DNA from: Cytophagales bacterium
GTDB taxonomy: Bacteria; Bacteroidota; Bacteroidia; Cytophagales; Spirosomataceae
Direction: 5' to 3'
DNA: 64,000 bases
Assembly: GCA_013298025.1 (NCBI GenBank)
Contig: JAAFJE010000004.1
Coordinates: 1 to 64,000 of the forward strand
The notes beneath the pieces were generated by a model. That model saw nothing but the letters and a program-made list of their open reading frames with translations, made no database searches and had not been told where the DNA came from. The position numbers and the translations under genes are program-made. The first letter of the stretch is position 1. Each line of letters opens with the position of its first letter. Below are positions 1-64,000 of the stretch, in pieces.

Positions 1-111
1 TCTCAAGAAAGACTCCCATATTATTTGGGTTTCTTTGAGTATTTACACAATATTAGAAAACGTGGTCAGGTCGCTCTATCTGCTTTAGTTGGGCTTTTGA
101 TAGCAACTTGA
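1..111 (+). CDS. C-terminal end of a truncated CDS (left window edge), product unknown
   Basis: Frame 1 reads SQERLPYYLGFFEYLHNIRKRGQVALSALVGLLIAT* from base 1 to TGA at 109-111; too short to assign a family. Confidence 0.35.
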   Translation, partial: SQERLPYYLGFFEYLHNIRKRGQVALSALVGLLIAT

Positions 112-498
112 AATCATAATTGAGCCACTAAAAATTATGACTTATAATTTATGTCATTTTTATAAAATTGTAAATAATAAAGATTCTTGTATCCACAGGT
201 TATTTCTTTATACGTCCCTTTTTTCTGAGAAAAACAGAAGATGACAGTATATTCAGTAAAGCATTTTTACACACTTAAATCTCCATTTTACATACGAAAT
301 AGCCTATTTCACATATTTTTATATTTTTTTTTTCATTGATGCAACTAATTTAGTGCTTAGACGGTCAATACCATTAGACAAGAATTTTAAATCTTTGAAA
401 GACTTTTAATGGTTTTTACAAAATAGAACTATTTTAAGTGTTGTCGTTACACACTTAGCTCTAAAATCACCCCATACACAATAACACTATAACTTGGA

Positions 499-855
499 AT
501 GCTTATGAACATCGAAAACTTTTGCAGTATCACGCATGGAAAGTTGGATTTTAAATTCCAAAAAATTGAAATATCCATCAACGATATAGTTATGCTCAAG
601 GCTGACAGCAACTATACGCATCTCTATTTAACCAACGGGCAAAAATATGTATTTGCTCGTACTATTAAATTATTTGAAGATATTCTCAAAGACCATCCTT
701 TTGAGCGTATTCATAAGGCTTTCATCATCAATTGGGGGCATTTGCAAGGATACGATGCCGATACCGAGTCGCTTTGTTTGAGTAATAATCTCAAAGCTAA
801 TATTTCTCGTAGAAGAAAATGCCAGTTGCGTCGTAAACTTCGTTATGTTTATTAA
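499..855 (+). CDS. LytTR-family DNA-binding transcriptional regulator (stand-alone LytTR domain)
   Basis: 118 aa ORF; ISINDIVMLKADSNYTHLYLTNGQKYVFARTIK...FERIHKAFIIN pattern typical of LytTR domains. Confidence 0.85.
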   Translation: MLMNIENFCSITHGKLDFKFQKIEISINDIVMLKADSNYTHLYLTNGQKYVFARTIKLFEDILKDHPFERIHKAFIINWGHLQGYDADTESLCLSNNLKANISRRRKCQLRRKLRYVY

Positions 856-1155
856 CCAACTTATTATCAGACGATTGATTAGAATTTACGCCATTTTACC
901 GATTAGGAAAATTGAAAAATACGAAAAAGCTTTGCTTAATAAACCTCAAGTATGTATCATAAAAAATTACGCTAATTTTCAGGTTTTCTTTCGCTTAGTA
1001 AATTCTTACTAGGTATGTTGTGAATTGATGATAGTTTATCATTGATTCACACTTTGCCCACAATTCTTATGGTAAATACGGGATTATCGTGCGGCTGTAG
1101 GTCTGACTTACGGCTATAGAAACCTTTGCGTATAGCCAAAGGGTTCGTAATAAAA

Positions 1156-1184
1156 AAAACGATGTGGTTGCCCAACATCGTTTT
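1156..1184 (-). terminator. Intrinsic terminator of the 1214-2158 gene
   Basis: AAAACGATGT...ACATCGTTTT stem followed on the minus strand by a T-run (TTTTTTTTATT). Confidence 0.75.
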
Positions 1185-1213
1185 GATTATATAGGAAATT
1201 TGTACTCAGTTGC

Positions 1214-2158
1214 TTATTTTACTTCAAATGCTCCCGCTCCAATTTTAAAGCCTTCCGAATACATTTCAATGCTGTATTTACCTGCTTTGTATGGCGAACC
1301 TTTGGCATAGAGGACTTCTACTTTTTGGTCGCTGTTATCGAAAAGTACGCCTTGTTTGGTCGTATAACCAATTTCTTTGCCATCAATGGTAATTACACCT
1401 GAACCTGACTCGCTAACCACCGCACCCGTTGCATCTAAAATGCGTACATAAATGTCTTTGTTGTTTTTCTCGGCAACAGGGTTACTTGCCAAGGTAAAGG
1501 CAATTTTCAAACGGTCGATTTTCGATACTTTATATACACCGCCCTCACGTACTTTGCCATTTGAAGCCACGGCATACACCGCCACATTGATTGCTTTCAT
1601 GGCAGAAGCCATAGTCACTTTGCGTTTGAGTTCTTCGTTTTGCGACGATACATCTTGTACGGTCTTAGTCAACGAAGCTTTTTCATTTTTCAAACCAGTG
1701 TTTTCGGCTAAAGCAGCTTCTTTTTCGCTTTGGAGGGTTTTGGTACGCTCGGTCAAAATACCGTTTTCTTCTTTGAGTTTATTCAACTCTTCGTCTTTTA
1801 CAGCCAAAAACTCTTCGTATTCTTTGATTTTAGCTTCGTATTGTTCTATTGAAGTATTCAAATCGGTTTTGAGTTTCTTTTTGTCGGATTCAAGCTGGGC
1901 TTTTACTTTTTTCAATTCTGCTACATCGCCTCCCAATGCCTCCGTTTCTGCAATTTTTTGGTCGAGCGATTTGGCAATAGAATCGAGCTTGATTTGCGTA
2001 TCCGACAATTGCTCTACCTTGGTATTGAGGGCATTTTGCAATTGTGCTGTTTCGTTTTTGGCTCCAATAAACAAATAGCTCAACAAAGCAATGATACCTA
2101 CTGTAACGCCTAAAGCTATTTTGAAAAAAGTTTGGTTTTGATTACTGTTCGTTTCCAT
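1214..2158 (-). CDS. Membrane-anchored coiled-coil protein, hypothetical
   Basis: N-terminal TM helix (IALGVTVGIIALLSYLFIG), long Lys/Glu-rich coiled coil, globular C-terminus. Confidence 0.75.
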   Translation of the reverse strand: METNSNQNQTFFKIALGVTVGIIALLSYLFIGAKNETAQLQNALNTKVEQLSDTQIKLDSIAKSLDQKIAETEALGGDVAELKKVKAQLESDKKKLKTDLNTSIEQYEAKIKEYEEFLAVKDEELNKLKEENGILTERTKTLQSEKEAALAENTGLKNEKASLTKTVQDVSSQNEELKRKVTMASAMKAINVAVYAVASNGKVREGGVYKVSKIDRLKIAFTLASNPVAEKNNKDIYVRILDATGAVVSESGSGVITIDGKEIGYTTKQGVLFDNSDQKVEVLYAKGSPYKAGKYSIEMYSEGFKIGAGAFEVK

Positions 2159-2328
2159 AATTAAAAGAATTTTAATGAGTTAACTAATAAAATGTAAAGT
2201 GATTTTGTATCGAAAGAATAAATTTTATTTAATTCTTTAACAGATAATGAATCGTATTAGAAAAGGTCTTTTTGCTTGATACAAAATAAGTCATTCGCTT
2301 TTAAAGCGGTGTTAAATCAGGCTTAATT

Positions 2329-3783
2329 TTAGCTTAAAATGCTTAGGGTCGGAAAACCAACTGTAAAACGAGTACCTGTGGCATCGGATGCAACGTGGAT
2401 AGTCCCTTGGTGAATTTCTACGATTTTTGCCACAATCGTCAGCCCAACGCCATGTCCTTTCACAGCCTGAGCCGTGGCATCGCTTCGGTAAAAAGGTTCA
2501 AAAATATTGGGTAAATCTTTGCTTGGAATGGCTGGCCCTTCGTTGAAAAAGGCTAATTCGAGGTAGGGTGTTTGGGTTGTAAAATATACTTGTACGGTAT
2601 GATTGGGCGAAAACTTACAGGCGTTGTCTATCAAATTGATGCACAACACCTTCAAAGCGGCTTCGTTTCCTTCAACCATCAGGGCTTCTTCCTCGTCAGG
2701 AAAGTCGTCAAAATGCAAGGTGATTTGGTAGTTTTGGTGCCATTTTTGTACCTGATTTTTGGCTTCCCATAATAGCTCATCCATCCTTACGGGTATTTTG
2801 GGCAACGATTGTCCATCAACAATCGTGTTGGCAAGGTTGAGCAAGGTGTTGGTCAGTTGGGTTAGCGTGCGGGTATCTTCTTTGAGCGATTCGAGGGATT
2901 GGGTATAAACTTCGAGCGAACGAGGCTGCATGAGCGTTACGTCTAGTTGCGAGTACATTTTGGTGAGCGGATTTTTCAGCTCATGCGATACATTGGCAAT
3001 AAAAATCTTTTGTGTTTGGAGGGTTTCCTCTACTCGGTCGAGTAGCTTATTAAAGGTTTCTACCAGTAGTCCTATTTCATCCGAACGGTTGGGATGCAGC
3101 ACTCTTTTTTCTACATTTCTCGGAAAAATACCATTTACTTGTTGGATTATAGCCGACATCGGAGCAAGGGCATTGCCAGCAAAAGCCCAACCGCTCAGAC
3201 TTACCCCCAAAATACCAATCAAACACATGACTATCAAGATTTTTCGTAGGTCAGAAAGGGCCTGATTGCCCGTTACATCGTAGGCACTTGTCACAATCCA
3301 ATATTCGTCGCCTCCATGACGCACCTTAATACCCATGATTTGGTAGCCTTTTTTTGAGGTAAATACACTACTTTTCGACGTAAACAAGCCTGCGATAAAC
3401 AAAGAATGAGAAACAGGATTATTTTTATTATTAGAAAAAATAAAGCGTTGTTTGGTTTGGTTATACACCGAAATACTTTCGTCTTTCATGATTTCAGATT
3501 CCGATACTTTCGAGATTTTCACGAGCGTTGTGTCGGATGCTTGTATGTCAAACAAAAGCGTAACGGTGGTTAAAGCACTGTCTTGCAAACGGTTATAAAA
3601 TCTTTTTTCAAGATAAAGTTGGCTGAAAAAATAAACGCCTATCGAGAAAATCAACAAAATAGCCGATACGATAGTCGTAAACTGATACGTAAGTTTTAAG
3701 CGAATATTCATGCGTACAAAATTGAAGCGTAAAAGAGAAGCTAAAGCAGGAAGGTTTAGAGGCAAACGGTCTTTAGTTGACAA
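2329..3783 (-). CDS. Sensor histidine kinase (HAMP, HisKA, HATPase)
   Basis: FIANVSHELKNPLTKM H-box, LIDNACKFSPN N-box, GHGVGLTIVAKIVEIHQG G-box. Confidence 0.92.
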   Translation of the reverse strand: MSTKDRLPLNLPALASLLRFNFVRMNIRLKLTYQFTTIVSAILLIFSIGVYFFSQLYLEKRFYNRLQDSALTTVTLLFDIQASDTTLVKISKVSESEIMKDESISVYNQTKQRFIFSNNKNNPVSHSLFIAGLFTSKSSVFTSKKGYQIMGIKVRHGGDEYWIVTSAYDVTGNQALSDLRKILIVMCLIGILGVSLSGWAFAGNALAPMSAIIQQVNGIFPRNVEKRVLHPNRSDEIGLLVETFNKLLDRVEETLQTQKIFIANVSHELKNPLTKMYSQLDVTLMQPRSLEVYTQSLESLKEDTRTLTQLTNTLLNLANTIVDGQSLPKIPVRMDELLWEAKNQVQKWHQNYQITLHFDDFPDEEEALMVEGNEAALKVLCINLIDNACKFSPNHTVQVYFTTQTPYLELAFFNEGPAIPSKDLPNIFEPFYRSDATAQAVKGHGVGLTIVAKIVEIHQGTIHVASDATGTRFTVGFPTLSILS

Positions 3784-4453
3784 TTTTCAACACGTAGCCC
3801 ATGCCAATATGCGTATGCAATAGTTTGGTACTAAAATCTTTATCTATTTTTTTTCGTAAAAAATTCACATATACTTCTATCACATTGGTACCCGTATCGA
3901 AGGTAATATCCCAAATTTTTTCGGCCAATTCTACCTTTGAAATCACCCTTCCTTGGTGTCGGATAAAGTACTCTAATAGGGCAAATTCTTTGGCCGTAAG
4001 CGGAATGGTTTTGCCTTGTCGAGTAACAGATTTCATGGATAAATCCATTTCTAAATCTGCAATTCTTAATACGTTGCTTGTCACAAGTGGCGTAGTACCA
4101 CGGCGGCTCAAGGCCCTGATGCGTGCCAGTAATTCTCTAAACTCGAAAGGCTTGGCAAGGTAATCGTCGGCACCAGCGTCGAGTCCGATGATTTTATCGT
4201 CGGTTGTACCCAAGGCTGTGAGCATCAGTACGGGCGTAGCAAGTTTGGCTTCTCGTATTTTTTTACAAAGCTCCAAGCCATTGAAGCCTGGCAAAATAAT
4301 ATCGGTAATAATCAACTGATAAGGATGCCTCATGGCAAGTTGCAGACCCATCGGGCCGTCGTAGGCAACATCTACCTGATAGTGCTGCTCTTCTAACCCT
4401 TGCTGGATTATTTGAACAGTCTTTACTTCGTCTTCTACTAATAATATTCTCAT
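3773..4453 (-). CDS. OmpR/PhoB-family response regulator
   Basis: MRILLVEDEVKTVQIIQQGL receiver and winged-helix C-terminus; start placed at the internal ATG (4453) rather than 4546; overlaps the histidine kinase gene. Confidence 0.9.
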   Translation of the reverse strand: MRILLVEDEVKTVQIIQQGLEEQHYQVDVAYDGPMGLQLAMRHPYQLIITDIILPGFNGLELCKKIREAKLATPVLMLTALGTTDDKIIGLDAGADDYLAKPFEFRELLARIRALSRRGTTPLVTSNVLRIADLEMDLSMKSVTRQGKTIPLTAKEFALLEYFIRHQGRVISKVELAEKIWDITFDTGTNVIEVYVNFLRKKIDKDFSTKLLHTHIGMGYVLKIVN

Positions 4454-4637
4454 AAGCAACAAGGTTGAATGACAATTAAGCTGACAACGCATCGCATCGG
4501 CGATAGCGTGTGGTTTTGTTTCAATAAAGACTTCTGAATGATGCAAGATAAGCTTTTTTAAGAAAAATGCTCGGAAATTTATGGCATTTTAAGGTAACTT
4601 TAAGGAAACATTCAACAACAAACCCTCGTTTTTTTAG

Positions 4638-5930
4638 ATGAAAAAAATCCTAACTACTGCTTTATTATGGCTAACAGCCCTTTACACTGGACAAGCCCAA
4701 GGGCTTAATGCAACCGAACAAAAAATTGTGGCCTATGTTGATAGCCATTTTCCTCAAACTGAAAGCCTCCTCAAACAGGTAGTCAACATCAATAGCGGTA
4801 CGCTCAATGTGGCTGGCGTAAAGCAAGTCGGAGCGGTTTTTACCCAAGCCTTCCATAAAATTGGCTTTCAAACTACGTGGGTAACATTGCCCGACTCGCT
4901 CAAACGAGCAGGGCATTTTGTGGCAACACGCCAAGGCAATAAAGGTAAAAAACTTTTTCTCATTGGGCATTTAGACACCGTTTTTGAAAAAGAAATGGCT
5001 TTTGCTCCTTATACCTATCTCGACGATTCGACCGTAACAGGACAAGGCGTAAACGATATGAAAGGTGGCGATATTGTGGTATGGGCAGCTTTAGAAGCCC
5101 TTCAAGCACAGGGCTTGCTCAACGATACGCATATTACGGTTTATTTTACAGGCGATGAGGAAAGTGCAGGCAAACCTGTATCGGTGAGCCGAAAAGATTT
5201 TATCGAAAAAGCCCAACAACACGACATCGCCTTGGCATTTGAAACGGCCGCAGGCTTACACAGCGTAGCCACGGCTCGGAGAGGGTCGAGTAGTTGGCAG
5301 TTGAAAACTTATGGACAAACGGGGCATTCGTCGAGGGTATTTAGTCCTGAAATGGGCTACGGGGCGATTTATGAAGCGGCTCGTATTTTGAATGATTTCA
5401 GAACAACCCTTAGTACCGAAAAATACCTAACCTTCAATCCGGGTATTATTCTAGGCGGTGCCGAAATGAGTTATAACGAAAACAAAGCCAGTGGTACAGC
5501 CGTGGGCAAAACCAATATCATTTCGCCAGCGGTACTGGTCAATGGGGATTTAAGATTTTTAACAGAAAAACAAAAAAACGATGCCAGAGCCAAAATGCGT
5601 GCCATTGTGGCCAAACACCTCACTGGCACAAAAGCCGAAATTTCGTTTAGCGACGGCATTCCTGCGATGGAACCAACGCCAGCCAACGAGCAATTATTGG
5701 GCGTATTGAACAAAGTGAGTCAAGACCTAGGCTATGGCGTAGTAAAAGCTGGCGACCCTGGTGCCAGAGGAGCAGGCGATATTTCGTATATCGCACAATA
5801 TGTAGCTTGTTTAGACGGACTCGGTGCATCGGGCAAAGGGGCTCACGCTCCTGGCGAAACCCTTAATATCAAAGAATTACCTGCTTTGATTAAACGCACC
5901 GCCTTGCTGATTTACCGACTTACGCAGTAA
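4638..5930 (+). CDS. M20 family metallopeptidase (glutamate carboxypeptidase-like), secreted
   Basis: Signal peptide; LFLIGHLDTVFE, GQGVNDMKGGD, TGDEESAGKP motifs. Confidence 0.88.
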   Translation: MKKILTTALLWLTALYTGQAQGLNATEQKIVAYVDSHFPQTESLLKQVVNINSGTLNVAGVKQVGAVFTQAFHKIGFQTTWVTLPDSLKRAGHFVATRQGNKGKKLFLIGHLDTVFEKEMAFAPYTYLDDSTVTGQGVNDMKGGDIVVWAALEALQAQGLLNDTHITVYFTGDEESAGKPVSVSRKDFIEKAQQHDIALAFETAAGLHSVATARRGSSSWQLKTYGQTGHSSRVFSPEMGYGAIYEAARILNDFRTTLSTEKYLTFNPGIILGGAEMSYNENKASGTAVGKTNIISPAVLVNGDLRFLTEKQKNDARAKMRAIVAKHLTGTKAEISFSDGIPAMEPTPANEQLLGVLNKVSQDLGYGVVKAGDPGARGAGDISYIAQYVACLDGLGASGKGAHAPGETLNIKELPALIKRTALLIYRLTQ

Positions 5931-5941
5931 TATCGGAATTG

Positions 5942-5979
5942 AGTTGTTTGGTTGTGGATTTATCCACAACCAAACAACT
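5942..5979. terminator. Perfect inverted repeat between convergent genes, probable bidirectional terminator
   Basis: AGTTGTTTGGTTGTGGAT-TT-ATCCACAACCAAACAACT, 18-bp perfect arms. Confidence 0.6.
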
Positions 5980-5987
5980 ACACGCTT

Positions 5988-7361
5988 TTACACTTGCATT
6001 TTTTTCCAACGTCCTCTTTTAAAGAGTATTACGCCCAACAATGCCAAAATAGACTCGCTGATGGCAATAGATAAAAACGCCCCCAACGGCCCTAAGTTTT
6101 GCATCACGGCCAAGTAATAAGCCAAGGGAATTTCTATGAGCCAGAAGCATACAAAATTGAGGATAGTAGGCGTGCGGGTATCGCCAGCCCCGTTGAGCGA
6201 CTGCCCAATCACCATGCCATAACCAAAAAATAAATAGCCTGCACTAATCACCTGCAAGCACAATACGCCAATCTCTATGACTTTGGGCGAGGTATTGAAT
6301 TGTGCAATAAAAAACGGCGAGGATGTCCAGAATAATACGCTCACCAAACCCAGAAAAATCATGTTGTAAAAGGCGGTTTTCCAAACAGACGCTTCGGCCC
6401 TGTCGGGTCGGCCAGCCCCAAGGTTTTGTCCGACCAAGGTTGCCGCCGCATTAGCCATGCCCCAAGCAGGTAGAATCGTAAAAACGATGATACGTATGGC
6501 AATGGTATAGCCCGCCACAGCATCGCTACCGAAACTAGAAATAATACGGGTAAGGAATATCCAACTGGCCGATTGTATCAAGAATTGTCCCGTACCTCCT
6601 GCCCCAATTTTGAGTAAATTTTGTAGGATGGCTGGGTCGGGTTTGAATAATTCCCAACGAATGTGAATGTTTCCACTTCCTTTTTGCAAACCGTATAACT
6701 GGTACAACACGCCAATGCTCCGCCCGACGGTTGTGGCAATGGCAGCCCCTTCTACGCCAAAATGCAAACCCATAATCAACAGGGCATCGAGTGTCATATT
6801 GATGATATTGGCTAAAATAATTGAACGCATGGCTGTAGAAGCATTGCCTGCTCCACGCAAGGCACCACTGAGCGTATAAAGCAAAATAATAGCCGGACTA
6901 CTCAAAAACATCAAACGGGTAAAACCTACACCTTGGGCTATCAGATGCGATTCTCCACCCATTAAACGAAGAATATCTTCGGCAAAAATACTGCCCGGAA
7001 TGCCTATCAAAGCGGCCAATACCAACGAAATTAGAATAACTTGTGCTACCGCATGACTAGCAGCTTGTGGATTCCCTTCGCCTACTCGACGTGCTACAAT
7101 GGCTGTGGCTGCCGAACTTAGCCCGATGGCTACAGAGTAAATCAACGTTAAGACCGACTCCGTTAAGCCAACCGTAGCAATGGCTTCAATGCTAATTTTA
7201 GCTACAAAAAAGGCATCGACAATGGCAAAAAGGGATTCCCCAATCATTTCTAAAATCATGGGAATAGATAACAGAAAAATGGCACGGTTGATACTCATTT
7301 GTGTATAATTCTGCTCTTCTCCTCGAATGGCTTCGAGGAATAAGGTAAGGTATTTTTTCAT
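5988..7361 (-). CDS. MATE family efflux transporter
   Basis: 12-TM pattern, ATAIVARRVGEGNPQAA and NAAATLVGQNLGAGRPDRAE repeats typical of MATE. Confidence 0.92.
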   Translation of the reverse strand: MKKYLTLFLEAIRGEEQNYTQMSINRAIFLLSIPMILEMIGESLFAIVDAFFVAKISIEAIATVGLTESVLTLIYSVAIGLSSAATAIVARRVGEGNPQAASHAVAQVILISLVLAALIGIPGSIFAEDILRLMGGESHLIAQGVGFTRLMFLSSPAIILLYTLSGALRGAGNASTAMRSIILANIINMTLDALLIMGLHFGVEGAAIATTVGRSIGVLYQLYGLQKGSGNIHIRWELFKPDPAILQNLLKIGAGGTGQFLIQSASWIFLTRIISSFGSDAVAGYTIAIRIIVFTILPAWGMANAAATLVGQNLGAGRPDRAEASVWKTAFYNMIFLGLVSVLFWTSSPFFIAQFNTSPKVIEIGVLCLQVISAGYLFFGYGMVIGQSLNGAGDTRTPTILNFVCFWLIEIPLAYYLAVMQNLGPLGAFLSIAISESILALLGVILFKRGRWKKMQV

Positions 7362-7567
7362 GAAATAGAATAAAATGCGTAATTCCTCCTAAAAAGAGGA
7401 AGGAAGATATGAAGTAAAAAGAAACGAGAGGTACATCGCCACATAGGGATGTGTGCTTAGAAAATCATCGGCTTGTTGTGTGAATGATAGATAATAGGAC
7501 AAAAATATAAGCTTTTAGCTATATTTCCTAGCAGTGAAAAAAATGTTTTGCTCAGATTTTTTGGTTG

Positions 7568-7604
7568 TACATTGGGTAAAAATGAGGTGTTTTTACCCAA
7601 TGTA
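7568..7604. terminator. Perfect hairpin in intergenic region
   Basis: TACATTGGGTAAAAA-TGAGGTG-TTTTTACCCAATGTA, 15-bp perfect arms. Confidence 0.55.
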
Positions 7605-7677
7605 TTGAGGATGCAAGCAAAAATCATCAGCCGATTAAGCGAGTCTGTTTTTTTGCAAAATATTCATTATGAGGTAT

Positions 7678-8625
7678 TTATAACACTTGATTCAATGGTT
7701 TTTCATGTAAAAAGCCTTCGATGTTTTGATAAACCGTTTGAGCAATGCGTTGGCGTGCTTCGAGGCTCATCCAAGCATTATGCGGTGTAATAAGACAGTT
7801 CGGTGCTTGTATCAATGGATTATCGGCGGAGGGTGGTTCTTGACTGAGCACGTCTAACGCCGCACCTGCCAATACACCTGTATGCAGGGCTGTTGCCAAG
7901 TCGGATTCTACTATCAATTGTCCTCTCGAAGCATTGATAAGATAGGCTGTTGGCTTCATTTTTTCGAGCAACGCCTTGTTGACAAAGCCACTATTTTCTG
8001 CTGTTGCAGGGCAGCATAAAGCCACAAAATCGCTGGTAGCAAACAAATCTTCCAAAGAAAGGGCTTGCATATCGTTGTGGTGTTTGGGCGAACGGGCATG
8101 ATAGCATACCTTCATGCCAAAGGCCTGAGCAATACGAGCCGTTTGCAAACCGATGCGTCCTAAGCCAACAATGCCTAGGGTTTTATCGGCGAGTTCTATC
8201 AACGGTTTTTCCGAAAAACACCAATCTTCGGCCTTGTGCCAAGCCCCTTGTTGTACGGCACGGCTATTGCGACCCACGTGGTTGGTGAGTTCGAGCAACA
8301 AAGCAAAAATATGTTGTGCCACCGAAGCCGTACCATACGTAGGCACATTGCACACCACAATACCTTGGCGTTTGGCGGCGGTTATGTCAATAATATTGTA
8401 GCCCGTAGCAGCCACCGCTATCATCTTGAGCTTGGGCAAAGCGGCTAAAGTTTCAGCACTAAAAGGAACTTTATTGGTGACAACAATGCTGGCATCTAGG
8501 CATCTTTCTACGATACGTTCGGGCGGAGTGCGGTCGTAAAATACTACCTTACCGAGGCTATCGAAATAATGCCTGTCGATGTCGTGGCTATGTAGCGTGT
8601 GGCCGTCGATAATGACAATATTCAT
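7678..8625 (-). CDS. D-2-hydroxyacid dehydrogenase (NAD-binding)
   Basis: LGIVGLGRIGLQTARIAQAFGMKVCYHAR Rossmann motif; ASRGQLIVESDLATAL; LITPHNAWMSLEAR. Confidence 0.92.
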   Translation of the reverse strand: MNIVIIDGHTLHSHDIDRHYFDSLGKVVFYDRTPPERIVERCLDASIVVTNKVPFSAETLAALPKLKMIAVAATGYNIIDITAAKRQGIVVCNVPTYGTASVAQHIFALLLELTNHVGRNSRAVQQGAWHKAEDWCFSEKPLIELADKTLGIVGLGRIGLQTARIAQAFGMKVCYHARSPKHHNDMQALSLEDLFATSDFVALCCPATAENSGFVNKALLEKMKPTAYLINASRGQLIVESDLATALHTGVLAGAALDVLSQEPPSADNPLIQAPNCLITPHNAWMSLEARQRIAQTVYQNIEGFLHEKPLNQVL

Positions 8626-8631
8626 GATAAA

Positions 8632-8970
8632 TTAGGATTGAGGCGTTTGTAATTTTTCGTTCTCCAGGTGACGGGTCGCATCACGTTTGGTCTTTTTATC
8701 TAAATTTTTTTGTAAAGCTTCAGTCAAATTAACGCCTGTTTGATTCGCCAAGCAAATCAAGACGAAAAGTACATCAGCCATTTCATCGCCCAAGTCTTTG
8801 GCTTTATCCGATTCTTTTTCCGACTGTTCGCCGTATCGACGGGCAATAATCCTTGCCACTTCGCCCACTTCTTCGGTGAGCATAGCCATATTGGTGAGTT
8901 CGTTGAAATAGCGTACCCCTATGGTTTTTATCCAATTATCAACGGTTTCTTGTGCTGCTTGAATCGTCAT
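8632..8970 (-). CDS. MazG-like nucleotide pyrophosphohydrolase
   Basis: LTEEVGEVARIIARRYGEQ...DLGDEMADVLFVLICLANQTGVNL. Confidence 0.85.
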   Translation of the reverse strand: MTIQAAQETVDNWIKTIGVRYFNELTNMAMLTEEVGEVARIIARRYGEQSEKESDKAKDLGDEMADVLFVLICLANQTGVNLTEALQKNLDKKTKRDATRHLENEKLQTPQS

Positions 8971-9342
8971 TTTTTAGGAAAGTTTTAGAAGAACAAAATT
9001 AGCAGAAGTCAACGAAAACAATGATGTTGTTCTGACAGCTTTCGTCCATTTATTATTATTTTACAAAAATAAATTTGTATGCAAGCATCCTATCTTACTA
9101 AATAGGTAAGTAACTATAGCTAAAAAAATATTGAAATAATACCAAAAACTTTATTTGTCGTCTTTGTTTTTTCCTGCAAAGCCCTTGCTAGTTTTATACT
9201 ACAGATAGGATGAGGCATAGAAAAAACCGCTTTAATAAGCTATATACGAGGTTTTTAGCTACGTTCAAAAACTTTTACAATAGAAAATAAATAGGTATAT
9301 TCATTTAGCGAAATTTCGCTTAGAAAAAATATTACGCCTTTT

Positions 9343-9350
9343 TACCTTTG
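9343..9350 (+). promoter_or_regulatory. Bacteroidota-type -7 box (TAnnTTTG) upstream of gap
   Basis: TACCTTTG about 100 nt upstream of the preferred gap start (9453); no clear -33 box seen. Confidence 0.45.
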
Positions 9351-9452
9351 TTGCATCAAAAAACCAAGCTTAGTTTTGAGCTAACGACACACAGTACAAC
9401 AACTAAGAAAAATACAATTTATTATAACAAAATAAAACGCAAAACACATCTT

Positions 9453-10904
9453 ATGGTACAAGAACTTACGTATGAAAAACAGCTCAGTAGCTGGATTGAG
9501 GACGAAAAAGCAGCGTTAGCACTGGTCAATGTAGTAGGCAAACTATGGTTTGATAAATCAGTAGAACTGTTGTTGTTTAGAAATCAAATGTTCGATGTAA
9601 GTTCGTCGGGATTGTTGAGTTTACATGACTATGCTCAAAAAATTGTAGGACAGCCCATCACGGTAGAAGTAACTTTAGCGTTGGCACAAGCCATCAGCGA
9701 AATCGAAATTTCGCCTGCCCGCATCGACATGGGCCGCTTGGGTAGCGAGTGGCTCAAAGAGCAATTTGCGTATGCCTCGGTTAAGCAGTTTGTGGTGACA
9801 AAACTCGAAAAATTTATCGGCCGCAACCGCTTCAATTTAGTGCCCAAAGATGTAGTCTTGTATGGTTTTGGACGCATCGGGCGTTTGGCTGCTCGGATGC
9901 TCATTGGGATGGCAGGCAAGGGCGAGCAACTACGCTTACGAGCGATTGTAACACGTGACCACCAAGAAAGTGATATTTATAAAAGAGCCGAATTGCTCAA
10001 AAACGATTCGATTTATGGGCCATTTCAAGGTACAGTAGAAGTAGATGCCGCCAATAGATGTTTGATTATCAATGGGCAACAGGTAAATATGATTAGTGCG
10101 GCTTCGCCCGAAAGCATCGATTATACCCAATACGGCATCGAAGATGCTTTAGTCATTGATAATACAGGCGTAAAACGAGACAGAGAAGGACTCAGCAAAC
10201 ACCTCCAAGCCAAAGGTGTAGCAAGGGTATTGCTTACTGCCCCAGGCAAGGGCGATATTCCAAACATTGTGGCAGGTGTAAACAACTATGCCTACAAAAA
10301 AGACGAAAGTATTTTCTCGGCAGCCTCGTGTACCACCAATGCCATTGTACCGATTTTGTCGTTGATAGACCAAGCCATAGGCATCGAAAGGGGACATATC
10401 GAGTCGGTGCATTCTTATACCAATGACCAAAATTTGCTCGACAACTACCATCCAAAATCAAGAAGAGGACGCTCGGCGGCACAAAACTTGGTCATCACAG
10501 AAACCGGTGCCGATAAAGCCGTTGCCAAAGTATTGCCTCAATTGGCGGGCAAACTCACGGGCAACGCCATTCGAGTACCAACGCCCAATGGCTCGTTGGC
10601 CGTACTCAGCTTGCAGGTAGCCCGTAGCGTCAGTAAAACGGAAGTCAACGAAATCATTCGCCAAGCAGCCCTCAGTGGCGATTTGGTTGAACAAATCAAA
10701 TATTCGATGTCGGAAGAATTGGTTTCTTCCGATGTCATTGGTAGCCAAACAGCCGTAGTCTTTGATAGCCCTGCTACGATTGTAGCACAAGACGGCAAAA
10801 GCATTGTGCTGTATGTTTGGTACGACAACGAATTTGGCTATACTCGTCAGGCTTTGAAAGTAGCCAAAAACATTTCTGGTGTTTTAAGATTGACTTATTA
10901 TTGA
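9453..10904 (+). CDS. gap: Glyceraldehyde-3-phosphate dehydrogenase (long form, ~480 aa)
   Basis: VVLYGFGRIGRLAARML, SAASCTTNAIVPIL catalytic Cys motif, WYDNEFGYTRQ; start at MVQELTYEKQ preferred over 9348. Confidence 0.92.
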   Translation: MVQELTYEKQLSSWIEDEKAALALVNVVGKLWFDKSVELLLFRNQMFDVSSSGLLSLHDYAQKIVGQPITVEVTLALAQAISEIEISPARIDMGRLGSEWLKEQFAYASVKQFVVTKLEKFIGRNRFNLVPKDVVLYGFGRIGRLAARMLIGMAGKGEQLRLRAIVTRDHQESDIYKRAELLKNDSIYGPFQGTVEVDAANRCLIINGQQVNMISAASPESIDYTQYGIEDALVIDNTGVKRDREGLSKHLQAKGVARVLLTAPGKGDIPNIVAGVNNYAYKKDESIFSAASCTTNAIVPILSLIDQAIGIERGHIESVHSYTNDQNLLDNYHPKSRRGRSAAQNLVITETGADKAVAKVLPQLAGKLTGNAIRVPTPNGSLAVLSLQVARSVSKTEVNEIIRQAALSGDLVEQIKYSMSEELVSSDVIGSQTAVVFDSPATIVAQDGKSIVLYVWYDNEFGYTRQALKVAKNISGVLRLTYY

Positions 10905-10970
10905 GTTAGTTTGATGGTTTGGGGACGATACCTCGTATCATTTGTTTAAGTAAAAAGGGATAGATAGCTT

Positions 10971-11002
10971 AAAAAGCCTTCAAGGATTCTTGAAGGCTTT
11001 TT
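10971..11002 (+). terminator. Rho-independent terminator of gap
   Basis: AAAAAGCCTTCAAG-GATT-CTTGAAGGCTTTTT perfect 14-bp arms and T-run. Confidence 0.85.
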
Positions 11003-11083
11003 TGTTGTGTATTTGTTTTGTTTTCAGTATGTTGCTAAGGGTGAAGTAATCATTCCAGACCTCTTTCGTTAAATATATACCTA

Positions 11084-11725
11084 GCTGTTTCAAGCTTAAA
11101 AACCCCGCTGTTTCAAGTTTAACAACTTGGAACAACAAATCAAGTGCAGTCTCCGACTGCACCACCAGTACAACCAATAGCAAAGATTGAATATTTTAGT
11201 ATATTCAGTTTGAGCAAGGTCGCAGTCAGAGACTGCTTTTTATTCGGCGTTCCAAGTTTTTAAACTTGAAACAGCTGGGGCAGTCAGAGACTGCTTTTAT
11301 TTGGCGTTCCAAGTTGTTAAACTTGAAACAGCGAGGCTTTTTTGTTGTGTATTTGTTTTATTTTCAGTATGTTGCTAAGGCTAAAGCAATCATTCCAGAC
11401 CCTCGCTGTTCCAAGTTTACCAACTTGGAACAATCAATCAAGTGCAGTCTCCGACTGCACCCTCCCGCTGTTTCAAGTTTAATAACTTGGAACAATTAAT
11501 CAAGTGCAGTCTCCGACTGCACCACCAGCACAGATTGAATACTTTAGTATATTCAGTTTGAGCAAGGTCGCAGTCAGAGACTGCTTTTATTTGGCGTTCC
11601 AAGTTTTTAAACTTGAAACAGCAAAGGTTGCTAAGGCTAAAGCAATCATTCTAGTCCTCTTTCGTTAGATATATACCCCACTGTTTCAAGCTTAAAAACC
11701 CCACTGTTTCAAGTTTAACAACTTG
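11084..11725. repeat. BIME-like field, left part: alternating F and R inverted-repeat units
   Basis: Multiple copies of GCTGTTTCAAGTTTAMCAACTTGGAAC...GTGCAGTCTCCGACTGCAC (F) and its approximate reverse complement GCAGTCRGAGACTGC...GTTCCAAGTTTTTAAACTTGAAACAGC (R). Confidence 0.9.
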
Positions 11726-11798
11726 GAACAATCAATCAAGTGCAGTCTCCGACTGCATAACTGCAAAATTAAGTAATACACTATAAACAAATACAACC

Positions 11799-12356
11799 AT
11801 GAGTTTTGCCTATAAAATAAATAACCCAAGAGGAACATATTTTATCACCTTTGCTACTGTTCAATGGGTTGATGCTTTTACCAGAAAGCGTTATGTTGAT
11901 ATTGTGTTGGAAAGTATAAAGTATTGCCAAAAAGAAAAAGGTTTACGGATTCACGCTTGGTGTATTATGTCTAATCATGTCCATTTAATTGCCTCAACAC
12001 TTCATCCTAAACCTACGTTATCCGATATTTTACGAGACCTTAAAAAATTTACTTCTAATAAAATCTTGGACGCTATTCAAGATGAACAAGAAATAGAAAG
12101 TAGAAAAGGCTGGATGCTGTGGTTGTTTAGAAGTGCAGGAGAGCGTAATCCCAACAATACATTTTTTCAATTCTGGCGACAAGACAATCATCCAGAAGAA
12201 ATCTTCTCAGCAAAGTTTATGGAAAGTAAACTAGCTTATATTCATAATAACCCCGTAAAAGCTGGCTTAGTAGATGAACCTTGGGAATATTTGCTTTCGT
12301 CTGCAAGAGATTATATGACAGATAGAAAAGGATTATTGGAGATTGATTTTGTTTGA
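11799..12356 (+). CDS. REP-associated tyrosine transposase (RAYT; Y1_Tnp/HUH family)
   Basis: IHAWCIMSNHVHLIAS (HxH motif), YIHNNPVKAGLVDEPWEYLLSSARDY signature; embedded in repeat field. Confidence 0.93.
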   Translation: MSFAYKINNPRGTYFITFATVQWVDAFTRKRYVDIVLESIKYCQKEKGLRIHAWCIMSNHVHLIASTLHPKPTLSDILRDLKKFTSNKILDAIQDEQEIESRKGWMLWLFRSAGERNPNNTFFQFWRQDNHPEEIFSAKFMESKLAYIHNNPVKAGLVDEPWEYLLSSARDYMTDRKGLLEIDFV

Positions 12357-12360
12357 AATA

Positions 12361-13410
12361 TGTCCCTAGCTGTTTCAAGTTTAACAACTTGGAACAATCA
12401 ATCAAGTGCAGTCTCCGACTGCACCCTCCCGCTGTTTCAAGTTTAACAACTTGGAACAATTAATCAAGTGCAGTCTCCGACTGCACCACCAGCACAGATT
12501 GAATACTTTAGTATATTCAGTTTGAGCAAGGTCGCAGTCGGAGACTGCTTCTTATTTGGCGTTCCAAGTTTTTAAACTTGAAACAGCAAAGAGACTGCTT
12601 CTTATTTGGCGTTCCAAGTTGGTAAACTTGAAACAGCAAAGGTTAAATCTTTGTAGTAGTAGCATTAATCATAAAACAATACATTTCCAGCCCCTGCTGT
12701 TTCAAGTTTACCAACTTGGAACAATCAATCAAGTGCAGTCTCCCGCTGTTTCAAGTTTACCAACTTGGAACAATTAATCAAGTGCAGTCTCCGACTGCAC
12801 CACCAGCACAGCCAATAGCACAGATTGAATACTTTAGTATATTCAGTTTGAGCTAGGTCGCAGTCGGAGACTGCTTTTTATTTGGCGTTCCAAGTTTTTA
12901 AACTTGAAACAGCAAAAGCTAGGTCGCAGTCAGAGACTGCTTTTTATTCGGCGTTCCAAGTTTTTAAACTTGAAACAGCAAGAGTTTTAAAACCTCGTAG
13001 AGGTTAAATCTTTGTAGTAGTAGCATTAATCATAAAACAATACATTTCCAGCCCCTGCTGTTTCAAGTTTACCAACTTGGAACAATCAATCAAGTGCAGT
13101 CTCTCGCTGTTTCAAGTTTACCAACTTGGAACAATTAATCAAGTGCAGTCTCCGACTGCACCACCAGCACAGCCAATAGCACAGATTGAATACTTTAGTA
13201 TATTCAGTTTGAGCTAGGTCGCAGTCGGAGACTGCTTTTTATTTGGCGTTCCAAGTTTTTAAACTTGAAACAGCAAAAGCTAGGTCGCAGTCGGAGACTG
13301 CTTTTTATTTGGCGTTCCAAGTTTTTAAACTTGAAACAGCAAAAGCTAGGTCGCAGTCAGAGACTGCTTTTTATTTGGCGTTCCAAGTTTTTAAACTTGA
13401 AACAGCAAGG
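12361..13410. repeat. BIME-like field, right part: more than a dozen F/R units including 66-bp tandem and ~360-bp offset duplications
   Basis: Same F/R units; 3 tandem copies of a 66-bp R unit (starts 13213, 13279, 13345); 12641-12934 nearly identical to 13002-13295. Confidence 0.9.
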
Positions 13411-13432
13411 AAACAGCAAACGAAAATTGCCT

Positions 13433-13888
13433 ATTCCTTCATTTTAGCTGTCATTTCTTCATTACACTTGCCTATTTCTTTATTTTAATGGCTTGTTTCT
13501 TTTTTGTAGCTGTCATTTCTTTTTTGCAAACACTTGTTTCTTTATTACAATTGCCTCTTTCTTCATTTTAGCTGTCATTTCTTTTTTGCAAACACTTGTT
13601 TCTTTATTACAATTGCCTCTTTCTTCATTTTAGCTGTCATTTCTTTTTTGTAAATGGTTGTTTCTTTATTACAATTTCCGTTTCTTTACTTTAATTGCTT
13701 GTTTCGCAATTGTAATTACTCATTTCCTCGGTGTAATTGTTTGTTTCTTTGTTTTAAATGGTCTTTCCTAGATGTAATTAATCGTTTCTTTATTGCAAGT
13801 TTCCTTTTCCTAAATGTAATTAACTGTTTTCTCGGTGTAAATACTTGTTTTTTGATTGTAAACTATCTTTTCTTGAGTGTAAAATAGG
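13433..13888. repeat. Array of about 22 direct, diverged 20-21 bp units, function unknown
   Basis: TTTC anchors at 13454, 13475, 13496, 13516, 13537, 13558, 13578, 13599, 13620, 13640, 13661, 13681, 13702, 13723, 13744, 13764, 13785, 13806 (TTTT at 13827, 13848, 13868); consensus TTTCTTTATTGTAATTGCTTG. Confidence 0.9.
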
Positions 13889-13948
13889 TTTTTGTTGGCG
13901 TTATTTCTACTAAACTTGTTGCATGAAAGAAAAACACCAACGAAAACC
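13887..13948. other. Long imperfect hairpin abutting the 21-bp array
   Basis: GGTTTTTGTTGGCG (13887-13900) versus CACCAACGAAAACC (13935-13948): 12 of 14 Watson-Crick plus one wobble on either strand; 34-nt loop with an inner TTATTTC/GAAAGAA pairing. Confidence 0.6.
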
Positions 13949-13986
13949 CAAAAATATACGTGTAAAATATAAAGCCTCTTTGCTAA

Positions 13987-16900
13987 TTATGCTCCTTCTA
14001 TGATTTGTATCTCTTCCTCAGTTAGTTCATATAATTGATAAACTAATTGGTCAATTTGGGCTTCTTCAGAGCTAGTATCTTTATTGTCTTGTTTCTTTGC
14101 TAAAATTGTTTCTACAAGTGAAATGATTTCTAGTTCATTATTTTTATTTGGAATGACAAGTGGAATTTGAGATAAATAAGACTTTGACAAGTTTACTGTC
14201 AAATTAGATTCGTTTGTAAATTGATTTACATAAAACCAATTTATTAACTTAGAATTTAATAATGCTAAAACAAACTTTGTTTGAACAGGACTATCTTTAT
14301 TCAAAATAATATTGTTGATTGATTCTTTATTATAAAATCCTTGATTATCGTATGCTGCTTTTAATGGTTTTGAACCACCTGTAATTCTTTGAATTAATAT
14401 TTTTTCAGGTGTTTCAAATACTTCTTTTGTTCTAGCTCTGTGAAGCAATGATGGTTCGTAATTTAGCCATTGTTTTACTTCTTGTATATGATATGCACCA
14501 ATTTCTCTACCTTCTAAAAATGGCTTCCATCCCTCTTGAGGTTTATCACTGACTACTTCATTTTTATTTTTTGTAATTACAACGCCAAATATCATTTCTT
14601 TACAAATTGAACCTAACATTTTATTAGATTTTAGTTTTCTTAAAAGGTTTGATGAATTTTCATTCGTATTTGTTGCTATAACAAACTCACTGTTAATAAT
14701 ATCTTGTTTACTAATTGTTCCAACACTGTGAGGATTCATCAATTTGACTTTGTAATCCGCAAAATTTCCTTTTGTAGCTGTAATTACAATAGCTGTTGTA
14801 ATAGCATCTTCAAAAACTCTATCCCCAAAATCAAAAATACAGTTGATGCGAGAGTTTTTTACTAAATAACGTCTTGTAGAATCATACGAGGTAACTCTTA
14901 AAAATGTATTAGGAATTATAAAAGCAAATTGTGCTGAATTTTTTAAGTTACGAAATGCTTTTTCAATGAAAAGAGTAAATAGATTTATTTTCCCACTTCC
15001 ACATTCATAATTTTCTTTATAGTAGTTTTTTTCTGTTGTTAATATTCCTTCATTTCCACCAAAAACATACGGCGGATTACCAATCACTACATCAAAACCC
15101 ACAAAATCACCTTCATCATTTAATACTTCTGGAAATTCAAAACGCCATTCAAAAGCGTTTTCATAGATTTTATTGGCTTTAATATTTTCAATTTCGCTCC
15201 CAAGCTTTTTGATTTCATCGTTGAGTTGTGCTACTCTTTTATCTCGGGCAATCTGCTCTTTTTTTTCTATCCCAAACAAGCTTTGTTGGGTAGTAAGATT
15301 GGTTAATTCGCCATTGAGAGCATAGAGTTTTTTTAGTTTAGGGTCGTTTTTAGCAATTTCACTTCTAAAATCTGATTTGATAAGCGAAATTAATCTTTCC
15401 ATTTCTCGCTTTTCTTCTTTGCTTTTGGCATTTCGGTAAGTATCAACGGCTATTTTGTAGCTATCAATCGTCCATTTACTTTTTTTGAGGGCTTGGCTCA
15501 AATCTTCGTCTATACCAAATCGACTAATGAGCGAGTTTCCACATTTAATATTAATATCAATGTTGGGAAGGGTTTCAAGTTCGGTAGCATTTTTGTAATA
15601 GGCATTTTTTAATAACTCTATCCACAAACGCAAACGGCATATTTTTACAGAATTGGGGTTAATATCAACGCCAAAAAGGCAATTTTCTATAATGCTTTGT
15701 TTTTCATGAAAAAGCGTTTCTTGAATACGCTGGCTTTCGTGATTCTTTGGATTGTATTCAAAGAGTTCGCCGTCTTCGGTTACAATCAGTTCATCATTGA
15801 CTACTTCTACTTGGTATTCTTTCAAGCGTTTGCCTGTTCTGTCTTGCAAAATTTTTAAATCATTTTTTACCGCAATCATTTCATTAAGAGCCGAAACCAA
15901 GAAATGTCCAGAACCTACAGCAGGGTCACAAATTTTGATACTATTTACAATTTGGTTGGCTTCTTTGCGGTCATCTATTTTATCGTAAAGGTCTTCTATG
16001 CTTTGGCATTGCCAGTTTTTGATTTCATTAAACTTTTGTACAACGGCTTTCCGAATGGTTTCACGGCACATATACATGGTAATAAAGCCGGGCGTAAAAA
16101 ACGAGCCATCTTTATAGCCATTGATTTTTTCAAAAATCAAACCCAATACAGAAGCATTAATTAAGGTTTTATTATCTTCTTGAATCTCCTCAGAGCCTTC
16201 ACTACTAAAATCGTAAGCATCTAAAAACGCAAAGAAATATTTTAGCGTACTTAATTTTCCTGTTTGCTTTTTGCCTTGTTCATTTTTCAACACTGTATTG
16301 CTCAAAATAGGAATCTCTCTATCATCTCGCAGATTGCTAATAAACAAGGTTTGGTGTTCGAGTTCGGTAGGTTCAAAAAGCGAACTGTTGAGATACGGTA
16401 CTTTTTCAAAAGCTTTTTTTACGTCTTGGTTTCGTTGCTCATGTTTACGAGCCAATACCTGAAAAAACAAAGAATTGAGGTCGTCATAATCTTTGATTTT
16501 ATCTAAACTTAAAAAAGCATAAGATTTATCGCCTTTGTGATAAGTAATCAATTGGGCTTCCAGTAGTTTTAAGAATAAGATTCTATTTACCCAAGTAATC
16601 GTTAATTCAAGTGCCACATTAAACAAACGTTCTTCTGTGGTAGCACCAAATTGTGAAGGTTTATCTAAACGGCTGAGTTTATCGAGGCTATCCAACTGAA
16701 TGATAGCATCTTCTAGCATCGTTCCAGTATTTCTTTCTTCTTCTTTGTTGCGTTGGATAATTTTTTTGCTTCCTTCTTTTGTTTCGGTGAGTCCGATAAT
16801 GTGTAGCAATTCGCTATAAAAGCGTTTGTCGAGGCTATTGCTATCATTTGCAAAAGGAAGTTTGAGCAAATGTTCGGGCGAGAGTACTTTAAAGAGACCA

Positions 16901-17571
16901 ATCAGCGATTTATCATCGGCTTTATCGGCATTACGTAGTGCTTTTTGGTATTCATGAATATTAAAATAAGTATATTCAAGAGAAGTTTGTAAACTACTGA
17001 TAAAAGGTTCGGCAATTTGTTTATAAAAGAAATCTGTTTTATTATCAGGTAAACGACCACTTTCAAAATCGTTGAATTGTTTTACAAAACTTTTGTTTTG
17101 GGCAAATAATCTATCGAATAGCGTAGCATCAAAAATAAACCATTCGTTAATATTGGTAGCAATGAGGTATTTTACTTCAAGATTTTTGTGGGTAATTCTT
17201 TCTCTCAAATAATAGAGTACCAATTCTTGAAAAGCCTTTGTATTTACTTTTTTTGGGGTTATCATCTCAGCCTTATTGGTAGGCTTTTTGGCTTCTATAA
17301 TTACACCTACGGTACTGTTGGCGGTATTTCCGTTATGAATCACAAGGTCGTTTCTACCTTTTGTATTGATAAAATGGTTGGGGTCATAATAGGTTTTCTT
17401 TAGGAAATCAATCACCAGATTTTTATGAAACTCTTCTGATTCAGCTTCATTCATGCTATCAATGAGGCGAATCAAATTTGTTTTAAATCCTTCGATATTA
17501 TCTCTATTCGGTTTTACTTTTAAAAAAGCTTTGTTTAATGCCTTTGTAGGTTTTAGTGCTATTAATTCCAT
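13987..17571 (-). CDS. Eco57I-class restriction-modification enzyme / N6-adenine DNA methyltransferase (Type IIG-like, single polypeptide)
   Basis: 1194 aa; CDPAVGSGHFLVSALNEM (SAM motif I), FDVVIGNPPYVFGG (NPPY motif IV), N-terminal VIIEAKKP nuclease-like segment, C-terminal TRD-like region. Confidence 0.9.
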   Translation of the reverse strand: MELIALKPTKALNKAFLKVKPNRDNIEGFKTNLIRLIDSMNEAESEEFHKNLVIDFLKKTYYDPNHFINTKGRNDLVIHNGNTANSTVGVIIEAKKPTNKAEMITPKKVNTKAFQELVLYYLRERITHKNLEVKYLIATNINEWFIFDATLFDRLFAQNKSFVKQFNDFESGRLPDNKTDFFYKQIAEPFISSLQTSLEYTYFNIHEYQKALRNADKADDKSLIGLFKVLSPEHLLKLPFANDSNSLDKRFYSELLHIIGLTETKEGSKKIIQRNKEEERNTGTMLEDAIIQLDSLDKLSRLDKPSQFGATTEERLFNVALELTITWVNRILFLKLLEAQLITYHKGDKSYAFLSLDKIKDYDDLNSLFFQVLARKHEQRNQDVKKAFEKVPYLNSSLFEPTELEHQTLFISNLRDDREIPILSNTVLKNEQGKKQTGKLSTLKYFFAFLDAYDFSSEGSEEIQEDNKTLINASVLGLIFEKINGYKDGSFFTPGFITMYMCRETIRKAVVQKFNEIKNWQCQSIEDLYDKIDDRKEANQIVNSIKICDPAVGSGHFLVSALNEMIAVKNDLKILQDRTGKRLKEYQVEVVNDELIVTEDGELFEYNPKNHESQRIQETLFHEKQSIIENCLFGVDINPNSVKICRLRLWIELLKNAYYKNATELETLPNIDINIKCGNSLISRFGIDEDLSQALKKSKWTIDSYKIAVDTYRNAKSKEEKREMERLISLIKSDFRSEIAKNDPKLKKLYALNGELTNLTTQQSLFGIEKKEQIARDKRVAQLNDEIKKLGSEIENIKANKIYENAFEWRFEFPEVLNDEGDFVGFDVVIGNPPYVFGGNEGILTTEKNYYKENYECGSGKINLFTLFIEKAFRNLKNSAQFAFIIPNTFLRVTSYDSTRRYLVKNSRINCIFDFGDRVFEDAITTAIVITATKGNFADYKVKLMNPHSVGTISKQDIINSEFVIATNTNENSSNLLRKLKSNKMLGSICKEMIFGVVITKNKNEVVSDKPQEGWKPFLEGREIGAYHIQEVKQWLNYEPSLLHRARTKEVFETPEKILIQRITGGSKPLKAAYDNQGFYNKESINNIILNKDSPVQTKFVLALLNSKLINWFYVNQFTNESNLTVNLSKSYLSQIPLVIPNKNNELEIISLVETILAKKQDNKDTSSEEAQIDQLVYQLYELTEEEIQIIEGA

Positions 17572-17668
17572 TGGTATGATTTTAAAAATTATCGGATTGT
17601 AATTTACTTGATTGAAATGGAAATTAGCAGGTTTTAGGAGAGAAAAAATCTGTAAATAGCTGTATGAT

Positions 17669-17727
17669 ACTCATGGCATGAATATCAAATTATTTTGAAA
17701 GACCCTTCTGTCAGTCATGCCATGAGT
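17669..17727. other. Perfect 13-bp inverted repeat with 33-nt loop upstream of the R-M gene
   Basis: ACTCATGGCATGA (17669-17681) / TCATGCCATGAGT (17715-17727). Confidence 0.7.
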
Positions 17728-17811
17728 CAATAAGCTTACATCCAATAAAATGTAGCTTCAATACTGTTTGTGAGAGATTGGTACTCAGATTTTCTGGGCT
17801 TCAATGTCCTG

Positions 17812-17873
17812 TCCTAAAAAGCTTAATAATTAATGCAGTTTTAATTCCCTAATACTGTCAAGCTTTTTTAGGA
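17812..17873. other. 13/14-bp inverted repeat with 35-nt loop
   Basis: TCCTAAAAAGCTT (17812-17824) / AAGCTTTTTTAGGA (17860-17873), one-base bulge. Confidence 0.65.
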
Positions 17874-17911
17874 TGCGAGAGGGTTCTTAAAAATCAGACT
17901 TTTTTAAATAA

Positions 17912-17955
17912 AATTGGTTTTGCACACATCGTTTCTTATGCGTGCAAAACCAATT
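17912..17955 (-). terminator. Hairpin downstream of tannase-like gene
   Basis: AATTGGTTTTGCAC / GTGCAAAACCAATT perfect 14-bp arms, immediately 3' of the gene end at 17968. Confidence 0.6.
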
Positions 17956-17967
17956 GTATCATTACGC

Positions 17968-19440
17968 CTATTTCTTACATAAAGTATCAATCCATTGAAA
18001 CAACTCGTCTATATCATAATCTCCACTATGAGGACGTTCCCATGGAAAAGCAAGGTTTACATCATATCCTTTATTATCGAGTAAGGTAGCCAGCATGACA
18101 GATATGCTCAAGCTAGTATCCTTATCCTTAGAGCCATGTCTGATACGCCAATGTTTTGCAGTAGCGGTGTTTTTTTGCCCTACATAATTCATAGGATTCA
18201 TCATTCGGATAATCGCTTGATTGGCGGTTTGCGCTTCGACCAATGTATTGTCTTTTCCAAAGGTAGTAAAATGCTGCATGTCGGTTGTAGCCGTTCCAAA
18301 CAAACTATTTTCGGGAGACGACCCATCTAAGGCATCAAAGGCAGGAGGTGTTTTTTGTCGGCCAAGGTGTTTGAGATACGCATCAAAATCTATGGATTCA
18401 ACGGTATTATTACGAATGGTTAAGAAAGTAAAGGCAGACAAATCGGTATTTTTATCCAATTCTTTCTGAGCCGATGCCATGATATATGATGCCACCAATG
18501 TTTTGAAGTTACCATTGCCTGTATCGTCTAAAGACAAGAGATTCCCTTGTTTATCTTTCAGTTTTAAAGCATTAAGATATGCTGGGAATAAGACTTTCAA
18601 TTGAGCAGAAACGTTGATTTGAGCATCGCTCAAATTTTTACTAGGAACATTCCCTCCACCAAATGACCATCCTTTATAGGTATTGATGCCATAAAACTGC
18701 CATTCATAAGCCATATCGGCATGGTCTAAATTAGTAATAGGACAATAGGCTGATACGGCAAAAATATCGTCTTTTGCCTTGGCGGCTCCGATGGCTTGCA
18801 AATAAGGCTCATAGTCGGGATTATTGCCTGTAGCACCTAGCAAGGTTGACATCGCTCCGCCCGCACTTGTACCATTAGAAATAATTTTATTGGCATCGCC
18901 GGGCATATTGGCATCGTTGAACTTTAGAAAACGAATAGCGGCTTTCAAATCTACGATTCCAGCAGGTGCTTTACCCGAAAAAATACCCTTGTTATCTTTG
19001 AGTACTCGGCCTCTTGCACCTGCGGAGGCAACAATATAGCCTTTTGAAAGTGCTACCAATAAGGCAGTTGGCTGTACTGGTGTAGGGCTAGGCGAACGCA
19101 TTCCCATAGGTTTATCTTGGGTAGTTGCAGGCTTGGCTGGCATATAGCCACCTACTTTATTAGGAAAGAAAATAGGAGCATTTTGGGCGGTATAACCATT
19201 GATACTCTTACCATTAAAATAGGCTTCGGGAATATAAATATTCATTTTCTGATAGGCCGTATCTACGGGATTTCCTACGTAAACAAGGTTTTCGTAGGCT
19301 CTTACCGTTACTGTTTGCTCTCCTATGTTCAGGGTTTGACTTTGATACTTAGTAGGGTCGAAATGCAAAGAAAATGGAATAGTTTGTGCTACTGCTTTTG
19401 CACTGAGCAGCAGTAGCCATAATAATACGCTGTTTTTCAT
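17968..19440 (-). CDS. Secreted alpha/beta hydrolase, subtype-B tannase-like / feruloyl esterase-like
   Basis: Signal peptide; KIISNGTSAGGAMSTLLGATGNNPDYEPYL (GxSxG), CPITNLDHADMAYEW, WRIRHGSKDKDTS. Confidence 0.72.
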   Translation of the reverse strand: MKNSVLLWLLLLSAKAVAQTIPFSLHFDPTKYQSQTLNIGEQTVTVRAYENLVYVGNPVDTAYQKMNIYIPEAYFNGKSINGYTAQNAPIFFPNKVGGYMPAKPATTQDKPMGMRSPSPTPVQPTALLVALSKGYIVASAGARGRVLKDNKGIFSGKAPAGIVDLKAAIRFLKFNDANMPGDANKIISNGTSAGGAMSTLLGATGNNPDYEPYLQAIGAAKAKDDIFAVSAYCPITNLDHADMAYEWQFYGINTYKGWSFGGGNVPSKNLSDAQINVSAQLKVLFPAYLNALKLKDKQGNLLSLDDTGNGNFKTLVASYIMASAQKELDKNTDLSAFTFLTIRNNTVESIDFDAYLKHLGRQKTPPAFDALDGSSPENSLFGTATTDMQHFTTFGKDNTLVEAQTANQAIIRMMNPMNYVGQKNTATAKHWRIRHGSKDKDTSLSISVMLATLLDNKGYDVNLAFPWERPHSGDYDIDELFQWIDTLCKK

Positions 19441-19842
19441 TATATGAGAATCGTGTTGGTTTATGCAACGCAGTTATTCCTGATTGCCGTTAATAAAAAG
19501 TGGGTATATTCGAGCGTAACAAGAGAGGTCAAATAGACTGGTCGCTTGTGTGGTGAATACAAAAGAAATGATTTAAATGTGTTTCTATAACAAATGGGTA
19601 TGGTGAAAAATGCCTTTATTTTATAGGCAAAGTTCTTGTTTTTTGGCTATAACATAAGGATACAATTTCTACAATTTAGGATAAAAATAAAACATGGTTA
19701 TTGTAGATACCACATTACTTTTGATAGAGAAGACAATAAAAAATGGCTTATTTTGCCATTTTAGAGATGTTTTTAACGAAAAAGCATTTCGATAAAAAGA
19801 AGAAAAGTATAGACCAATAGCTATTTTTTAAACATAAAAGTC

Positions 19843-19881
19843 TGGTTATTGGCAGGTTTTTAGCTTACCTACCAATAACCA
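19843..19881. terminator. Hairpin downstream of the multidomain dehydrogenase gene
   Basis: TGGTTATTGGcAGGT / ACCTaCCAATAACCA, one mismatch/wobble. Confidence 0.6.
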
Positions 19882-19892
19882 TAATGCACTGA

Positions 19893-22610
19893 TTATTTCT
19901 CCAAAAACTCAATCCATTCTAAACTAAATAAATCTTTGTTTGGAGCATCTTTTTTGACAAAAACGAAATATAAATCTTGCTTGCCAGCCAAGGTTTTGAT
20001 AGGTGTGGTTTGTTCTACAAAATTATTCCAGTTGCCTGTAGCATTATACGCCAACGAACTGATAATTTCGCCATTGAGCGAGCCTGCATGAACCTCTATG
20101 GTTGCAGCTCTGTTGAGCGAGGAGAAACGGTATTTCAATTGGCTAATTCCTTTTAAATCAATGTTTTTCAAAATAAAATACGAGCCATTATTTACATAGC
20201 CCAAGCGTTTGTCTTGGCGACGCAAGTCGTGTACTTCGTCGGCTTCGCTGCCCCAAACCTTGGTAGGTCTGAGTACCAAAACATCGTTTCTTTTCAGCGA
20301 TAACACACTTGGGCTTTTGCCTTGTGGAGCTACCAACGAGCCTTTATCGGCATAAGATGCCGTAATGAGATAACGTCCTTCTTGTACTTTACCTACGTGT
20401 TCTTTCAGGCTCACTTTTCCTTGGGCAGGAAGGCGATTTTCGGTAGGTTCTGTGCCTAGCGATAAAATGTATTTGACCATTTCGGTGGTTTCTTCTCTCG
20501 AAAGTTGGGGGTGAGCACTCATCTCACGGTCGCCCCAAGTGCCACCTCCGCCAATGATAATTTTATTCGCCAATTTAGCCACAGCGGTTTTATCATCTCT
20601 GTATTTTTTCGCTACTTCTTTAAATGCTGGCCCAGCCGAAGGAGCATCGAGTTGGTGACAAGCCTTACAATCGGAGCCAGCAATCAACGATTTTCCAAGG
20701 TTGAAATTAGCACTGATTTGTTGGTGTCCCATTTGTGGCTCTTGGCTCACTTTGGGGATATAATTGAGTACCACTTTCAATCTTTTGGCATCAATTGTTT
20801 TATCCTCTTTGTCTTGTACGCTTACTTTATAATTGAAAGCCGTTTCGCTAGGTTTAAAGAACGTGCTGTTATCGTCGGTAGAAATGGCTATGCTCGGAGC
20901 GGTATTGCCTACTTTTACCGTTACAAAATTGGTATTACTTGCACCAGACGGGTCTTTTACGGTAAGGGCTACTTTATAAATACCATTTTTGGTAAAAGTA
21001 AAACTCGGATTTTTTTCGGTAGAAGTTGCTTTTCCATCAAATTTCCAGAGATAGGATAGCTTATCATTTTTATCATAATCTACGCTTTGTTCGCCAGAAA
21101 ACGCCACTTTTAACGGAGCTAAACCAATGGTATCACTGGCAATAGCAACAGCCTTGGGTGCTCTGTTTCCACCGTTGAAATCTATTTTTACCAAACGAGC
21201 ATCTTCGTTATCAATGCCATACACCGAGCCGTATTCGAGCATATACATACAGCCATCAGGGCCAATTTCTATATCGACAGGCCGACGGAAATCGCCAGAA
21301 ATAGACATGAAGGCTTCCATTGATTGATAATTGTAGGCTTCGTCTAAACGCACCGCAAACACCCAGTTACGCATCCAATCATAGATAAACAAAGCTTTGT
21401 CGTAATACGCTGGCAATTTACTTTTATTCGCAACACTAGGGTCGAAATGATACACTGGCCCGCCCATCGCACAACGACCACCAACGCCCAATTGTGGAAA
21501 TTCCTCCGATTTGTTGTAAGGATACCAAATCATGGCTTTTTGGGCTGGCGGTAAATTTTTGATGCCTGTATTATTAACCGAATTATTGATAGGAGCAGCA
21601 GGATTGAAAAGTTCGCCTACTTTTTTTGTGGCAAAATCATACTGAAAATAAGGCTTGCTATCGCCTACAAAATAAGGCCAACCATAATTGCCTGCCTTTT
21701 TCGCTTGATTGATTTCGTCATAGCCTCTTGGCCCTTGTACACCGTCGTTGCCAGCGTCGGGGCCAATTTCGCCCCAATACACATAGCCAGTGGCAGGGTC
21801 AACCGAAATACGGTAAGGGTTACGACAGCCCATTACATAGATTTCGGGACGAGTATTGGCAGTGCCTTTCGGAAAAAGGTTGCCTTCGGGAATGGTATAA
21901 GAACCATCGGCTTCGACATGGATACGCAAAATTTTTCCTCTTAAATCATTAGGGTTTCCTGCCGAGCGTTGAGCATCGAAGATAGGTCTGCCGGTTCTTT
22001 CGTCGATAGGAGCGTGTCCGTTCGATTCAAACGGAACGGTGTTATCTCCTGTCGAAATAAAAAGATTGCCTTTGGCATCCCAAGCCAACGAGCCACCAGT
22101 GTGTGCACTTACTTCGAGATCGATAGGAAACTCAATGATAGGTTTTTCACTGGCTAAATCAAGCGTAGAATCGTCATTTACCTTGAAACGAGCGATGCGT
22201 TGTTTGGTTTGTTCTTTGTCTTGAACCGTGTAAAAGAAATATAAATAATGGTTTTGTTTGAAGTTAGGGTCGATAGTCATACCCAACAAACCGTTGAGGT
22301 ATTTGTCAACAGCCTTGGCAGGAAAATCATGGATAAGCCGAGTTTTCTTCGTTTTTGGCTCATACACATAACATTTGCCTGCTCTTTCGATAAAAAATAC
22401 TCGTCCGTCTGGTGCAACGGCAAGTTCCATTGGTTCGTTGAGGTCGTTCGATAAGAGCGTTTTGGTAAAACGGTTTTCATCAGGCCGATTCGTTGTATCG
22501 GGTGCTACTACGCTTGTAGGCACATAGGAAGTGATTTTGGGGGGGGAAATGACAAATGAGTATAGGCTCAAAGGTATCCCCAAGTACATCAAGATTTTTG
22601 AAAATGACAT
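19893..22610 (-). CDS. Multidomain PQQ-dependent sugar dehydrogenase-like protein (GSDH beta-propeller, PKD, cytochrome c, carbohydrate-binding module)
   Basis: PMELAVAPDGRVFFIERAGK and DLRGKILRIHVEADGSYTIPEGNLF; PKD NKDKLSYLWKFDGKATSTEKNPSFTF; CKACHQ heme motif; start at MSFSKILMYLG. Confidence 0.85.
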   Translation of the reverse strand: MSFSKILMYLGIPLSLYSFVISPPKITSYVPTSVVAPDTTNRPDENRFTKTLLSNDLNEPMELAVAPDGRVFFIERAGKCYVYEPKTKKTRLIHDFPAKAVDKYLNGLLGMTIDPNFKQNHYLYFFYTVQDKEQTKQRIARFKVNDDSTLDLASEKPIIEFPIDLEVSAHTGGSLAWDAKGNLFISTGDNTVPFESNGHAPIDERTGRPIFDAQRSAGNPNDLRGKILRIHVEADGSYTIPEGNLFPKGTANTRPEIYVMGCRNPYRISVDPATGYVYWGEIGPDAGNDGVQGPRGYDEINQAKKAGNYGWPYFVGDSKPYFQYDFATKKVGELFNPAAPINNSVNNTGIKNLPPAQKAMIWYPYNKSEEFPQLGVGGRCAMGGPVYHFDPSVANKSKLPAYYDKALFIYDWMRNWVFAVRLDEAYNYQSMEAFMSISGDFRRPVDIEIGPDGCMYMLEYGSVYGIDNEDARLVKIDFNGGNRAPKAVAIASDTIGLAPLKVAFSGEQSVDYDKNDKLSYLWKFDGKATSTEKNPSFTFTKNGIYKVALTVKDPSGASNTNFVTVKVGNTAPSIAISTDDNSTFFKPSETAFNYKVSVQDKEDKTIDAKRLKVVLNYIPKVSQEPQMGHQQISANFNLGKSLIAGSDCKACHQLDAPSAGPAFKEVAKKYRDDKTAVAKLANKIIIGGGGTWGDREMSAHPQLSREETTEMVKYILSLGTEPTENRLPAQGKVSLKEHVGKVQEGRYLITASYADKGSLVAPQGKSPSVLSLKRNDVLVLRPTKVWGSEADEVHDLRRQDKRLGYVNNGSYFILKNIDLKGISQLKYRFSSLNRAATIEVHAGSLNGEIISSLAYNATGNWNNFVEQTTPIKTLAGKQDLYFVFVKKDAPNKDLFSLEWIEFLEK

Positions 22611-22798
22611 ATTGTATTGGTATTTATTGAGGTTGATAGCCGAAAATTTCATTGCTCAAGGCAACAACGGCTTTTAAAGGGTTAAGAGTCAATAAAAGTA
22701 CCAGAATACCCTTATATTTCTGTCATGATTGTAGGGGCTTGTATGGTGCGAAAGGATGTGTTGAAGCTAGACTTACTGTAAATGTCAAGTGAACGCTA

Positions 22799-22847
22799 AA
22801 ACATCCTATTAAAAAGATGGAGAACACAATCTTTTCAATAGGATGTT
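22799..22847. terminator. Intergenic hairpin
   Basis: AACATCCTATTaAAAAGAT / ATCTTTTcAATAGGATGTT. Confidence 0.55.
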
Positions 22848-22950
22848 CTTAATTGTATTTCTACCTAAAAAGATAAGAGTAAGGTTCAAAAACTGTAGTT
22901 ATGCAACAATACATATAACGTGATTGAATCTGTGATGAGAGATATTCTAT

Positions 22951-23472
22951 CTATTTCGTAGTATATAAGTGTGCTGATATTTCCTCAAAAAATGGTTCTT
23001 CAAATATAGCTAAATTTATTATTCGACTTCGGGCATGTTCCCAGACCATTCTACTTTTACTTTTTGTTAATTCTTCACTGTCTTTTTCTCCAAGAAACCA
23101 TCTAATAGAGCAATGCCAATAATTTTCGACGGGTTGTTGTATAGGAGTATGTAATACTCTTGATGTTATTGTTTGATTATCATCGATTGTAGAAGTCACA
23201 ACATTGAAATCATCTAATTTTAAGAAAAAATACCACTCACATTTTAATTGTTCAAGCAAATCTGTTGGTAATGTTTTTCCTAATAGGTTTGTAGAATAAT
23301 CTCTGATATGACTGGATTGTTTTGCGACGAACTCTGATTTTAATCTTCCATATTCATCTTTTATATCCTTTGATGAAGTTCCTCGAACTAGGTAGTATGC
23401 ACCAGTGCCTTTTTGAATAACAGATAAATCTATCTGCTCAACAAAATTTTCTTCTTTTTTAAGTCTTTCCAC
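22951..23472 (-). CDS. Hypothetical protein, third gene of TIGR04255 cassette
   Basis: 173 aa ORF, 12 nt downstream of the preceding ORF; no recognised motif. Confidence 0.7.
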   Translation of the reverse strand: MERLKKEENFVEQIDLSVIQKGTGAYYLVRGTSSKDIKDEYGRLKSEFVAKQSSHIRDYSTNLLGKTLPTDLLEQLKCEWYFFLKLDDFNVVTSTIDDNQTITSRVLHTPIQQPVENYWHCSIRWFLGEKDSEELTKSKSRMVWEHARSRIINLAIFEEPFFEEISAHLYTTK

Positions 23473-23484
23473 GTAAAAAATATT

Positions 23485-23910
23485 TTAGCTATTTATTAGC
23501 TTCAAAAAAGCATTTTCTAATGCTCCGTGATAATTAAATAAGTGTCTTTTATCTTGATAAACATTCAAAAAGCATTCATAGCCGTCTGAAAGCTCCTCAT
23601 CAAAATAAATTGCTAAAAAATAGTTTTTGTTATTGAAATTAGCCTTAATAAGATAACTTTCTTCTGGAGTTTTCTCAAAAGTTATTTTATCCGATTGTGT
23701 GAGAACAAGAAAGGAAACTAAGTTCCCAACAATTTTATGCTTCACGTTAATATCACTATCAGATTTAGTAAGAATTTTGGTGAAATCTTCTGTGTATTTA
23801 ATCGTCTTTTTTATATTACTACTTGCCTGCTGAATGTCAATAGCATCTTTTTTACGAAATTTTGACTCGTAATAATATGCTGGGGGTTGAGGTGGTAGGG
23901 AGGCTGTCAT
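23485..23910 (-). CDS. Hypothetical protein, second gene of TIGR04255 cassette
   Basis: 141 aa ORF, begins 2 nt after the upstream stop. Confidence 0.7.
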   Translation of the reverse strand: MTASLPPQPPAYYYESKFRKKDAIDIQQASSNIKKTIKYTEDFTKILTKSDSDINVKHKIVGNLVSFLVLTQSDKITFEKTPEESYLIKANFNNKNYFLAIYFDEELSDGYECFLNVYQDKRHLFNYHGALENAFLKLINS

Positions 23911-23911
23911 A

Positions 23912-24625
23912 TCAATAAATAGGATTTAATGTTGTTAAGAAAGAGTCTTTGAGTAGTGAAAAAAATACCTTTTTCTCTATCTCATGAATATCCCCAATAG
24001 TGTTAATTAATTCAGCTATTGAGTTTACACTTGGTTGCCGTTGAATAATATCTATATCTATGATAGAACCAACTCTTGGAGTATTAGTAGATTCTGAATC
24101 CACAACACCCCCACCATTTAACAAGTTCAAGAGAACTATTTTATTATCAATTGTAAATTCAAACTTTGACTGCCCTTTAATTCTATTATTGGTAAAACCC
24201 AACTGAATGGTCGCATTTATGTGTTCATAAATATAAATGTCATCAAAATTACTAATGTATCTTACCCCTATTTGGTTAATTTTTTCGATGAGTTTTTCAT
24301 TGAAAAGCGGTGTTAAATAATTAATTATATTTTTTTGATATACATCCCAACCTTTATATCCATTGAGTAAATCAAAAGTGATGGAGTTATCTTGAATTAC
24401 AATAGTAAAGTTATCATCTTCAGTTATTATAATCGGTGCTGATTCTTCCACTCCAATTATCTTACCATTTGATAATATTGGCGTTCTTTGTGGTAAGAAC
24501 TTTAGTTTTTCTTTGAAGATTGAGTGAAAATAACCTAAAATAGTACCAAAAGGTAATAGTGAATCAAACTGAATTTGAACTATTGAGTTTTTAAGTCTAT
24601 CGTCTATTTTTCTTGGAATTTTCAT
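23912..24625 (-). CDS. TIGR04255 family protein
   Basis: INQIGVRYISNFDD and C-terminal ...INTIGDIHEIEKKVFFSLLKDSFLTTLNP pattern; start at MKIPRKIDDRLKNS preferred over 24676. Confidence 0.65.
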   Translation of the reverse strand: MKIPRKIDDRLKNSIVQIQFDSLLPFGTILGYFHSIFKEKLKFLPQRTPILSNGKIIGVEESAPIIITEDDNFTIVIQDNSITFDLLNGYKGWDVYQKNIINYLTPLFNEKLIEKINQIGVRYISNFDDIYIYEHINATIQLGFTNNRIKGQSKFEFTIDNKIVLLNLLNGGGVVDSESTNTPRVGSIIDIDIIQRQPSVNSIAELINTIGDIHEIEKKVFFSLLKDSFLTTLNPIY

Positions 24626-24772
24626 CGTGTACGCAAAATAAATATTGTATGTGCAAAATAAATACATACACAACACTGTACGAAATTAAATCACTCTTAT
24701 TTTGAGTAATGACAAGCATCAATTAGGACATAGAGAGATGCGGCAACCCACAGACGTGGCATTGCCACGTCT

Positions 24773-26896
24773 CTACATTAATTCTCGTAAAATTTTCTGT
24801 GCTGCTATCGAAATAATGGTGCCAGGGCCAAACACGCCTTTGACACCTGCCTGATACAGATAATCGTAATCTTGGGCGGGAATAACCCCTCCAGCAATGA
24901 CCAAAATATCTTCTCTGCCAAGCTTCTTTAGCTCCGCTATCAGTTGAGGCACTAGCGTTTTGTGTCCTGCCGCCAAGCTTGATGCCCCTACCACGTGTAC
25001 GTCGTTTTCGGCGGCTTGCAAGGCTACTTCTTCGGGTGTTTGGAAAAGTGGGGTAATGTCCACGTCAAAGCCCAAATCGGCAAAACTGGTAGCAATTACT
25101 TTTGCTCCACGGTCGTGGCCGTCTTGTCCCATTTTTGCCACTAAAATACGAGGCCTGCGGCCTTCTTGTTGGGCAAAGGTATCGGCCATTTGTTTGGCTA
25201 TGCTGAAATTTTCGTCGTCTGTCACTTCTGCTGAATAAACTCCTGAGATGGAACGAATAATGGCTTTGTGTCGCCCATAAACCTGCTCTAATGCCATCGA
25301 AATTTCGCCTAATGTGGCTCTTTCTCTGGCTGCTTCAACGGCCAATGCAAGCAAATTGCCTTCGCCTGTTTGGGCAGCCTGCGTAAGTTTTTGCAGGCAA
25401 GTTTCTACGTTGGCGGTATGGCGTTGGGCTTTGATTTGTTCTAATCTTTGTATTTGAGCAATCCTAACGGCTTGATTGTCCACTTCTAAAATCTCGATAG
25501 GTACTTCCTCCGCAAGTTTGTATTTGTTTACGCCAATAATGCTATCTTTCCCCGAATCGATGCGGGCTTGTTTGCGTGCGGCGGCTTCTTCGATACGCAT
25601 TTTGGGCAAGCCTGTTTCAATGGCTTTTGCCATGCCTCCGAGGCTTTCTACTTCTTCTATCAATGTCCAGGCTTTACGAGCCAATTCTTTCGTAAGGTAT
25701 TCTACACAATACGAACCGCCCCAAGGGTCCACAACCTTGGTGATATTGGTTTCGTGTTGCAAATAAAGCTGTGTGTTACGGGCAATCCTTGCCGAAAAAT
25801 CGGTAGGTAAGGCAATGGCTTCGTCGAGCGAATTGGTATGCAAACTTTGGGTATGCCCCAAGGCGGCAGCCATCGCTTCTACGCAGGTACGAGTGACGTT
25901 GTTGAATGGGTCTTGTTCAGTAAGCGACCAGCCAGAGGTTTGGCAGTGGGTACGCAAGGCTAAGGATTTATCGTTTTTAGGATTAAATTGCTTGACTATT
26001 TTTGCCCAAAGCAAGCGTCCTGCACGCATTTTGGCAATTTCCATAAAATGATTCATGCCAATAGCCCAGAAAAATGATAACCTTGGAGCAAAATTATCAA
26101 CGTCTAGCCCAGCCGCTACGCCCGTGCGAAGGTATTCTAGTCCATCGGCAAGGGTATAAGCCAACTCTAAATCTGCGGTAGCACCTGCTTCTTGCATGTG
26201 GTAGCCCGAAATAGAAATAGAATTGAATTTGGGCATATTTTTGGCCGTATAGTCAAAAATATCGGCAATGATTTTCATCGAAGGTGCAGGCGGATAAATG
26301 TAGGTATTCCGCACCATAAATTCTTTTAAAATATCGTTTTGAATTGTACCCGAAAGTTTGTCGGCATTTACGCCTTGTTCTTGGGCGGCTACAATATAAA
26401 ACGCCATGATAGGTAGCACTGCTCCGTTCATGGTCATCGAAACCGACATTTGGTCGAGAGGAATTTGGTCGAAGAGTATTTTCATATCTTCTACCGAATC
26501 AATCGCTACGCCAGCTTTGCCTACATCGCCCGTAACCCTCGGGTGGTCAGAGTCGTAGCCTCGGTGGGTAGCTAAATCGAAGGCAACGGAAAGTCCTTTT
26601 TGTCCTGCTGCCAAATTACGTCTATAAAAAGCGTTAGACTCCTCGGCGGTCGAAAAGCCCGCATATTGTCGTACTGTCCAAGGTTGTTGCACATACATCG
26701 TCGAATACGGCCCACGCAAATAGGGGGGCAACCCCGCCGCAAAGGCAAGGTGTTCGGCATCGGCTAGGTCTTGGGCTGTAAAAGAAGATTTTACGGGAAT
26801 GCCTTCTGGCGATTTCCAAGGCTTGTTGGCACTGCTTTGGGCAGGCGTTTCGGCTTGGGTTTGCTGTAATTTTATATGGCTAAGTTGAGGTTTCAT
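24773..26896 (-). CDS. mutB: Methylmalonyl-CoA mutase, large subunit
   Basis: [49 protein letters not shown]12-binding [26 protein letters not shown]. Confidence 0.96.
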
Positions 26897-26949
26897 CTAT
26901 TTCAAAAAACTGGTTATGCTTTGTTTTGTTATGGATACTTATTACTCAA

Positions 26950-28329
26950 TTACGAAGCGTTTTCTATGACGGTGGCAAGTCGATTGTTGGATAAAAGCGT
27001 AGCGTTTCCCATGCTTGTTGGGGTAGCCATAAAAGGTTTTTCGTCGAACCTAAATTTATTAACGCCTACCATAATTTTACTGCCTGTAGTAAGTTTGTTT
27101 ACTCGTTGGGCATGATTGTCGGCTATGATTGCTTGTATCGTTCCTTGCTCAAAAGCCTTCATAATACCGCCTTGTGCTTCGATGCTTTGGAGCAAAACAA
27201 GGGCTTTTTCGGCCAAGGCAAAGGTAAGGTTTTCGATGAAATAACTGCCTGCCGAAGGGTCATTTACTTTGTCGAGATACGATTCTTCTTTCAAAATACT
27301 CGAAATATTGCGTGCCATGCGTTGTCCAAAATGGTCGGGTGTTTCAAAAGCGGCATTGTAGGCGTGTACTTGTAGGGCATCGCAACCGCCGATAATCCCT
27401 GCCATGGCTTCGGTCGTAGCCCTGAGCATATTGGTATTGGGCGTAAGGGCTGCATCGTAGTAAAACGAAGTATTGGCTTGGATATGAGGCAAGGGCGGAT
27501 TGGCTACGCCATAGCCTTGGATAAGCAATTGTTGCCACACATAGCGAAACGCCCTGATTTTGGCAATTTCAGTAAAATAGTCTGTTCCTACCGAAAGACT
27601 GATATGCAATTTGGCGAGAATCGTCGATAGCTCAATTTGGCGTTCGGTTAGTTCGTCGATATACACAAGGGCATTGGCTAAGGTAAAAGCTATTTCTTGT
27701 GCAGCACTGCCACCTGCCTGATGAAAAACTTCGGAACTTACCTGCAATACTTTCCACTGCGGATGCCCCGCCGTTTCGTTGAGCACTTGGGCGAGTTCGT
27801 CCCAAATGTTAGGGGCAATAGTTCCCGTTTGCATCCACTGTCCTAATACATCAAGCAGCATGCCGCCTTTCATTTGGTAAGGAATCAGCGTTTGAAGGGT
27901 TTGGAATAAATGGAGTGGATTTTCTTGAATTTTAAAGAAAACGGGCGATTCGGATAATTTGATTTTATGCAGTAATTTTTTATAATCGACTTCATTGACC
28001 AACCGATGTTGCAAATCAAACACAAGGGCATCTGCCCCTCGCTCAAGGGCTTCGAGGGCTTGGGCATTGGCACTGGCTTCGTCTTGCAACAGAATCGTTT
28101 CGAGGTTTTGCCATTGCCTTGCCGAGGCTGTATCTTGGGCTTGTTGTAGGGCTGCTAAGGGTACATGGGCGAGGTCGTCTTGTACAAAATAAGGTTCGAT
28201 AGCCAGTTGGTCTTCGGCTTGCCACACAAGCGTTTGCTCAAAGTCTTTTCCCTTTAAATCTTTGATAGCCTGTTTTTTCCAAAGCTCTTTGGTTGTCTTT
28301 GGAAACTCATCGAAAAGGTTAGATGCCAT
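26950..28329 (-). CDS. mutA: Methylmalonyl-CoA mutase, small subunit
   Basis: Paralogous to downstream mutB without a B12 domain; IQANTSFYYDAALTPNTNMLRATTEAMAGIIGGCDALQVHAYN. Confidence 0.92.
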   Translation of the reverse strand: MASNLFDEFPKTTKELWKKQAIKDLKGKDFEQTLVWQAEDQLAIEPYFVQDDLAHVPLAALQQAQDTASARQWQNLETILLQDEASANAQALEALERGADALVFDLQHRLVNEVDYKKLLHKIKLSESPVFFKIQENPLHLFQTLQTLIPYQMKGGMLLDVLGQWMQTGTIAPNIWDELAQVLNETAGHPQWKVLQVSSEVFHQAGGSAAQEIAFTLANALVYIDELTERQIELSTILAKLHISLSVGTDYFTEIAKIRAFRYVWQQLLIQGYGVANPPLPHIQANTSFYYDAALTPNTNMLRATTEAMAGIIGGCDALQVHAYNAAFETPDHFGQRMARNISSILKEESYLDKVNDPSAGSYFIENLTFALAEKALVLLQSIEAQGGIMKAFEQGTIQAIIADNHAQRVNKLTTGSKIMVGVNKFRFDEKPFMATPTSMGNATLLSNNRLATVIENAS

Positions 28330-28595
28330 AAGCTAAAAAAATGCTAAAACATGAATAATTATGTTTGAAAAATGCTATCTTTTATCAAGAAATAATCAGA
28401 TAGCAACCTATCAGAAAATGAATACCAAACAAATGTAGTAGCTGGGATTTTTTCTACCAAAAAATCCCAAAAACTTGATAAAGATTAAGTTTTGATTGGA
28501 TTTTTTTTAGAAACATCCTACTCCCTTTCTTAGCCTTTCGCTAAAATCTTTGCAGGAAGTCGCTTGTTTCATTTTTTCTCAATGATAAAATTTAC

Positions 28596-28603
28596 TAATT
28601 TTG
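28596..28603 (+). promoter_or_regulatory. Candidate Bacteroidota -7 box upstream of dnaA
   Basis: TAATTTTG matches TAnnTTTG, about 125 nt upstream of the ATG; -33 element weak. Confidence 0.35.
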
Positions 28604-28727
28604 TGGCTTGAACTGGCTCCAATTAAATCATTGTTTTTTTACCCAAAAGATAAATGATTCACATACAGAGGTTTGCCTTTCAAACGTCTGAACAAATAGC
28701 CATCTTATAACATTGATACCCCCAACC

Positions 28728-30158
28728 ATGCAAACCGAAACAAGGCAAGTGTGGGCTAAGTGCCTCGACATCATTCGTCAAGAAGTGAACGAACAAAGCT
28801 TCAAGACATGGTTCGAACCCATAGTTCCTCTGAAAATTGTCCATAATACACTCACCATACAAGTCCCAAGCCAGTTTTTTTACGAATGGCTTGAGGAAAA
28901 TTATGTGCATGTTTTACGCAAAGCCATCGACTACACCTTGGGCCGTAATGGTATGTTGGAGTATTCAATTATTGTTGACCGTGGCGACCGCAAGAATCCA
29001 CCGATTGCCCTCAATGTACCCAATCAAAAGCCTACTACACCGCCTCCTACACAAAAACGCCCTGAACCGACGATTTACGAAAGTCCGTTTCAGTTGAAAG
29101 ATTTAGATTCGCTCGAACTCGATTCTTATTTGAATCCACATTATATGTTCGACAATTTTGTAGAAGGTGATTGCAACCGCTTGGGTCGCTCGGCTGGCTT
29201 GGCTGTGGCACAACGCCCGGGCGTAACGTCGTTTAATCCGCTTATGATTTATGGCGGTGTTGGGTTGGGCAAAACGCATTTGATACAAGCCATTGGCAAC
29301 TATATCAAAAACACTTATACCGATAAATTTGTGCTGTATGTGTCGTCTGAAAAGTTTGTCAACCAATTTATCAACGCCATTCGTAACAATACGCTGCAAG
29401 CATTTACCAATTTTTATATGCAAATAGACGTGTTGATTATCGACGATGTGCAGTTTTTGGCAGGAAAAGAAAAAACACAAGAGTCGTTTTTCCATATTTT
29501 CAACCATTTGCACCAGTCGGGTAAACAAATCATCATGTCGTCCGACCGTCCGCCTAGAGATTTGGCTGGGATGCAAGACCGTCTGCTTTCTCGTTTTAAA
29601 TGGGGCTTAACCGCCGACTTACAACAGCCCGATTTTGAAACCAGAATTGCTATTATTCAGAAGAAATTACAAGCCGATGGTATTTATATAAAAGACGAAG
29701 TGATTGAGTATCTGGCACATAGCATTGATACCAACGTGCGTGAACTAGAAGGTGTAATTGTTTCGTTGATGGCCCATGCTTCGCTCAATAGAAAAGAAAT
29801 TGACATGGATTTGGCGAGGGCTACGCTCAAAAACATTGTTGTTGACAGTGAAAAGGAAATCAGCGTTGATAATATTTTCGATGCCATTACGTCGCATTTC
29901 GATGTCACGATGGCCGATTTGAAAGGAAAAAGCCGTAAAAAAGAAACGGTTTTCCCTCGTCAGGTAGCTATGTACCTGATGAAAGAATTTACTGATTTGC
30001 CCCTGAAATCTATTGGTTATCATTTTGGTGGCCGTGACCACAGCACCGTTATCCACGCCGTACAGAACATCAGCGTATTGATTGATTCTGATGCCGAAGT
30101 GGAAAAAATGGTACAGAAATTATACAAGCATTTCAATCGAGTGCGTGTAAAAAGCTAA
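28728..30158 (+). CDS. dnaA: Chromosomal replication initiator protein DnaA
   Basis: NPLMIYGGVGLGKTHLIQAIGNY Walker A, VLIIDDVQFLAGKEKTQ Walker B, GGRDHSTVIHAVQNI DNA-binding signature. Confidence 0.97.
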   Translation: MQTETRQVWAKCLDIIRQEVNEQSFKTWFEPIVPLKIVHNTLTIQVPSQFFYEWLEENYVHVLRKAIDYTLGRNGMLEYSIIVDRGDRKNPPIALNVPNQKPTTPPPTQKRPEPTIYESPFQLKDLDSLELDSYLNPHYMFDNFVEGDCNRLGRSAGLAVAQRPGVTSFNPLMIYGGVGLGKTHLIQAIGNYIKNTYTDKFVLYVSSEKFVNQFINAIRNNTLQAFTNFYMQIDVLIIDDVQFLAGKEKTQESFFHIFNHLHQSGKQIIMSSDRPPRDLAGMQDRLLSRFKWGLTADLQQPDFETRIAIIQKKLQADGIYIKDEVIEYLAHSIDTNVRELEGVIVSLMAHASLNRKEIDMDLARATLKNIVVDSEKEISVDNIFDAITSHFDVTMADLKGKSRKKETVFPRQVAMYLMKEFTDLPLKSIGYHFGGRDHSTVIHAVQNISVLIDSDAEVEKMVQKLYKHFNRVRVKS

Positions 30159-30179
30159 GATAAACTCACGCTTCCTACC

Positions 30180-30503
30180 TTAGTTTTTTACTTTTTTGTC
30201 CTTTGTATAGGATACCTCCAAACGCACAGGAGGGTTATCAGAAAAATCGAGAATCGTATTAAATAAACCTTTTACCTTGGTGAAAAGGCTTTTCTTGGTG
30301 GTATCGCTTTTGTCGTCTTCTTTAAAAACAAATTTGATGCGTAGCTTTCTTTTGGGGTTATCAAGGGCATACACCACATCCCAAGGCTCATATACGTGAG
30401 CTTGTGCTGTGGGTGAAATTGATAAGCCTGCTATACTCAGCAGAATACCTAGCAAAAGGCTTCTGAGGTGTTTGTTTGTTGATTGATAGGGCATTTTTTT
30501 CAT
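30180..30503 (-). CDS. Hypothetical secreted/periplasmic small protein
   Basis: 107 aa, signal peptide LLLGILLSIAGLSISPTAQA. Confidence 0.55.
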   Translation of the reverse strand: MKKMPYQSTNKHLRSLLLGILLSIAGLSISPTAQAHVYEPWDVVYALDNPKRKLRIKFVFKEDDKSDTTKKSLFTKVKGLFNTILDFSDNPPVRLEVSYTKDKKVKN

Positions 30504-30714
30504 GAGTTAACTTGCTTTGTGTGGAGAGATAAGCATAAACAAAAATAAGGACTAAGCCTGACAAAACAACTTTTTTCGGTAAAATAGTAGTTGACTACTT
30601 GGTATAAAAAGCGATAAAAACAGTATTTCAGCTAAAAATGCCCTTCCGATGCTTCTTTTTTTATAAATCTCCTTATTTTTACTACACAAGTTTTTCTCAA
30701 CAAATGAATCATTC

Positions 30715-33162
30715 ATGAAAAAAAGTTTATCTCTCGTGCTATGCCTTTGGCTGATAGGCATTCTAGTACCGTCTTTTGCTCAAAAACTACCCAGTATCAC
30801 CGAAAAAACACAGGGTTTACAGAAATTTCAAGGCTTTTTCTCTTTTTATTGGGACGAAGACCAAGGAAAAGTTTGGTTAGAAATCGACAAATTCAATACC
30901 GAATTTTTGTATTATTCTTCGTTGCCAGCAGGCTTAGGCTCTAACGACATTGGGCTAGACAGAGGCTTGTTGGGCGATGAAAAGGTTGTCTTTTTTCAGA
31001 AAATTGGTCGTAAAATTTTACTCATCCAACCCAATCTCAAATACCGTGCGGTGTCAAACGATGCCAAGGAAAAAAGAGCCGTCGAACAATCGTTTGCCAC
31101 TTCGACCATTGCAGGCTTTGTGGCAGAAGCCGAAGAAAACGGCAAGGTGCTGATAGACCTCACCGACTTTTTATTAAACGATGCCCAAGGCATCAGCGAA
31201 CGCATCAAAGCCATGAAACAAGGCTCGTATTCGCTCGACAAAACACGCTCGGCGATGTATTTGCCTCGTACCAAAAGCTTTCCGATGAATACCGAATTTG
31301 AAGCTACGCTTACGTTTACTGGTGGCGACGACGCTGGTGACTTTGTGCGTTCGGTTGCTCCCAGTAGCGAAGCCCTAACGCTACGAGTACACCATAGCTT
31401 TGTACAATTGCCCGATGCCGACTACACGCCACGGGTATTCGACCCTCGTTCGAGCTTCAACGCCCTTAGCTATTTTGACTACGCTACGCCAGTATCTGAG
31501 CCAATCGACAAATATTTTATTGTACGCCATCGACTCAAAAAGAAAGACCCCAATGCCAAACTTTCCGAAGCGGTAAAGCCTATTGTGTATTACCTCGACA
31601 ACGGTACGCCAGAACCCATTCGCTCGGCTTTGTTGGAAGGTACATTGTGGTGGAACCAAGCGTTTGAAGCGGCTGGCTACAAAAATGCTTTCCAAGTAAA
31701 AGTACTACCCGACGATGCCGACCCGATGGATGCCCGCTACAACGTTATCAATTGGGTGCATCGTAGCACAAGGGGGTGGTCGTATGGGGCTTCTATCATC
31801 GACCCACGCACGGGCGAAATCATCAAAGGTCACGTAACGCTTGGCTCGCTGCGTGTACGACAAGATTACCTCATTGCCCAAGGATTATTGTCGCCTTTTG
31901 AAAAGGGCGAAAAACTCGACCCCGACAAAGACCCCATGCTCAAAATGGCTTTGTTGCGTTTGAAACAACTGGCGGCTCATGAAGTAGGGCATACGCTAGG
32001 CTTGATGCACAACTATTCGGCGAGTATCAATAATCGTGCATCTGTCATGGACTACCCACACCCTACCGTTAAGCTGAATGCCCAAGGCGAGGTCGATTTG
32101 TCGGATGCTTACGCTTATGGCATTGGCGAATGGGACAAAGTTTCGATTACTTTTGGCTACCAAGATTTTGCAAAAAACATAGATGAAAAGCAAGCGTTGA
32201 ACAAAATTCTGACTGATGCTACGCAAAAAGGGCTTTTGTTTTTGACAGATATAGACGCACGACCAGCAGGCAGTTTTAGTCCGAATGCTCATTTGTGGGA
32301 CAATGGTAAAGACCCTGTAGAAGAATTAAAAAATACCTTGGCGGTTCGGCAAAAGGCTTTGAGCAAATTTGGCGAAAATACCATTCGTAAAGGTGTGCCA
32401 ATGTCACACTTGGAAGATGCGCTGGTGCCAATTTACAATTACCATCGCTACCAAGTGGAGGCTGCTGCCAAAATCATCGGCTCGGTCGATTATCGTTATG
32501 CTTTGCGAGGCGACGGACAAACGCCCAATGCGTTGGTAAGTAAAGAACGCCAACAACAAGCCTTAGATGCCGTTTTGACAACCCTATCGCCCGAAGTGCT
32601 TACGTTGTCGGAAGACATTATCAAGCTCATTCCTGCTCGTCCTGCGGGTTATTGGCCGAGTAGAGAGTTGTTCAAAAAACGGACAGGAAGAGCCTTCGAC
32701 CCTTTGGCCGCTGCCGAAGCTGCCGCCGATTTTCCGCTACAATTTTTACTACAAACCGAACGTGCCAGTCGCATGGTCGAATATGAAGCACGTTATGGTA
32801 GTTTGGGTTTAGAAGAAATGTTGATGCAATTGATAGAAAAGACAATTAAAGCACCTAAAACCACTGGATTGGCTCGTAAAGTGCAGTTGCAAACCGAGCA
32901 GATTGTCCTAACGCACTTGATGGCCTTGAGCGTAAATGAAGCCAGTAATTACCAAGTAAGGGCTATTTGCAACAAAGTATTGAAAGAAGTAAAGACTTAC
33001 CTCGAAAGCCAAAAAAATACCAAGGAGTCAGACCTTCAAGCACATATCGACTACGCCCTCGACCGTTTGAAAAACCCATCGGCGGCAAAAGTAATTGTAC
33101 ATAAAGAACTCGCACCGGGTGCTCCTATTGGCACAACCGACATGGGTTGCGAGGAAAACTAA
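30715..33162 (+). CDS. Secreted zinc-dependent metalloprotease (DUF5117/DUF4953-type)
   Basis: Signal peptide; LAAHEVGHTLGLMHNYSAS HExxHxxGxxH motif. Confidence 0.9.
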   Translation: MKKSLSLVLCLWLIGILVPSFAQKLPSITEKTQGLQKFQGFFSFYWDEDQGKVWLEIDKFNTEFLYYSSLPAGLGSNDIGLDRGLLGDEKVVFFQKIGRKILLIQPNLKYRAVSNDAKEKRAVEQSFATSTIAGFVAEAEENGKVLIDLTDFLLNDAQGISERIKAMKQGSYSLDKTRSAMYLPRTKSFPMNTEFEATLTFTGGDDAGDFVRSVAPSSEALTLRVHHSFVQLPDADYTPRVFDPRSSFNALSYFDYATPVSEPIDKYFIVRHRLKKKDPNAKLSEAVKPIVYYLDNGTPEPIRSALLEGTLWWNQAFEAAGYKNAFQVKVLPDDADPMDARYNVINWVHRSTRGWSYGASIIDPRTGEIIKGHVTLGSLRVRQDYLIAQGLLSPFEKGEKLDPDKDPMLKMALLRLKQLAAHEVGHTLGLMHNYSASINNRASVMDYPHPTVKLNAQGEVDLSDAYAYGIGEWDKVSITFGYQDFAKNIDEKQALNKILTDATQKGLLFLTDIDARPAGSFSPNAHLWDNGKDPVEELKNTLAVRQKALSKFGENTIRKGVPMSHLEDALVPIYNYHRYQVEAAAKIIGSVDYRYALRGDGQTPNALVSKERQQQALDAVLTTLSPEVLTLSEDIIKLIPARPAGYWPSRELFKKRTGRAFDPLAAAEAAADFPLQFLLQTERASRMVEYEARYGSLGLEEMLMQLIEKTIKAPKTTGLARKVQLQTEQIVLTHLMALSVNEASNYQVRAICNKVLKEVKTYLESQKNTKESDLQAHIDYALDRLKNPSAAKVIVHKELAPGAPIGTTDMGCEEN

Positions 33163-33181
33163 TTAACCATATCTCAATTGT

Positions 33182-33613
33182 ATGAAAAAATATCTTTTAG
33201 TACTACTCTGTTTTGGTTTGATAAACAGTGTATTAGCTCAAAAAACAAGCGATAGAAAAGCGATTTTGTCCATTTTGGCAAGACAAAATCAGGCTTGGAA
33301 CAAAGGCGATGTAGTGACTTTTATGAAAGGCTACTGGGAATCGGATTCGTTGATGTACATAGGTAAAAATGGGGTAAAATATGGCTACCAAAATACCTTG
33401 GAGAGCTACCAAAAAAACTATCCCGATGCCGCCACGATGGGAACACTCAAGTTTGATATTCTGCACGTCAATTTTCTTGCCCCAACGGTTTGTTTGGTGG
33501 TTGGCAAATGGCATTTGACTCGTCCAGAAAAAGGCGATATAGGAGGACATTTTACCCTTACGTGGAAAAAAATCAAGGGGCAATGGGTGATTATCGCCGA
33601 CCATTCTTCGTAA
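33182..33613 (+). CDS. DUF4440 / NTF2-like secreted protein
   Basis: ARQNQAWNKGDVVTFMKGYWESDSLMYIGKNG... GHFTLTWKKIKGQWVIIADHSS. Confidence 0.82.
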   Translation: MKKYLLVLLCFGLINSVLAQKTSDRKAILSILARQNQAWNKGDVVTFMKGYWESDSLMYIGKNGVKYGYQNTLESYQKNYPDAATMGTLKFDILHVNFLAPTVCLVVGKWHLTRPEKGDIGGHFTLTWKKIKGQWVIIADHSS

Positions 33614-33762
33614 ACAATTGAGTGAGTTAGTGAATTGTGAGTTAGTGAATTATTGTATAAATATTTGAAAATCAAATGATTATACATTTTTCTGATTGAA
33701 GTAAGTTTATATGATTATTTATCTACAGCTAACAAATTCACAATTAACTAACTCACCATTCG

Positions 33763-35034
33763 CTAATTCGCTTCTATATTATCGGTAGGAGCGAGCCAGT
33801 TCGGGAATATCCTGAAATGTTTTTCCTTGACCAACGCCAGCAATTTTTCTCTCAAATCGTCTAGGTTTTCTTTTTGTTCTGCCGAAATAAAAACAGCCAA
33901 AGGCTTGGGCTCATGAAGATAAGTGTTTTTCAGAAAACTGGTTACTTTTTCTATTCTACTTTCTTGTGTATCAGGCTCTTGTATGGTATTTTCGGCTTCT
34001 GGCGTAACCTCCCAATCGGCTTGCTCGATTGTCACCATTTCTTTTTCATGTTCAAACAAATCTATTTTGTTGAATACCAGAATCGTAGGTTTGTCGCTTG
34101 CCCCAATTTCGGCTAAAGTGGTATTTACTACGTCTATCTGTTCTTCGTAGTTCGGATGCGAAATATCCACTACGTGAATCAAAATATCTGCTTCTCGCAC
34201 TTCGTCGAGGGTCGATTTAAACGACTCAATCAACATCGTGGGCAGTTTACGAATAAACCCTACGGTATCCGACAGCAAAAACGGGATAGCGTCAACGGTC
34301 ACTTTACGCACGGTAGCATCAACGGTGGCAAAAAGTTTGTTTTCGGCAAAGACATCGGCTTTTGCCAAGCGACGCATCAAGGTCGATTTACCTACGTTGG
34401 TATAGCCTACCAACGAAACACGCACCATGCGGTCACGGTTTTTACGTTGCGTAAAGGCTTGTTTGTCGATTTGCTTCAATTTTTCTTTCAAAAACGAAAT
34501 ACGGTCGTTGGCAATACGGCGGTCGGTTTCGAGTTCTTTTTCACCTGGACCACGCATCCCAACGCCCCCTCTTTGCTTGGAAAGGTGGGTCCACATACGG
34601 GTAAGGCGTGGCAATACGTACTGTTGCTGGGCCAATTCTACTTGCGTTTTGGCTTGTACGGTTTGGGCACGCATGGCAAAGATATTGAGAATCAGCAAGC
34701 TGCGGTCGAGTACTTTTACCTCTTTATTAAATTTGGTAAATTCGGCTTCGATGTTTCGTACCTGAATCGGTGAAAGCTCATCGTCGAAAATAACCATATC
34801 TACATCGTTATCAATCACATACATAATAATATCTTGCAGTTTTCCTTTGCCTACATACGTGCGTGTATCGGGCTTTTCGAGCTTTTGCGTAAAAGTATAT
34901 AAGGTTTTGATACGAGAAGTATCGGCCAAAAAAGCCAATTCATCAAGGTACTCGTTGGTTTGTTCGTAAGATTGTTTTTGTGTTTGTACCGCCACCAGTA
35001 CGGCGGTTTCATTTTCTTTATATGTACTGTGCAT
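33763..35034 (-). CDS. hflX: GTPase HflX
   Basis: QRGGVGMRGPGEKELETDRR, VSLVGYTNVGKSTLMRRL, DTVGFIRKLPT; start at MHSTYKENE preferred over 35121. Confidence 0.95.
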   Translation of the reverse strand: MHSTYKENETAVLVAVQTQKQSYEQTNEYLDELAFLADTSRIKTLYTFTQKLEKPDTRTYVGKGKLQDIIMYVIDNDVDMVIFDDELSPIQVRNIEAEFTKFNKEVKVLDRSLLILNIFAMRAQTVQAKTQVELAQQQYVLPRLTRMWTHLSKQRGGVGMRGPGEKELETDRRIANDRISFLKEKLKQIDKQAFTQRKNRDRMVRVSLVGYTNVGKSTLMRRLAKADVFAENKLFATVDATVRKVTVDAIPFLLSDTVGFIRKLPTMLIESFKSTLDEVREADILIHVVDISHPNYEEQIDVVNTTLAEIGASDKPTILVFNKIDLFEHEKEMVTIEQADWEVTPEAENTIQEPDTQESRIEKVTSFLKNTYLHEPKPLAVFISAEQKENLDDLREKLLALVKEKHFRIFPNWLAPTDNIEAN

Positions 35035-35362
35035 AAAAATAGCCATTAAAAGTAGTTGCAACGCCAAGCATAAAGGCGGTGTTTGGGTTGAATAATTGTT
35101 GGAAACCAAGCATAAAAGCACGCCATTATAAGCACAATCACCTGCTCATAATCATAAGGCAATACAATAAGCTTATTGAAACGAATGTGTGCTTACTGAG
35201 AAGTAAGCTTTCGGAAGCATGAGAATGATGATTAAAAATTCATGGCAGTAATGCTCAAATAAAGCGTTTAATAATTGGGAAGCAAAAATAATAGATTTTT
35301 TGATAAGTAACAATCGAAATGCAGTTTATTGAAAGTAGAATCTGTTTTTGGCACAACAAACA

Positions 35363-35404
35363 CAAAAAACGCCGTTGGAGTATTGCAACTCAACGGCGTT
35401 TTTG
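35363..35404. terminator. Intergenic hairpin (bidirectional-looking)
   Basis: CAAAAAACGCCGTTG...CAACGGCGTTTTTG. Confidence 0.65.
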
Positions 35405-35491
35405 ATACAACTATCACTCAGGCATGGCAATGCCCACCAAGCAACTATTGGTTTGCTTGTGTTTTCAAAGGGGCTTCAGCATAGATTTTGC

Positions 35492-36247
35492 TTAGATAGA
35501 CTCTTCTTCGCTACGGATGCCAATGATGGCTACAAAGCGGCCTGTTTTACCTCTTTCTTTGCGATGTGAGAAATAGTCGTGGTTATCAATAATAGTAGAA
35601 TAAGGAGAGACTTCAATTTGTGTTTCAGGAATGCCACAGGCAAGGAGTTGACCTTGATTGGCTTTTTTCAAATCAATGAAAAACTTGTTGCGTTCGGAGT
35701 CATACCTTTTGAACGCTGGCATAAATTCTTCGGCTACATCGGCACTTACTTCAAAAGAGCGTTCGTCGATACAAGTGCCCACATAGGCATAACAGTCGGC
35801 TGGGTTTGTCCCAAATTCTTCTTGCATTCGTTGAATAGCCTTGGCGGTTATTTGTTTGACAGTGCCTCGCCAGCCCGCATGAACAGCCGCTACGGCTTCC
35901 TTCACAGGGTCATAAATTAAGACAGGTGTACAATCGGCAACGGTAACGGATACATATACGCCTTTGCGTTCGGTTACTAAAGCATCGTATCCATCGTAGG
36001 CTTTTCCTCGGGTGGCTACTACAACTTCGTCGCTATGGGTTTGATGTGCGTGGGCAATGCGTCGCTCGCCGATGCCCAATGCACTGAAAAATAAGCGGCG
36101 GTTTTGTAGTACAATCTCTTTTTTATCACCAGAGTACAGCCCTAAATTTAATGAAGCGTAAGGTTTTTCACTTATTCCCCCGTGACGGGTACTTTCGGCA
36201 GCAACAAGATTCGGAAACTGCTGAAAGATTTGTGGTTTTTTAAACAT
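35492..36247 (-). CDS. pgeF: Peptidoglycan editing factor PgeF (YfiH/multicopper polyphenol oxidase family)
   Basis: ADCTPVLIYDPVKEAVAAVHAGWRGTVKQI; IDNHDYFSHRKERGKTGRFVAIIGI. Confidence 0.92.
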   Translation of the reverse strand: MFKKPQIFQQFPNLVAAESTRHGGISEKPYASLNLGLYSGDKKEIVLQNRRLFFSALGIGERRIAHAHQTHSDEVVVATRGKAYDGYDALVTERKGVYVSVTVADCTPVLIYDPVKEAVAAVHAGWRGTVKQITAKAIQRMQEEFGTNPADCYAYVGTCIDERSFEVSADVAEEFMPAFKRYDSERNKFFIDLKKANQGQLLACGIPETQIEVSPYSTIIDNHDYFSHRKERGKTGRFVAIIGIRSEEESI

Positions 36248-36701
36248 AAATTATAAGCTTTAAATAATTCCCAGTTACAAAATTACGAGAATATCAAGAT
36301 GTCAGTAATTCCACGCCATAATTATGACAGAAGCGGATTTTTTAGGATTAAAAAAATATAATCTTTTTTTTAAAACAGCTTAATTATACGTATCTGGGTT
36401 TGTATAAAAAAGATGAAAATAGCCTGAGATGAAACAACTTCTTTCGCCAAGCATTTTGTGGATAATACCCAAATACATAATAGACTAGCAGAAATAGCTT
36501 TTCGTTGGTGCGGTGACAAGACTTTTATAAGAATACCGAATTGTGTACAGGAATAGCTATAATCGGTTTTGAAAAAATACAATACAAGAAAAAATCCGAT
36601 GCTTCCCTTCATAAATAACTACAGAAACGCTGTAAAGTGCGTATATTCGTCATCATATTTTTATGATAAACGATACATTTCATTAAACAAACCTTTCTTA
36701 C

Positions 36702-38078
36702 ATGATGAAAAAACTAACGACCAGTTTGGTGTGTTGCTTGCTTTCAGGCTCACTTTTTGCTCAACAAGCCCCCACCGACTCGACGATTATCAAGCAATTT
36801 TTTGATATGTCTTTAGACAAAGGACAATCGTATCAGTGGCTACGGGAGCTTACCAAAAACGTTGGAGGACGTTTGGCTGGTTCGGCCAATGCCGCCAAAG
36901 CGGTACAATGGGGCAAAGCTTTGCTTGAGCAACAAGGAGCCGACAAGGTGTTTTTGCAGGATGTGATGGTGCCACATTGGGAGCGTGGAGCAAAAGAACA
37001 AGCCTATATTTTGAATGGCAAACAAAAGATTGTTGTGCCTTTGTTGGCACTAGGAGGCTCTATTGCTACGCCCAAAAAAGGCATTCAGGCAGAAGTAATA
37101 GAAGTGAAAAACTTTCAAGAATTAAGGGCTTTGGGCAAAGAAAAATGCGAAGGTAAAATCATCTTTTTCAACCGCCCAATGGATGCCACTAAAATCAATA
37201 CTTTTGAAGCCTACGGTGGGGCTGGCGACCAACGCCGCAGTGGGGCCAATGAAGCCAGTAAATTGGGGGCTATTGGCTGTATCATCCGTTCGTTGAGTAG
37301 TACGCTCAACGATTATCCGCACACGGGTTCGATGGTGTATGCCACAGGCGTACCCCTGATTCCGGCAGGGGCTATTAGTACCAATGCTGCCGAATTGTTG
37401 AGTAAAACTTTGAAAGAAAACCCTAAAACACAGTTTTTTTTCAAACAAAATTGCCAAACCTTCGACGATGCCCCTTCGCATAATGTGGTAGCAGAATTGA
37501 AAGGCTCGGAAAAACCAGAAGAAATTATTGTGGTGGGTGGCCACCTCGACTCGTGGGATGTAGCCGAAGGTGCACACGACGATGGCACGGGTATTGTGCA
37601 GTCGATAGAAGTGTTGCGGTTGTTTAAAACTTTGGGTATAAAACCCAAAAGAACCATTCGGGTGGTGTTGTTTATGAACGAGGAAAACGGCAACCGTGGA
37701 GGCATCAAATATGCCGAACTTGCCAAACAAAATGGTGAAAAACACGTTTTTGCCCTCGAATCTGACAACGGAGGCTTTACGCCAAGAGGTTTTGGCTTGC
37801 AAGGTGCTAGTGCCGAAACGCTTGCCAAGGTACAAGGATTCAAACCTTTGTTGTCGCCTTATGGATTACACGAAATCGAAAAAGGCGGTGGAGGCGTTGA
37901 CATCGGGCCGCTTGCACCCCAAGGAACGGTGCTGGTAGGCTTTAAGCCCGATTCGCAGCGTTACTTTGAATACCATCATGCTGCTAACGATGTTTTTGAA
38001 AATGTGAACCAACGTGAGCTCGAAATGGGAGCAGCTTCGATGGCATCGTTGATTTATTTGTTGGATAAATACTTGTAA
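36702..38078 (+). CDS. M28 family peptidase, secreted
   Basis: Signal peptide; VVGGHLDSWDVAEGAHDDGTGIVQSIEVLRLF; FMNEENGNRGG. Confidence 0.92.
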   Translation: MMKKLTTSLVCCLLSGSLFAQQAPTDSTIIKQFFDMSLDKGQSYQWLRELTKNVGGRLAGSANAAKAVQWGKALLEQQGADKVFLQDVMVPHWERGAKEQAYILNGKQKIVVPLLALGGSIATPKKGIQAEVIEVKNFQELRALGKEKCEGKIIFFNRPMDATKINTFEAYGGAGDQRRSGANEASKLGAIGCIIRSLSSTLNDYPHTGSMVYATGVPLIPAGAISTNAAELLSKTLKENPKTQFFFKQNCQTFDDAPSHNVVAELKGSEKPEEIIVVGGHLDSWDVAEGAHDDGTGIVQSIEVLRLFKTLGIKPKRTIRVVLFMNEENGNRGGIKYAELAKQNGEKHVFALESDNGGFTPRGFGLQGASAETLAKVQGFKPLLSPYGLHEIEKGGGGVDIGPLAPQGTVLVGFKPDSQRYFEYHHAANDVFENVNQRELEMGAASMASLIYLLDKYL

Positions 38079-38108
38079 AGCCCATTCACAGCAGGATGGC
38101 AACCTAGA

Positions 38109-38147
38109 AATTATTGGGTAAATTAGACCACTATTTACCCAATAATT
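38109..38147 (+). promoter_or_regulatory. Perfect hairpin 3 nt upstream of the PL4-like lyase start codon
   Basis: AATTATTGGGTAAAT-TAGACCACT-ATTTACCCAATAATT, then ATC, then ATG at 38151. Confidence 0.5.
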
Positions 38148-38150
38148 ATC

Positions 38151-40478
38151 ATGAAAGCTCCTCTCTACTTATGGCTTATCGGACTCTTGTTGAGTTCTTT
38201 AACGCAGTCTTTGGCACAAGTCAAACGGGTGACGAATGCACAATCTACTACGCTTTCTAATGGCAAAGTTGCCCTTACGTTCAATCATCAGAATGCCGAT
38301 GTAACGGGCGTTTCGTTTGCCAATCATGAAAATATTTTAGGAAAAAATGGTCGCTTTTATCTGTTAGGTCCAGGTTTTTCGATGTCACCAAGTACCTTTC
38401 GGGTAATAAGAGATACGCCAGCATTGGTAGAAATTGCTTTTTATCATGAAGCCAGTAATCATTTCCAGTATGATTTACACTATGTAATGACCCAAGATTC
38501 GCCGGGCGTTTATTGCTTTTTGGTACAAACCCATCAAAAAGGCGACAGCACAGGTGACTACGGACAAACCCGTTTTGGGATTCGTGCCGACGAACAACTT
38601 TTTGATTATCATTTGGTTAGAGATGATATACAAGGTGCAATGCCACCGATGCGTATGCTTACCCAAGAAATACAAGACTGGACTTACCGCCTGCCCGACA
38701 GCAGTGTTTATACCAAATACGATTACAGCGACTATATAGAAGGGCGTTATGTGCATGGCATGGCTGGGCGGTCGTCGGGTTTGGGAATGTTTATCATCCA
38801 AGCCTCGCATGAGTACCTCAACGGTGGCCCAACCAAGCAATACAATACCGTACACAGCACGCCTTTTTTGATGAATATGTTCAATTGTGGGCATTATTTA
38901 CTAGACAAACGCAAGGGCGATAACCTGATTGCAGGACAGTGGACAAAGGTAAATGGCCCATTTTTGATTTATTTCAACCAAGGAAAAAACATAGCGGCTC
39001 TTTGGAAAGATGCCAAGCAAAAAGCCAATGCCGAACAAAAACAATGGCCTTATTCTTGGATGCAACACGCTGATTATCCAATAAATAGGGGAGAGGTAAA
39101 AGGGCGATTGTTACAAGGACAAAAGCCTCAAGCCAATGCCCGTGTGATATTGGCAGCACCTCACCACGACTGGCAGGCACAAGCACAAGGATATATGTAT
39201 AGCGGTCGTACACAAGCCGATGGTACATTTAGCCTCAATCAAGTGCGGGCTGGGCATTACACGTTGTACGTTGTGCCAGATGACACAATGGAAGAATTTC
39301 GCTTTGATAATATTACGGTCGAAGCAGGGCAAAGCCTTGCTTTAGGTGATGTATCGGTGCAAACAAAGCAACAAGGAATAACGCTTTGGCAACTAGGCAA
39401 AGCCGACCGCACTACGCAGGGATTTGCCATGAGCGAAAGAAAAAGGAATTATCAAAGTTTTCAAGAAACACCTGAAAACCTTGATTTTTATATCGGTAAA
39501 AACCCAACAAAAGCGTGGTATTATGCCCAAACGAAAAATGGCTCTTGGAATATTCATTTCGATTTGCCCGATACCCTTCGGCAATTGCGTGGCGAATGTA
39601 TCTTGACCTTGGGCATTGCTGGTGCTACCCGCAACGCCGCTCCCGAATGCTTAGTCAATGGCACAATGGTCGCCCAAAAAGCCTTTGGCAACGATGCAAG
39701 TATTTACCGTTCGGCTATGTTGGGTGGGTATTATCAACAATGGGAAATGCACTTTGAGGCAAGTCTATTGAAAAAGCAGGATAATGTTATCTCTTTTGTC
39801 ATGAAAAATCTCAAACATGGGGCTGGAATCATGTATGATGCCATTCGGTTGCAATATGACCCTAAGCAAAAACTGATTTTTCAAGATGATTTTTCGAGAA
39901 AAGCACTAGGCGAAAACTGGCTGGTAGAATGGGACGAAGCCCAAGGCTCGTCGGTTGGCTTGCAAGACGATAAGTTGCTACTCGATACGCAAGGAGGGGT
40001 GTCGGTATGGTTGAAGAAAGCGTTGCCGAAAAATGTAAGAATCGAATGTACACGCCAAGTATTGTTAGACGGAAAACCCAACGACCGCTTATCTGACCTG
40101 AATTTCTTTTGGCATTGTCCGAACCCCTTTTTTGAAAAACAACGCAAGGGCGATTTCGCTGCATACGACTCGCTGGCTTTGTATTATGTAGGTATTGGGG
40201 GCAATTACAATACTACTACTCGCTTACGCAAATACGATGGCAAAGGCGAACGGGTATTATGGCAGGAAAAAAACGATAAAGTCCATTTGCTTCAAGCCAA
40301 TACTGTTTACAAAATCGTGTTGGAAGTCATCAACGGACAAGTAGCGGTGTGGGTAAACAACCAGCTTTATTTTACACAGCAAGATGCTTCGCCATTGGCA
40401 GGAGGTTATTTTGCCATTCGTTCTACCAAATCTCGACAATGGATAGACGACGTAAAAATATATGAGGTGTTGGAGTGA
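38151..40478 (+). CDS. Rhamnogalacturonan lyase-like polysaccharide lyase (PL4-type architecture)
   Basis: N-terminal lyase domain, carboxypeptidase-like repeat (VKGRLLQGQKPQANARVIL...GTFSLNQVRAGHYTLYV), CBM-like C-terminus. Confidence 0.78.
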   Translation: MKAPLYLWLIGLLLSSLTQSLAQVKRVTNAQSTTLSNGKVALTFNHQNADVTGVSFANHENILGKNGRFYLLGPGFSMSPSTFRVIRDTPALVEIAFYHEASNHFQYDLHYVMTQDSPGVYCFLVQTHQKGDSTGDYGQTRFGIRADEQLFDYHLVRDDIQGAMPPMRMLTQEIQDWTYRLPDSSVYTKYDYSDYIEGRYVHGMAGRSSGLGMFIIQASHEYLNGGPTKQYNTVHSTPFLMNMFNCGHYLLDKRKGDNLIAGQWTKVNGPFLIYFNQGKNIAALWKDAKQKANAEQKQWPYSWMQHADYPINRGEVKGRLLQGQKPQANARVILAAPHHDWQAQAQGYMYSGRTQADGTFSLNQVRAGHYTLYVVPDDTMEEFRFDNITVEAGQSLALGDVSVQTKQQGITLWQLGKADRTTQGFAMSERKRNYQSFQETPENLDFYIGKNPTKAWYYAQTKNGSWNIHFDLPDTLRQLRGECILTLGIAGATRNAAPECLVNGTMVAQKAFGNDASIYRSAMLGGYYQQWEMHFEASLLKKQDNVISFVMKNLKHGAGIMYDAIRLQYDPKQKLIFQDDFSRKALGENWLVEWDEAQGSSVGLQDDKLLLDTQGGVSVWLKKALPKNVRIECTRQVLLDGKPNDRLSDLNFFWHCPNPFFEKQRKGDFAAYDSLALYYVGIGGNYNTTTRLRKYDGKGERVLWQEKNDKVHLLQANTVYKIVLEVINGQVAVWVNNQLYFTQQDASPLAGGYFAIRSTKSRQWIDDVKIYEVLE

Positions 40479-40506
40479 AAAATGGTGTTTTAAACCTTAG
40501 ATTTTC

Positions 40507-40545
40507 GATTGAATTAGGGTAAAATCATTTTACCCTAATTCAATC
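40507..40545. terminator. Bidirectional terminator between convergent genes
   Basis: GATTGAATTAGGGTAAAA-TCA-TTTTACCCTAATTCAATC, 18-bp perfect arms. Confidence 0.7.
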
Positions 40546-40573
40546 AATATAGCATCAAGCCACGAACGCTATT

Positions 40574-41383
40574 TTATACAACAGCTTGGCGTACTCGAAC
40601 GAGTTTTTCTAATAATTCTTCTAATTTATCTAAAGGCAACATATTCGCTCCGTCAGATTTGGCGATGGCAGGGTTTGGATGCGTTTCGATAAATAGCCCA
40701 TCAGCACCTACGGCAATCGCCGCTTTGGCAATGGTTTCAATCATTTTGGGCTGTCCGCCTGTAACGCCCGAAGTTTGGTTAGGTCTTTGTAAAGAGTGCG
40801 TACAGTCCATTACCACAGGCACGCCATGTGCTTGCATTTCAGGAATGTTACGATAATCAACCACCAAGTCGCCATAGCCAAAAGAATTGCCACGGTCTGT
40901 CAAAAATACTTGTGCCGAAGGGTTTTCATGCAAGATTTTTTCAACGGCAAATTTCATGGAAACGCCTGCCATGAATTGTCCTTTTTTGATATTGACCGCC
41001 TTGCCTGTACGAGCAGCAGCAGCTAACAAATCGGTTTGGCGACACAAAAACGCTGGAATTTGTAGCACGTCCACATACTTGGCAGCCATTTCTGCCTCTT
41101 GCGATTCGTGAATATCGGTAACAGTTGGCAAGTCGTAATGATGACCAATTTCTTGTAAAATTTCCAAAGCAGCGATGTCGCCGATGCCTGTAAAAGAATC
41201 TAATTTTGTACGGTTAGCCTTGCGGTACGAACCTTTGAAAATATAAGGAATACCAAATTGGTCGGTGATACCTTTGATTTTTTCAGCAATTTCAAAAGCC
41301 AAATCACGGCTTTCAATGGCACAACTTCCTGCCATGAGGAAGAAATTATTGTTTTCGGTATGTTTTAATTTGGGGATGTTCAT
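40574..41383 (-). CDS. kdsA: 3-deoxy-8-phosphooctulonate synthase
   Basis: MAGSCAIESRDLAFEIAEKIK, FKGSYRKANRTKLDSFTGIG, ETHPNPAIAKSDGANMLPL; start at MNIPKL. Confidence 0.95.
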   Translation of the reverse strand: MNIPKLKHTENNNFFLMAGSCAIESRDLAFEIAEKIKGITDQFGIPYIFKGSYRKANRTKLDSFTGIGDIAALEILQEIGHHYDLPTVTDIHESQEAEMAAKYVDVLQIPAFLCRQTDLLAAAARTGKAVNIKKGQFMAGVSMKFAVEKILHENPSAQVFLTDRGNSFGYGDLVVDYRNIPEMQAHGVPVVMDCTHSLQRPNQTSGVTGGQPKMIETIAKAAIAVGADGLFIETHPNPAIAKSDGANMLPLDKLEELLEKLVRVRQAVV

Positions 41384-41391
41384 GGTACTGA

Positions 41392-41943
41392 TTAATGACA
41401 AATTGCGTCTAAATCGCAAGTGTCTGTTTGAGAATCGTTTGAGATATAATTACGTATTTTGTTTTGTGGAATTTTTCTGGGATTGGTCGGGACTTTAAAT
41501 AAAGGAACTGATGAGTACAATATTGGAATAAACTCAGGTTTAACTTCTTCAAAATCCGCTTGAAACATCCGTTGGGCAGTACTTACGATAAAATTTGCAA
41601 ATATTTTTCCTGCTTCAATTTGGTCTGCACTATTGCCTTTATTGCCTGATTTAAGGTTGCAGATAATGACAAATAGCCTATCTTTTTTTACATAAAAAAG
41701 GATAAAATCAGCCATACTTTTTACACCAGAAATATCATTCAAGAAAGGAAGTTTATCTTTTATTTCTTGCCCATTTTTCTTGGGAAATTTATCAAACTTA
41801 TACACTAAAACATCGCCCGTTTTTTGGATTTTAGCTTTAGCACATTTGGCTTTTTTGTTATCTTCTCTGAGTTCAAATACATCTCCAGATACATTTTCCT
41901 TGTATCCAGAGAATATCATTTCTTCGATACGTTGTAGAATCAT
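41392..41943 (-). CDS. Hypothetical protein, partner of upstream AAA ATPase; possible PD-(D/E)xK-like fold
   Basis: 183 aa; MADFILFYVKKDRLFVIICNLKSGNKGNSADQIEAGKIFANFIV resembles D...(E/N)xK nuclease core; 2 nt after the ATPase stop. Confidence 0.55.
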   Translation of the reverse strand: MILQRIEEMIFSGYKENVSGDVFELREDNKKAKCAKAKIQKTGDVLVYKFDKFPKKNGQEIKDKLPFLNDISGVKSMADFILFYVKKDRLFVIICNLKSGNKGNSADQIEAGKIFANFIVSTAQRMFQADFEEVKPEFIPILYSSVPLFKVPTNPRKIPQNKIRNYISNDSQTDTCDLDAICH

Positions 41944-41945
41944 GG

Positions 41946-43364
41946 TTAATCAAAAAGGGTAAAAAAGATTTCTTCTGAGGCATTATTCAAATGATTAATT
42001 TCCTCGTCAATCGTATTTACTTCAAAACCAGTTTCAGATACTTCTATAGTATGATTTTTGTTGTTTTTGAAAAGATAAGCTCCAATTCTATGATAATCAA
42101 TTAATTGACTTTCTTTATAGCCATATTTGTCGATTAATGGTTTTGCTTTTTCTCCGCCTGATTTTAGCATGATTAAATTATTGATTTCTCGAATAATATA
42201 ATCACTGTGTGTACTAATCATCACTTTAAAGCCGTGATTGATGATTTCTCCGATGAGCCGAGCTACTTTCCGCTGGTTATCAGGGTGAAGGTTTAATTCG
42301 GGTTCATCAATAATGATAAAATCGCCTTTCTGAGCCAAATGTCTAAAGTAAAACACTAAATTAGCAAGCGACTTCACAATGGAAGCCGTTAGGTGAATGC
42401 TAAGGTTTTTTGCTTTTGATTTATGAGGGCTGTATTGTACTTCTCCTTCTTTGGACGTAGTAATTTTTCCATCTAAAAGAACCTCTTCGATTCTATCAGC
42501 TAAGAAACCATATTCACTTTTATGTCGAGATAAATTGGCTAAATCTTCGGCAATGGCTAAACTATCACGAATGGGAAGCGGATAGCGTTGAAGTTTACCA
42601 ATTAATTGATTGATATTGCCGTTTTTCGTATCTCTTACTTCTAATAATTTGTCAATAATCGTGTTTCGCTTGATAGATAATTCTTTACTAAAAATGTTGA
42701 TGGCACTTCTCTCGGCAGTATTGATATAAATGGTTTTGATGTAAAAATCAAGAATATGCTCAGTGAGTAAACCTGTGATACTCATCCCTAAGTGTTCAAG
42801 GAAAGAATTATGAAGGAAATCATCGGTATGACCATCAGTAAGAACATTGATATAAATAAACTCGTCGTTTTCTTTCTTTGAAATGTTGATGTTATTTTTT
42901 GAAGGAAAGGAAAAATAAGTGTCTTCTTGAAAAAAGATTTTTTTCCCCTTGATAAAATCTTGTAATTCTTTTGTATCAACAGCAATCTCTAGCTGAGATT
43001 TTTCAAAATTGGCTTGCTCCGCAGCAAATATATGAGGAAGTTGAGCTGGAAAGATTATTTTAATATGTTCCCAGATTATATCCAGCATTTTCTCAACAAG
43101 GGTATCAATATTTATTTTACACTCAAGAGGGTTGTTTTTCGTTTCCGCATTGAGTAGCGTTGAAATAGTATTATCAATATCAATTTTAGTGAAAAGGTTT
43201 AAAAGAGTCCTTCTATTGTCTTTTAGCGTATCAAAAAAGCCATAAACCGTATAAGCCGCATACGTTTTACCCGTGTTGTTGGGACCAGCCAAAATGATTA
43301 AATCTTTCGATAAATCCATTTCTGCTTGTTTGAGTGTACCGATATTTTTTAGCTTTAATTTCAT
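41946..43364 (-). CDS. AAA family ATPase, OLD/AAA_15-like (ABC-type fold)
   Basis: LIILAGPNNTGKTYAAYTVYG Walker A; FIIIDEPELNLHPDNQRKVARLIGEIINHGFKVMISTHSDYIIREIN. Confidence 0.88.
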   Translation of the reverse strand: MKLKLKNIGTLKQAEMDLSKDLIILAGPNNTGKTYAAYTVYGFFDTLKDNRRTLLNLFTKIDIDNTISTLLNAETKNNPLECKINIDTLVEKMLDIIWEHIKIIFPAQLPHIFAAEQANFEKSQLEIAVDTKELQDFIKGKKIFFQEDTYFSFPSKNNINISKKENDEFIYINVLTDGHTDDFLHNSFLEHLGMSITGLLTEHILDFYIKTIYINTAERSAINIFSKELSIKRNTIIDKLLEVRDTKNGNINQLIGKLQRYPLPIRDSLAIAEDLANLSRHKSEYGFLADRIEEVLLDGKITTSKEGEVQYSPHKSKAKNLSIHLTASIVKSLANLVFYFRHLAQKGDFIIIDEPELNLHPDNQRKVARLIGEIINHGFKVMISTHSDYIIREINNLIMLKSGGEKAKPLIDKYGYKESQLIDYHRIGAYLFKNNKNHTIEVSETGFEVNTIDEEINHLNNASEEIFFTLFD

Positions 43365-43373
43365 GATAGAAAG

Positions 43374-44390
43374 TTAAATATAATTCACTTCTGGACTCAA
43401 TTTTATTCCAAATTTATCCAAAACAGATTGCTGTACTTTTTCGGCTAATTTCTTTATTTCATTACCATTTCCACCGCCATAATTGACCAACACTAAGGCT
43501 TGCTTGGCGTGAACGCCAATTTGTCCATCTCTAAATCCTTTCCAACCTGCTTGCTCTATTAGCCAACCTGCTGGCACTTTTACCGTCGTTTCGTTGATAG
43601 GATAACTCGGCAACGTAGGAAAAGATTCGATTAACGTTTTGTATTGTGTAAGCGAAATTTCTGGATTTTTAAAGAAACTTCCCGAATTACCTATTTCGGC
43701 TGGGTCTGGCAATTTACTTTTACGAATGGCAATCACGGCATCGCTGATTGCTTTGATAGAAAGCTCCGTTACGTTCATTTCGGCTAAGGTTTTTTGAATA
43801 TCGCCGTAAGCCGTTTTAAAAGTGGGTACTTTATGTAAACGAAAAGTAACTGAAACAATCACATATTTTCCTTTCAAGGTGTGCTTGAAAACGCTTTCAC
43901 GATAACCAAACTGGCAATCGGCTAAAGTAAAGGTTTCAATCTCAAGCGTTTCCAGATTGAGGGCTTGCAACTCGTGAAAAATGTCTTTGATTTCTACACC
44001 ATAAGCCCCGATATTTTGCATAGGAGCAGCCCCAACCGTACCCGGAATCAGCGATAGGTTTTCGATGCCTGCGTAATGATTCTCCACACAAAACATCACG
44101 AATTGATGCCAAATTTCGCCTGCTCCAGCTTGGATAAGTACATGGTTTTCGTCTTCAAAAATCTTTTCTTTGCCTTTCAATGCAATTTTTACGACCAATC
44201 CTTCGTAGTTTTTTGTCAGTAAAAGGTTACTTCCTCCACCCAAAAAAAGCTTTTCCACGGCGTGAAAAGCGGGGTTTTGAAGTGCATTTTTTAATTCATC
44301 GACGGTACTTACTTCCACAAAGTAGCGTGCGGTGGCTTCTAATCCGAAAGTATTGTAGGGTTTTAAAGAAACATTTTCTTGAATATTCAT
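43374..44390 (-). CDS. murB: UDP-N-acetylmuramate dehydrogenase
   Basis: LGGGSNLLLTKNYEGLVVKI, IPGTVGAAPMQNIGAYGVEIKD, GNSGSFFKNP. Confidence 0.96.
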   Translation of the reverse strand: MNIQENVSLKPYNTFGLEATARYFVEVSTVDELKNALQNPAFHAVEKLFLGGGSNLLLTKNYEGLVVKIALKGKEKIFEDENHVLIQAGAGEIWHQFVMFCVENHYAGIENLSLIPGTVGAAPMQNIGAYGVEIKDIFHELQALNLETLEIETFTLADCQFGYRESVFKHTLKGKYVIVSVTFRLHKVPTFKTAYGDIQKTLAEMNVTELSIKAISDAVIAIRKSKLPDPAEIGNSGSFFKNPEISLTQYKTLIESFPTLPSYPINETTVKVPAGWLIEQAGWKGFRDGQIGVHAKQALVLVNYGGGNGNEIKKLAEKVQQSVLDKFGIKLSPEVNYI

Positions 44391-44537
44391 CGAAACTGGG
44401 GCATAAAAATGCTTATAACATAATTTTGAGTCAACAAAGTTACAATCCTAGCAGGGCTTTTCCATTTTTTTATTAAAATTGTATCTCTAAGTCAAGTGCC
44501 TAAGTTAGCACGTTTTTCACAAACCGACACATATCAA

Positions 44538-45110
44538 ATGAAACATACCTTTTATTGCCTCGTACTTGGGTGTATTGTCTTGTTGCAAGGATGTAGCCCT
44601 GCCGTGACGACCAGCCAAGGAAGTAATACCGACGCTAACAAAACGAATACGAACAAACACAAAGAAAGTAGTTTTGTGCAAGATTTGACGACTTACCGAC
44701 CTGTATTTAGTGAGCCAATAACGCCACAAAACACCGTTGCCTCGCCAAGCAAGAGCATTGTGTTTGATAAAAAAGAAGCGTCGAAGGCGGTTAACAAGCG
44801 TTTAGACCCTATTTTAGATACGCTTGCTGCACGCAACAAAGGTATCAAATACGCCAATGGCTTTCGCATACAGATTTATGTAGGCAACGACAAGCGAGCC
44901 GCCGACGAAGCGAAAATCTTTACCTACCAGACTTTCCCCGAAATATTTCCTTATTTGGTGTATCAGCAACCTGTATATAAGGTAAAAGTAGGCGATTTTT
45001 TGAATAGAATGGATGCCGAACGCTATTGTGCTACTATCCGAGATAGCTATCCTTCGGCCATGATTTTGCCCGATAAAGTAGAAATCAAAAAAAGTATGTT
45101 GGTGAAATAA
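44538..45110 (+). CDS. SPOR-domain lipoprotein
   Basis: Lipobox-like VLLQGCSP; GFRIQIYVGNDKRAADEAK...VYKVKVGDFLNRMDAERYC SPOR pattern. Confidence 0.85.
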   Translation: MKHTFYCLVLGCIVLLQGCSPAVTTSQGSNTDANKTNTNKHKESSFVQDLTTYRPVFSEPITPQNTVASPSKSIVFDKKEASKAVNKRLDPILDTLAARNKGIKYANGFRIQIYVGNDKRAADEAKIFTYQTFPEIFPYLVYQQPVYKVKVGDFLNRMDAERYCATIRDSYPSAMILPDKVEIKKSMLVK

Positions 45111-45114
45111 AGGT

Positions 45115-45164
45115 AAAAAGCCACAATGCTCCTTACGCATACGTTGGTAGCATTGTGGCTTTTT
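45115..45164. terminator. Bidirectional intrinsic terminator between convergent genes
   Basis: AAAAAGCCACAATGCT...AGCATTGTGGCTTTTT 16-bp perfect arms. Confidence 0.85.
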
Positions 45165-45182
45165 ACTTTTCCCAAACGAGCG

Positions 45183-46547
45183 TTAAATTGTTTGGGAAAA
45201 TAGTTGATGTGTCGGATTTTCTCGCATCATGCGTTTGTCGAATGCCATACAAATATTCCGAACAAAAGCTTTGCCTGCTTCAAGTACCACAACCGAATGC
45301 TCCTGTACTTCAATGAGTTGGTCGTCTATAAAAGGCTGTAAGCGTTGCTGCAAAGCGGCTCGTTCTTCGCTTGTCCAGTCGGTTGCTTGCCATTGAGTAG
45401 CAAACCGACAGATTAAATTTAAAATTTGCGTTCTGATAAAAAGGTCTTCTGCTGTGAGAATATGTCCTCGCAACAAAGGTAACTCTCCTTTTGCGAGTAA
45501 TTCAACATAGCTTTCTATGTCTTTTACATTTTGGGCGAAGGCTGTCCAAGCATCACTAATCGACGATACGCCCAAGCCAATCAAGACTTTCGTTTGGGTT
45601 GTGGTGTAGCCCATAAAATTGCGGTGCAATTGCCCCGTTTCTTTGGCCAGATACATCGAATCGCTGCTGAGGGCAAAGTGGTCCATTCCAATTTCATGGT
45701 AGCCATTGGCTTCCAACAGGGTTCTTCCGTGTTCGTAGAGGGCTCTTTTGAGTGCTGGACTAGGCAGGTCTTCGTCTTTAAAACCTCGTTGACCACTGCC
45801 TTTAATCCACGGAACATGGGCATAAGAATAAAACGCAATGCGGTCGGGTTTGAGTTGGATGGTTTTATGGATGGTATCGGTCATGCTGTCGATGCTTTGA
45901 AAGGGCAAGCCAAAAACTAAATCGTGGCTAATCGACTCATAACCTATTTTTCTACTAAGTTCGGTGACAGTCGCCACTTGTTGAAAAGTTTGAAAACGAT
46001 GAATCGCCGTTTGTACTTGTGCATCGTAGTCTTGTACGCCATAGCTCACCCGTCTAAAACCTAAGTCGTACAATACTTGCAGGTGCATGGCACTGGTATT
46101 GCTCGGATGTCCTTCAAAACCAAAGGCTATGTTGTCGGTTGTATCGGCATAAGCCAAGAGTCCTTGGATAAGCTTTTGGAGATTTTTCGGACTAAAAAAG
46201 CTAGGTGTACCACCGCCCAAATGAATTTCGGCAAGGCGAGGTTTTTCGGGTAAAACTTTCAAATACAATTGCCATTCTTTCAAAACTGCCTCAATATAAG
46301 GCTCTTCTACTTGGTGATTTTTAGTAATGCGTTTGTTACAACCACAAAAAGTACACAAACTTTCGCAGTAAGGTAAGTGAATGTACAAACTAATGCCTTC
46401 GGTAGCATTGCTGCCAACAAAAGTATCTTGCAGGCGACTGAGCCATGCGGTGCTACTAAAAGTATCGGCTTGCCAAAAAGGAACAGTCGGATAACTGGTA
46501 TAGCGTGGGCCTGGTACGTTATATTTTTGGATAAGTTGCTGCGTCAT
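45183..46547 (-). CDS. hemN: Oxygen-independent coproporphyrinogen III oxidase
   Basis: GPRYTSYPTVPFW; SLYIHLPYCESLCTFCGCN radical SAM motif; EIHLGGGTPSF. Confidence 0.94.
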   Translation of the reverse strand: MTQQLIQKYNVPGPRYTSYPTVPFWQADTFSSTAWLSRLQDTFVGSNATEGISLYIHLPYCESLCTFCGCNKRITKNHQVEEPYIEAVLKEWQLYLKVLPEKPRLAEIHLGGGTPSFFSPKNLQKLIQGLLAYADTTDNIAFGFEGHPSNTSAMHLQVLYDLGFRRVSYGVQDYDAQVQTAIHRFQTFQQVATVTELSRKIGYESISHDLVFGLPFQSIDSMTDTIHKTIQLKPDRIAFYSYAHVPWIKGSGQRGFKDEDLPSPALKRALYEHGRTLLEANGYHEIGMDHFALSSDSMYLAKETGQLHRNFMGYTTTQTKVLIGLGVSSISDAWTAFAQNVKDIESYVELLAKGELPLLRGHILTAEDLFIRTQILNLICRFATQWQATDWTSEERAALQQRLQPFIDDQLIEVQEHSVVVLEAGKAFVRNICMAFDKRMMRENPTHQLFSQTI

Positions 46548-46694
46548 ACGTTGCTGAGAATTTCTTCAAAACTAGCGTGTAGGTCAACAGGCGAAAATGA
46601 TAATTATCATGAAAAAAGCTAAGGAAACTTACTTTCAAGCCAATGTAGGGCATGGAAGCGGTGTGAAGGCAAGCATTTTTCCGTTTCTAACAAT

Positions 46695-46702
46695 TACCTT
46701 TG
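46695..46702 (+). promoter_or_regulatory. Bacteroidota-type -7 box (TAnnTTTG)
   Basis: TACCTTTG 28 nt upstream of the preferred start 46730. Confidence 0.5.
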
Positions 46703-46729
46703 CAAAAAATTAGGATTTATCAGAAAAAT

Positions 46730-47266
46730 ATGCGTAAATTATCTATGGACGAGCTCAATCGCTTGTCGGCAGAAGACTTCAAAACAAGCGAAAAGTTTCC
46801 TTTCGTATTGGTTTTAGACGACATCAGAAGCATGAACAACGTGGGTTCGGTGTTTAGAACAGCCGATGCCTTTAAGGCCGAAAAAATATATTTGTGTGGT
46901 ATTACGGCAACGCCCCCCCACCGAGAAATACAAAAAACTGCCCTCGGTGCCGACGAAACGGTGGCTTGGGAATATGCCTCTGACGTAACGGCGTTGGTGA
47001 CAACCCTGCAAGCCCAAGGCTATATCGTTATGGCGATAGAACAGGTGTCTTCGAGCGTTTCCTTGCTCGACTTTAAGGCAATACCCCAACAAAAATATGC
47101 TTTTGTGTTTGGAAATGAAGTTTTTGGCGTAAACGAAAAAGTGGTGCAGCAAGCCAATCATTGCCTAGAAATTCCGCAGTTTGGTACAAAACATTCGCTC
47201 AATGTGTCGGTGACGGCAGGCATTGTTTGTTGGGATTATGTTAGCAAGGTGATGCAACAAGGATAG
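46730..47266 (+). CDS. TrmH/SpoU family RNA methyltransferase
   Basis: FVLVLDDIRSMNNVGSVFRTADAF; FVFGNEVFGVNEKVV; IPQFGTKHSLNVSVTAGIV. Confidence 0.92.
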   Translation: MRKLSMDELNRLSAEDFKTSEKFPFVLVLDDIRSMNNVGSVFRTADAFKAEKIYLCGITATPPHREIQKTALGADETVAWEYASDVTALVTTLQAQGYIVMAIEQVSSSVSLLDFKAIPQQKYAFVFGNEVFGVNEKVVQQANHCLEIPQFGTKHSLNVSVTAGIVCWDYVSKVMQQG

Positions 47267-47517
47267 TGTTGGGTGGCACTATTTGTAATCAAGTAATCGT
47301 GTAAAGTGAGCGTTGATGTATTGATTGTTTTAAATTATTGAAAATCAGTATTTTAAAATATAAAGTCGAAATTTGCAATTCAAGATTTAAACTGAGGTAT
47401 GTTAAATTTTGACCTAAAATGAGAAACTTAACAGAAAAAACTTTTGAAAAGTTAGGCATTTTTATACCTTCGACCATATTTAATAATTATTTAACAATAT
47501 TTTAATATTAGTACATT

Positions 47518-47859
47518 ATGAAAGCTGATAAAAAGCAATTAGTTGAAGACATAACTGCCCTTGTACTCTCTAAACTGAATGGTTTAACAGAAAAAAGTGC
47601 AAAAAAATTGGTTAAAACTGTCGATAAGTCGGCGGAGGAAATTGTAAAAAAATTCGCTAAACTTCAAAAAGAAGAAGAAGAAGCCAAAGAAAAAGCGGCT
47701 AAAAAAGCCTTAGAAAAAGCCCAGTCGAAGGCTGAAAAAGCCGCCAAAGCTAAGGCAAAAGAAGCCGAAAAAGCAACGTTCGATGCCAAAGTAGCCCTTA
47801 TCACTTCGGCTCCTGTGGTTATCGACAACTCAAAAGAGGATGCCGAAGACGACGAGTAG
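47518..47859 (+). CDS. Lys/Ala/Glu-rich protein, histone H1-like low-complexity, hypothetical
   Basis: 113 aa; EEEEAKEKAAKKALEKAQSKAEKAAKAKAKEAEKATFDAK with acidic C-tail. Confidence 0.7.
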   Translation: MKADKKQLVEDITALVLSKLNGLTEKSAKKLVKTVDKSAEEIVKKFAKLQKEEEEAKEKAAKKALEKAQSKAEKAAKAKAKEAEKATFDAKVALITSAPVVIDNSKEDAEDDE

Positions 47860-47899
47860 TCTGCCTTTCATCCTAGCCATAGCAGGTTTGTCCTGATAA

Positions 47900-47946
47900 A
47901 ATAAGCGTCTATCAAAAAAAAATATCTTTTTTGATAGACGCTTATT
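47900..47946. terminator. Long perfect hairpin after the H1-like gene
   Basis: AATAAGCGTCTATCAAAAAA / TTTTTTGATAGACGCTTATT, 20-bp perfect arms. Confidence 0.75.
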
Positions 47947-48021
47947 GTTTTGTACTGTAATTCTTGGCTTTTCTTTGCGACTAAGCCTACAGATTATCTC
48001 CAAAACTAAAACGTTCATGCT

Positions 48022-48945
48022 ATGTCTTATATCCTCGAAGCCCAGCAAGTGGTCAAGCGTTATGCCAATCATACTGCTCTCAGTGGCGTGAGTATCCAAG
48101 TCCCACAAGGGTCTATTTTTGGGCTGTTGGGGCCCAATGGTGCTGGCAAAACATCGCTTATTCGTATCATCAATCAAATTACTGCACCCGACGAAGGGAG
48201 CATTCTGCTCAATGGCGAGCCACTACAGCCCAAACACATCGAATGGATTGGCTATTTGCCCGAAGAACGAGGGCTTTACAAAAAAATGAAGGTAGGCGAG
48301 CAATTGCTTTATTTGGCCCAGTTGAAAGGAATGGCGAAAAACCAAGCTATCGAGCAACTCAAATATTGGTTTATTAAATTTGATATTAAAGAATGGTGGG
48401 ATAAAAATGTAGAGGATTTGTCGAAAGGAATGCAACAAAAAACGCAGTTTATCGCTACCATTGTGCATAAACCCAAACTCATCATTTTAGATGAACCATT
48501 TTCAGGCTTCGACCCCATCAATGCCAATTTGCTCAAAGACGAAATCCTACAACTCAAGCAAGAAGGCTCTACCATCATTTTCTCGACGCACCGTATGGAA
48601 TCGGTAGAAGAACTCTGCGACCACATCGCCCTTATCAATAAATCGAAAGTGGTGTTGGCAGGGGAGAAAAAAGCCGTAAAAAACCAATTCAGAGATAATA
48701 CCTATACCATCGAATACCAAGGCACATTGCTACCTGCCACCGATTTGTTTGAGGTATTGCAATACACTACTTTAGACGACAACACCACCAAAGCCCAACT
48801 CAGGCTACGCCCCGACGTTCTCCCCAATGCCATGCTTGCGGCTGTTATTCAGCAGGTTGAATTGAGCAGTTTTCATGAAAATATTCCTTCTTTCAACGAT
48901 ATTTTTATCAAAGTTGTAGGCGAAAATGCCAATACCATTTTGTAA
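48022..48945 (+). CDS. ABC transporter ATP-binding protein
   Basis: GLLGPNGAGKTSLIRIINQIT; VEDLSKGMQQKTQFIATIVHKPKLIILDEPFSGFDP. Confidence 0.94.
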   Translation: MSYILEAQQVVKRYANHTALSGVSIQVPQGSIFGLLGPNGAGKTSLIRIINQITAPDEGSILLNGEPLQPKHIEWIGYLPEERGLYKKMKVGEQLLYLAQLKGMAKNQAIEQLKYWFIKFDIKEWWDKNVEDLSKGMQQKTQFIATIVHKPKLIILDEPFSGFDPINANLLKDEILQLKQEGSTIIFSTHRMESVEELCDHIALINKSKVVLAGEKKAVKNQFRDNTYTIEYQGTLLPATDLFEVLQYTTLDDNTTKAQLRLRPDVLPNAMLAAVIQQVELSSFHENIPSFNDIFIKVVGENANTIL

Positions 48946-48970
48946 ATCCCTTATCCTAAAGCTAAAAGTC

Positions 48971-50296
48971 ATGAACAAAATACTACTCATTATTCAGCGA
49001 GAATACCTTACGAGGGTCAAGAAAAAATCATTTTGGATAGCCTCTATTTTAGTTCCATTGCTGATTGCCGGCGTTTATACTGTGCCTATTTTGCTTTTTG
49101 TCAACGCCGACGACGAGCAGCGTGTAACCATTGTGGACGAAAGCGGTTTGTTTCAAGATAAACTCAAATCGGAAGGCGACCTCACATTTGTATTTACCAA
49201 ACAATCGTTTGAACAAGCCAAAGAAGCCTTACTCAAATCGAAAGACGACGTACTGGTGCGTATCAGTGCCGACATCATCTCGAACCCCAAAGGCGTACAA
49301 ATTATAGGCAAAAAAACGGTAGGTTTTGGGGTGCAAAACGACATTGAAGGCAAAATTCAAAACGAATTACGCAACATCAAACTGACGAAAGCAGGTATCG
49401 ACCTACAAGTACTCGAAGACAATAAAATCAAGGTAGATGCCCAAACCTTTACCCTCAACGAAGACGGTGGCGAAAAAAGCAGTAGCTCTGGCGGAGCGAT
49501 GATTTTAGGAGGCTTTTTTGGTTTTTTACTTTATATTTCGGCTTTTCTTTACGGCTCTCAAGTAATGAATGGTGTCATTGAAGAAAAAAGCAATCGTATC
49601 ATCGAAGTGATGGTATCGTCGGTGCGGCCTTTTCAATTGATGATGGGCAAAATCATTGGTGTAGGCATGGTGGGTATCACACAATTTTTGCTGTGGGGCG
49701 TTCTTACTTTTGGGGCATCATCGGCTACAACCGCCATCATGAGCAGCCAGATAGAGTCCAAAGTAATGGCCAAAACACAAGCGGGTATCAGCAAGCAAGA
49801 AATAGAAAAATACAAAGCGGCTGTCAAACAAGAAAACCCCTTATCGGCTATTAATCAGACCATTGAAAATATTTCACTCGGCAAAATTATCGTGTGTTTC
49901 TTTTTATTTTACATCGGAGGCTATTTGCTTTATAGCTCGCTTTTTGCTGCCATTGGTTCGGCTGTAGAAAGTCCAAGCGAGGCACAGCAATTTATGTTTC
50001 CTGTGACCATCCCTATTATTTTATCTTTCATTTTAGCCCAATTTATCATTCAAAAACCCGATAGTTCCATTGCTTTTTGGGCTTCTATTATTCCATTCAC
50101 TTCGCCCATCGACATGATGGTGCGGCTACCTTTTGGCGTATCGAATTGGGAAATTGCCCTTTCGCTGGTGCTACTAATTGCTGGGTTTATGGGAACAACG
50201 TGGCTGGCTGGAAAGATTTATCGGGTAGGTATTTTAATGTACGGTAAAAAGCCAAGTTGGAAAGAAATAGGCAAATGGCTTTGGTATAAAGGATAA
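48971..50296 (+). CDS. ABC-2 type transporter permease (NatB-like)
   Basis: MNKILLIIQREYLTRVKKKSFWIASILVPLL; NGVIEEKSNRIIEVMVSSVRPFQLMMGKIIG. Confidence 0.9.
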   Translation: MNKILLIIQREYLTRVKKKSFWIASILVPLLIAGVYTVPILLFVNADDEQRVTIVDESGLFQDKLKSEGDLTFVFTKQSFEQAKEALLKSKDDVLVRISADIISNPKGVQIIGKKTVGFGVQNDIEGKIQNELRNIKLTKAGIDLQVLEDNKIKVDAQTFTLNEDGGEKSSSSGGAMILGGFFGFLLYISAFLYGSQVMNGVIEEKSNRIIEVMVSSVRPFQLMMGKIIGVGMVGITQFLLWGVLTFGASSATTAIMSSQIESKVMAKTQAGISKQEIEKYKAAVKQENPLSAINQTIENISLGKIIVCFFLFYIGGYLLYSSLFAAIGSAVESPSEAQQFMFPVTIPIILSFILAQFIIQKPDSSIAFWASIIPFTSPIDMMVRLPFGVSNWEIALSLVLLIAGFMGTTWLAGKIYRVGILMYGKKPSWKEIGKWLWYKG

Positions 50297-50303
50297 AAAA
50301 AAT

Positions 50304-50341
50304 CCTATACGAGAGATGAAATGCTTCATCTCTCGTATAGG
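50304..50341 (+). terminator. Intrinsic terminator after ABC-2 operon
   Basis: CCTATACGAGAGATGAA-ATGC-TTCATCTCTCGTATAGG, 17-bp perfect arms. Confidence 0.75.
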
Positions 50342-50597
50342 TCTAAGCACCAATTGAACCGTTTTTGGGAATATTTGTTTAAAAGTACAGTGTGTGGCTT
50401 ATCCCGATTTATTTAGGGTCTTTATTTATTGAATCTAAGTTTTCAGAAACCACAATAACTGTAATAAAGTTTATTTTTAAATACTACTTTTACTAATACT
50501 GAATGTTAAATATAGATTTATAGTTATTATTTTATATTGTTAATTTAAAATAATGCCCATAATTATAAAATTATCTATCTTTACTGAATAAATAGGT

Positions 50598-51905
50598 TTG
50601 AGAATTAGTGATATGTTTAGAGAAAAAATAAATGAGTTAGCCCATTGGAAAACGAAGTCCACCAGAAAACCACTCGTTTTGAACGGAGCAAGACAAGTGG
50701 GCAAATCTTGGTTGGTTCAAAAATTTGGTGAAAGCTTTTTTTCTGGAAAAGTAATCACTATCAATTTTGAAAAAAGAAGAGATTTACACATCATTTTTAA
50801 AACCAATTTTGATGTCAATAGAATACTTTTAGAGTTAGAATTTGCTTTAGGAATCAAGATTGACCCTGAAAATGACTTACTTTTTTTTGATGAGATTCAG
50901 GCTTGTGCTGATGCTTTGGGGAGCTTGCGATATTTTTATGAAGATAAACCCGCTTTGCATTTGATTGCGGCAGGTTCATTATTAGACTTTGAATTTAGAA
51001 ATCAGCCTTTTCCTGTTGGACGGGTAGAAGTAATGAGTCTTTCGCCCATGACATTCTATGAGTTTCTATTGGCAAGAAAAAGAGAAACTGTGGCTAATTT
51101 TCTCAAAGAAAAACCAAGTATTTTACCCGAAATCGTTAGTAATATTTTAAATGATGAACTGAATAATTACTTCGTGGTTGGCGGAATGCCCGAATGTGTG
51201 CAATGTTTTGTGGATAGTCAAAACCTCAATGAAGTACAGGAGATTCAAGATAATTTATTGTACGCTTACGAGCAGGATTTCAAAAAGTATAAGCCTACGG
51301 TGGATGGCGACGCACTGAATGATATTTTAGAAAAAAGTGCCTTGCTGATAAGTAATCAGATTATTTATACGCATTTGTCAGAGCGTTTTTCAAGTCCGAC
51401 TATTAAAAAAGGAGTTGAAGTATTACGCACCGCTCGTTTATTGAATGCCGTTCAGAATGTTTCGATTACGGGTTTGCCACTTACGCTTTCGGGCAAACAG
51501 TTCAAATTGTTTCATCTTGATATAGGTTTATTGTTACGAAAAAGTAAATTGTCTTTTCAAGATATTTACTTGAAAAAGAACCTTTCGGCGGCTTTTAATG
51601 GCATGTTGGCAGAGCAGTTTGTAGCACAGCAAATGATTGCTAATCAAAAAGATGAGCTTTGTTATTGGGCAAGAACCAGCCCGGGCAGTAGTGCAGAAGT
51701 AGATTTTATTATTGTTAGAGAAGGACAAATTATTCCGATAGAAGTAAAGTCGGGGAGAAGTGGTTCTTTAAAAAGTTTACATTATTTATTAGAACATCAT
51801 CCGCACATTACTAAAGCTATTATTTTTTCAAATGCTCCTTTTGGAATTAACGAAAAACTCCATTTTATACCGATATTTTGGGCAGGGAATTACAGTGCCG
51901 TGTAG
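50598..51905 (+). CDS. ATP-binding protein, AAA_14 / DUF4143 family
   Basis: RKPLVLNGARQVGKSWLVQKFGESFF; LLFFDEIQACADALGSLRYFYED; YWARTSPGSSAEVDFIIVREGQIIPIEVKSGRSGSLKSL. Confidence 0.9.
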   Translation: MRISDMFREKINELAHWKTKSTRKPLVLNGARQVGKSWLVQKFGESFFSGKVITINFEKRRDLHIIFKTNFDVNRILLELEFALGIKIDPENDLLFFDEIQACADALGSLRYFYEDKPALHLIAAGSLLDFEFRNQPFPVGRVEVMSLSPMTFYEFLLARKRETVANFLKEKPSILPEIVSNILNDELNNYFVVGGMPECVQCFVDSQNLNEVQEIQDNLLYAYEQDFKKYKPTVDGDALNDILEKSALLISNQIIYTHLSERFSSPTIKKGVEVLRTARLLNAVQNVSITGLPLTLSGKQFKLFHLDIGLLLRKSKLSFQDIYLKKNLSAAFNGMLAEQFVAQQMIANQKDELCYWARTSPGSSAEVDFIIVREGQIIPIEVKSGRSGSLKSLHYLLEHHPHITKAIIFSNAPFGINEKLHFIPIFWAGNYSAV

Positions 51906-51935
51906 CTGATTTAGACAAATGAAGTTTTGGCGATT

Positions 51936-51972
51936 TTATTGTAAGGCAAACGCAAAGATTGCCTTACAATAA
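51936..51972. terminator. Terminator hairpin between convergent genes
   Basis: TTATTGTAAGGCAA...TTGCCTTACAATAA 14-bp perfect arms. Confidence 0.7.
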
Positions 51973-51988
51973 ATAACTGATTTGAAAC

Positions 51989-52323
51989 CTATTTAAAGAT
52001 TTTGCCACTCCCTTCCAATTCCTTGTATTTTTCAATGTACTTTTTATCAAGTATTTCCGAGTCTTTATACTTTACCCGAAGTTGAGCCAATTTTTGATGT
52101 AATTCTTTTTTAACCGTCGCATACTTGGGGTCGTTATAAACATTTTTCATTTCGTTTTTATCGTTGATGCGGTCGTACAGTTCCCACTCGTCGATGTCGT
52201 AATAAAAGTGAACGAATTTATATTTTTCAGTAACGATGCCATAATGACGTTTCACCATGTGAACACTTGGATATTCGTAATACTTACTATTATACAAAAA
52301 GTTAGTAAACTTATTTTTCTCAT
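51989..52323 (-). pseudogene. Sulfatase remnant: C-terminal ~100 aa (DUF4976-type) plus possible original start
   Basis: YYEYPSVHMVKRHYGIVTEKYKFVHFYYDIDEWELYDRINDKNEMKNVYNDPKY is sulfatase C-terminus; catalytic N-terminal part absent; ATG at 52323 opens MRKISLLTF in another frame. Confidence 0.75.
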
Positions 52324-52334
52324 ATCAGTCTTGG

Positions 52335-53777
52335 TTAAATCATGAAAAGATAACATTTATAAACACTTATTAGCAGTAAAAAACCGAAAATAGCAATCCA
52401 CGAACCAGCCTTTATCATGTCCTTGACGTGTACAAAGCCAGTGCTTAACACAATGGCATTGGGTGGTGTGGACATTGGTAAAATAAAAGCAAAACTTGCC
52501 GCAAATGTGGTTGGAGCAGCCAACAAAATAGGTTCAATGCCCGAAGCCACCGCAATGCCCGCTACCATTGGCACAAGGATGGTAGCCAAAGCAGTATTGG
52601 CAATCATAATTTTTAACAGTAATGTTACGCCAACAACAATGGCTAAAAGCAAAGCAACATGACTAATCCCCAGATGTTTGATACTGCTTCCAATCAATTG
52701 CACCAAACCAGAAGTTTCGAGTGTTTTGGCTAAGGCAAGTCCACCGCCAATCATAAACAAAATTCCCCAAGGGAGTTTTTCCATGCTTTTCCATTCAAAA
52801 ATAAAGGAGTCTTTTTCAGTAGGATTTGGAAGAATAAACAAAAGTAAAGCTCCTGCCATGCCAATAATGGTATCGTTTAAGAAAGCAAGCACAGGTATTT
52901 TGATAAGAAATACCCTAAAAATCCATGTAAATGTTGTGAGTAGAAAAACGCTACTAACGGCATATTCTTGATAAGTGATAGCTCCTAAATGAGCTATTTT
53001 GTCTTCTACAATTTGTTTGGCGGAAGGTAAATCGTCGATTTCTATGACAAAAAGCCATTTGACGAGTACAAAATAAGTAAACGAAAGCATGATAATCGCC
53101 AAAGGAAAACCAATGGCAAACCATGCTAAAAAAGCAATGTCAAGCTGAAAATTATCTTTAAAATAGGCAATCAATACGGCATTGGTGGGCGTTCCGATAG
53201 GCGTGGCTATGCCTCCAATACAAGCACTAAAGGCCAAGCCGAGCAAAAGGCTTTTCGATAATCTGTGGAATGCTTCTTGCTGTTTTTGTGCAACAAAACT
53301 TTCTTGCAATAAACTCAATACCGAGTTGGCAATCGGAAACATCAGTAGCGTAGTGGCGGTGTTATTTACCCACATACTGATAAAAGCCGTGGCAAGCATA
53401 AAGCCCAATACAATTTTCTGGATTGAAGTACCAACCCAATGGATAATATGCAAAGCGATACGTTCGTGCAAACGGTGTTTTTCTATACTTAGGGCAAAGA
53501 CAAATCCAGCTAAAAAAAGTAATACCGTAGGATTGGTATAATTCGCTGAAGTTGTAGGTAAGTCCAAAATACCTAATGCAGGAAAAAGTACCACGGGTAA
53601 AAAAGCTGTAACAGGCAATGCCACAACTTCCGAAATCCACCAAATAAGCATCCACGAAGTAATACCTATGACTTTAACGATTTTTTCGTCTAAATGAATG
53701 ATGGGCAAATAGACCAACCCAACAAAGCAAAGAGGCCCAAGGACAAGAGGAATATATTTTCGTAAATGGTATTTCAT
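52335..53777 (-). CDS. SLC13/DASS family anion:sodium symporter
   Basis: SEVVALPVTAFLPVVLFPALGI; FLAGFVFALSIEKHRLHERIALHI; TPIGTPTNAVLIAYFK; MSTPPNAIVLSTG. Confidence 0.9.
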   Translation of the reverse strand: MKYHLRKYIPLVLGPLCFVGLVYLPIIHLDEKIVKVIGITSWMLIWWISEVVALPVTAFLPVVLFPALGILDLPTTSANYTNPTVLLFLAGFVFALSIEKHRLHERIALHIIHWVGTSIQKIVLGFMLATAFISMWVNNTATTLLMFPIANSVLSLLQESFVAQKQQEAFHRLSKSLLLGLAFSACIGGIATPIGTPTNAVLIAYFKDNFQLDIAFLAWFAIGFPLAIIMLSFTYFVLVKWLFVIEIDDLPSAKQIVEDKIAHLGAITYQEYAVSSVFLLTTFTWIFRVFLIKIPVLAFLNDTIIGMAGALLLFILPNPTEKDSFIFEWKSMEKLPWGILFMIGGGLALAKTLETSGLVQLIGSSIKHLGISHVALLLAIVVGVTLLLKIMIANTALATILVPMVAGIAVASGIEPILLAAPTTFAASFAFILPMSTPPNAIVLSTGFVHVKDMIKAGSWIAIFGFLLLISVYKCYLFMI

Positions 53778-53887
53778 AAGTAATTAAACTCAATCAAAGT
53801 GTATTGTTGTAAGTTGTTGAAAATCAAAGTACTAATTCACTAACTGACAATTCACAATTTTACATTGATACTTAAATAAGCACCTTT

Positions 53888-55315
53888 CTATTGTTCAAAT
53901 ACATCTTTCCATGCTCTTTCAGAGGCATGAAAACCACACATCCCATGCACGCCACCGCCCGGCGGTGTTGAAGAAGAACAGATATACAAACCTTTTTCAG
54001 AGGTTCTATAAGGCGAGTACCGAAGGGCTGGACGAGTGAATAATTGCCCGATGTCGATGATTCCTCCGTTAATATCGCCACCGATATAATTGGGGTTATA
54101 TGCTTCTAATTCAGCCGTATTAAAGGTATGTTTTGCCAAAATCCTTTCTCTAAAACCCGGAGCAAAACGTTCTACTTGTTGCTCAATGGCTTCTGTTACG
54201 TCTTTGGTCGAACCATTCGGAACGTGACAATAAGCCCATACTGCATGTTTCCCTTTGGGGGCACGAGTATCGTCAAATAAGCTTTGTTGTGCTAATAGTA
54301 CAAAAGGTTTTTCAGGGTGTTTTCCTTTTGAAGTGGCTAATTCTGAGGAAGCTATTTCCTCAAAGGTATTTCCCAAATGTACAGTTCCTGCTTCTCTTGC
54401 TTTGTCGGAAATAAATGGCACTTGCCCGTCTAAGGCCCAATCTACTTTAAAAACGCCCATGCCGTAACGGTACTTTTCTAACTGCCACTTGTAAATCGTT
54501 GAAAAACGATGTCCTGCAATTTGTAATAATTGTCGTGGCGTAATATCAAATAAAACGGCTTTTGCAGAAGGCAATTGGTCAAGCGATTTTACATAAAACC
54601 CTGTTTCAATTTTTCCACCAATCGAAACAAAATAAGAAGCCAAAGCATTTGCCAATGCCTGCGAACCGCCTTTGGGAATGGGCCAACCTTTGGCATGAGC
54701 TGCCCCCATCAATACTAACCCAATGGCAGAAGTTGCTACGTTACTCAAGGGTTGTATAGAATGTGCCGCCATTCCTGCCCATAAAGCTTTAGCTTCTGGC
54801 GTATTGAATTTATTGGCGAATAAGGTTGCTGGTAAAACTGCTTTTAGTCCAAAATCGGCAAAATTGAGCGGTTTTTTCGGAAAATGCAGAGGAGCTAATA
54901 AATCATCTAAAAGTACGTCCCAATGTTTGACAATCGGTTCTATTAGTTTTAGGTATTTTTTTCTATCGCTTCCCAAATAAACGGCTGTTTCTAAAATTGA
55001 ATTTGTCAAAATTGCCGAAGTACCGTCACTCAAGGGATGTGCCGCTGCGATGCGTGGATGAATCAACGAAAGTCCATGCTCACGGAGGGGCAATGTTGAG
55101 AAAAAAGGAGATGCCGCCGCCAAAGGATGAATTGCCGAACAAATATCATGTTTAAAACCCGGAAGCGTCAATTCTGCCGTGCGTAAACCACCGCCAATCG
55201 TATCTTTGGCTTCAAGGATAAGTACCGATAATCCTTTTTGCTGTAAGTTGATGGCGGCGGCTAATCCGTTTGGACCAGAGCCTACCACAATAGCATCAAA
55301 ATCTGTTTTGGGCAT
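53888..55315 (-). CDS. NAD(P)/FAD-dependent oxidoreductase, phytoene desaturase/CrtI-like
   Basis: DAIVVGSGPNGLAAAINLQQKGLSVLILEAKDTIGGGLRT; C-terminal STPPGGGVHGMCGFHASERAW. Confidence 0.9.
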   Translation of the reverse strand: MPKTDFDAIVVGSGPNGLAAAINLQQKGLSVLILEAKDTIGGGLRTAELTLPGFKHDICSAIHPLAAASPFFSTLPLREHGLSLIHPRIAAAHPLSDGTSAILTNSILETAVYLGSDRKKYLKLIEPIVKHWDVLLDDLLAPLHFPKKPLNFADFGLKAVLPATLFANKFNTPEAKALWAGMAAHSIQPLSNVATSAIGLVLMGAAHAKGWPIPKGGSQALANALASYFVSIGGKIETGFYVKSLDQLPSAKAVLFDITPRQLLQIAGHRFSTIYKWQLEKYRYGMGVFKVDWALDGQVPFISDKAREAGTVHLGNTFEEIASSELATSKGKHPEKPFVLLAQQSLFDDTRAPKGKHAVWAYCHVPNGSTKDVTEAIEQQVERFAPGFRERILAKHTFNTAELEAYNPNYIGGDINGGIIDIGQLFTRPALRYSPYRTSEKGLYICSSSTPPGGGVHGMCGFHASERAWKDVFEQ

Positions 55316-55319
55316 TGCT

Positions 55320-55763
55320 TTATTTGTCTAAATTTTCTTTTCCAACCTGAACGTCCCAGTGAGCATCCAAAATTTCAAACCTTCTTGCTTCTTCTTTCTT
55401 GAAGGTGGCTTGGTCTGGATACAATGCTTTTTTATAAGGCTCGGTCAAATTGGGGTCAAATGCCGCCTGTACATTCTTGAAAACCAAAGTAACACGGTAG
55501 TCCCAACGCCCATCTTCTGTGCCATGCTGTAAAGTTTTTTCGAGTGTAACACTCAATAAATCGCCTTTTTCGATGGCTTTTTTCAGTAAAGGATAATGAT
55601 TTTTCTTGTACAATTCCAAGAACTCAGCCTGATGCCCCCATTTTACTTTATAATACCCTTCGATGGTGAAAGATTCATCTTTGGCTGATGTCGATTGAGC
55701 AAAAACAGAAAAATTGGCTATCAGCAACAGGGCTAATAATACCGAAGTACTTATCTTTTTCAT
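55320..55763 (-). CDS. Secreted hypothetical protein (possible dimeric alpha-beta barrel-like)
   Basis: Signal peptide LLALLLIANFSVFAQ; 147 aa. Confidence 0.6.
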   Translation of the reverse strand: MKKISTSVLLALLLIANFSVFAQSTSAKDESFTIEGYYKVKWGHQAEFLELYKKNHYPLLKKAIEKGDLLSVTLEKTLQHGTEDGRWDYRVTLVFKNVQAAFDPNLTEPYKKALYPDQATFKKEEARRFEILDAHWDVQVGKENLDK

Positions 55764-55805
55764 GGTGATTTAAGGATTAAAATGGTTAAAATATCTCTTG
55801 AATTT

Positions 55806-57050
55806 TTAGCGGAATGATTCTGGTTTAAACAAAACCTTTCCGTCTTTTTTTATCTGCCAAGCTGTAATGGGGTTCATGTGATAACCGCCTTCGCTGCCTC
55901 TTGCCTCAAAAAGTTGTTTGAGGGTTGGTTGGGTATAACCTGTTTCGTCAGTTACTCGACTCAAAATCTCGGTTTCTTCGCCTCGCCATTGCCATAAATA
56001 CCTGAAATGCACATGGGCTTTATCAAGAATTGGCTCATTGAGTTGAGCCAAATGCCAGCTTTTTCCTGCATCGGTACTTACTTCTACTTTTTGCACTTTT
56101 CCTCTTCCCGACCATGCCAAACCACGAATTTCAATCCAACCTTTTTCTACTTGCTGCGGAAAAGAAGGAAAAGTAATGATAGAACGTGCATCAATATCAA
56201 AACTAAAAATCCTGAATTTTCCATCTTTGATGGGTTCAGTGTATTTGGAGGTTTCTTCACGGGTGTAAAAAGGAGCGTCGGAGATTTCTAACCTTCGCAA
56301 CCATTTTACACTGGTGTTGCCTTCCCAACCCGGAAGAAATAACCTGAATGGATAGCCTTGTTCTGGGCGAATAGCCTCACCGTTTTGGGCGTAGGCAATA
56401 ATGGCATCGTCCCAACCTTTTTGTAGAGGAATACTTCGGGTCATTACGGCAGCATCGCCGCCTTCTGCCAAAAACCATGTGGCTTTGGGTTGTATGCCTA
56501 CTTCTCTGAACAAGGTCGAAAGTTTTACGCCTGTCCACTCGCTTTGACTTGTCAAACCACAAACTTCTTGTGGAGTCATTTCCTCTTTTCCTGTTCTAAA
56601 ATTACCCGAACATTCAAGAAAAGCAATGCGTGAAACAGAGGGAAAACGCTTTAAATCAGCCAGTTTGAAAATGAGCGGTTTGTCAACCATGCCATGAATC
56701 AGTAATTCATGTTTGGTAGGGTCGATGGCTGGCACACCTGCATGATGCCGTTCAAAATGCAAATCTGACGGAGTAATCATGCCATAAAAATCTTGCAAAG
56801 GCGACCTCGACGAAATATCCGATGGCTTTTTTACAGACTTTACAAAAGGCGAACGAGTACCGATTTCGCCTGCCAATGTGCCAATTTGTTTGGTTGGGTC
56901 TTCGATGCTATTTTCCGCAATACCTTTCTGAATCGTTTTGCCTTGTGCCGACTGAACAATTGCCACAGCCGCCGTAGCCGCACCTCCTAACAAAGTTCTG
57001 CGAGAAATCTTTTTAGGAAATTGCTGTGTTATCTCTATGAGTTTTTCCAT
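55806..57050 (-). CDS. soxC: SoxC-like sulfite dehydrogenase, molybdopterin subunit
   Basis: Tat motif SRRTLLGGAATA; HFERHHAGVPAIDPTKHELLIHGMV; LECSGNFRTG; FLPGWEGNTSVKWLRRLEI. Confidence 0.9.
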   Translation of the reverse strand: MEKLIEITQQFPKKISRRTLLGGAATAAVAIVQSAQGKTIQKGIAENSIEDPTKQIGTLAGEIGTRSPFVKSVKKPSDISSRSPLQDFYGMITPSDLHFERHHAGVPAIDPTKHELLIHGMVDKPLIFKLADLKRFPSVSRIAFLECSGNFRTGKEEMTPQEVCGLTSQSEWTGVKLSTLFREVGIQPKATWFLAEGGDAAVMTRSIPLQKGWDDAIIAYAQNGEAIRPEQGYPFRLFLPGWEGNTSVKWLRRLEISDAPFYTREETSKYTEPIKDGKFRIFSFDIDARSIITFPSFPQQVEKGWIEIRGLAWSGRGKVQKVEVSTDAGKSWHLAQLNEPILDKAHVHFRYLWQWRGEETEILSRVTDETGYTQPTLKQLFEARGSEGGYHMNPITAWQIKKDGKVLFKPESFR

Positions 57051-57052
57051 CG

Positions 57053-57664
57053 TTATTTGATTTCTGGGCCACCTTTTCTATCGTCAGGGACAAATAGTTT
57101 TTGGGCGGGCATTACTATTTTAGGAAGCGTTTGGGCATTGATTACGGTTTTATCGTCGATAATTTCATTGGCGTTTAATAAGTAGGCCGTCAAATGATAT
57201 ACTTCTTCATTCGTCAGAGAACCGGGGGCATTAAACGGCATAGCACGGCGGACATAATCAAAAACCGTTGTGGCGTAGGGCCAATAATTTCCAATCGTTT
57301 TTTCCTTCTTTTTATCCAGAGGATTTTTGTTGGTCACTAACGAACCGTTTATGCCCCCAATGCCGCCAACGCCATGACAAGCCACGCATTTGGTTTCAAA
57401 AATTGCTTTGCCTTTTAATACAATGCCAGAACCTGCTGGTAATCCTTTTCCATCAGGACGCACATCAATATCCAAACGGTCGATTTCGGCTTGGGTTGCT
57501 TTTCTTCCAAAGCCGAAATTGGCTGGGGTTTGAACAGAATCCTTTTTGCTTTGATATGTCAAAGTACTTTTCTCTTCTGAATAATTCGCTGACTGGAAAG
57601 CACTTAGAGCAATGCCAACGCATACGAAAGCCAGTAGTTTGTACTTGAAATAATGAATATTCAT
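57053..57664 (-). CDS. c-type cytochrome, SoxD-like sulfite dehydrogenase partner
   Basis: ETKCVACHGVGGIGG heme motif; WPYATTVFDYVRRAMPFNAPGSLTNEEVYHLTAYLLNANEII; directly after soxC-like gene. Confidence 0.85.
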   Translation of the reverse strand: MNIHYFKYKLLAFVCVGIALSAFQSANYSEEKSTLTYQSKKDSVQTPANFGFGRKATQAEIDRLDIDVRPDGKGLPAGSGIVLKGKAIFETKCVACHGVGGIGGINGSLVTNKNPLDKKKEKTIGNYWPYATTVFDYVRRAMPFNAPGSLTNEEVYHLTAYLLNANEIIDDKTVINAQTLPKIVMPAQKLFVPDDRKGGPEIK

Positions 57665-57725
57665 CGTTAAATCAATTGTATTTGATGGACTAAAAAATCA
57701 TTTGCTACAATGCCCTGAAACTGTT

Positions 57726-58739
57726 TTATTCTTCTACTTCTGGCCCATTTTTGGCTAACTCGCTGCCCTCTCTTGTGGATTTTAAAATTGGCCACAACAG
57801 TTGTGCATACCATTCTTCTGACTTATACGATTTGATACCGTAAGAAGCTGGGTATTGGCGAGTAATGATGCCTGTGCCAAAAATCAAATCCCAAATAAAA
57901 AACATATTTCCAAAATTTCCTTTGTAGTAACCTACGCCGTCGTCGGTGGTATCTGCATGGTGGGCATGATGAGTAGCAGGAGTCGAAATCAAGCGTTCTA
58001 ATACCCAAGCAATTGGATGGAGTATTTTGTATTTATAAAATGGTTTGTCCCACGGAATACTCGAATGAGCAGACAACACAACGATACTTTTAAACACCGT
58101 AACGAACAAAACAGGCAACCCTAAGCCTAAGTAAACCAATGTGGCTACCAAGTAAAATTGGGAGAAAAAAACAGTATAAATAAAATTCTGCCGTGTTGCC
58201 ATTGCGATTCCCATGTACGGAGCGGCATGGTGTGTTCTATGAAAACGCCACAATGCTGGAATTTGATGATGCAAGCGATGATACCAGTACTGTGTTAAAT
58301 CATCAGCAATGGCTATCAAGAAAACGCCGTTCCAAAATGGTATCCACGAATAGCTGTTTTCTAAACCAGACAATAGGAATGGTAGTGCTTTAGCACTAAA
58401 AAGATACACAAATGCTGGTGCTATTACGATAATAAATACAAGCGAAGCGATGTCTATTTTCTTTTCGTTGCCATTCCATTTTTGTTCATAAAGCCCTGAA
58501 AAAAATTCTAATAGACCAATGGCTACCATTAAAAAAAGAACGCCCCATGTTTTAAGATACTCAAAATAGGGTACAGATGCCTCTATAAATTTGGGCAATG
58601 GAGCAGGAACCGAACGAGCGATAGGTTGTTGATTTACTTGATAGTAAATCAGAATGGATAGTACTGGTAATGCGCATATCAAAAGACTTATCCCAATGTC
58701 TTTCAATAACTTATGGTTAATGCTTGAATCTTGAGCCAT
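57726..58739 (-). CDS. Sterol desaturase / fatty acid hydroxylase family protein
   Basis: His boxes YWYHRLHH, WRFHRTHHAAP, THHAHHADTTDDG. Confidence 0.92.
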   Translation of the reverse strand: MAQDSSINHKLLKDIGISLLICALPVLSILIYYQVNQQPIARSVPAPLPKFIEASVPYFEYLKTWGVLFLMVAIGLLEFFSGLYEQKWNGNEKKIDIASLVFIIVIAPAFVYLFSAKALPFLLSGLENSYSWIPFWNGVFLIAIADDLTQYWYHRLHHQIPALWRFHRTHHAAPYMGIAMATRQNFIYTVFFSQFYLVATLVYLGLGLPVLFVTVFKSIVVLSAHSSIPWDKPFYKYKILHPIAWVLERLISTPATHHAHHADTTDDGVGYYKGNFGNMFFIWDLIFGTGIITRQYPASYGIKSYKSEEWYAQLLWPILKSTREGSELAKNGPEVEE

Positions 58740-58881
58740 ATCTATTTTGAGGTTTTATTATTTACAATATCAATATATAAACTATAGTTTTTGTAGATTA
58801 ATAAGCTAAGTATTAATGCAAAATTGTAAATTAGTGTTTTGCACGAATACTTATGTTAATCTTACAATTTCCTTGAAAATA

Positions 58882-60300
58882 CTAAGCCTTATTGTTATGT
58901 CTTGTCAAGAAATATATAGGTACACCCAAACCAGCAATGATTAATCCCGGCCAAGTATAAGTGGGTTTGTAAATAACCAATAATACACAAAATGCCAAAC
59001 CCATGATAATATAAATGGCAGGAAGAAAAGGATAGCCAAATGCTTTATAAGGGCGTTCTTGGTTGGGCTGTTTGATTCTTAGAATATAAATAGCCACAAT
59101 AGTCAGTACATAAAATATAACGACAACAAACGAAATCATATCCAACAAATCGCCATAACGACCGCTCAAACTTAATATAACAGCTACGACAAACTGAAGC
59201 CAAAGGGCATATTCGGGTACAGCATTTTTGTTCAAATTGCCTGTTTTTTTGAAGAATAAACCATCTTTTGCCATGCTATAATAAACCCTTGCACCTGCCA
59301 AAATCATGCCGTTGGCACAACCAAAAGAAGCGATTAAAATTAACAGTGCTATGACGGCTGTGCCGTTTGCTCCAAAAATTGCTTGTGCTGCTACAATGCC
59401 TACACGGTCTTTTTCGGGAGTACCGAGTGCTTCGATAGGCAAAACGGCGGTAAACATGATATTGAGGGTGACATAAATAAACGTCACAACGGCTGTGCCG
59501 AGTAGTAAACTAAGACCAATATTTTGTTTGGGATTTTTGATTTCACCAGCTACAAAGGTGACATTGTTCCATGCGTCATAGCTAATAACTGTGCCTACCA
59601 AGGCCGAAGCAATAGCACCCCAAAGTGCTGGCGTATCGGCATATTGTATAAACTCGCCTGTTTTGGTGAGTTTCTGTAAATGAAAAGGATTAGTCCAGTT
59701 GGCTTGCCAAATTTCGGGTTTGAGGTAAATAAATCCGAAAAGAATTAAGCCCAATAAACTAAGGAGTTTGGTACTTGTGAAGATATTCTGAACGATTTTT
59801 CCTAATTTAACGCCCTGAGTATTAAGATATGTCAAAATAAAAAGCAGTACTATCGACGATAATTGTGCTGGGGAAACCTTGAAGGAATCACCGATGCTAA
59901 ATGCTACTAAGTCTTCGCTGAAAATTGGGAAAAAGTAAGCCAAAAACTTAAAAAATGACACGCAAACGGCTGCAATAGTGCCTGTTTGGATGACTGTGAA
60001 AAGGCTCCAACCATAGACAAAAGCCACCAAACTTCCGTAAGCTTCCTTGAGGTAAACGTATTGTCCACCAGCTTTGGGATACATTCCGCTAAGTTCGCCA
60101 TAGCTGACGGCGGCGGTTAGGGTCATAAAACCACCAATGACCCACACGACCATGAGCCATCCTGCCGAGCCAACATTGCGAGCGACATCGGCACTAACAA
60201 TAAATATTCCTGAGCCAATCATGCCGCTTGTAGCAAGCAAAGCGGCATCAATTAACCCTAATTCTCTTTTAAATTCTGATGAATTTTCTTGTACTGGCAT
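58882..60300 (-). CDS. APC family amino acid permease
   Basis: GLIDAALLATSGMIGSGIFIVSADVARNVGSAGWLMVVWVIGG; 12-TM. Confidence 0.92.
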   Translation of the reverse strand: MPVQENSSEFKRELGLIDAALLATSGMIGSGIFIVSADVARNVGSAGWLMVVWVIGGFMTLTAAVSYGELSGMYPKAGGQYVYLKEAYGSLVAFVYGWSLFTVIQTGTIAAVCVSFFKFLAYFFPIFSEDLVAFSIGDSFKVSPAQLSSIVLLFILTYLNTQGVKLGKIVQNIFTSTKLLSLLGLILFGFIYLKPEIWQANWTNPFHLQKLTKTGEFIQYADTPALWGAIASALVGTVISYDAWNNVTFVAGEIKNPKQNIGLSLLLGTAVVTFIYVTLNIMFTAVLPIEALGTPEKDRVGIVAAQAIFGANGTAVIALLILIASFGCANGMILAGARVYYSMAKDGLFFKKTGNLNKNAVPEYALWLQFVVAVILSLSGRYGDLLDMISFVVVIFYVLTIVAIYILRIKQPNQERPYKAFGYPFLPAIYIIMGLAFCVLLVIYKPTYTWPGLIIAGLGVPIYFLTRHNNKA

Positions 60301-60301
60301 A

Positions 60302-60919
60302 CTATTTTTGTCTTAAAAATACATAACCGCCTTTGGTGGCACCCCATACTTGCTTGTCGTTGGCATCAAAACCTTTATCCCAACTCAACAGCGATTTATC
60401 GGTGAGTGTAACTGTCGATGTTGCATACGTCGCACCACGTAATTCACTTGGGCATTTTTTACCATCGGTACTGCCTTCAAAAGTTTTTTTATCTTTTTTT
60501 CGTAAAATAACGGCACAGCCTTCTCGTGAAATGAGCGAATCGGGGCTAAGTACAGTGGCTGCTAACGCTGGTTTTTGGGCAAATCTCAAAGGATTTTTGA
60601 AGGTAGAAATTTCGCTTTCAAAAACGCCTTTTGTTTTTTCGGTTAAATGATAAATCCGTTGCCGATAAGGTTTGTCGAGGGTATTAGCAGCAGCTTGCTC
60701 TACATAGAGCCAAAAACCGTCTTTACGCTCTTGCCAAATGGGTGTTACTTTCAACCGAATATCAAAATAATTCACCGTGTCAGCTTTATACTGTTGCTCA
60801 CTACTAAATGAACCAGTCAAGTACTTAGCGAGTTTTCTCAAATCTTTCGACTGAGCAATGGCGTAATTGCAGGATACAATCCATACAAAAAGCCATCCGA
60901 TTTTTAATATCCTTCTCAT
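60302..60919 (-). CDS. CpcT/CpeT-family (chromophore lyase-like) protein
   Basis: DLRKLAKYLTGSFSSEQQYKADTVNYFDIRLKVTPIWQERKDGFWLYVEQAAANTLDKPYRQRIYHL; GCAVILRKKDKKTFEGSTDGKKCPSELRGATYATSTVTL. Confidence 0.8.
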   Translation of the reverse strand: MRRILKIGWLFVWIVSCNYAIAQSKDLRKLAKYLTGSFSSEQQYKADTVNYFDIRLKVTPIWQERKDGFWLYVEQAAANTLDKPYRQRIYHLTEKTKGVFESEISTFKNPLRFAQKPALAATVLSPDSLISREGCAVILRKKDKKTFEGSTDGKKCPSELRGATYATSTVTLTDKSLLSWDKGFDANDKQVWGATKGGYVFLRQK

Positions 60920-60921
60920 AT

Positions 60922-62085
60922 TTAGACTAATATTGCGGTTGTCAATGGTGTTACGGGCGTTTCTTCAGGAATGCGATTATTCAACCTTGGCATCGAAACA
61001 TTGGGTAAATGTGGTAATACCAATTTGGCAAAATAGTTCGCTTCTTCAATCAAGGGAAAACCCGAAAAGACAAACGCTCGAAAACCCATATCCATATAGC
61101 GATTAAGCTTGGCTACGATTTGGTCGGCACTACCGACTAAACCACTTCCACAACCAGAAAATACTTTGCCGATGGTAGTCCAAAGAATTTCCTCGGTATA
61201 GCCGTCTTCATCGGCTGTTTTGCGAAATTCATCTTGACGAATCACGCCCAAAGAGCGTGAATCTTCGCCTCTTGCTCTGATTTCGGCTGCTCGTTTTTCA
61301 TCAAATTTTGAAATAAGTTTTTTGGCATAAGCCCTTGCTTCTGCTTGCGTTTCACGGGCTACTACGTGTATTCTTAGTCCAAAATCAATTTTTCTACCAT
61401 ATTTTGCTGCTCTGGCGGTCATGTCTTGCATGGTTGCGTACATGGCTTCTTCCGATTCTGGCCACATCAAAAACACATCGCAGTGTTTGGCACAAACCTC
61501 TCGTGAACCGTCGGACGTTCCGCCAAAATATAAAAGCGGGCCACCGTTTTGGTAGGGTTTTACGGGGTCGGAAGGCATATCAAATTGATAAATTTCGCCT
61601 TTATGTTGAATGCGGTCTTGCGTCCAGCCTTGTTTCAAAATTTCAATCACTTCGGTACATCGCTGATAACGAAAATCTGGATTTTCACGAGTACCCGGCA
61701 AGTCGGAATTGATGATATTAAGAATCAATCTGCCTTTTAAAGCGTGGTCGAGCGAAGCAATCGCTCTTGCCAACATCGGTGGATGCACCTCGCCTGTTCT
61801 GACTGCCGCCAAAAACGTTATTTTCTCTGTTAAAGGAGCAAGTGCCGAAGTGATTGTCCAAACATCTTGCCCAACGGTATAAGCCGTTGGGTATAAAATG
61901 TTGCTAAAGCCGAGCTTTTCGGCTTCGAGGGTAATGTCACGACAATGCTCAAAATTACTTCTACGAGTATTATCTAAAATACCTAAATATTCGGTATCAC
62001 CACCAATAATATCATTGAACCATGATATTTCAGCGACACGCTGGGTGGTTCGGATGTCGGCTGTTTTGATGCGTTGAAGAGTCAT
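60922..62085 (-). CDS. LLM class flavin-dependent monooxygenase, SsuD alkanesulfonate monooxygenase-like
   Basis: FSNILYPTAYTVGQDVWTITSALAPLTEKITFLAAVRTGEVHPPMLARAIASLDHALKGRLILNIINSDLPGTRE. Confidence 0.9.
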   Translation of the reverse strand: MTLQRIKTADIRTTQRVAEISWFNDIIGGDTEYLGILDNTRRSNFEHCRDITLEAEKLGFSNILYPTAYTVGQDVWTITSALAPLTEKITFLAAVRTGEVHPPMLARAIASLDHALKGRLILNIINSDLPGTRENPDFRYQRCTEVIEILKQGWTQDRIQHKGEIYQFDMPSDPVKPYQNGGPLLYFGGTSDGSREVCAKHCDVFLMWPESEEAMYATMQDMTARAAKYGRKIDFGLRIHVVARETQAEARAYAKKLISKFDEKRAAEIRARGEDSRSLGVIRQDEFRKTADEDGYTEEILWTTIGKVFSGCGSGLVGSADQIVAKLNRYMDMGFRAFVFSGFPLIEEANYFAKLVLPHLPNVSMPRLNNRIPEETPVTPLTTAILV

Positions 62086-62197
62086 TTATTATTAAGTATC
62101 AATGCACAATTGTGAATTTTCAATTGTGTATTAGTGTTTTGATTTTCAGTAATTTACAATTCGTTTTAATCGAAATTAAATTTGCTTAATTACTTGT

Positions 62198-63523
62198 CTA
62201 TTTTTTACCGAAAAAACTTACTTTTTTCTCTACTAATGGATACTTCTTTTCGATTTTTTTGAGAACCACATACACAGAATCCTTATTTTCGAGTACACCT
62301 TTTAATACAAAAGTTTGAGCATTGGGATGTTCATAATTCAGCCAAATTTTTCGGGTAGTATCTGCTCGGTTTTTGAGCAAAAAGGTATGTTTTACGGTAT
62401 CGGCTTCATAGCCATAATACAAGCGTCCAACGTTTCCGTAATATTCGGTTGTTCTTACTTTATTGTCGGTATTCAGGTTGGTTTCGCTGGCTACTTTGAT
62501 ACTGAATGTATTGAATTTTTCAAAAACCACATTTTGCCAACGAGTAGTGTCGATAGGACTGTAAGGAATAAGCTGATGATTTAGTCGAAATTCTGCTACA
62601 TCATACAAGCCTTTAAATTCGGCAATACCATCGGTTAGCGGGAGTTTAAAGGTTTTTTCTGCTGCATACACTTTGCCATATTCAACGCCACGATAAACCA
62701 AGAAAACCAAAATAAAAGCCGACTTTAGAACGATGCGAGTTGATGTCAACCACTTTGCCGAAAAGGTGGGTGCCGAAAAAGTAGGAATCACCGAAGGCTT
62801 ATGCAAAATCAGCAAATCCCAAAAATGGGTCACATCTTTTGCCAATAAGATGAGGGCAAAAGTAAGAATATGCAAACTGGTGAGCTCTACGCCAGCATCG
62901 TAACCAATGTTGACAAACCAGATTGGTACTAAAATCGCCACCATCATCAATGCCCCAAGCGTGGTAGTTCTTCTAAAAAGAATCAATACCGTTGCGATTA
63001 GCTCAAACACTCCTGCAAACACCTCAAATAAGGGCGATACGCCTGTAGTAAGCCAATAGAGCTTTCCGGGTGTAAACTCTCCCAAATTGGTATTGAGTTG
63101 GCTAATGGTTGGGAAAGGCATTTGTACGGGAAATACCTTGGCAATAGCAAACCACGACATCCGCAAAGCCAACCCGTAACGTACTATCACGTAAAACCAA
63201 TAAGATAGCGTACTGTCATCTCGGTTCTTTTTGTCTAATACGTTCCAAATAAAGCCAATAACCAAACTTATCAATAGGGTAATTAACCAACCGAGGTAGT
63301 TTTTGCCGTTGGCATTATTGAAAAACCAAGGACTATTTTGGCTAACTACATCTATAATCCTGAACGGATGCGATTTCGTTTGGAAACTTTCGCTATAATC
63401 TCTCAGGTAAAAATCGGGTAAAAAGGGGACTGTGGTAATCAATGCAAATAAAAAGAATCCCCTTAGTAGGATACGTTGTAAACGTACCCTATTTTCTGGT
63501 ATATGAGCAGATTCGTCCGACAT
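62198..63523 (-). CDS. DoxX-like multi-TM membrane protein
   Basis: GVSPLFEVFAGVFELIATVLILFRRTTTLGALMMVAILVPIWFVNIGYDAGVELTSLHILTFALILLAKD. Confidence 0.72.
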   Translation of the reverse strand: MSDESAHIPENRVRLQRILLRGFFLFALITTVPFLPDFYLRDYSESFQTKSHPFRIIDVVSQNSPWFFNNANGKNYLGWLITLLISLVIGFIWNVLDKKNRDDSTLSYWFYVIVRYGLALRMSWFAIAKVFPVQMPFPTISQLNTNLGEFTPGKLYWLTTGVSPLFEVFAGVFELIATVLILFRRTTTLGALMMVAILVPIWFVNIGYDAGVELTSLHILTFALILLAKDVTHFWDLLILHKPSVIPTFSAPTFSAKWLTSTRIVLKSAFILVFLVYRGVEYGKVYAAEKTFKLPLTDGIAEFKGLYDVAEFRLNHQLIPYSPIDTTRWQNVVFEKFNTFSIKVASETNLNTDNKVRTTEYYGNVGRLYYGYEADTVKHTFLLKNRADTTRKIWLNYEHPNAQTFVLKGVLENKDSVYVVLKKIEKKYPLVEKKVSFFGKK

Positions 63524-63535
63524 TTTTAATGCTAT

Positions 63536-64000
63536 TTAGAGCTTTTTATACACTGTTTTTCCTTCTTTGATAGTCTCTAACACTTCTACTTCTTTGATTT
63601 TTGAAGGTTCAATCGTGAGAATATCGTCGGAGAGTATGACCAAATCAGCCAGTTTACCATTTTCGATAGAACCCTTTGTTTTTTCTTCAAAGTACTCATA
63701 AGCACCGTTGATAGTAATAGCTTTAAGCCCTTCCAAAGGTGTTAGGCGTTCTTCGGGACCAATCACTTTGCCTGAACGAGATTTGCGTTCTACCGATGTC
63801 CACAACAAGAATAACTGATTGATAGGCGTTACCCCAAAGTCGGTATGGTTGGTAGCAATAACGCCTTTTTTGATAGCCGTTTTTAGGGGACTCAAAAATC
63901 TCGCACGGTCATAACCTAAGTTTGTTTCATGAACATCTCCCCAAAAGAAAGCGTGATTACTGAATAATGAGGGTAAAAAGCCTAAGACTTTGTATTTATC
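63536..64000 (-). CDS. Amidohydrolase family protein (YtcJ-like), 5' end beyond window edge
   Basis: Frame stays open past 63895 to the right edge (...LGFLPSLFSNHAFFWGDVHETNLGYDRARFLSPLKTAIKKGVIATNHTDFGVTPINQLFLLWTSV...); C-terminal GSIENGKLADLVILSDDILTIEPSKIKEVEV. Confidence 0.85.
   Translation of the reverse strand, partial: DKYKVLGFLPSLFSNHAFFWGDVHETNLGYDRARFLSPLKTAIKKGVIATNHTDFGVTPINQLFLLWTSVERKSRSGKVIGPEERLTPLEGLKAITINGAYEYFEEKTKGSIENGKLADLVILSDDILTIEPSKIKEVEVLETIKEGKTVYKKL

Follow-up and report, generated by a model that had tools for sequence, protein, structure and literature searches.

A chromosomal PD-T4-4-family gene pair beside kdsA, with a variable ATPase insert and an asparagine in the predicted nuclease motif

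The described systems nearest to the locus reported here are PD-T4-4 and WonAB. PD-T4-4 is a two-gene anti-phage system that was discovered by functional anti-phage selection in Escherichia coli, its founding member sitting in an ICE-like element (PMC9519451; Vassallo et al. 2022). The authors of WonAB link their system to PD-T4-4 through the similarity of the operons, with differences in the Insert 1 and Insert 2 regions of the ATPase, in a C-terminal extension and sometimes in the nuclease (PMC12137116). Both WonAB genes are needed, ATPase mutants and the WonB K71A mutant are inactive, and the system brings about growth arrest with translation inhibited and genomic DNA intact; an rRNA or tRNA target was proposed (PMC12137116). 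Neither of these papers gives the trigger of the ATPase (PMC9519451, PMC12137116).

We analysed a window of 64,000 nucleotides from a Cytophagales genome (G000; the other G numbers used below denote relatives), in which two minus-strand genes, here called A and B, lie between murB and kdsA (Table 1). The initial annotation had placed two open reading frames between these neighbors, and both an ORF check and the Pfam matches of the flanking genes bore this out; the motifs it quoted (GPNNTGKT, DEPELNLHPDNQ and STHSDYI in A, as well as ADFILFYVKKDRLFVIICNLKSGNKGNSADQ) are all found. At the level of sequence, the match of A to AAA_15 in Pfam (E=9e-27) confirms that the gene pair is real and not a chance occurrence. 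A lies upstream of B with a spacing of 2 nt, and on the same strand 9 nt separate the murB stop from the A start and 8 nt the B stop from the kdsA ATG (41383). Since a promoter scan of the locus returned promoter-like sites that were not in excess over shuffled sequences, the pair may be cotranscribed with murB and kdsA.

Table 1. Genes and sequence features of the locus, given as positions in the window
Feature	Position	Strand	Description
Gene A	43364..41946	minus	472 aa, ATG start; OLD/ABC-type ATPase, PD-T4-4_A family
Gene B	41943..41392	minus	183 aa, ATG start; predicted PD-(D/E)xK-like nuclease effector, PD-T4-4_B family
Variable insert of A, residues 43-215	42720..43238	minus	candidate sensor module; nucleotide identity between relatives close to that of codon-shuffled sequence
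Putative active site of B, D79-X16-N96-L97-K98	41650..41709	minus	D79 and K98 invariant; N96 confined to this clade
Q108 of B	41622..41620	minus	invariant in alignments
murB	43374..44390	minus	upstream neighbor of A; Pfam MurB
kdsA	40574..41383	minus	downstream neighbor of B; Pfam DAHP-synthase-type KdsA

In PADLOC, the top model for A is PD-T4-4_A (E=1.4e-104, residues 1-469) and the top model for B is PD-T4-4_B (E=5.6e-16, residues 20-147), and by these profile matches A-B is a member of the known PD-T4-4 anti-phage family. B gave zero matches in Pfam; the earlier impression that the partner fits no recognized family was overturned by PADLOC. The landmarks of A are the Walker A motif at residues 27 to 34, DEPE at 353 to 356 and the H-loop residue H386, all of which, together with R219, are invariant among 14 diverse A homologs. 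Its AF2 model (pLDDT 78, pTM 0.79) fits an ABC-type ATPase carrying inserts, with PtuA and Rad50 chains as the top Foldseek matches (best 4e-8). The proposal that A is an OLD/ABC-type ATPase therefore held in Pfam, PADLOC and Foldseek alike.

What distinguishes the A proteins of close relatives from one another is a segment flanked by Walker A and the "AERSA" motif; the parts of A to either side are 66 to 96% identical. Along the gene, nucleotide identity among relatives is high over codons 1 to 42, collapses over codons 43 to 215 or so and then recovers, the downstream recovery being gradual. Between G458 and G424, nucleotide identity is 96% at the N terminus of A, 54% in the insert (codon-shuffled baseline, 48%), 87% in the rest of A and 90% in B; at the protein level, the N terminus, insert, core, Walker B to H-loop region and C terminus are 98, 23, 87, 100 and 93% identical, and B is 92% identical. 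We compared the inserts in 21 pairs of seven genomes (six with the pair at the murB/kdsA site, plus G494), and 20/21 were at 47 to 57%, versus shuffle baselines of 45 to 48%; the single exception was G000-G003, at 87%. Fast evolution alone was judged insufficient for an insert this close to baseline beside the far higher identities of the N terminus, the rest of A and B in the G458-G424 pair. The pattern suggests a replaced or exchanged sensor module; its replacement probably occurred by recombination, with fast evolution perhaps contributing, and a mixture of the two processes is possible. In viral A pairs the insert segment changes moderately faster than the core (68 to 93% versus 90 to 99% identity). 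One Vibrio-phage pair (L078, L082) is 39% identical in the A insert versus 81% in the core, hinting that insert turnover extends beyond the kdsA site.

The homologs of B were aligned in two sets, A2 (16 rows) and A3 (17 rows), holding 28 distinct sequences altogether. D79, K98 and Q108 are invariant in 28/28, and D51 is invariant in A2, not in A3. At column 96, all six members of the window's clade have Asn and the other 22 sequences have Glu or Asp, so that the clade motif reads D-X16-N-L-K. The corresponding spacing is TDX17NXK in MspI and SDX18QXK in HinP1I. Given N96 at the second acidic position, with D and K kept and the second acid lost, B appears to be PD-(D/E)xK-like and not a canonical member, and it could be catalytically weak or altered. 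The initial annotation had described a degenerate core of this type; the kept D79 and K98 and the lost acid agree with that description, but the change is a Glu/Asp-to-Asn substitution fixed in one clade and not general decay, a reading rejected because B is under purifying selection and all six clade members share the Asn. Outside A2 and A3, the B of G510 (L032/L049, G510:C237) reads E-L-Q, the lysine itself being replaced where others have (E/D/N)-x-K.

The AF2 model of B, built from 17 sequences (pLDDT 77, pTM 0.80), is an alpha/beta domain with a PD-(D/E)xK-like layout, in which NLK ends a long strand that is followed by a long helix, and its topology fits the restriction-enzyme alpha/beta fold. 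A Foldseek search with this model found nothing at an E value of ≤0.001; its sub-threshold list holds Card1, MunI, Bse634I, VRR-NUC and Holliday-junction resolvases along with many unrelated folds; of these, Card1, restriction enzymes, VRR-NUC and resolvases are only suggestive hits (E > 0.03). When PDB sequences were searched with profiles of B, no significant link to a solved nuclease emerged either. The structure prediction and profile search suggested for B thus returned the expected layout but not a significant match, and the nuclease call for B draws mainly on its motif and family assignment and less on fold matches.

B homologs were found in 8/151 genomes of the host family, spread over four genera, and in 3/5 genomes of the genus; the named relatives are Flectobacillus sp. 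BAB-3569, a record labeled Cellulophaga sp. BC115SP and a Cytophagales MAG. The co-oriented A-B unit recurs in other genomes. The few matches in phylum- and class-wide searches indicate that the pair is rare. Homologs of A with about 25 to 34% identity lie on E. coli, Klebsiella, Enterococcus, cyanobacterial and Bernardetia plasmids, in Vibrio phages and on viral contigs, and most of the full-length A homologs examined have a B-like gene directly downstream. When plasmids and phages were searched with B by tblastn, nothing was found, B being too divergent, and the same replicons were reached with A; a single-sequence scan of viral contigs with A gave nothing useful. G000 carries a second, diverged PD-T4-4-type pair directly after gatA (C53:166033-167920; L033:8034-9921), with 36 to 39% identity to the window pair in A and 34% in B; its B has E-L-K, the canonical form.

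The order murB-A-B-kdsA is found in G000, G003, G004 and G458. In G504, murB-A extends as far as the contig end, and in G424 the pair adjoins kdsA with a left neighbor that, by eye, is a cystathionine gamma-synthase type gene; kdsA is the constant neighbor of the pair. The murB-kdsA junction is empty in G001 and G002 (2/5 genomes of the genus), and G494 has the pair at a different location, so universal synteny at murB-kdsA is out. In G494, a gene resembling part of an IS630-type transposase (by eye) lies just 3' of the pair (L029, G494:C4, 8219-8695). In G496, all that remains of B ahead of kdsA is a C-terminal piece, preceded by an IS30-type transposase-like end, again by eye (L034, G496:C486, 1-346). 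In G004, A is frameshifted after about 120 codons and B is intact (L026, G004:C48, 7171-8561), which may reflect decay or a sequencing error.

In a comparison of G000 with G003, A and B have synonymous distances of 0.43 and 0.45, whereas that of murB is about 2.3 and kdsA is saturated. With the pair so far below its flanks, it was exchanged between the two lineages after their split. Amino acid identity in the same comparison is 89% for A, 93% for B and 69% for murB. The low dN of both genes (0.060 for A, 0.035 for B; dN/dS, 0.14 and about 0.08) argues that both proteins are maintained under purifying selection. The suggestion that the pair was acquired is supported by the empty sites and by its lower divergence relative to the flanks, and it survives its named refuter, as the pair is missing from the junction in two genomes of the genus and lies elsewhere in G494.

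Taken together, the gene pair, its family, its conserved catalytic-type residues, the purifying selection on it, its acquisition at kdsA and the divergence of its insert are observed, and we favor, with a probability of roughly 0.68, a reading in which A-B is a chromosomal PD-T4-4-family anti-phage system whose ATPase, triggered via the insert, activates the nuclease B and thereby causes abortive infection. The defence reading draws on the PADLOC models matched by both components, adjacent and in order; on the recurrence of the two genes as a pair on plasmids and in phages, viral contigs and genomes; on the invariant ATPase motifs and the resemblance of the A model to PtuA and Rad50; and, for B, on the invariance of D79, K98 and Q108, the strand-helix placement of NLK in the model and the dN/dS values of 0.08 to 0.14. 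Mechanistically, A would dimerize around ATP and, we infer, use its variable insert to sense a trigger that the phage brings about. Once triggered, its ATPase cycle would switch on B, which would depend on A; B would then cleave nucleic acid, by analogy with WonB likelier tRNA or rRNA than the chromosome, and this cleavage would stop growth and abort the infection. Such a sequence from trigger to abortive infection is likely, being transferred from WonAB, a relative known here by its published description.

The asparagine of B invites another explanation, namely that B has the PD-(D/E)xK fold but is catalytically dead or no nuclease and binds nucleic acid or a phage factor, with A or another process doing the acting. 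Its occurrence at the second catalytic acid throughout the clade would fit such a protein, as would the Foldseek and PDB profile searches, which gave no significant match to an active nuclease; however, D79, K98 and Q108 are kept, selection on B is strongly purifying, and some active restriction enzymes themselves have altered motif residues, with Q for E in BtgZI and Asn variation in MspI (PMC4081073), so that we consider a dead or non-nuclease B unlikely.

Location, in turn, might point to a housekeeping or stress ATPase-nuclease unit that was co-opted into a cell-envelope operon and has no part in phage defence. The pair is co-directional with murB and kdsA across gaps of 8 to 9 nt, the Pfam-scanned neighbor proteins are of housekeeping or metabolic types, and a cell-cycle role has been reported for an archaeal OLD-family ATPase (PMC12796447). 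Patchy presence within family and genus, horizontal exchange of a cassette with a variable insert, and homologs carried by plasmids and phages all speak against this, and we regard it as very improbable. Still less probable is a simple toxin-antitoxin pair in which A neutralizes B by binding. Although a two-gene operon with a small, putatively toxic nuclease has that appearance, WonB toxicity needs WonA and its ATPase activity, which excludes simple sequestration for WonAB (PMC12137116), and the frameshifted A beside an intact B in G004 would be intolerable for an antitoxin unless a sequencing error produced the frameshift or B is silent.

Within the favored reading of A-B as an anti-phage system, we tentatively propose, at somewhat less than even odds, that PD-T4-4 loci at the kdsA site swap the A insert (residues 43 to 215) as an interchangeable module for phage recognition while keeping a conserved ATPase-nuclease chassis, that this chassis moves between species and that the nuclease of the clade uses an N-x-K site. 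A natural series of loci, mostly at one chromosomal site and differing mainly in one ATPase segment of 142 to 177 codons, lends itself directly to a swap experiment, in which phage specificity should travel with the insert if the insert is what determines it. The fixed Asn of B likewise offers a simple test of how much change the PD-(D/E)xK-like site of a defence effector can bear.

The initial annotation had likened the pair to Septu, PARIS and Gabija; the ATPase-effector layout of a defence system stood, but PADLOC places the pair in PD-T4-4, so that PD-T4-4 and WonAB are the nearest systems instead. Gabija consists of GajA, with a C-terminal Toprim domain, and the helicase GajB, and membership is out, with no Toprim match in A (472 aa) and no helicase match in B (183 aa). 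Septu (PtuAB) and retron PtuAB share the two-gene layout of ATPase and nuclease and the ATPase fold, PtuA chains being the top Foldseek matches of A; PtuB, however, is an HNH nuclease, whereas B has no HNH match. Among all PADLOC models, B matches only PD-T4-4_B and PDC-M47B, neither PtuB nor AriB, and this, with the empty Pfam result for B, also puts Septu out. PARIS has an AAA_15-type ATPase, and A matches an AriA model (E=1.7e-27), but AriB is a Toprim nuclease (PMC12409363), and without an AriB match in B membership in PARIS is likewise out. The candidate system PDC-M47 of PADLOC comes closer, its A model being the runner-up for A (E=8.1e-88) and its B model matching B weakly (E=1.9e-4), but the PD-T4-4 models outscore it for both components. 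With WonAB, whose relation to PD-T4-4 we take from its published description, the pair shares an OLD-type ABC ATPase together with a small PD-(D/E)xK-variant nuclease (PMC12137116). With PD-T4-4 itself it shares model matches in both genes, the same gene order, strand and adjacency, and the D...K...Q residues of the B homologs; it differs in the Asn that replaces Glu/Asp at the (D/E)-x-K position and in its site, a chromosomal one at kdsA as opposed to the ICE-like element that houses the founding system. Its novelty is thus in the details, chiefly the unusual active-site residue of B and a middle section of A that is wholly different between relatives.
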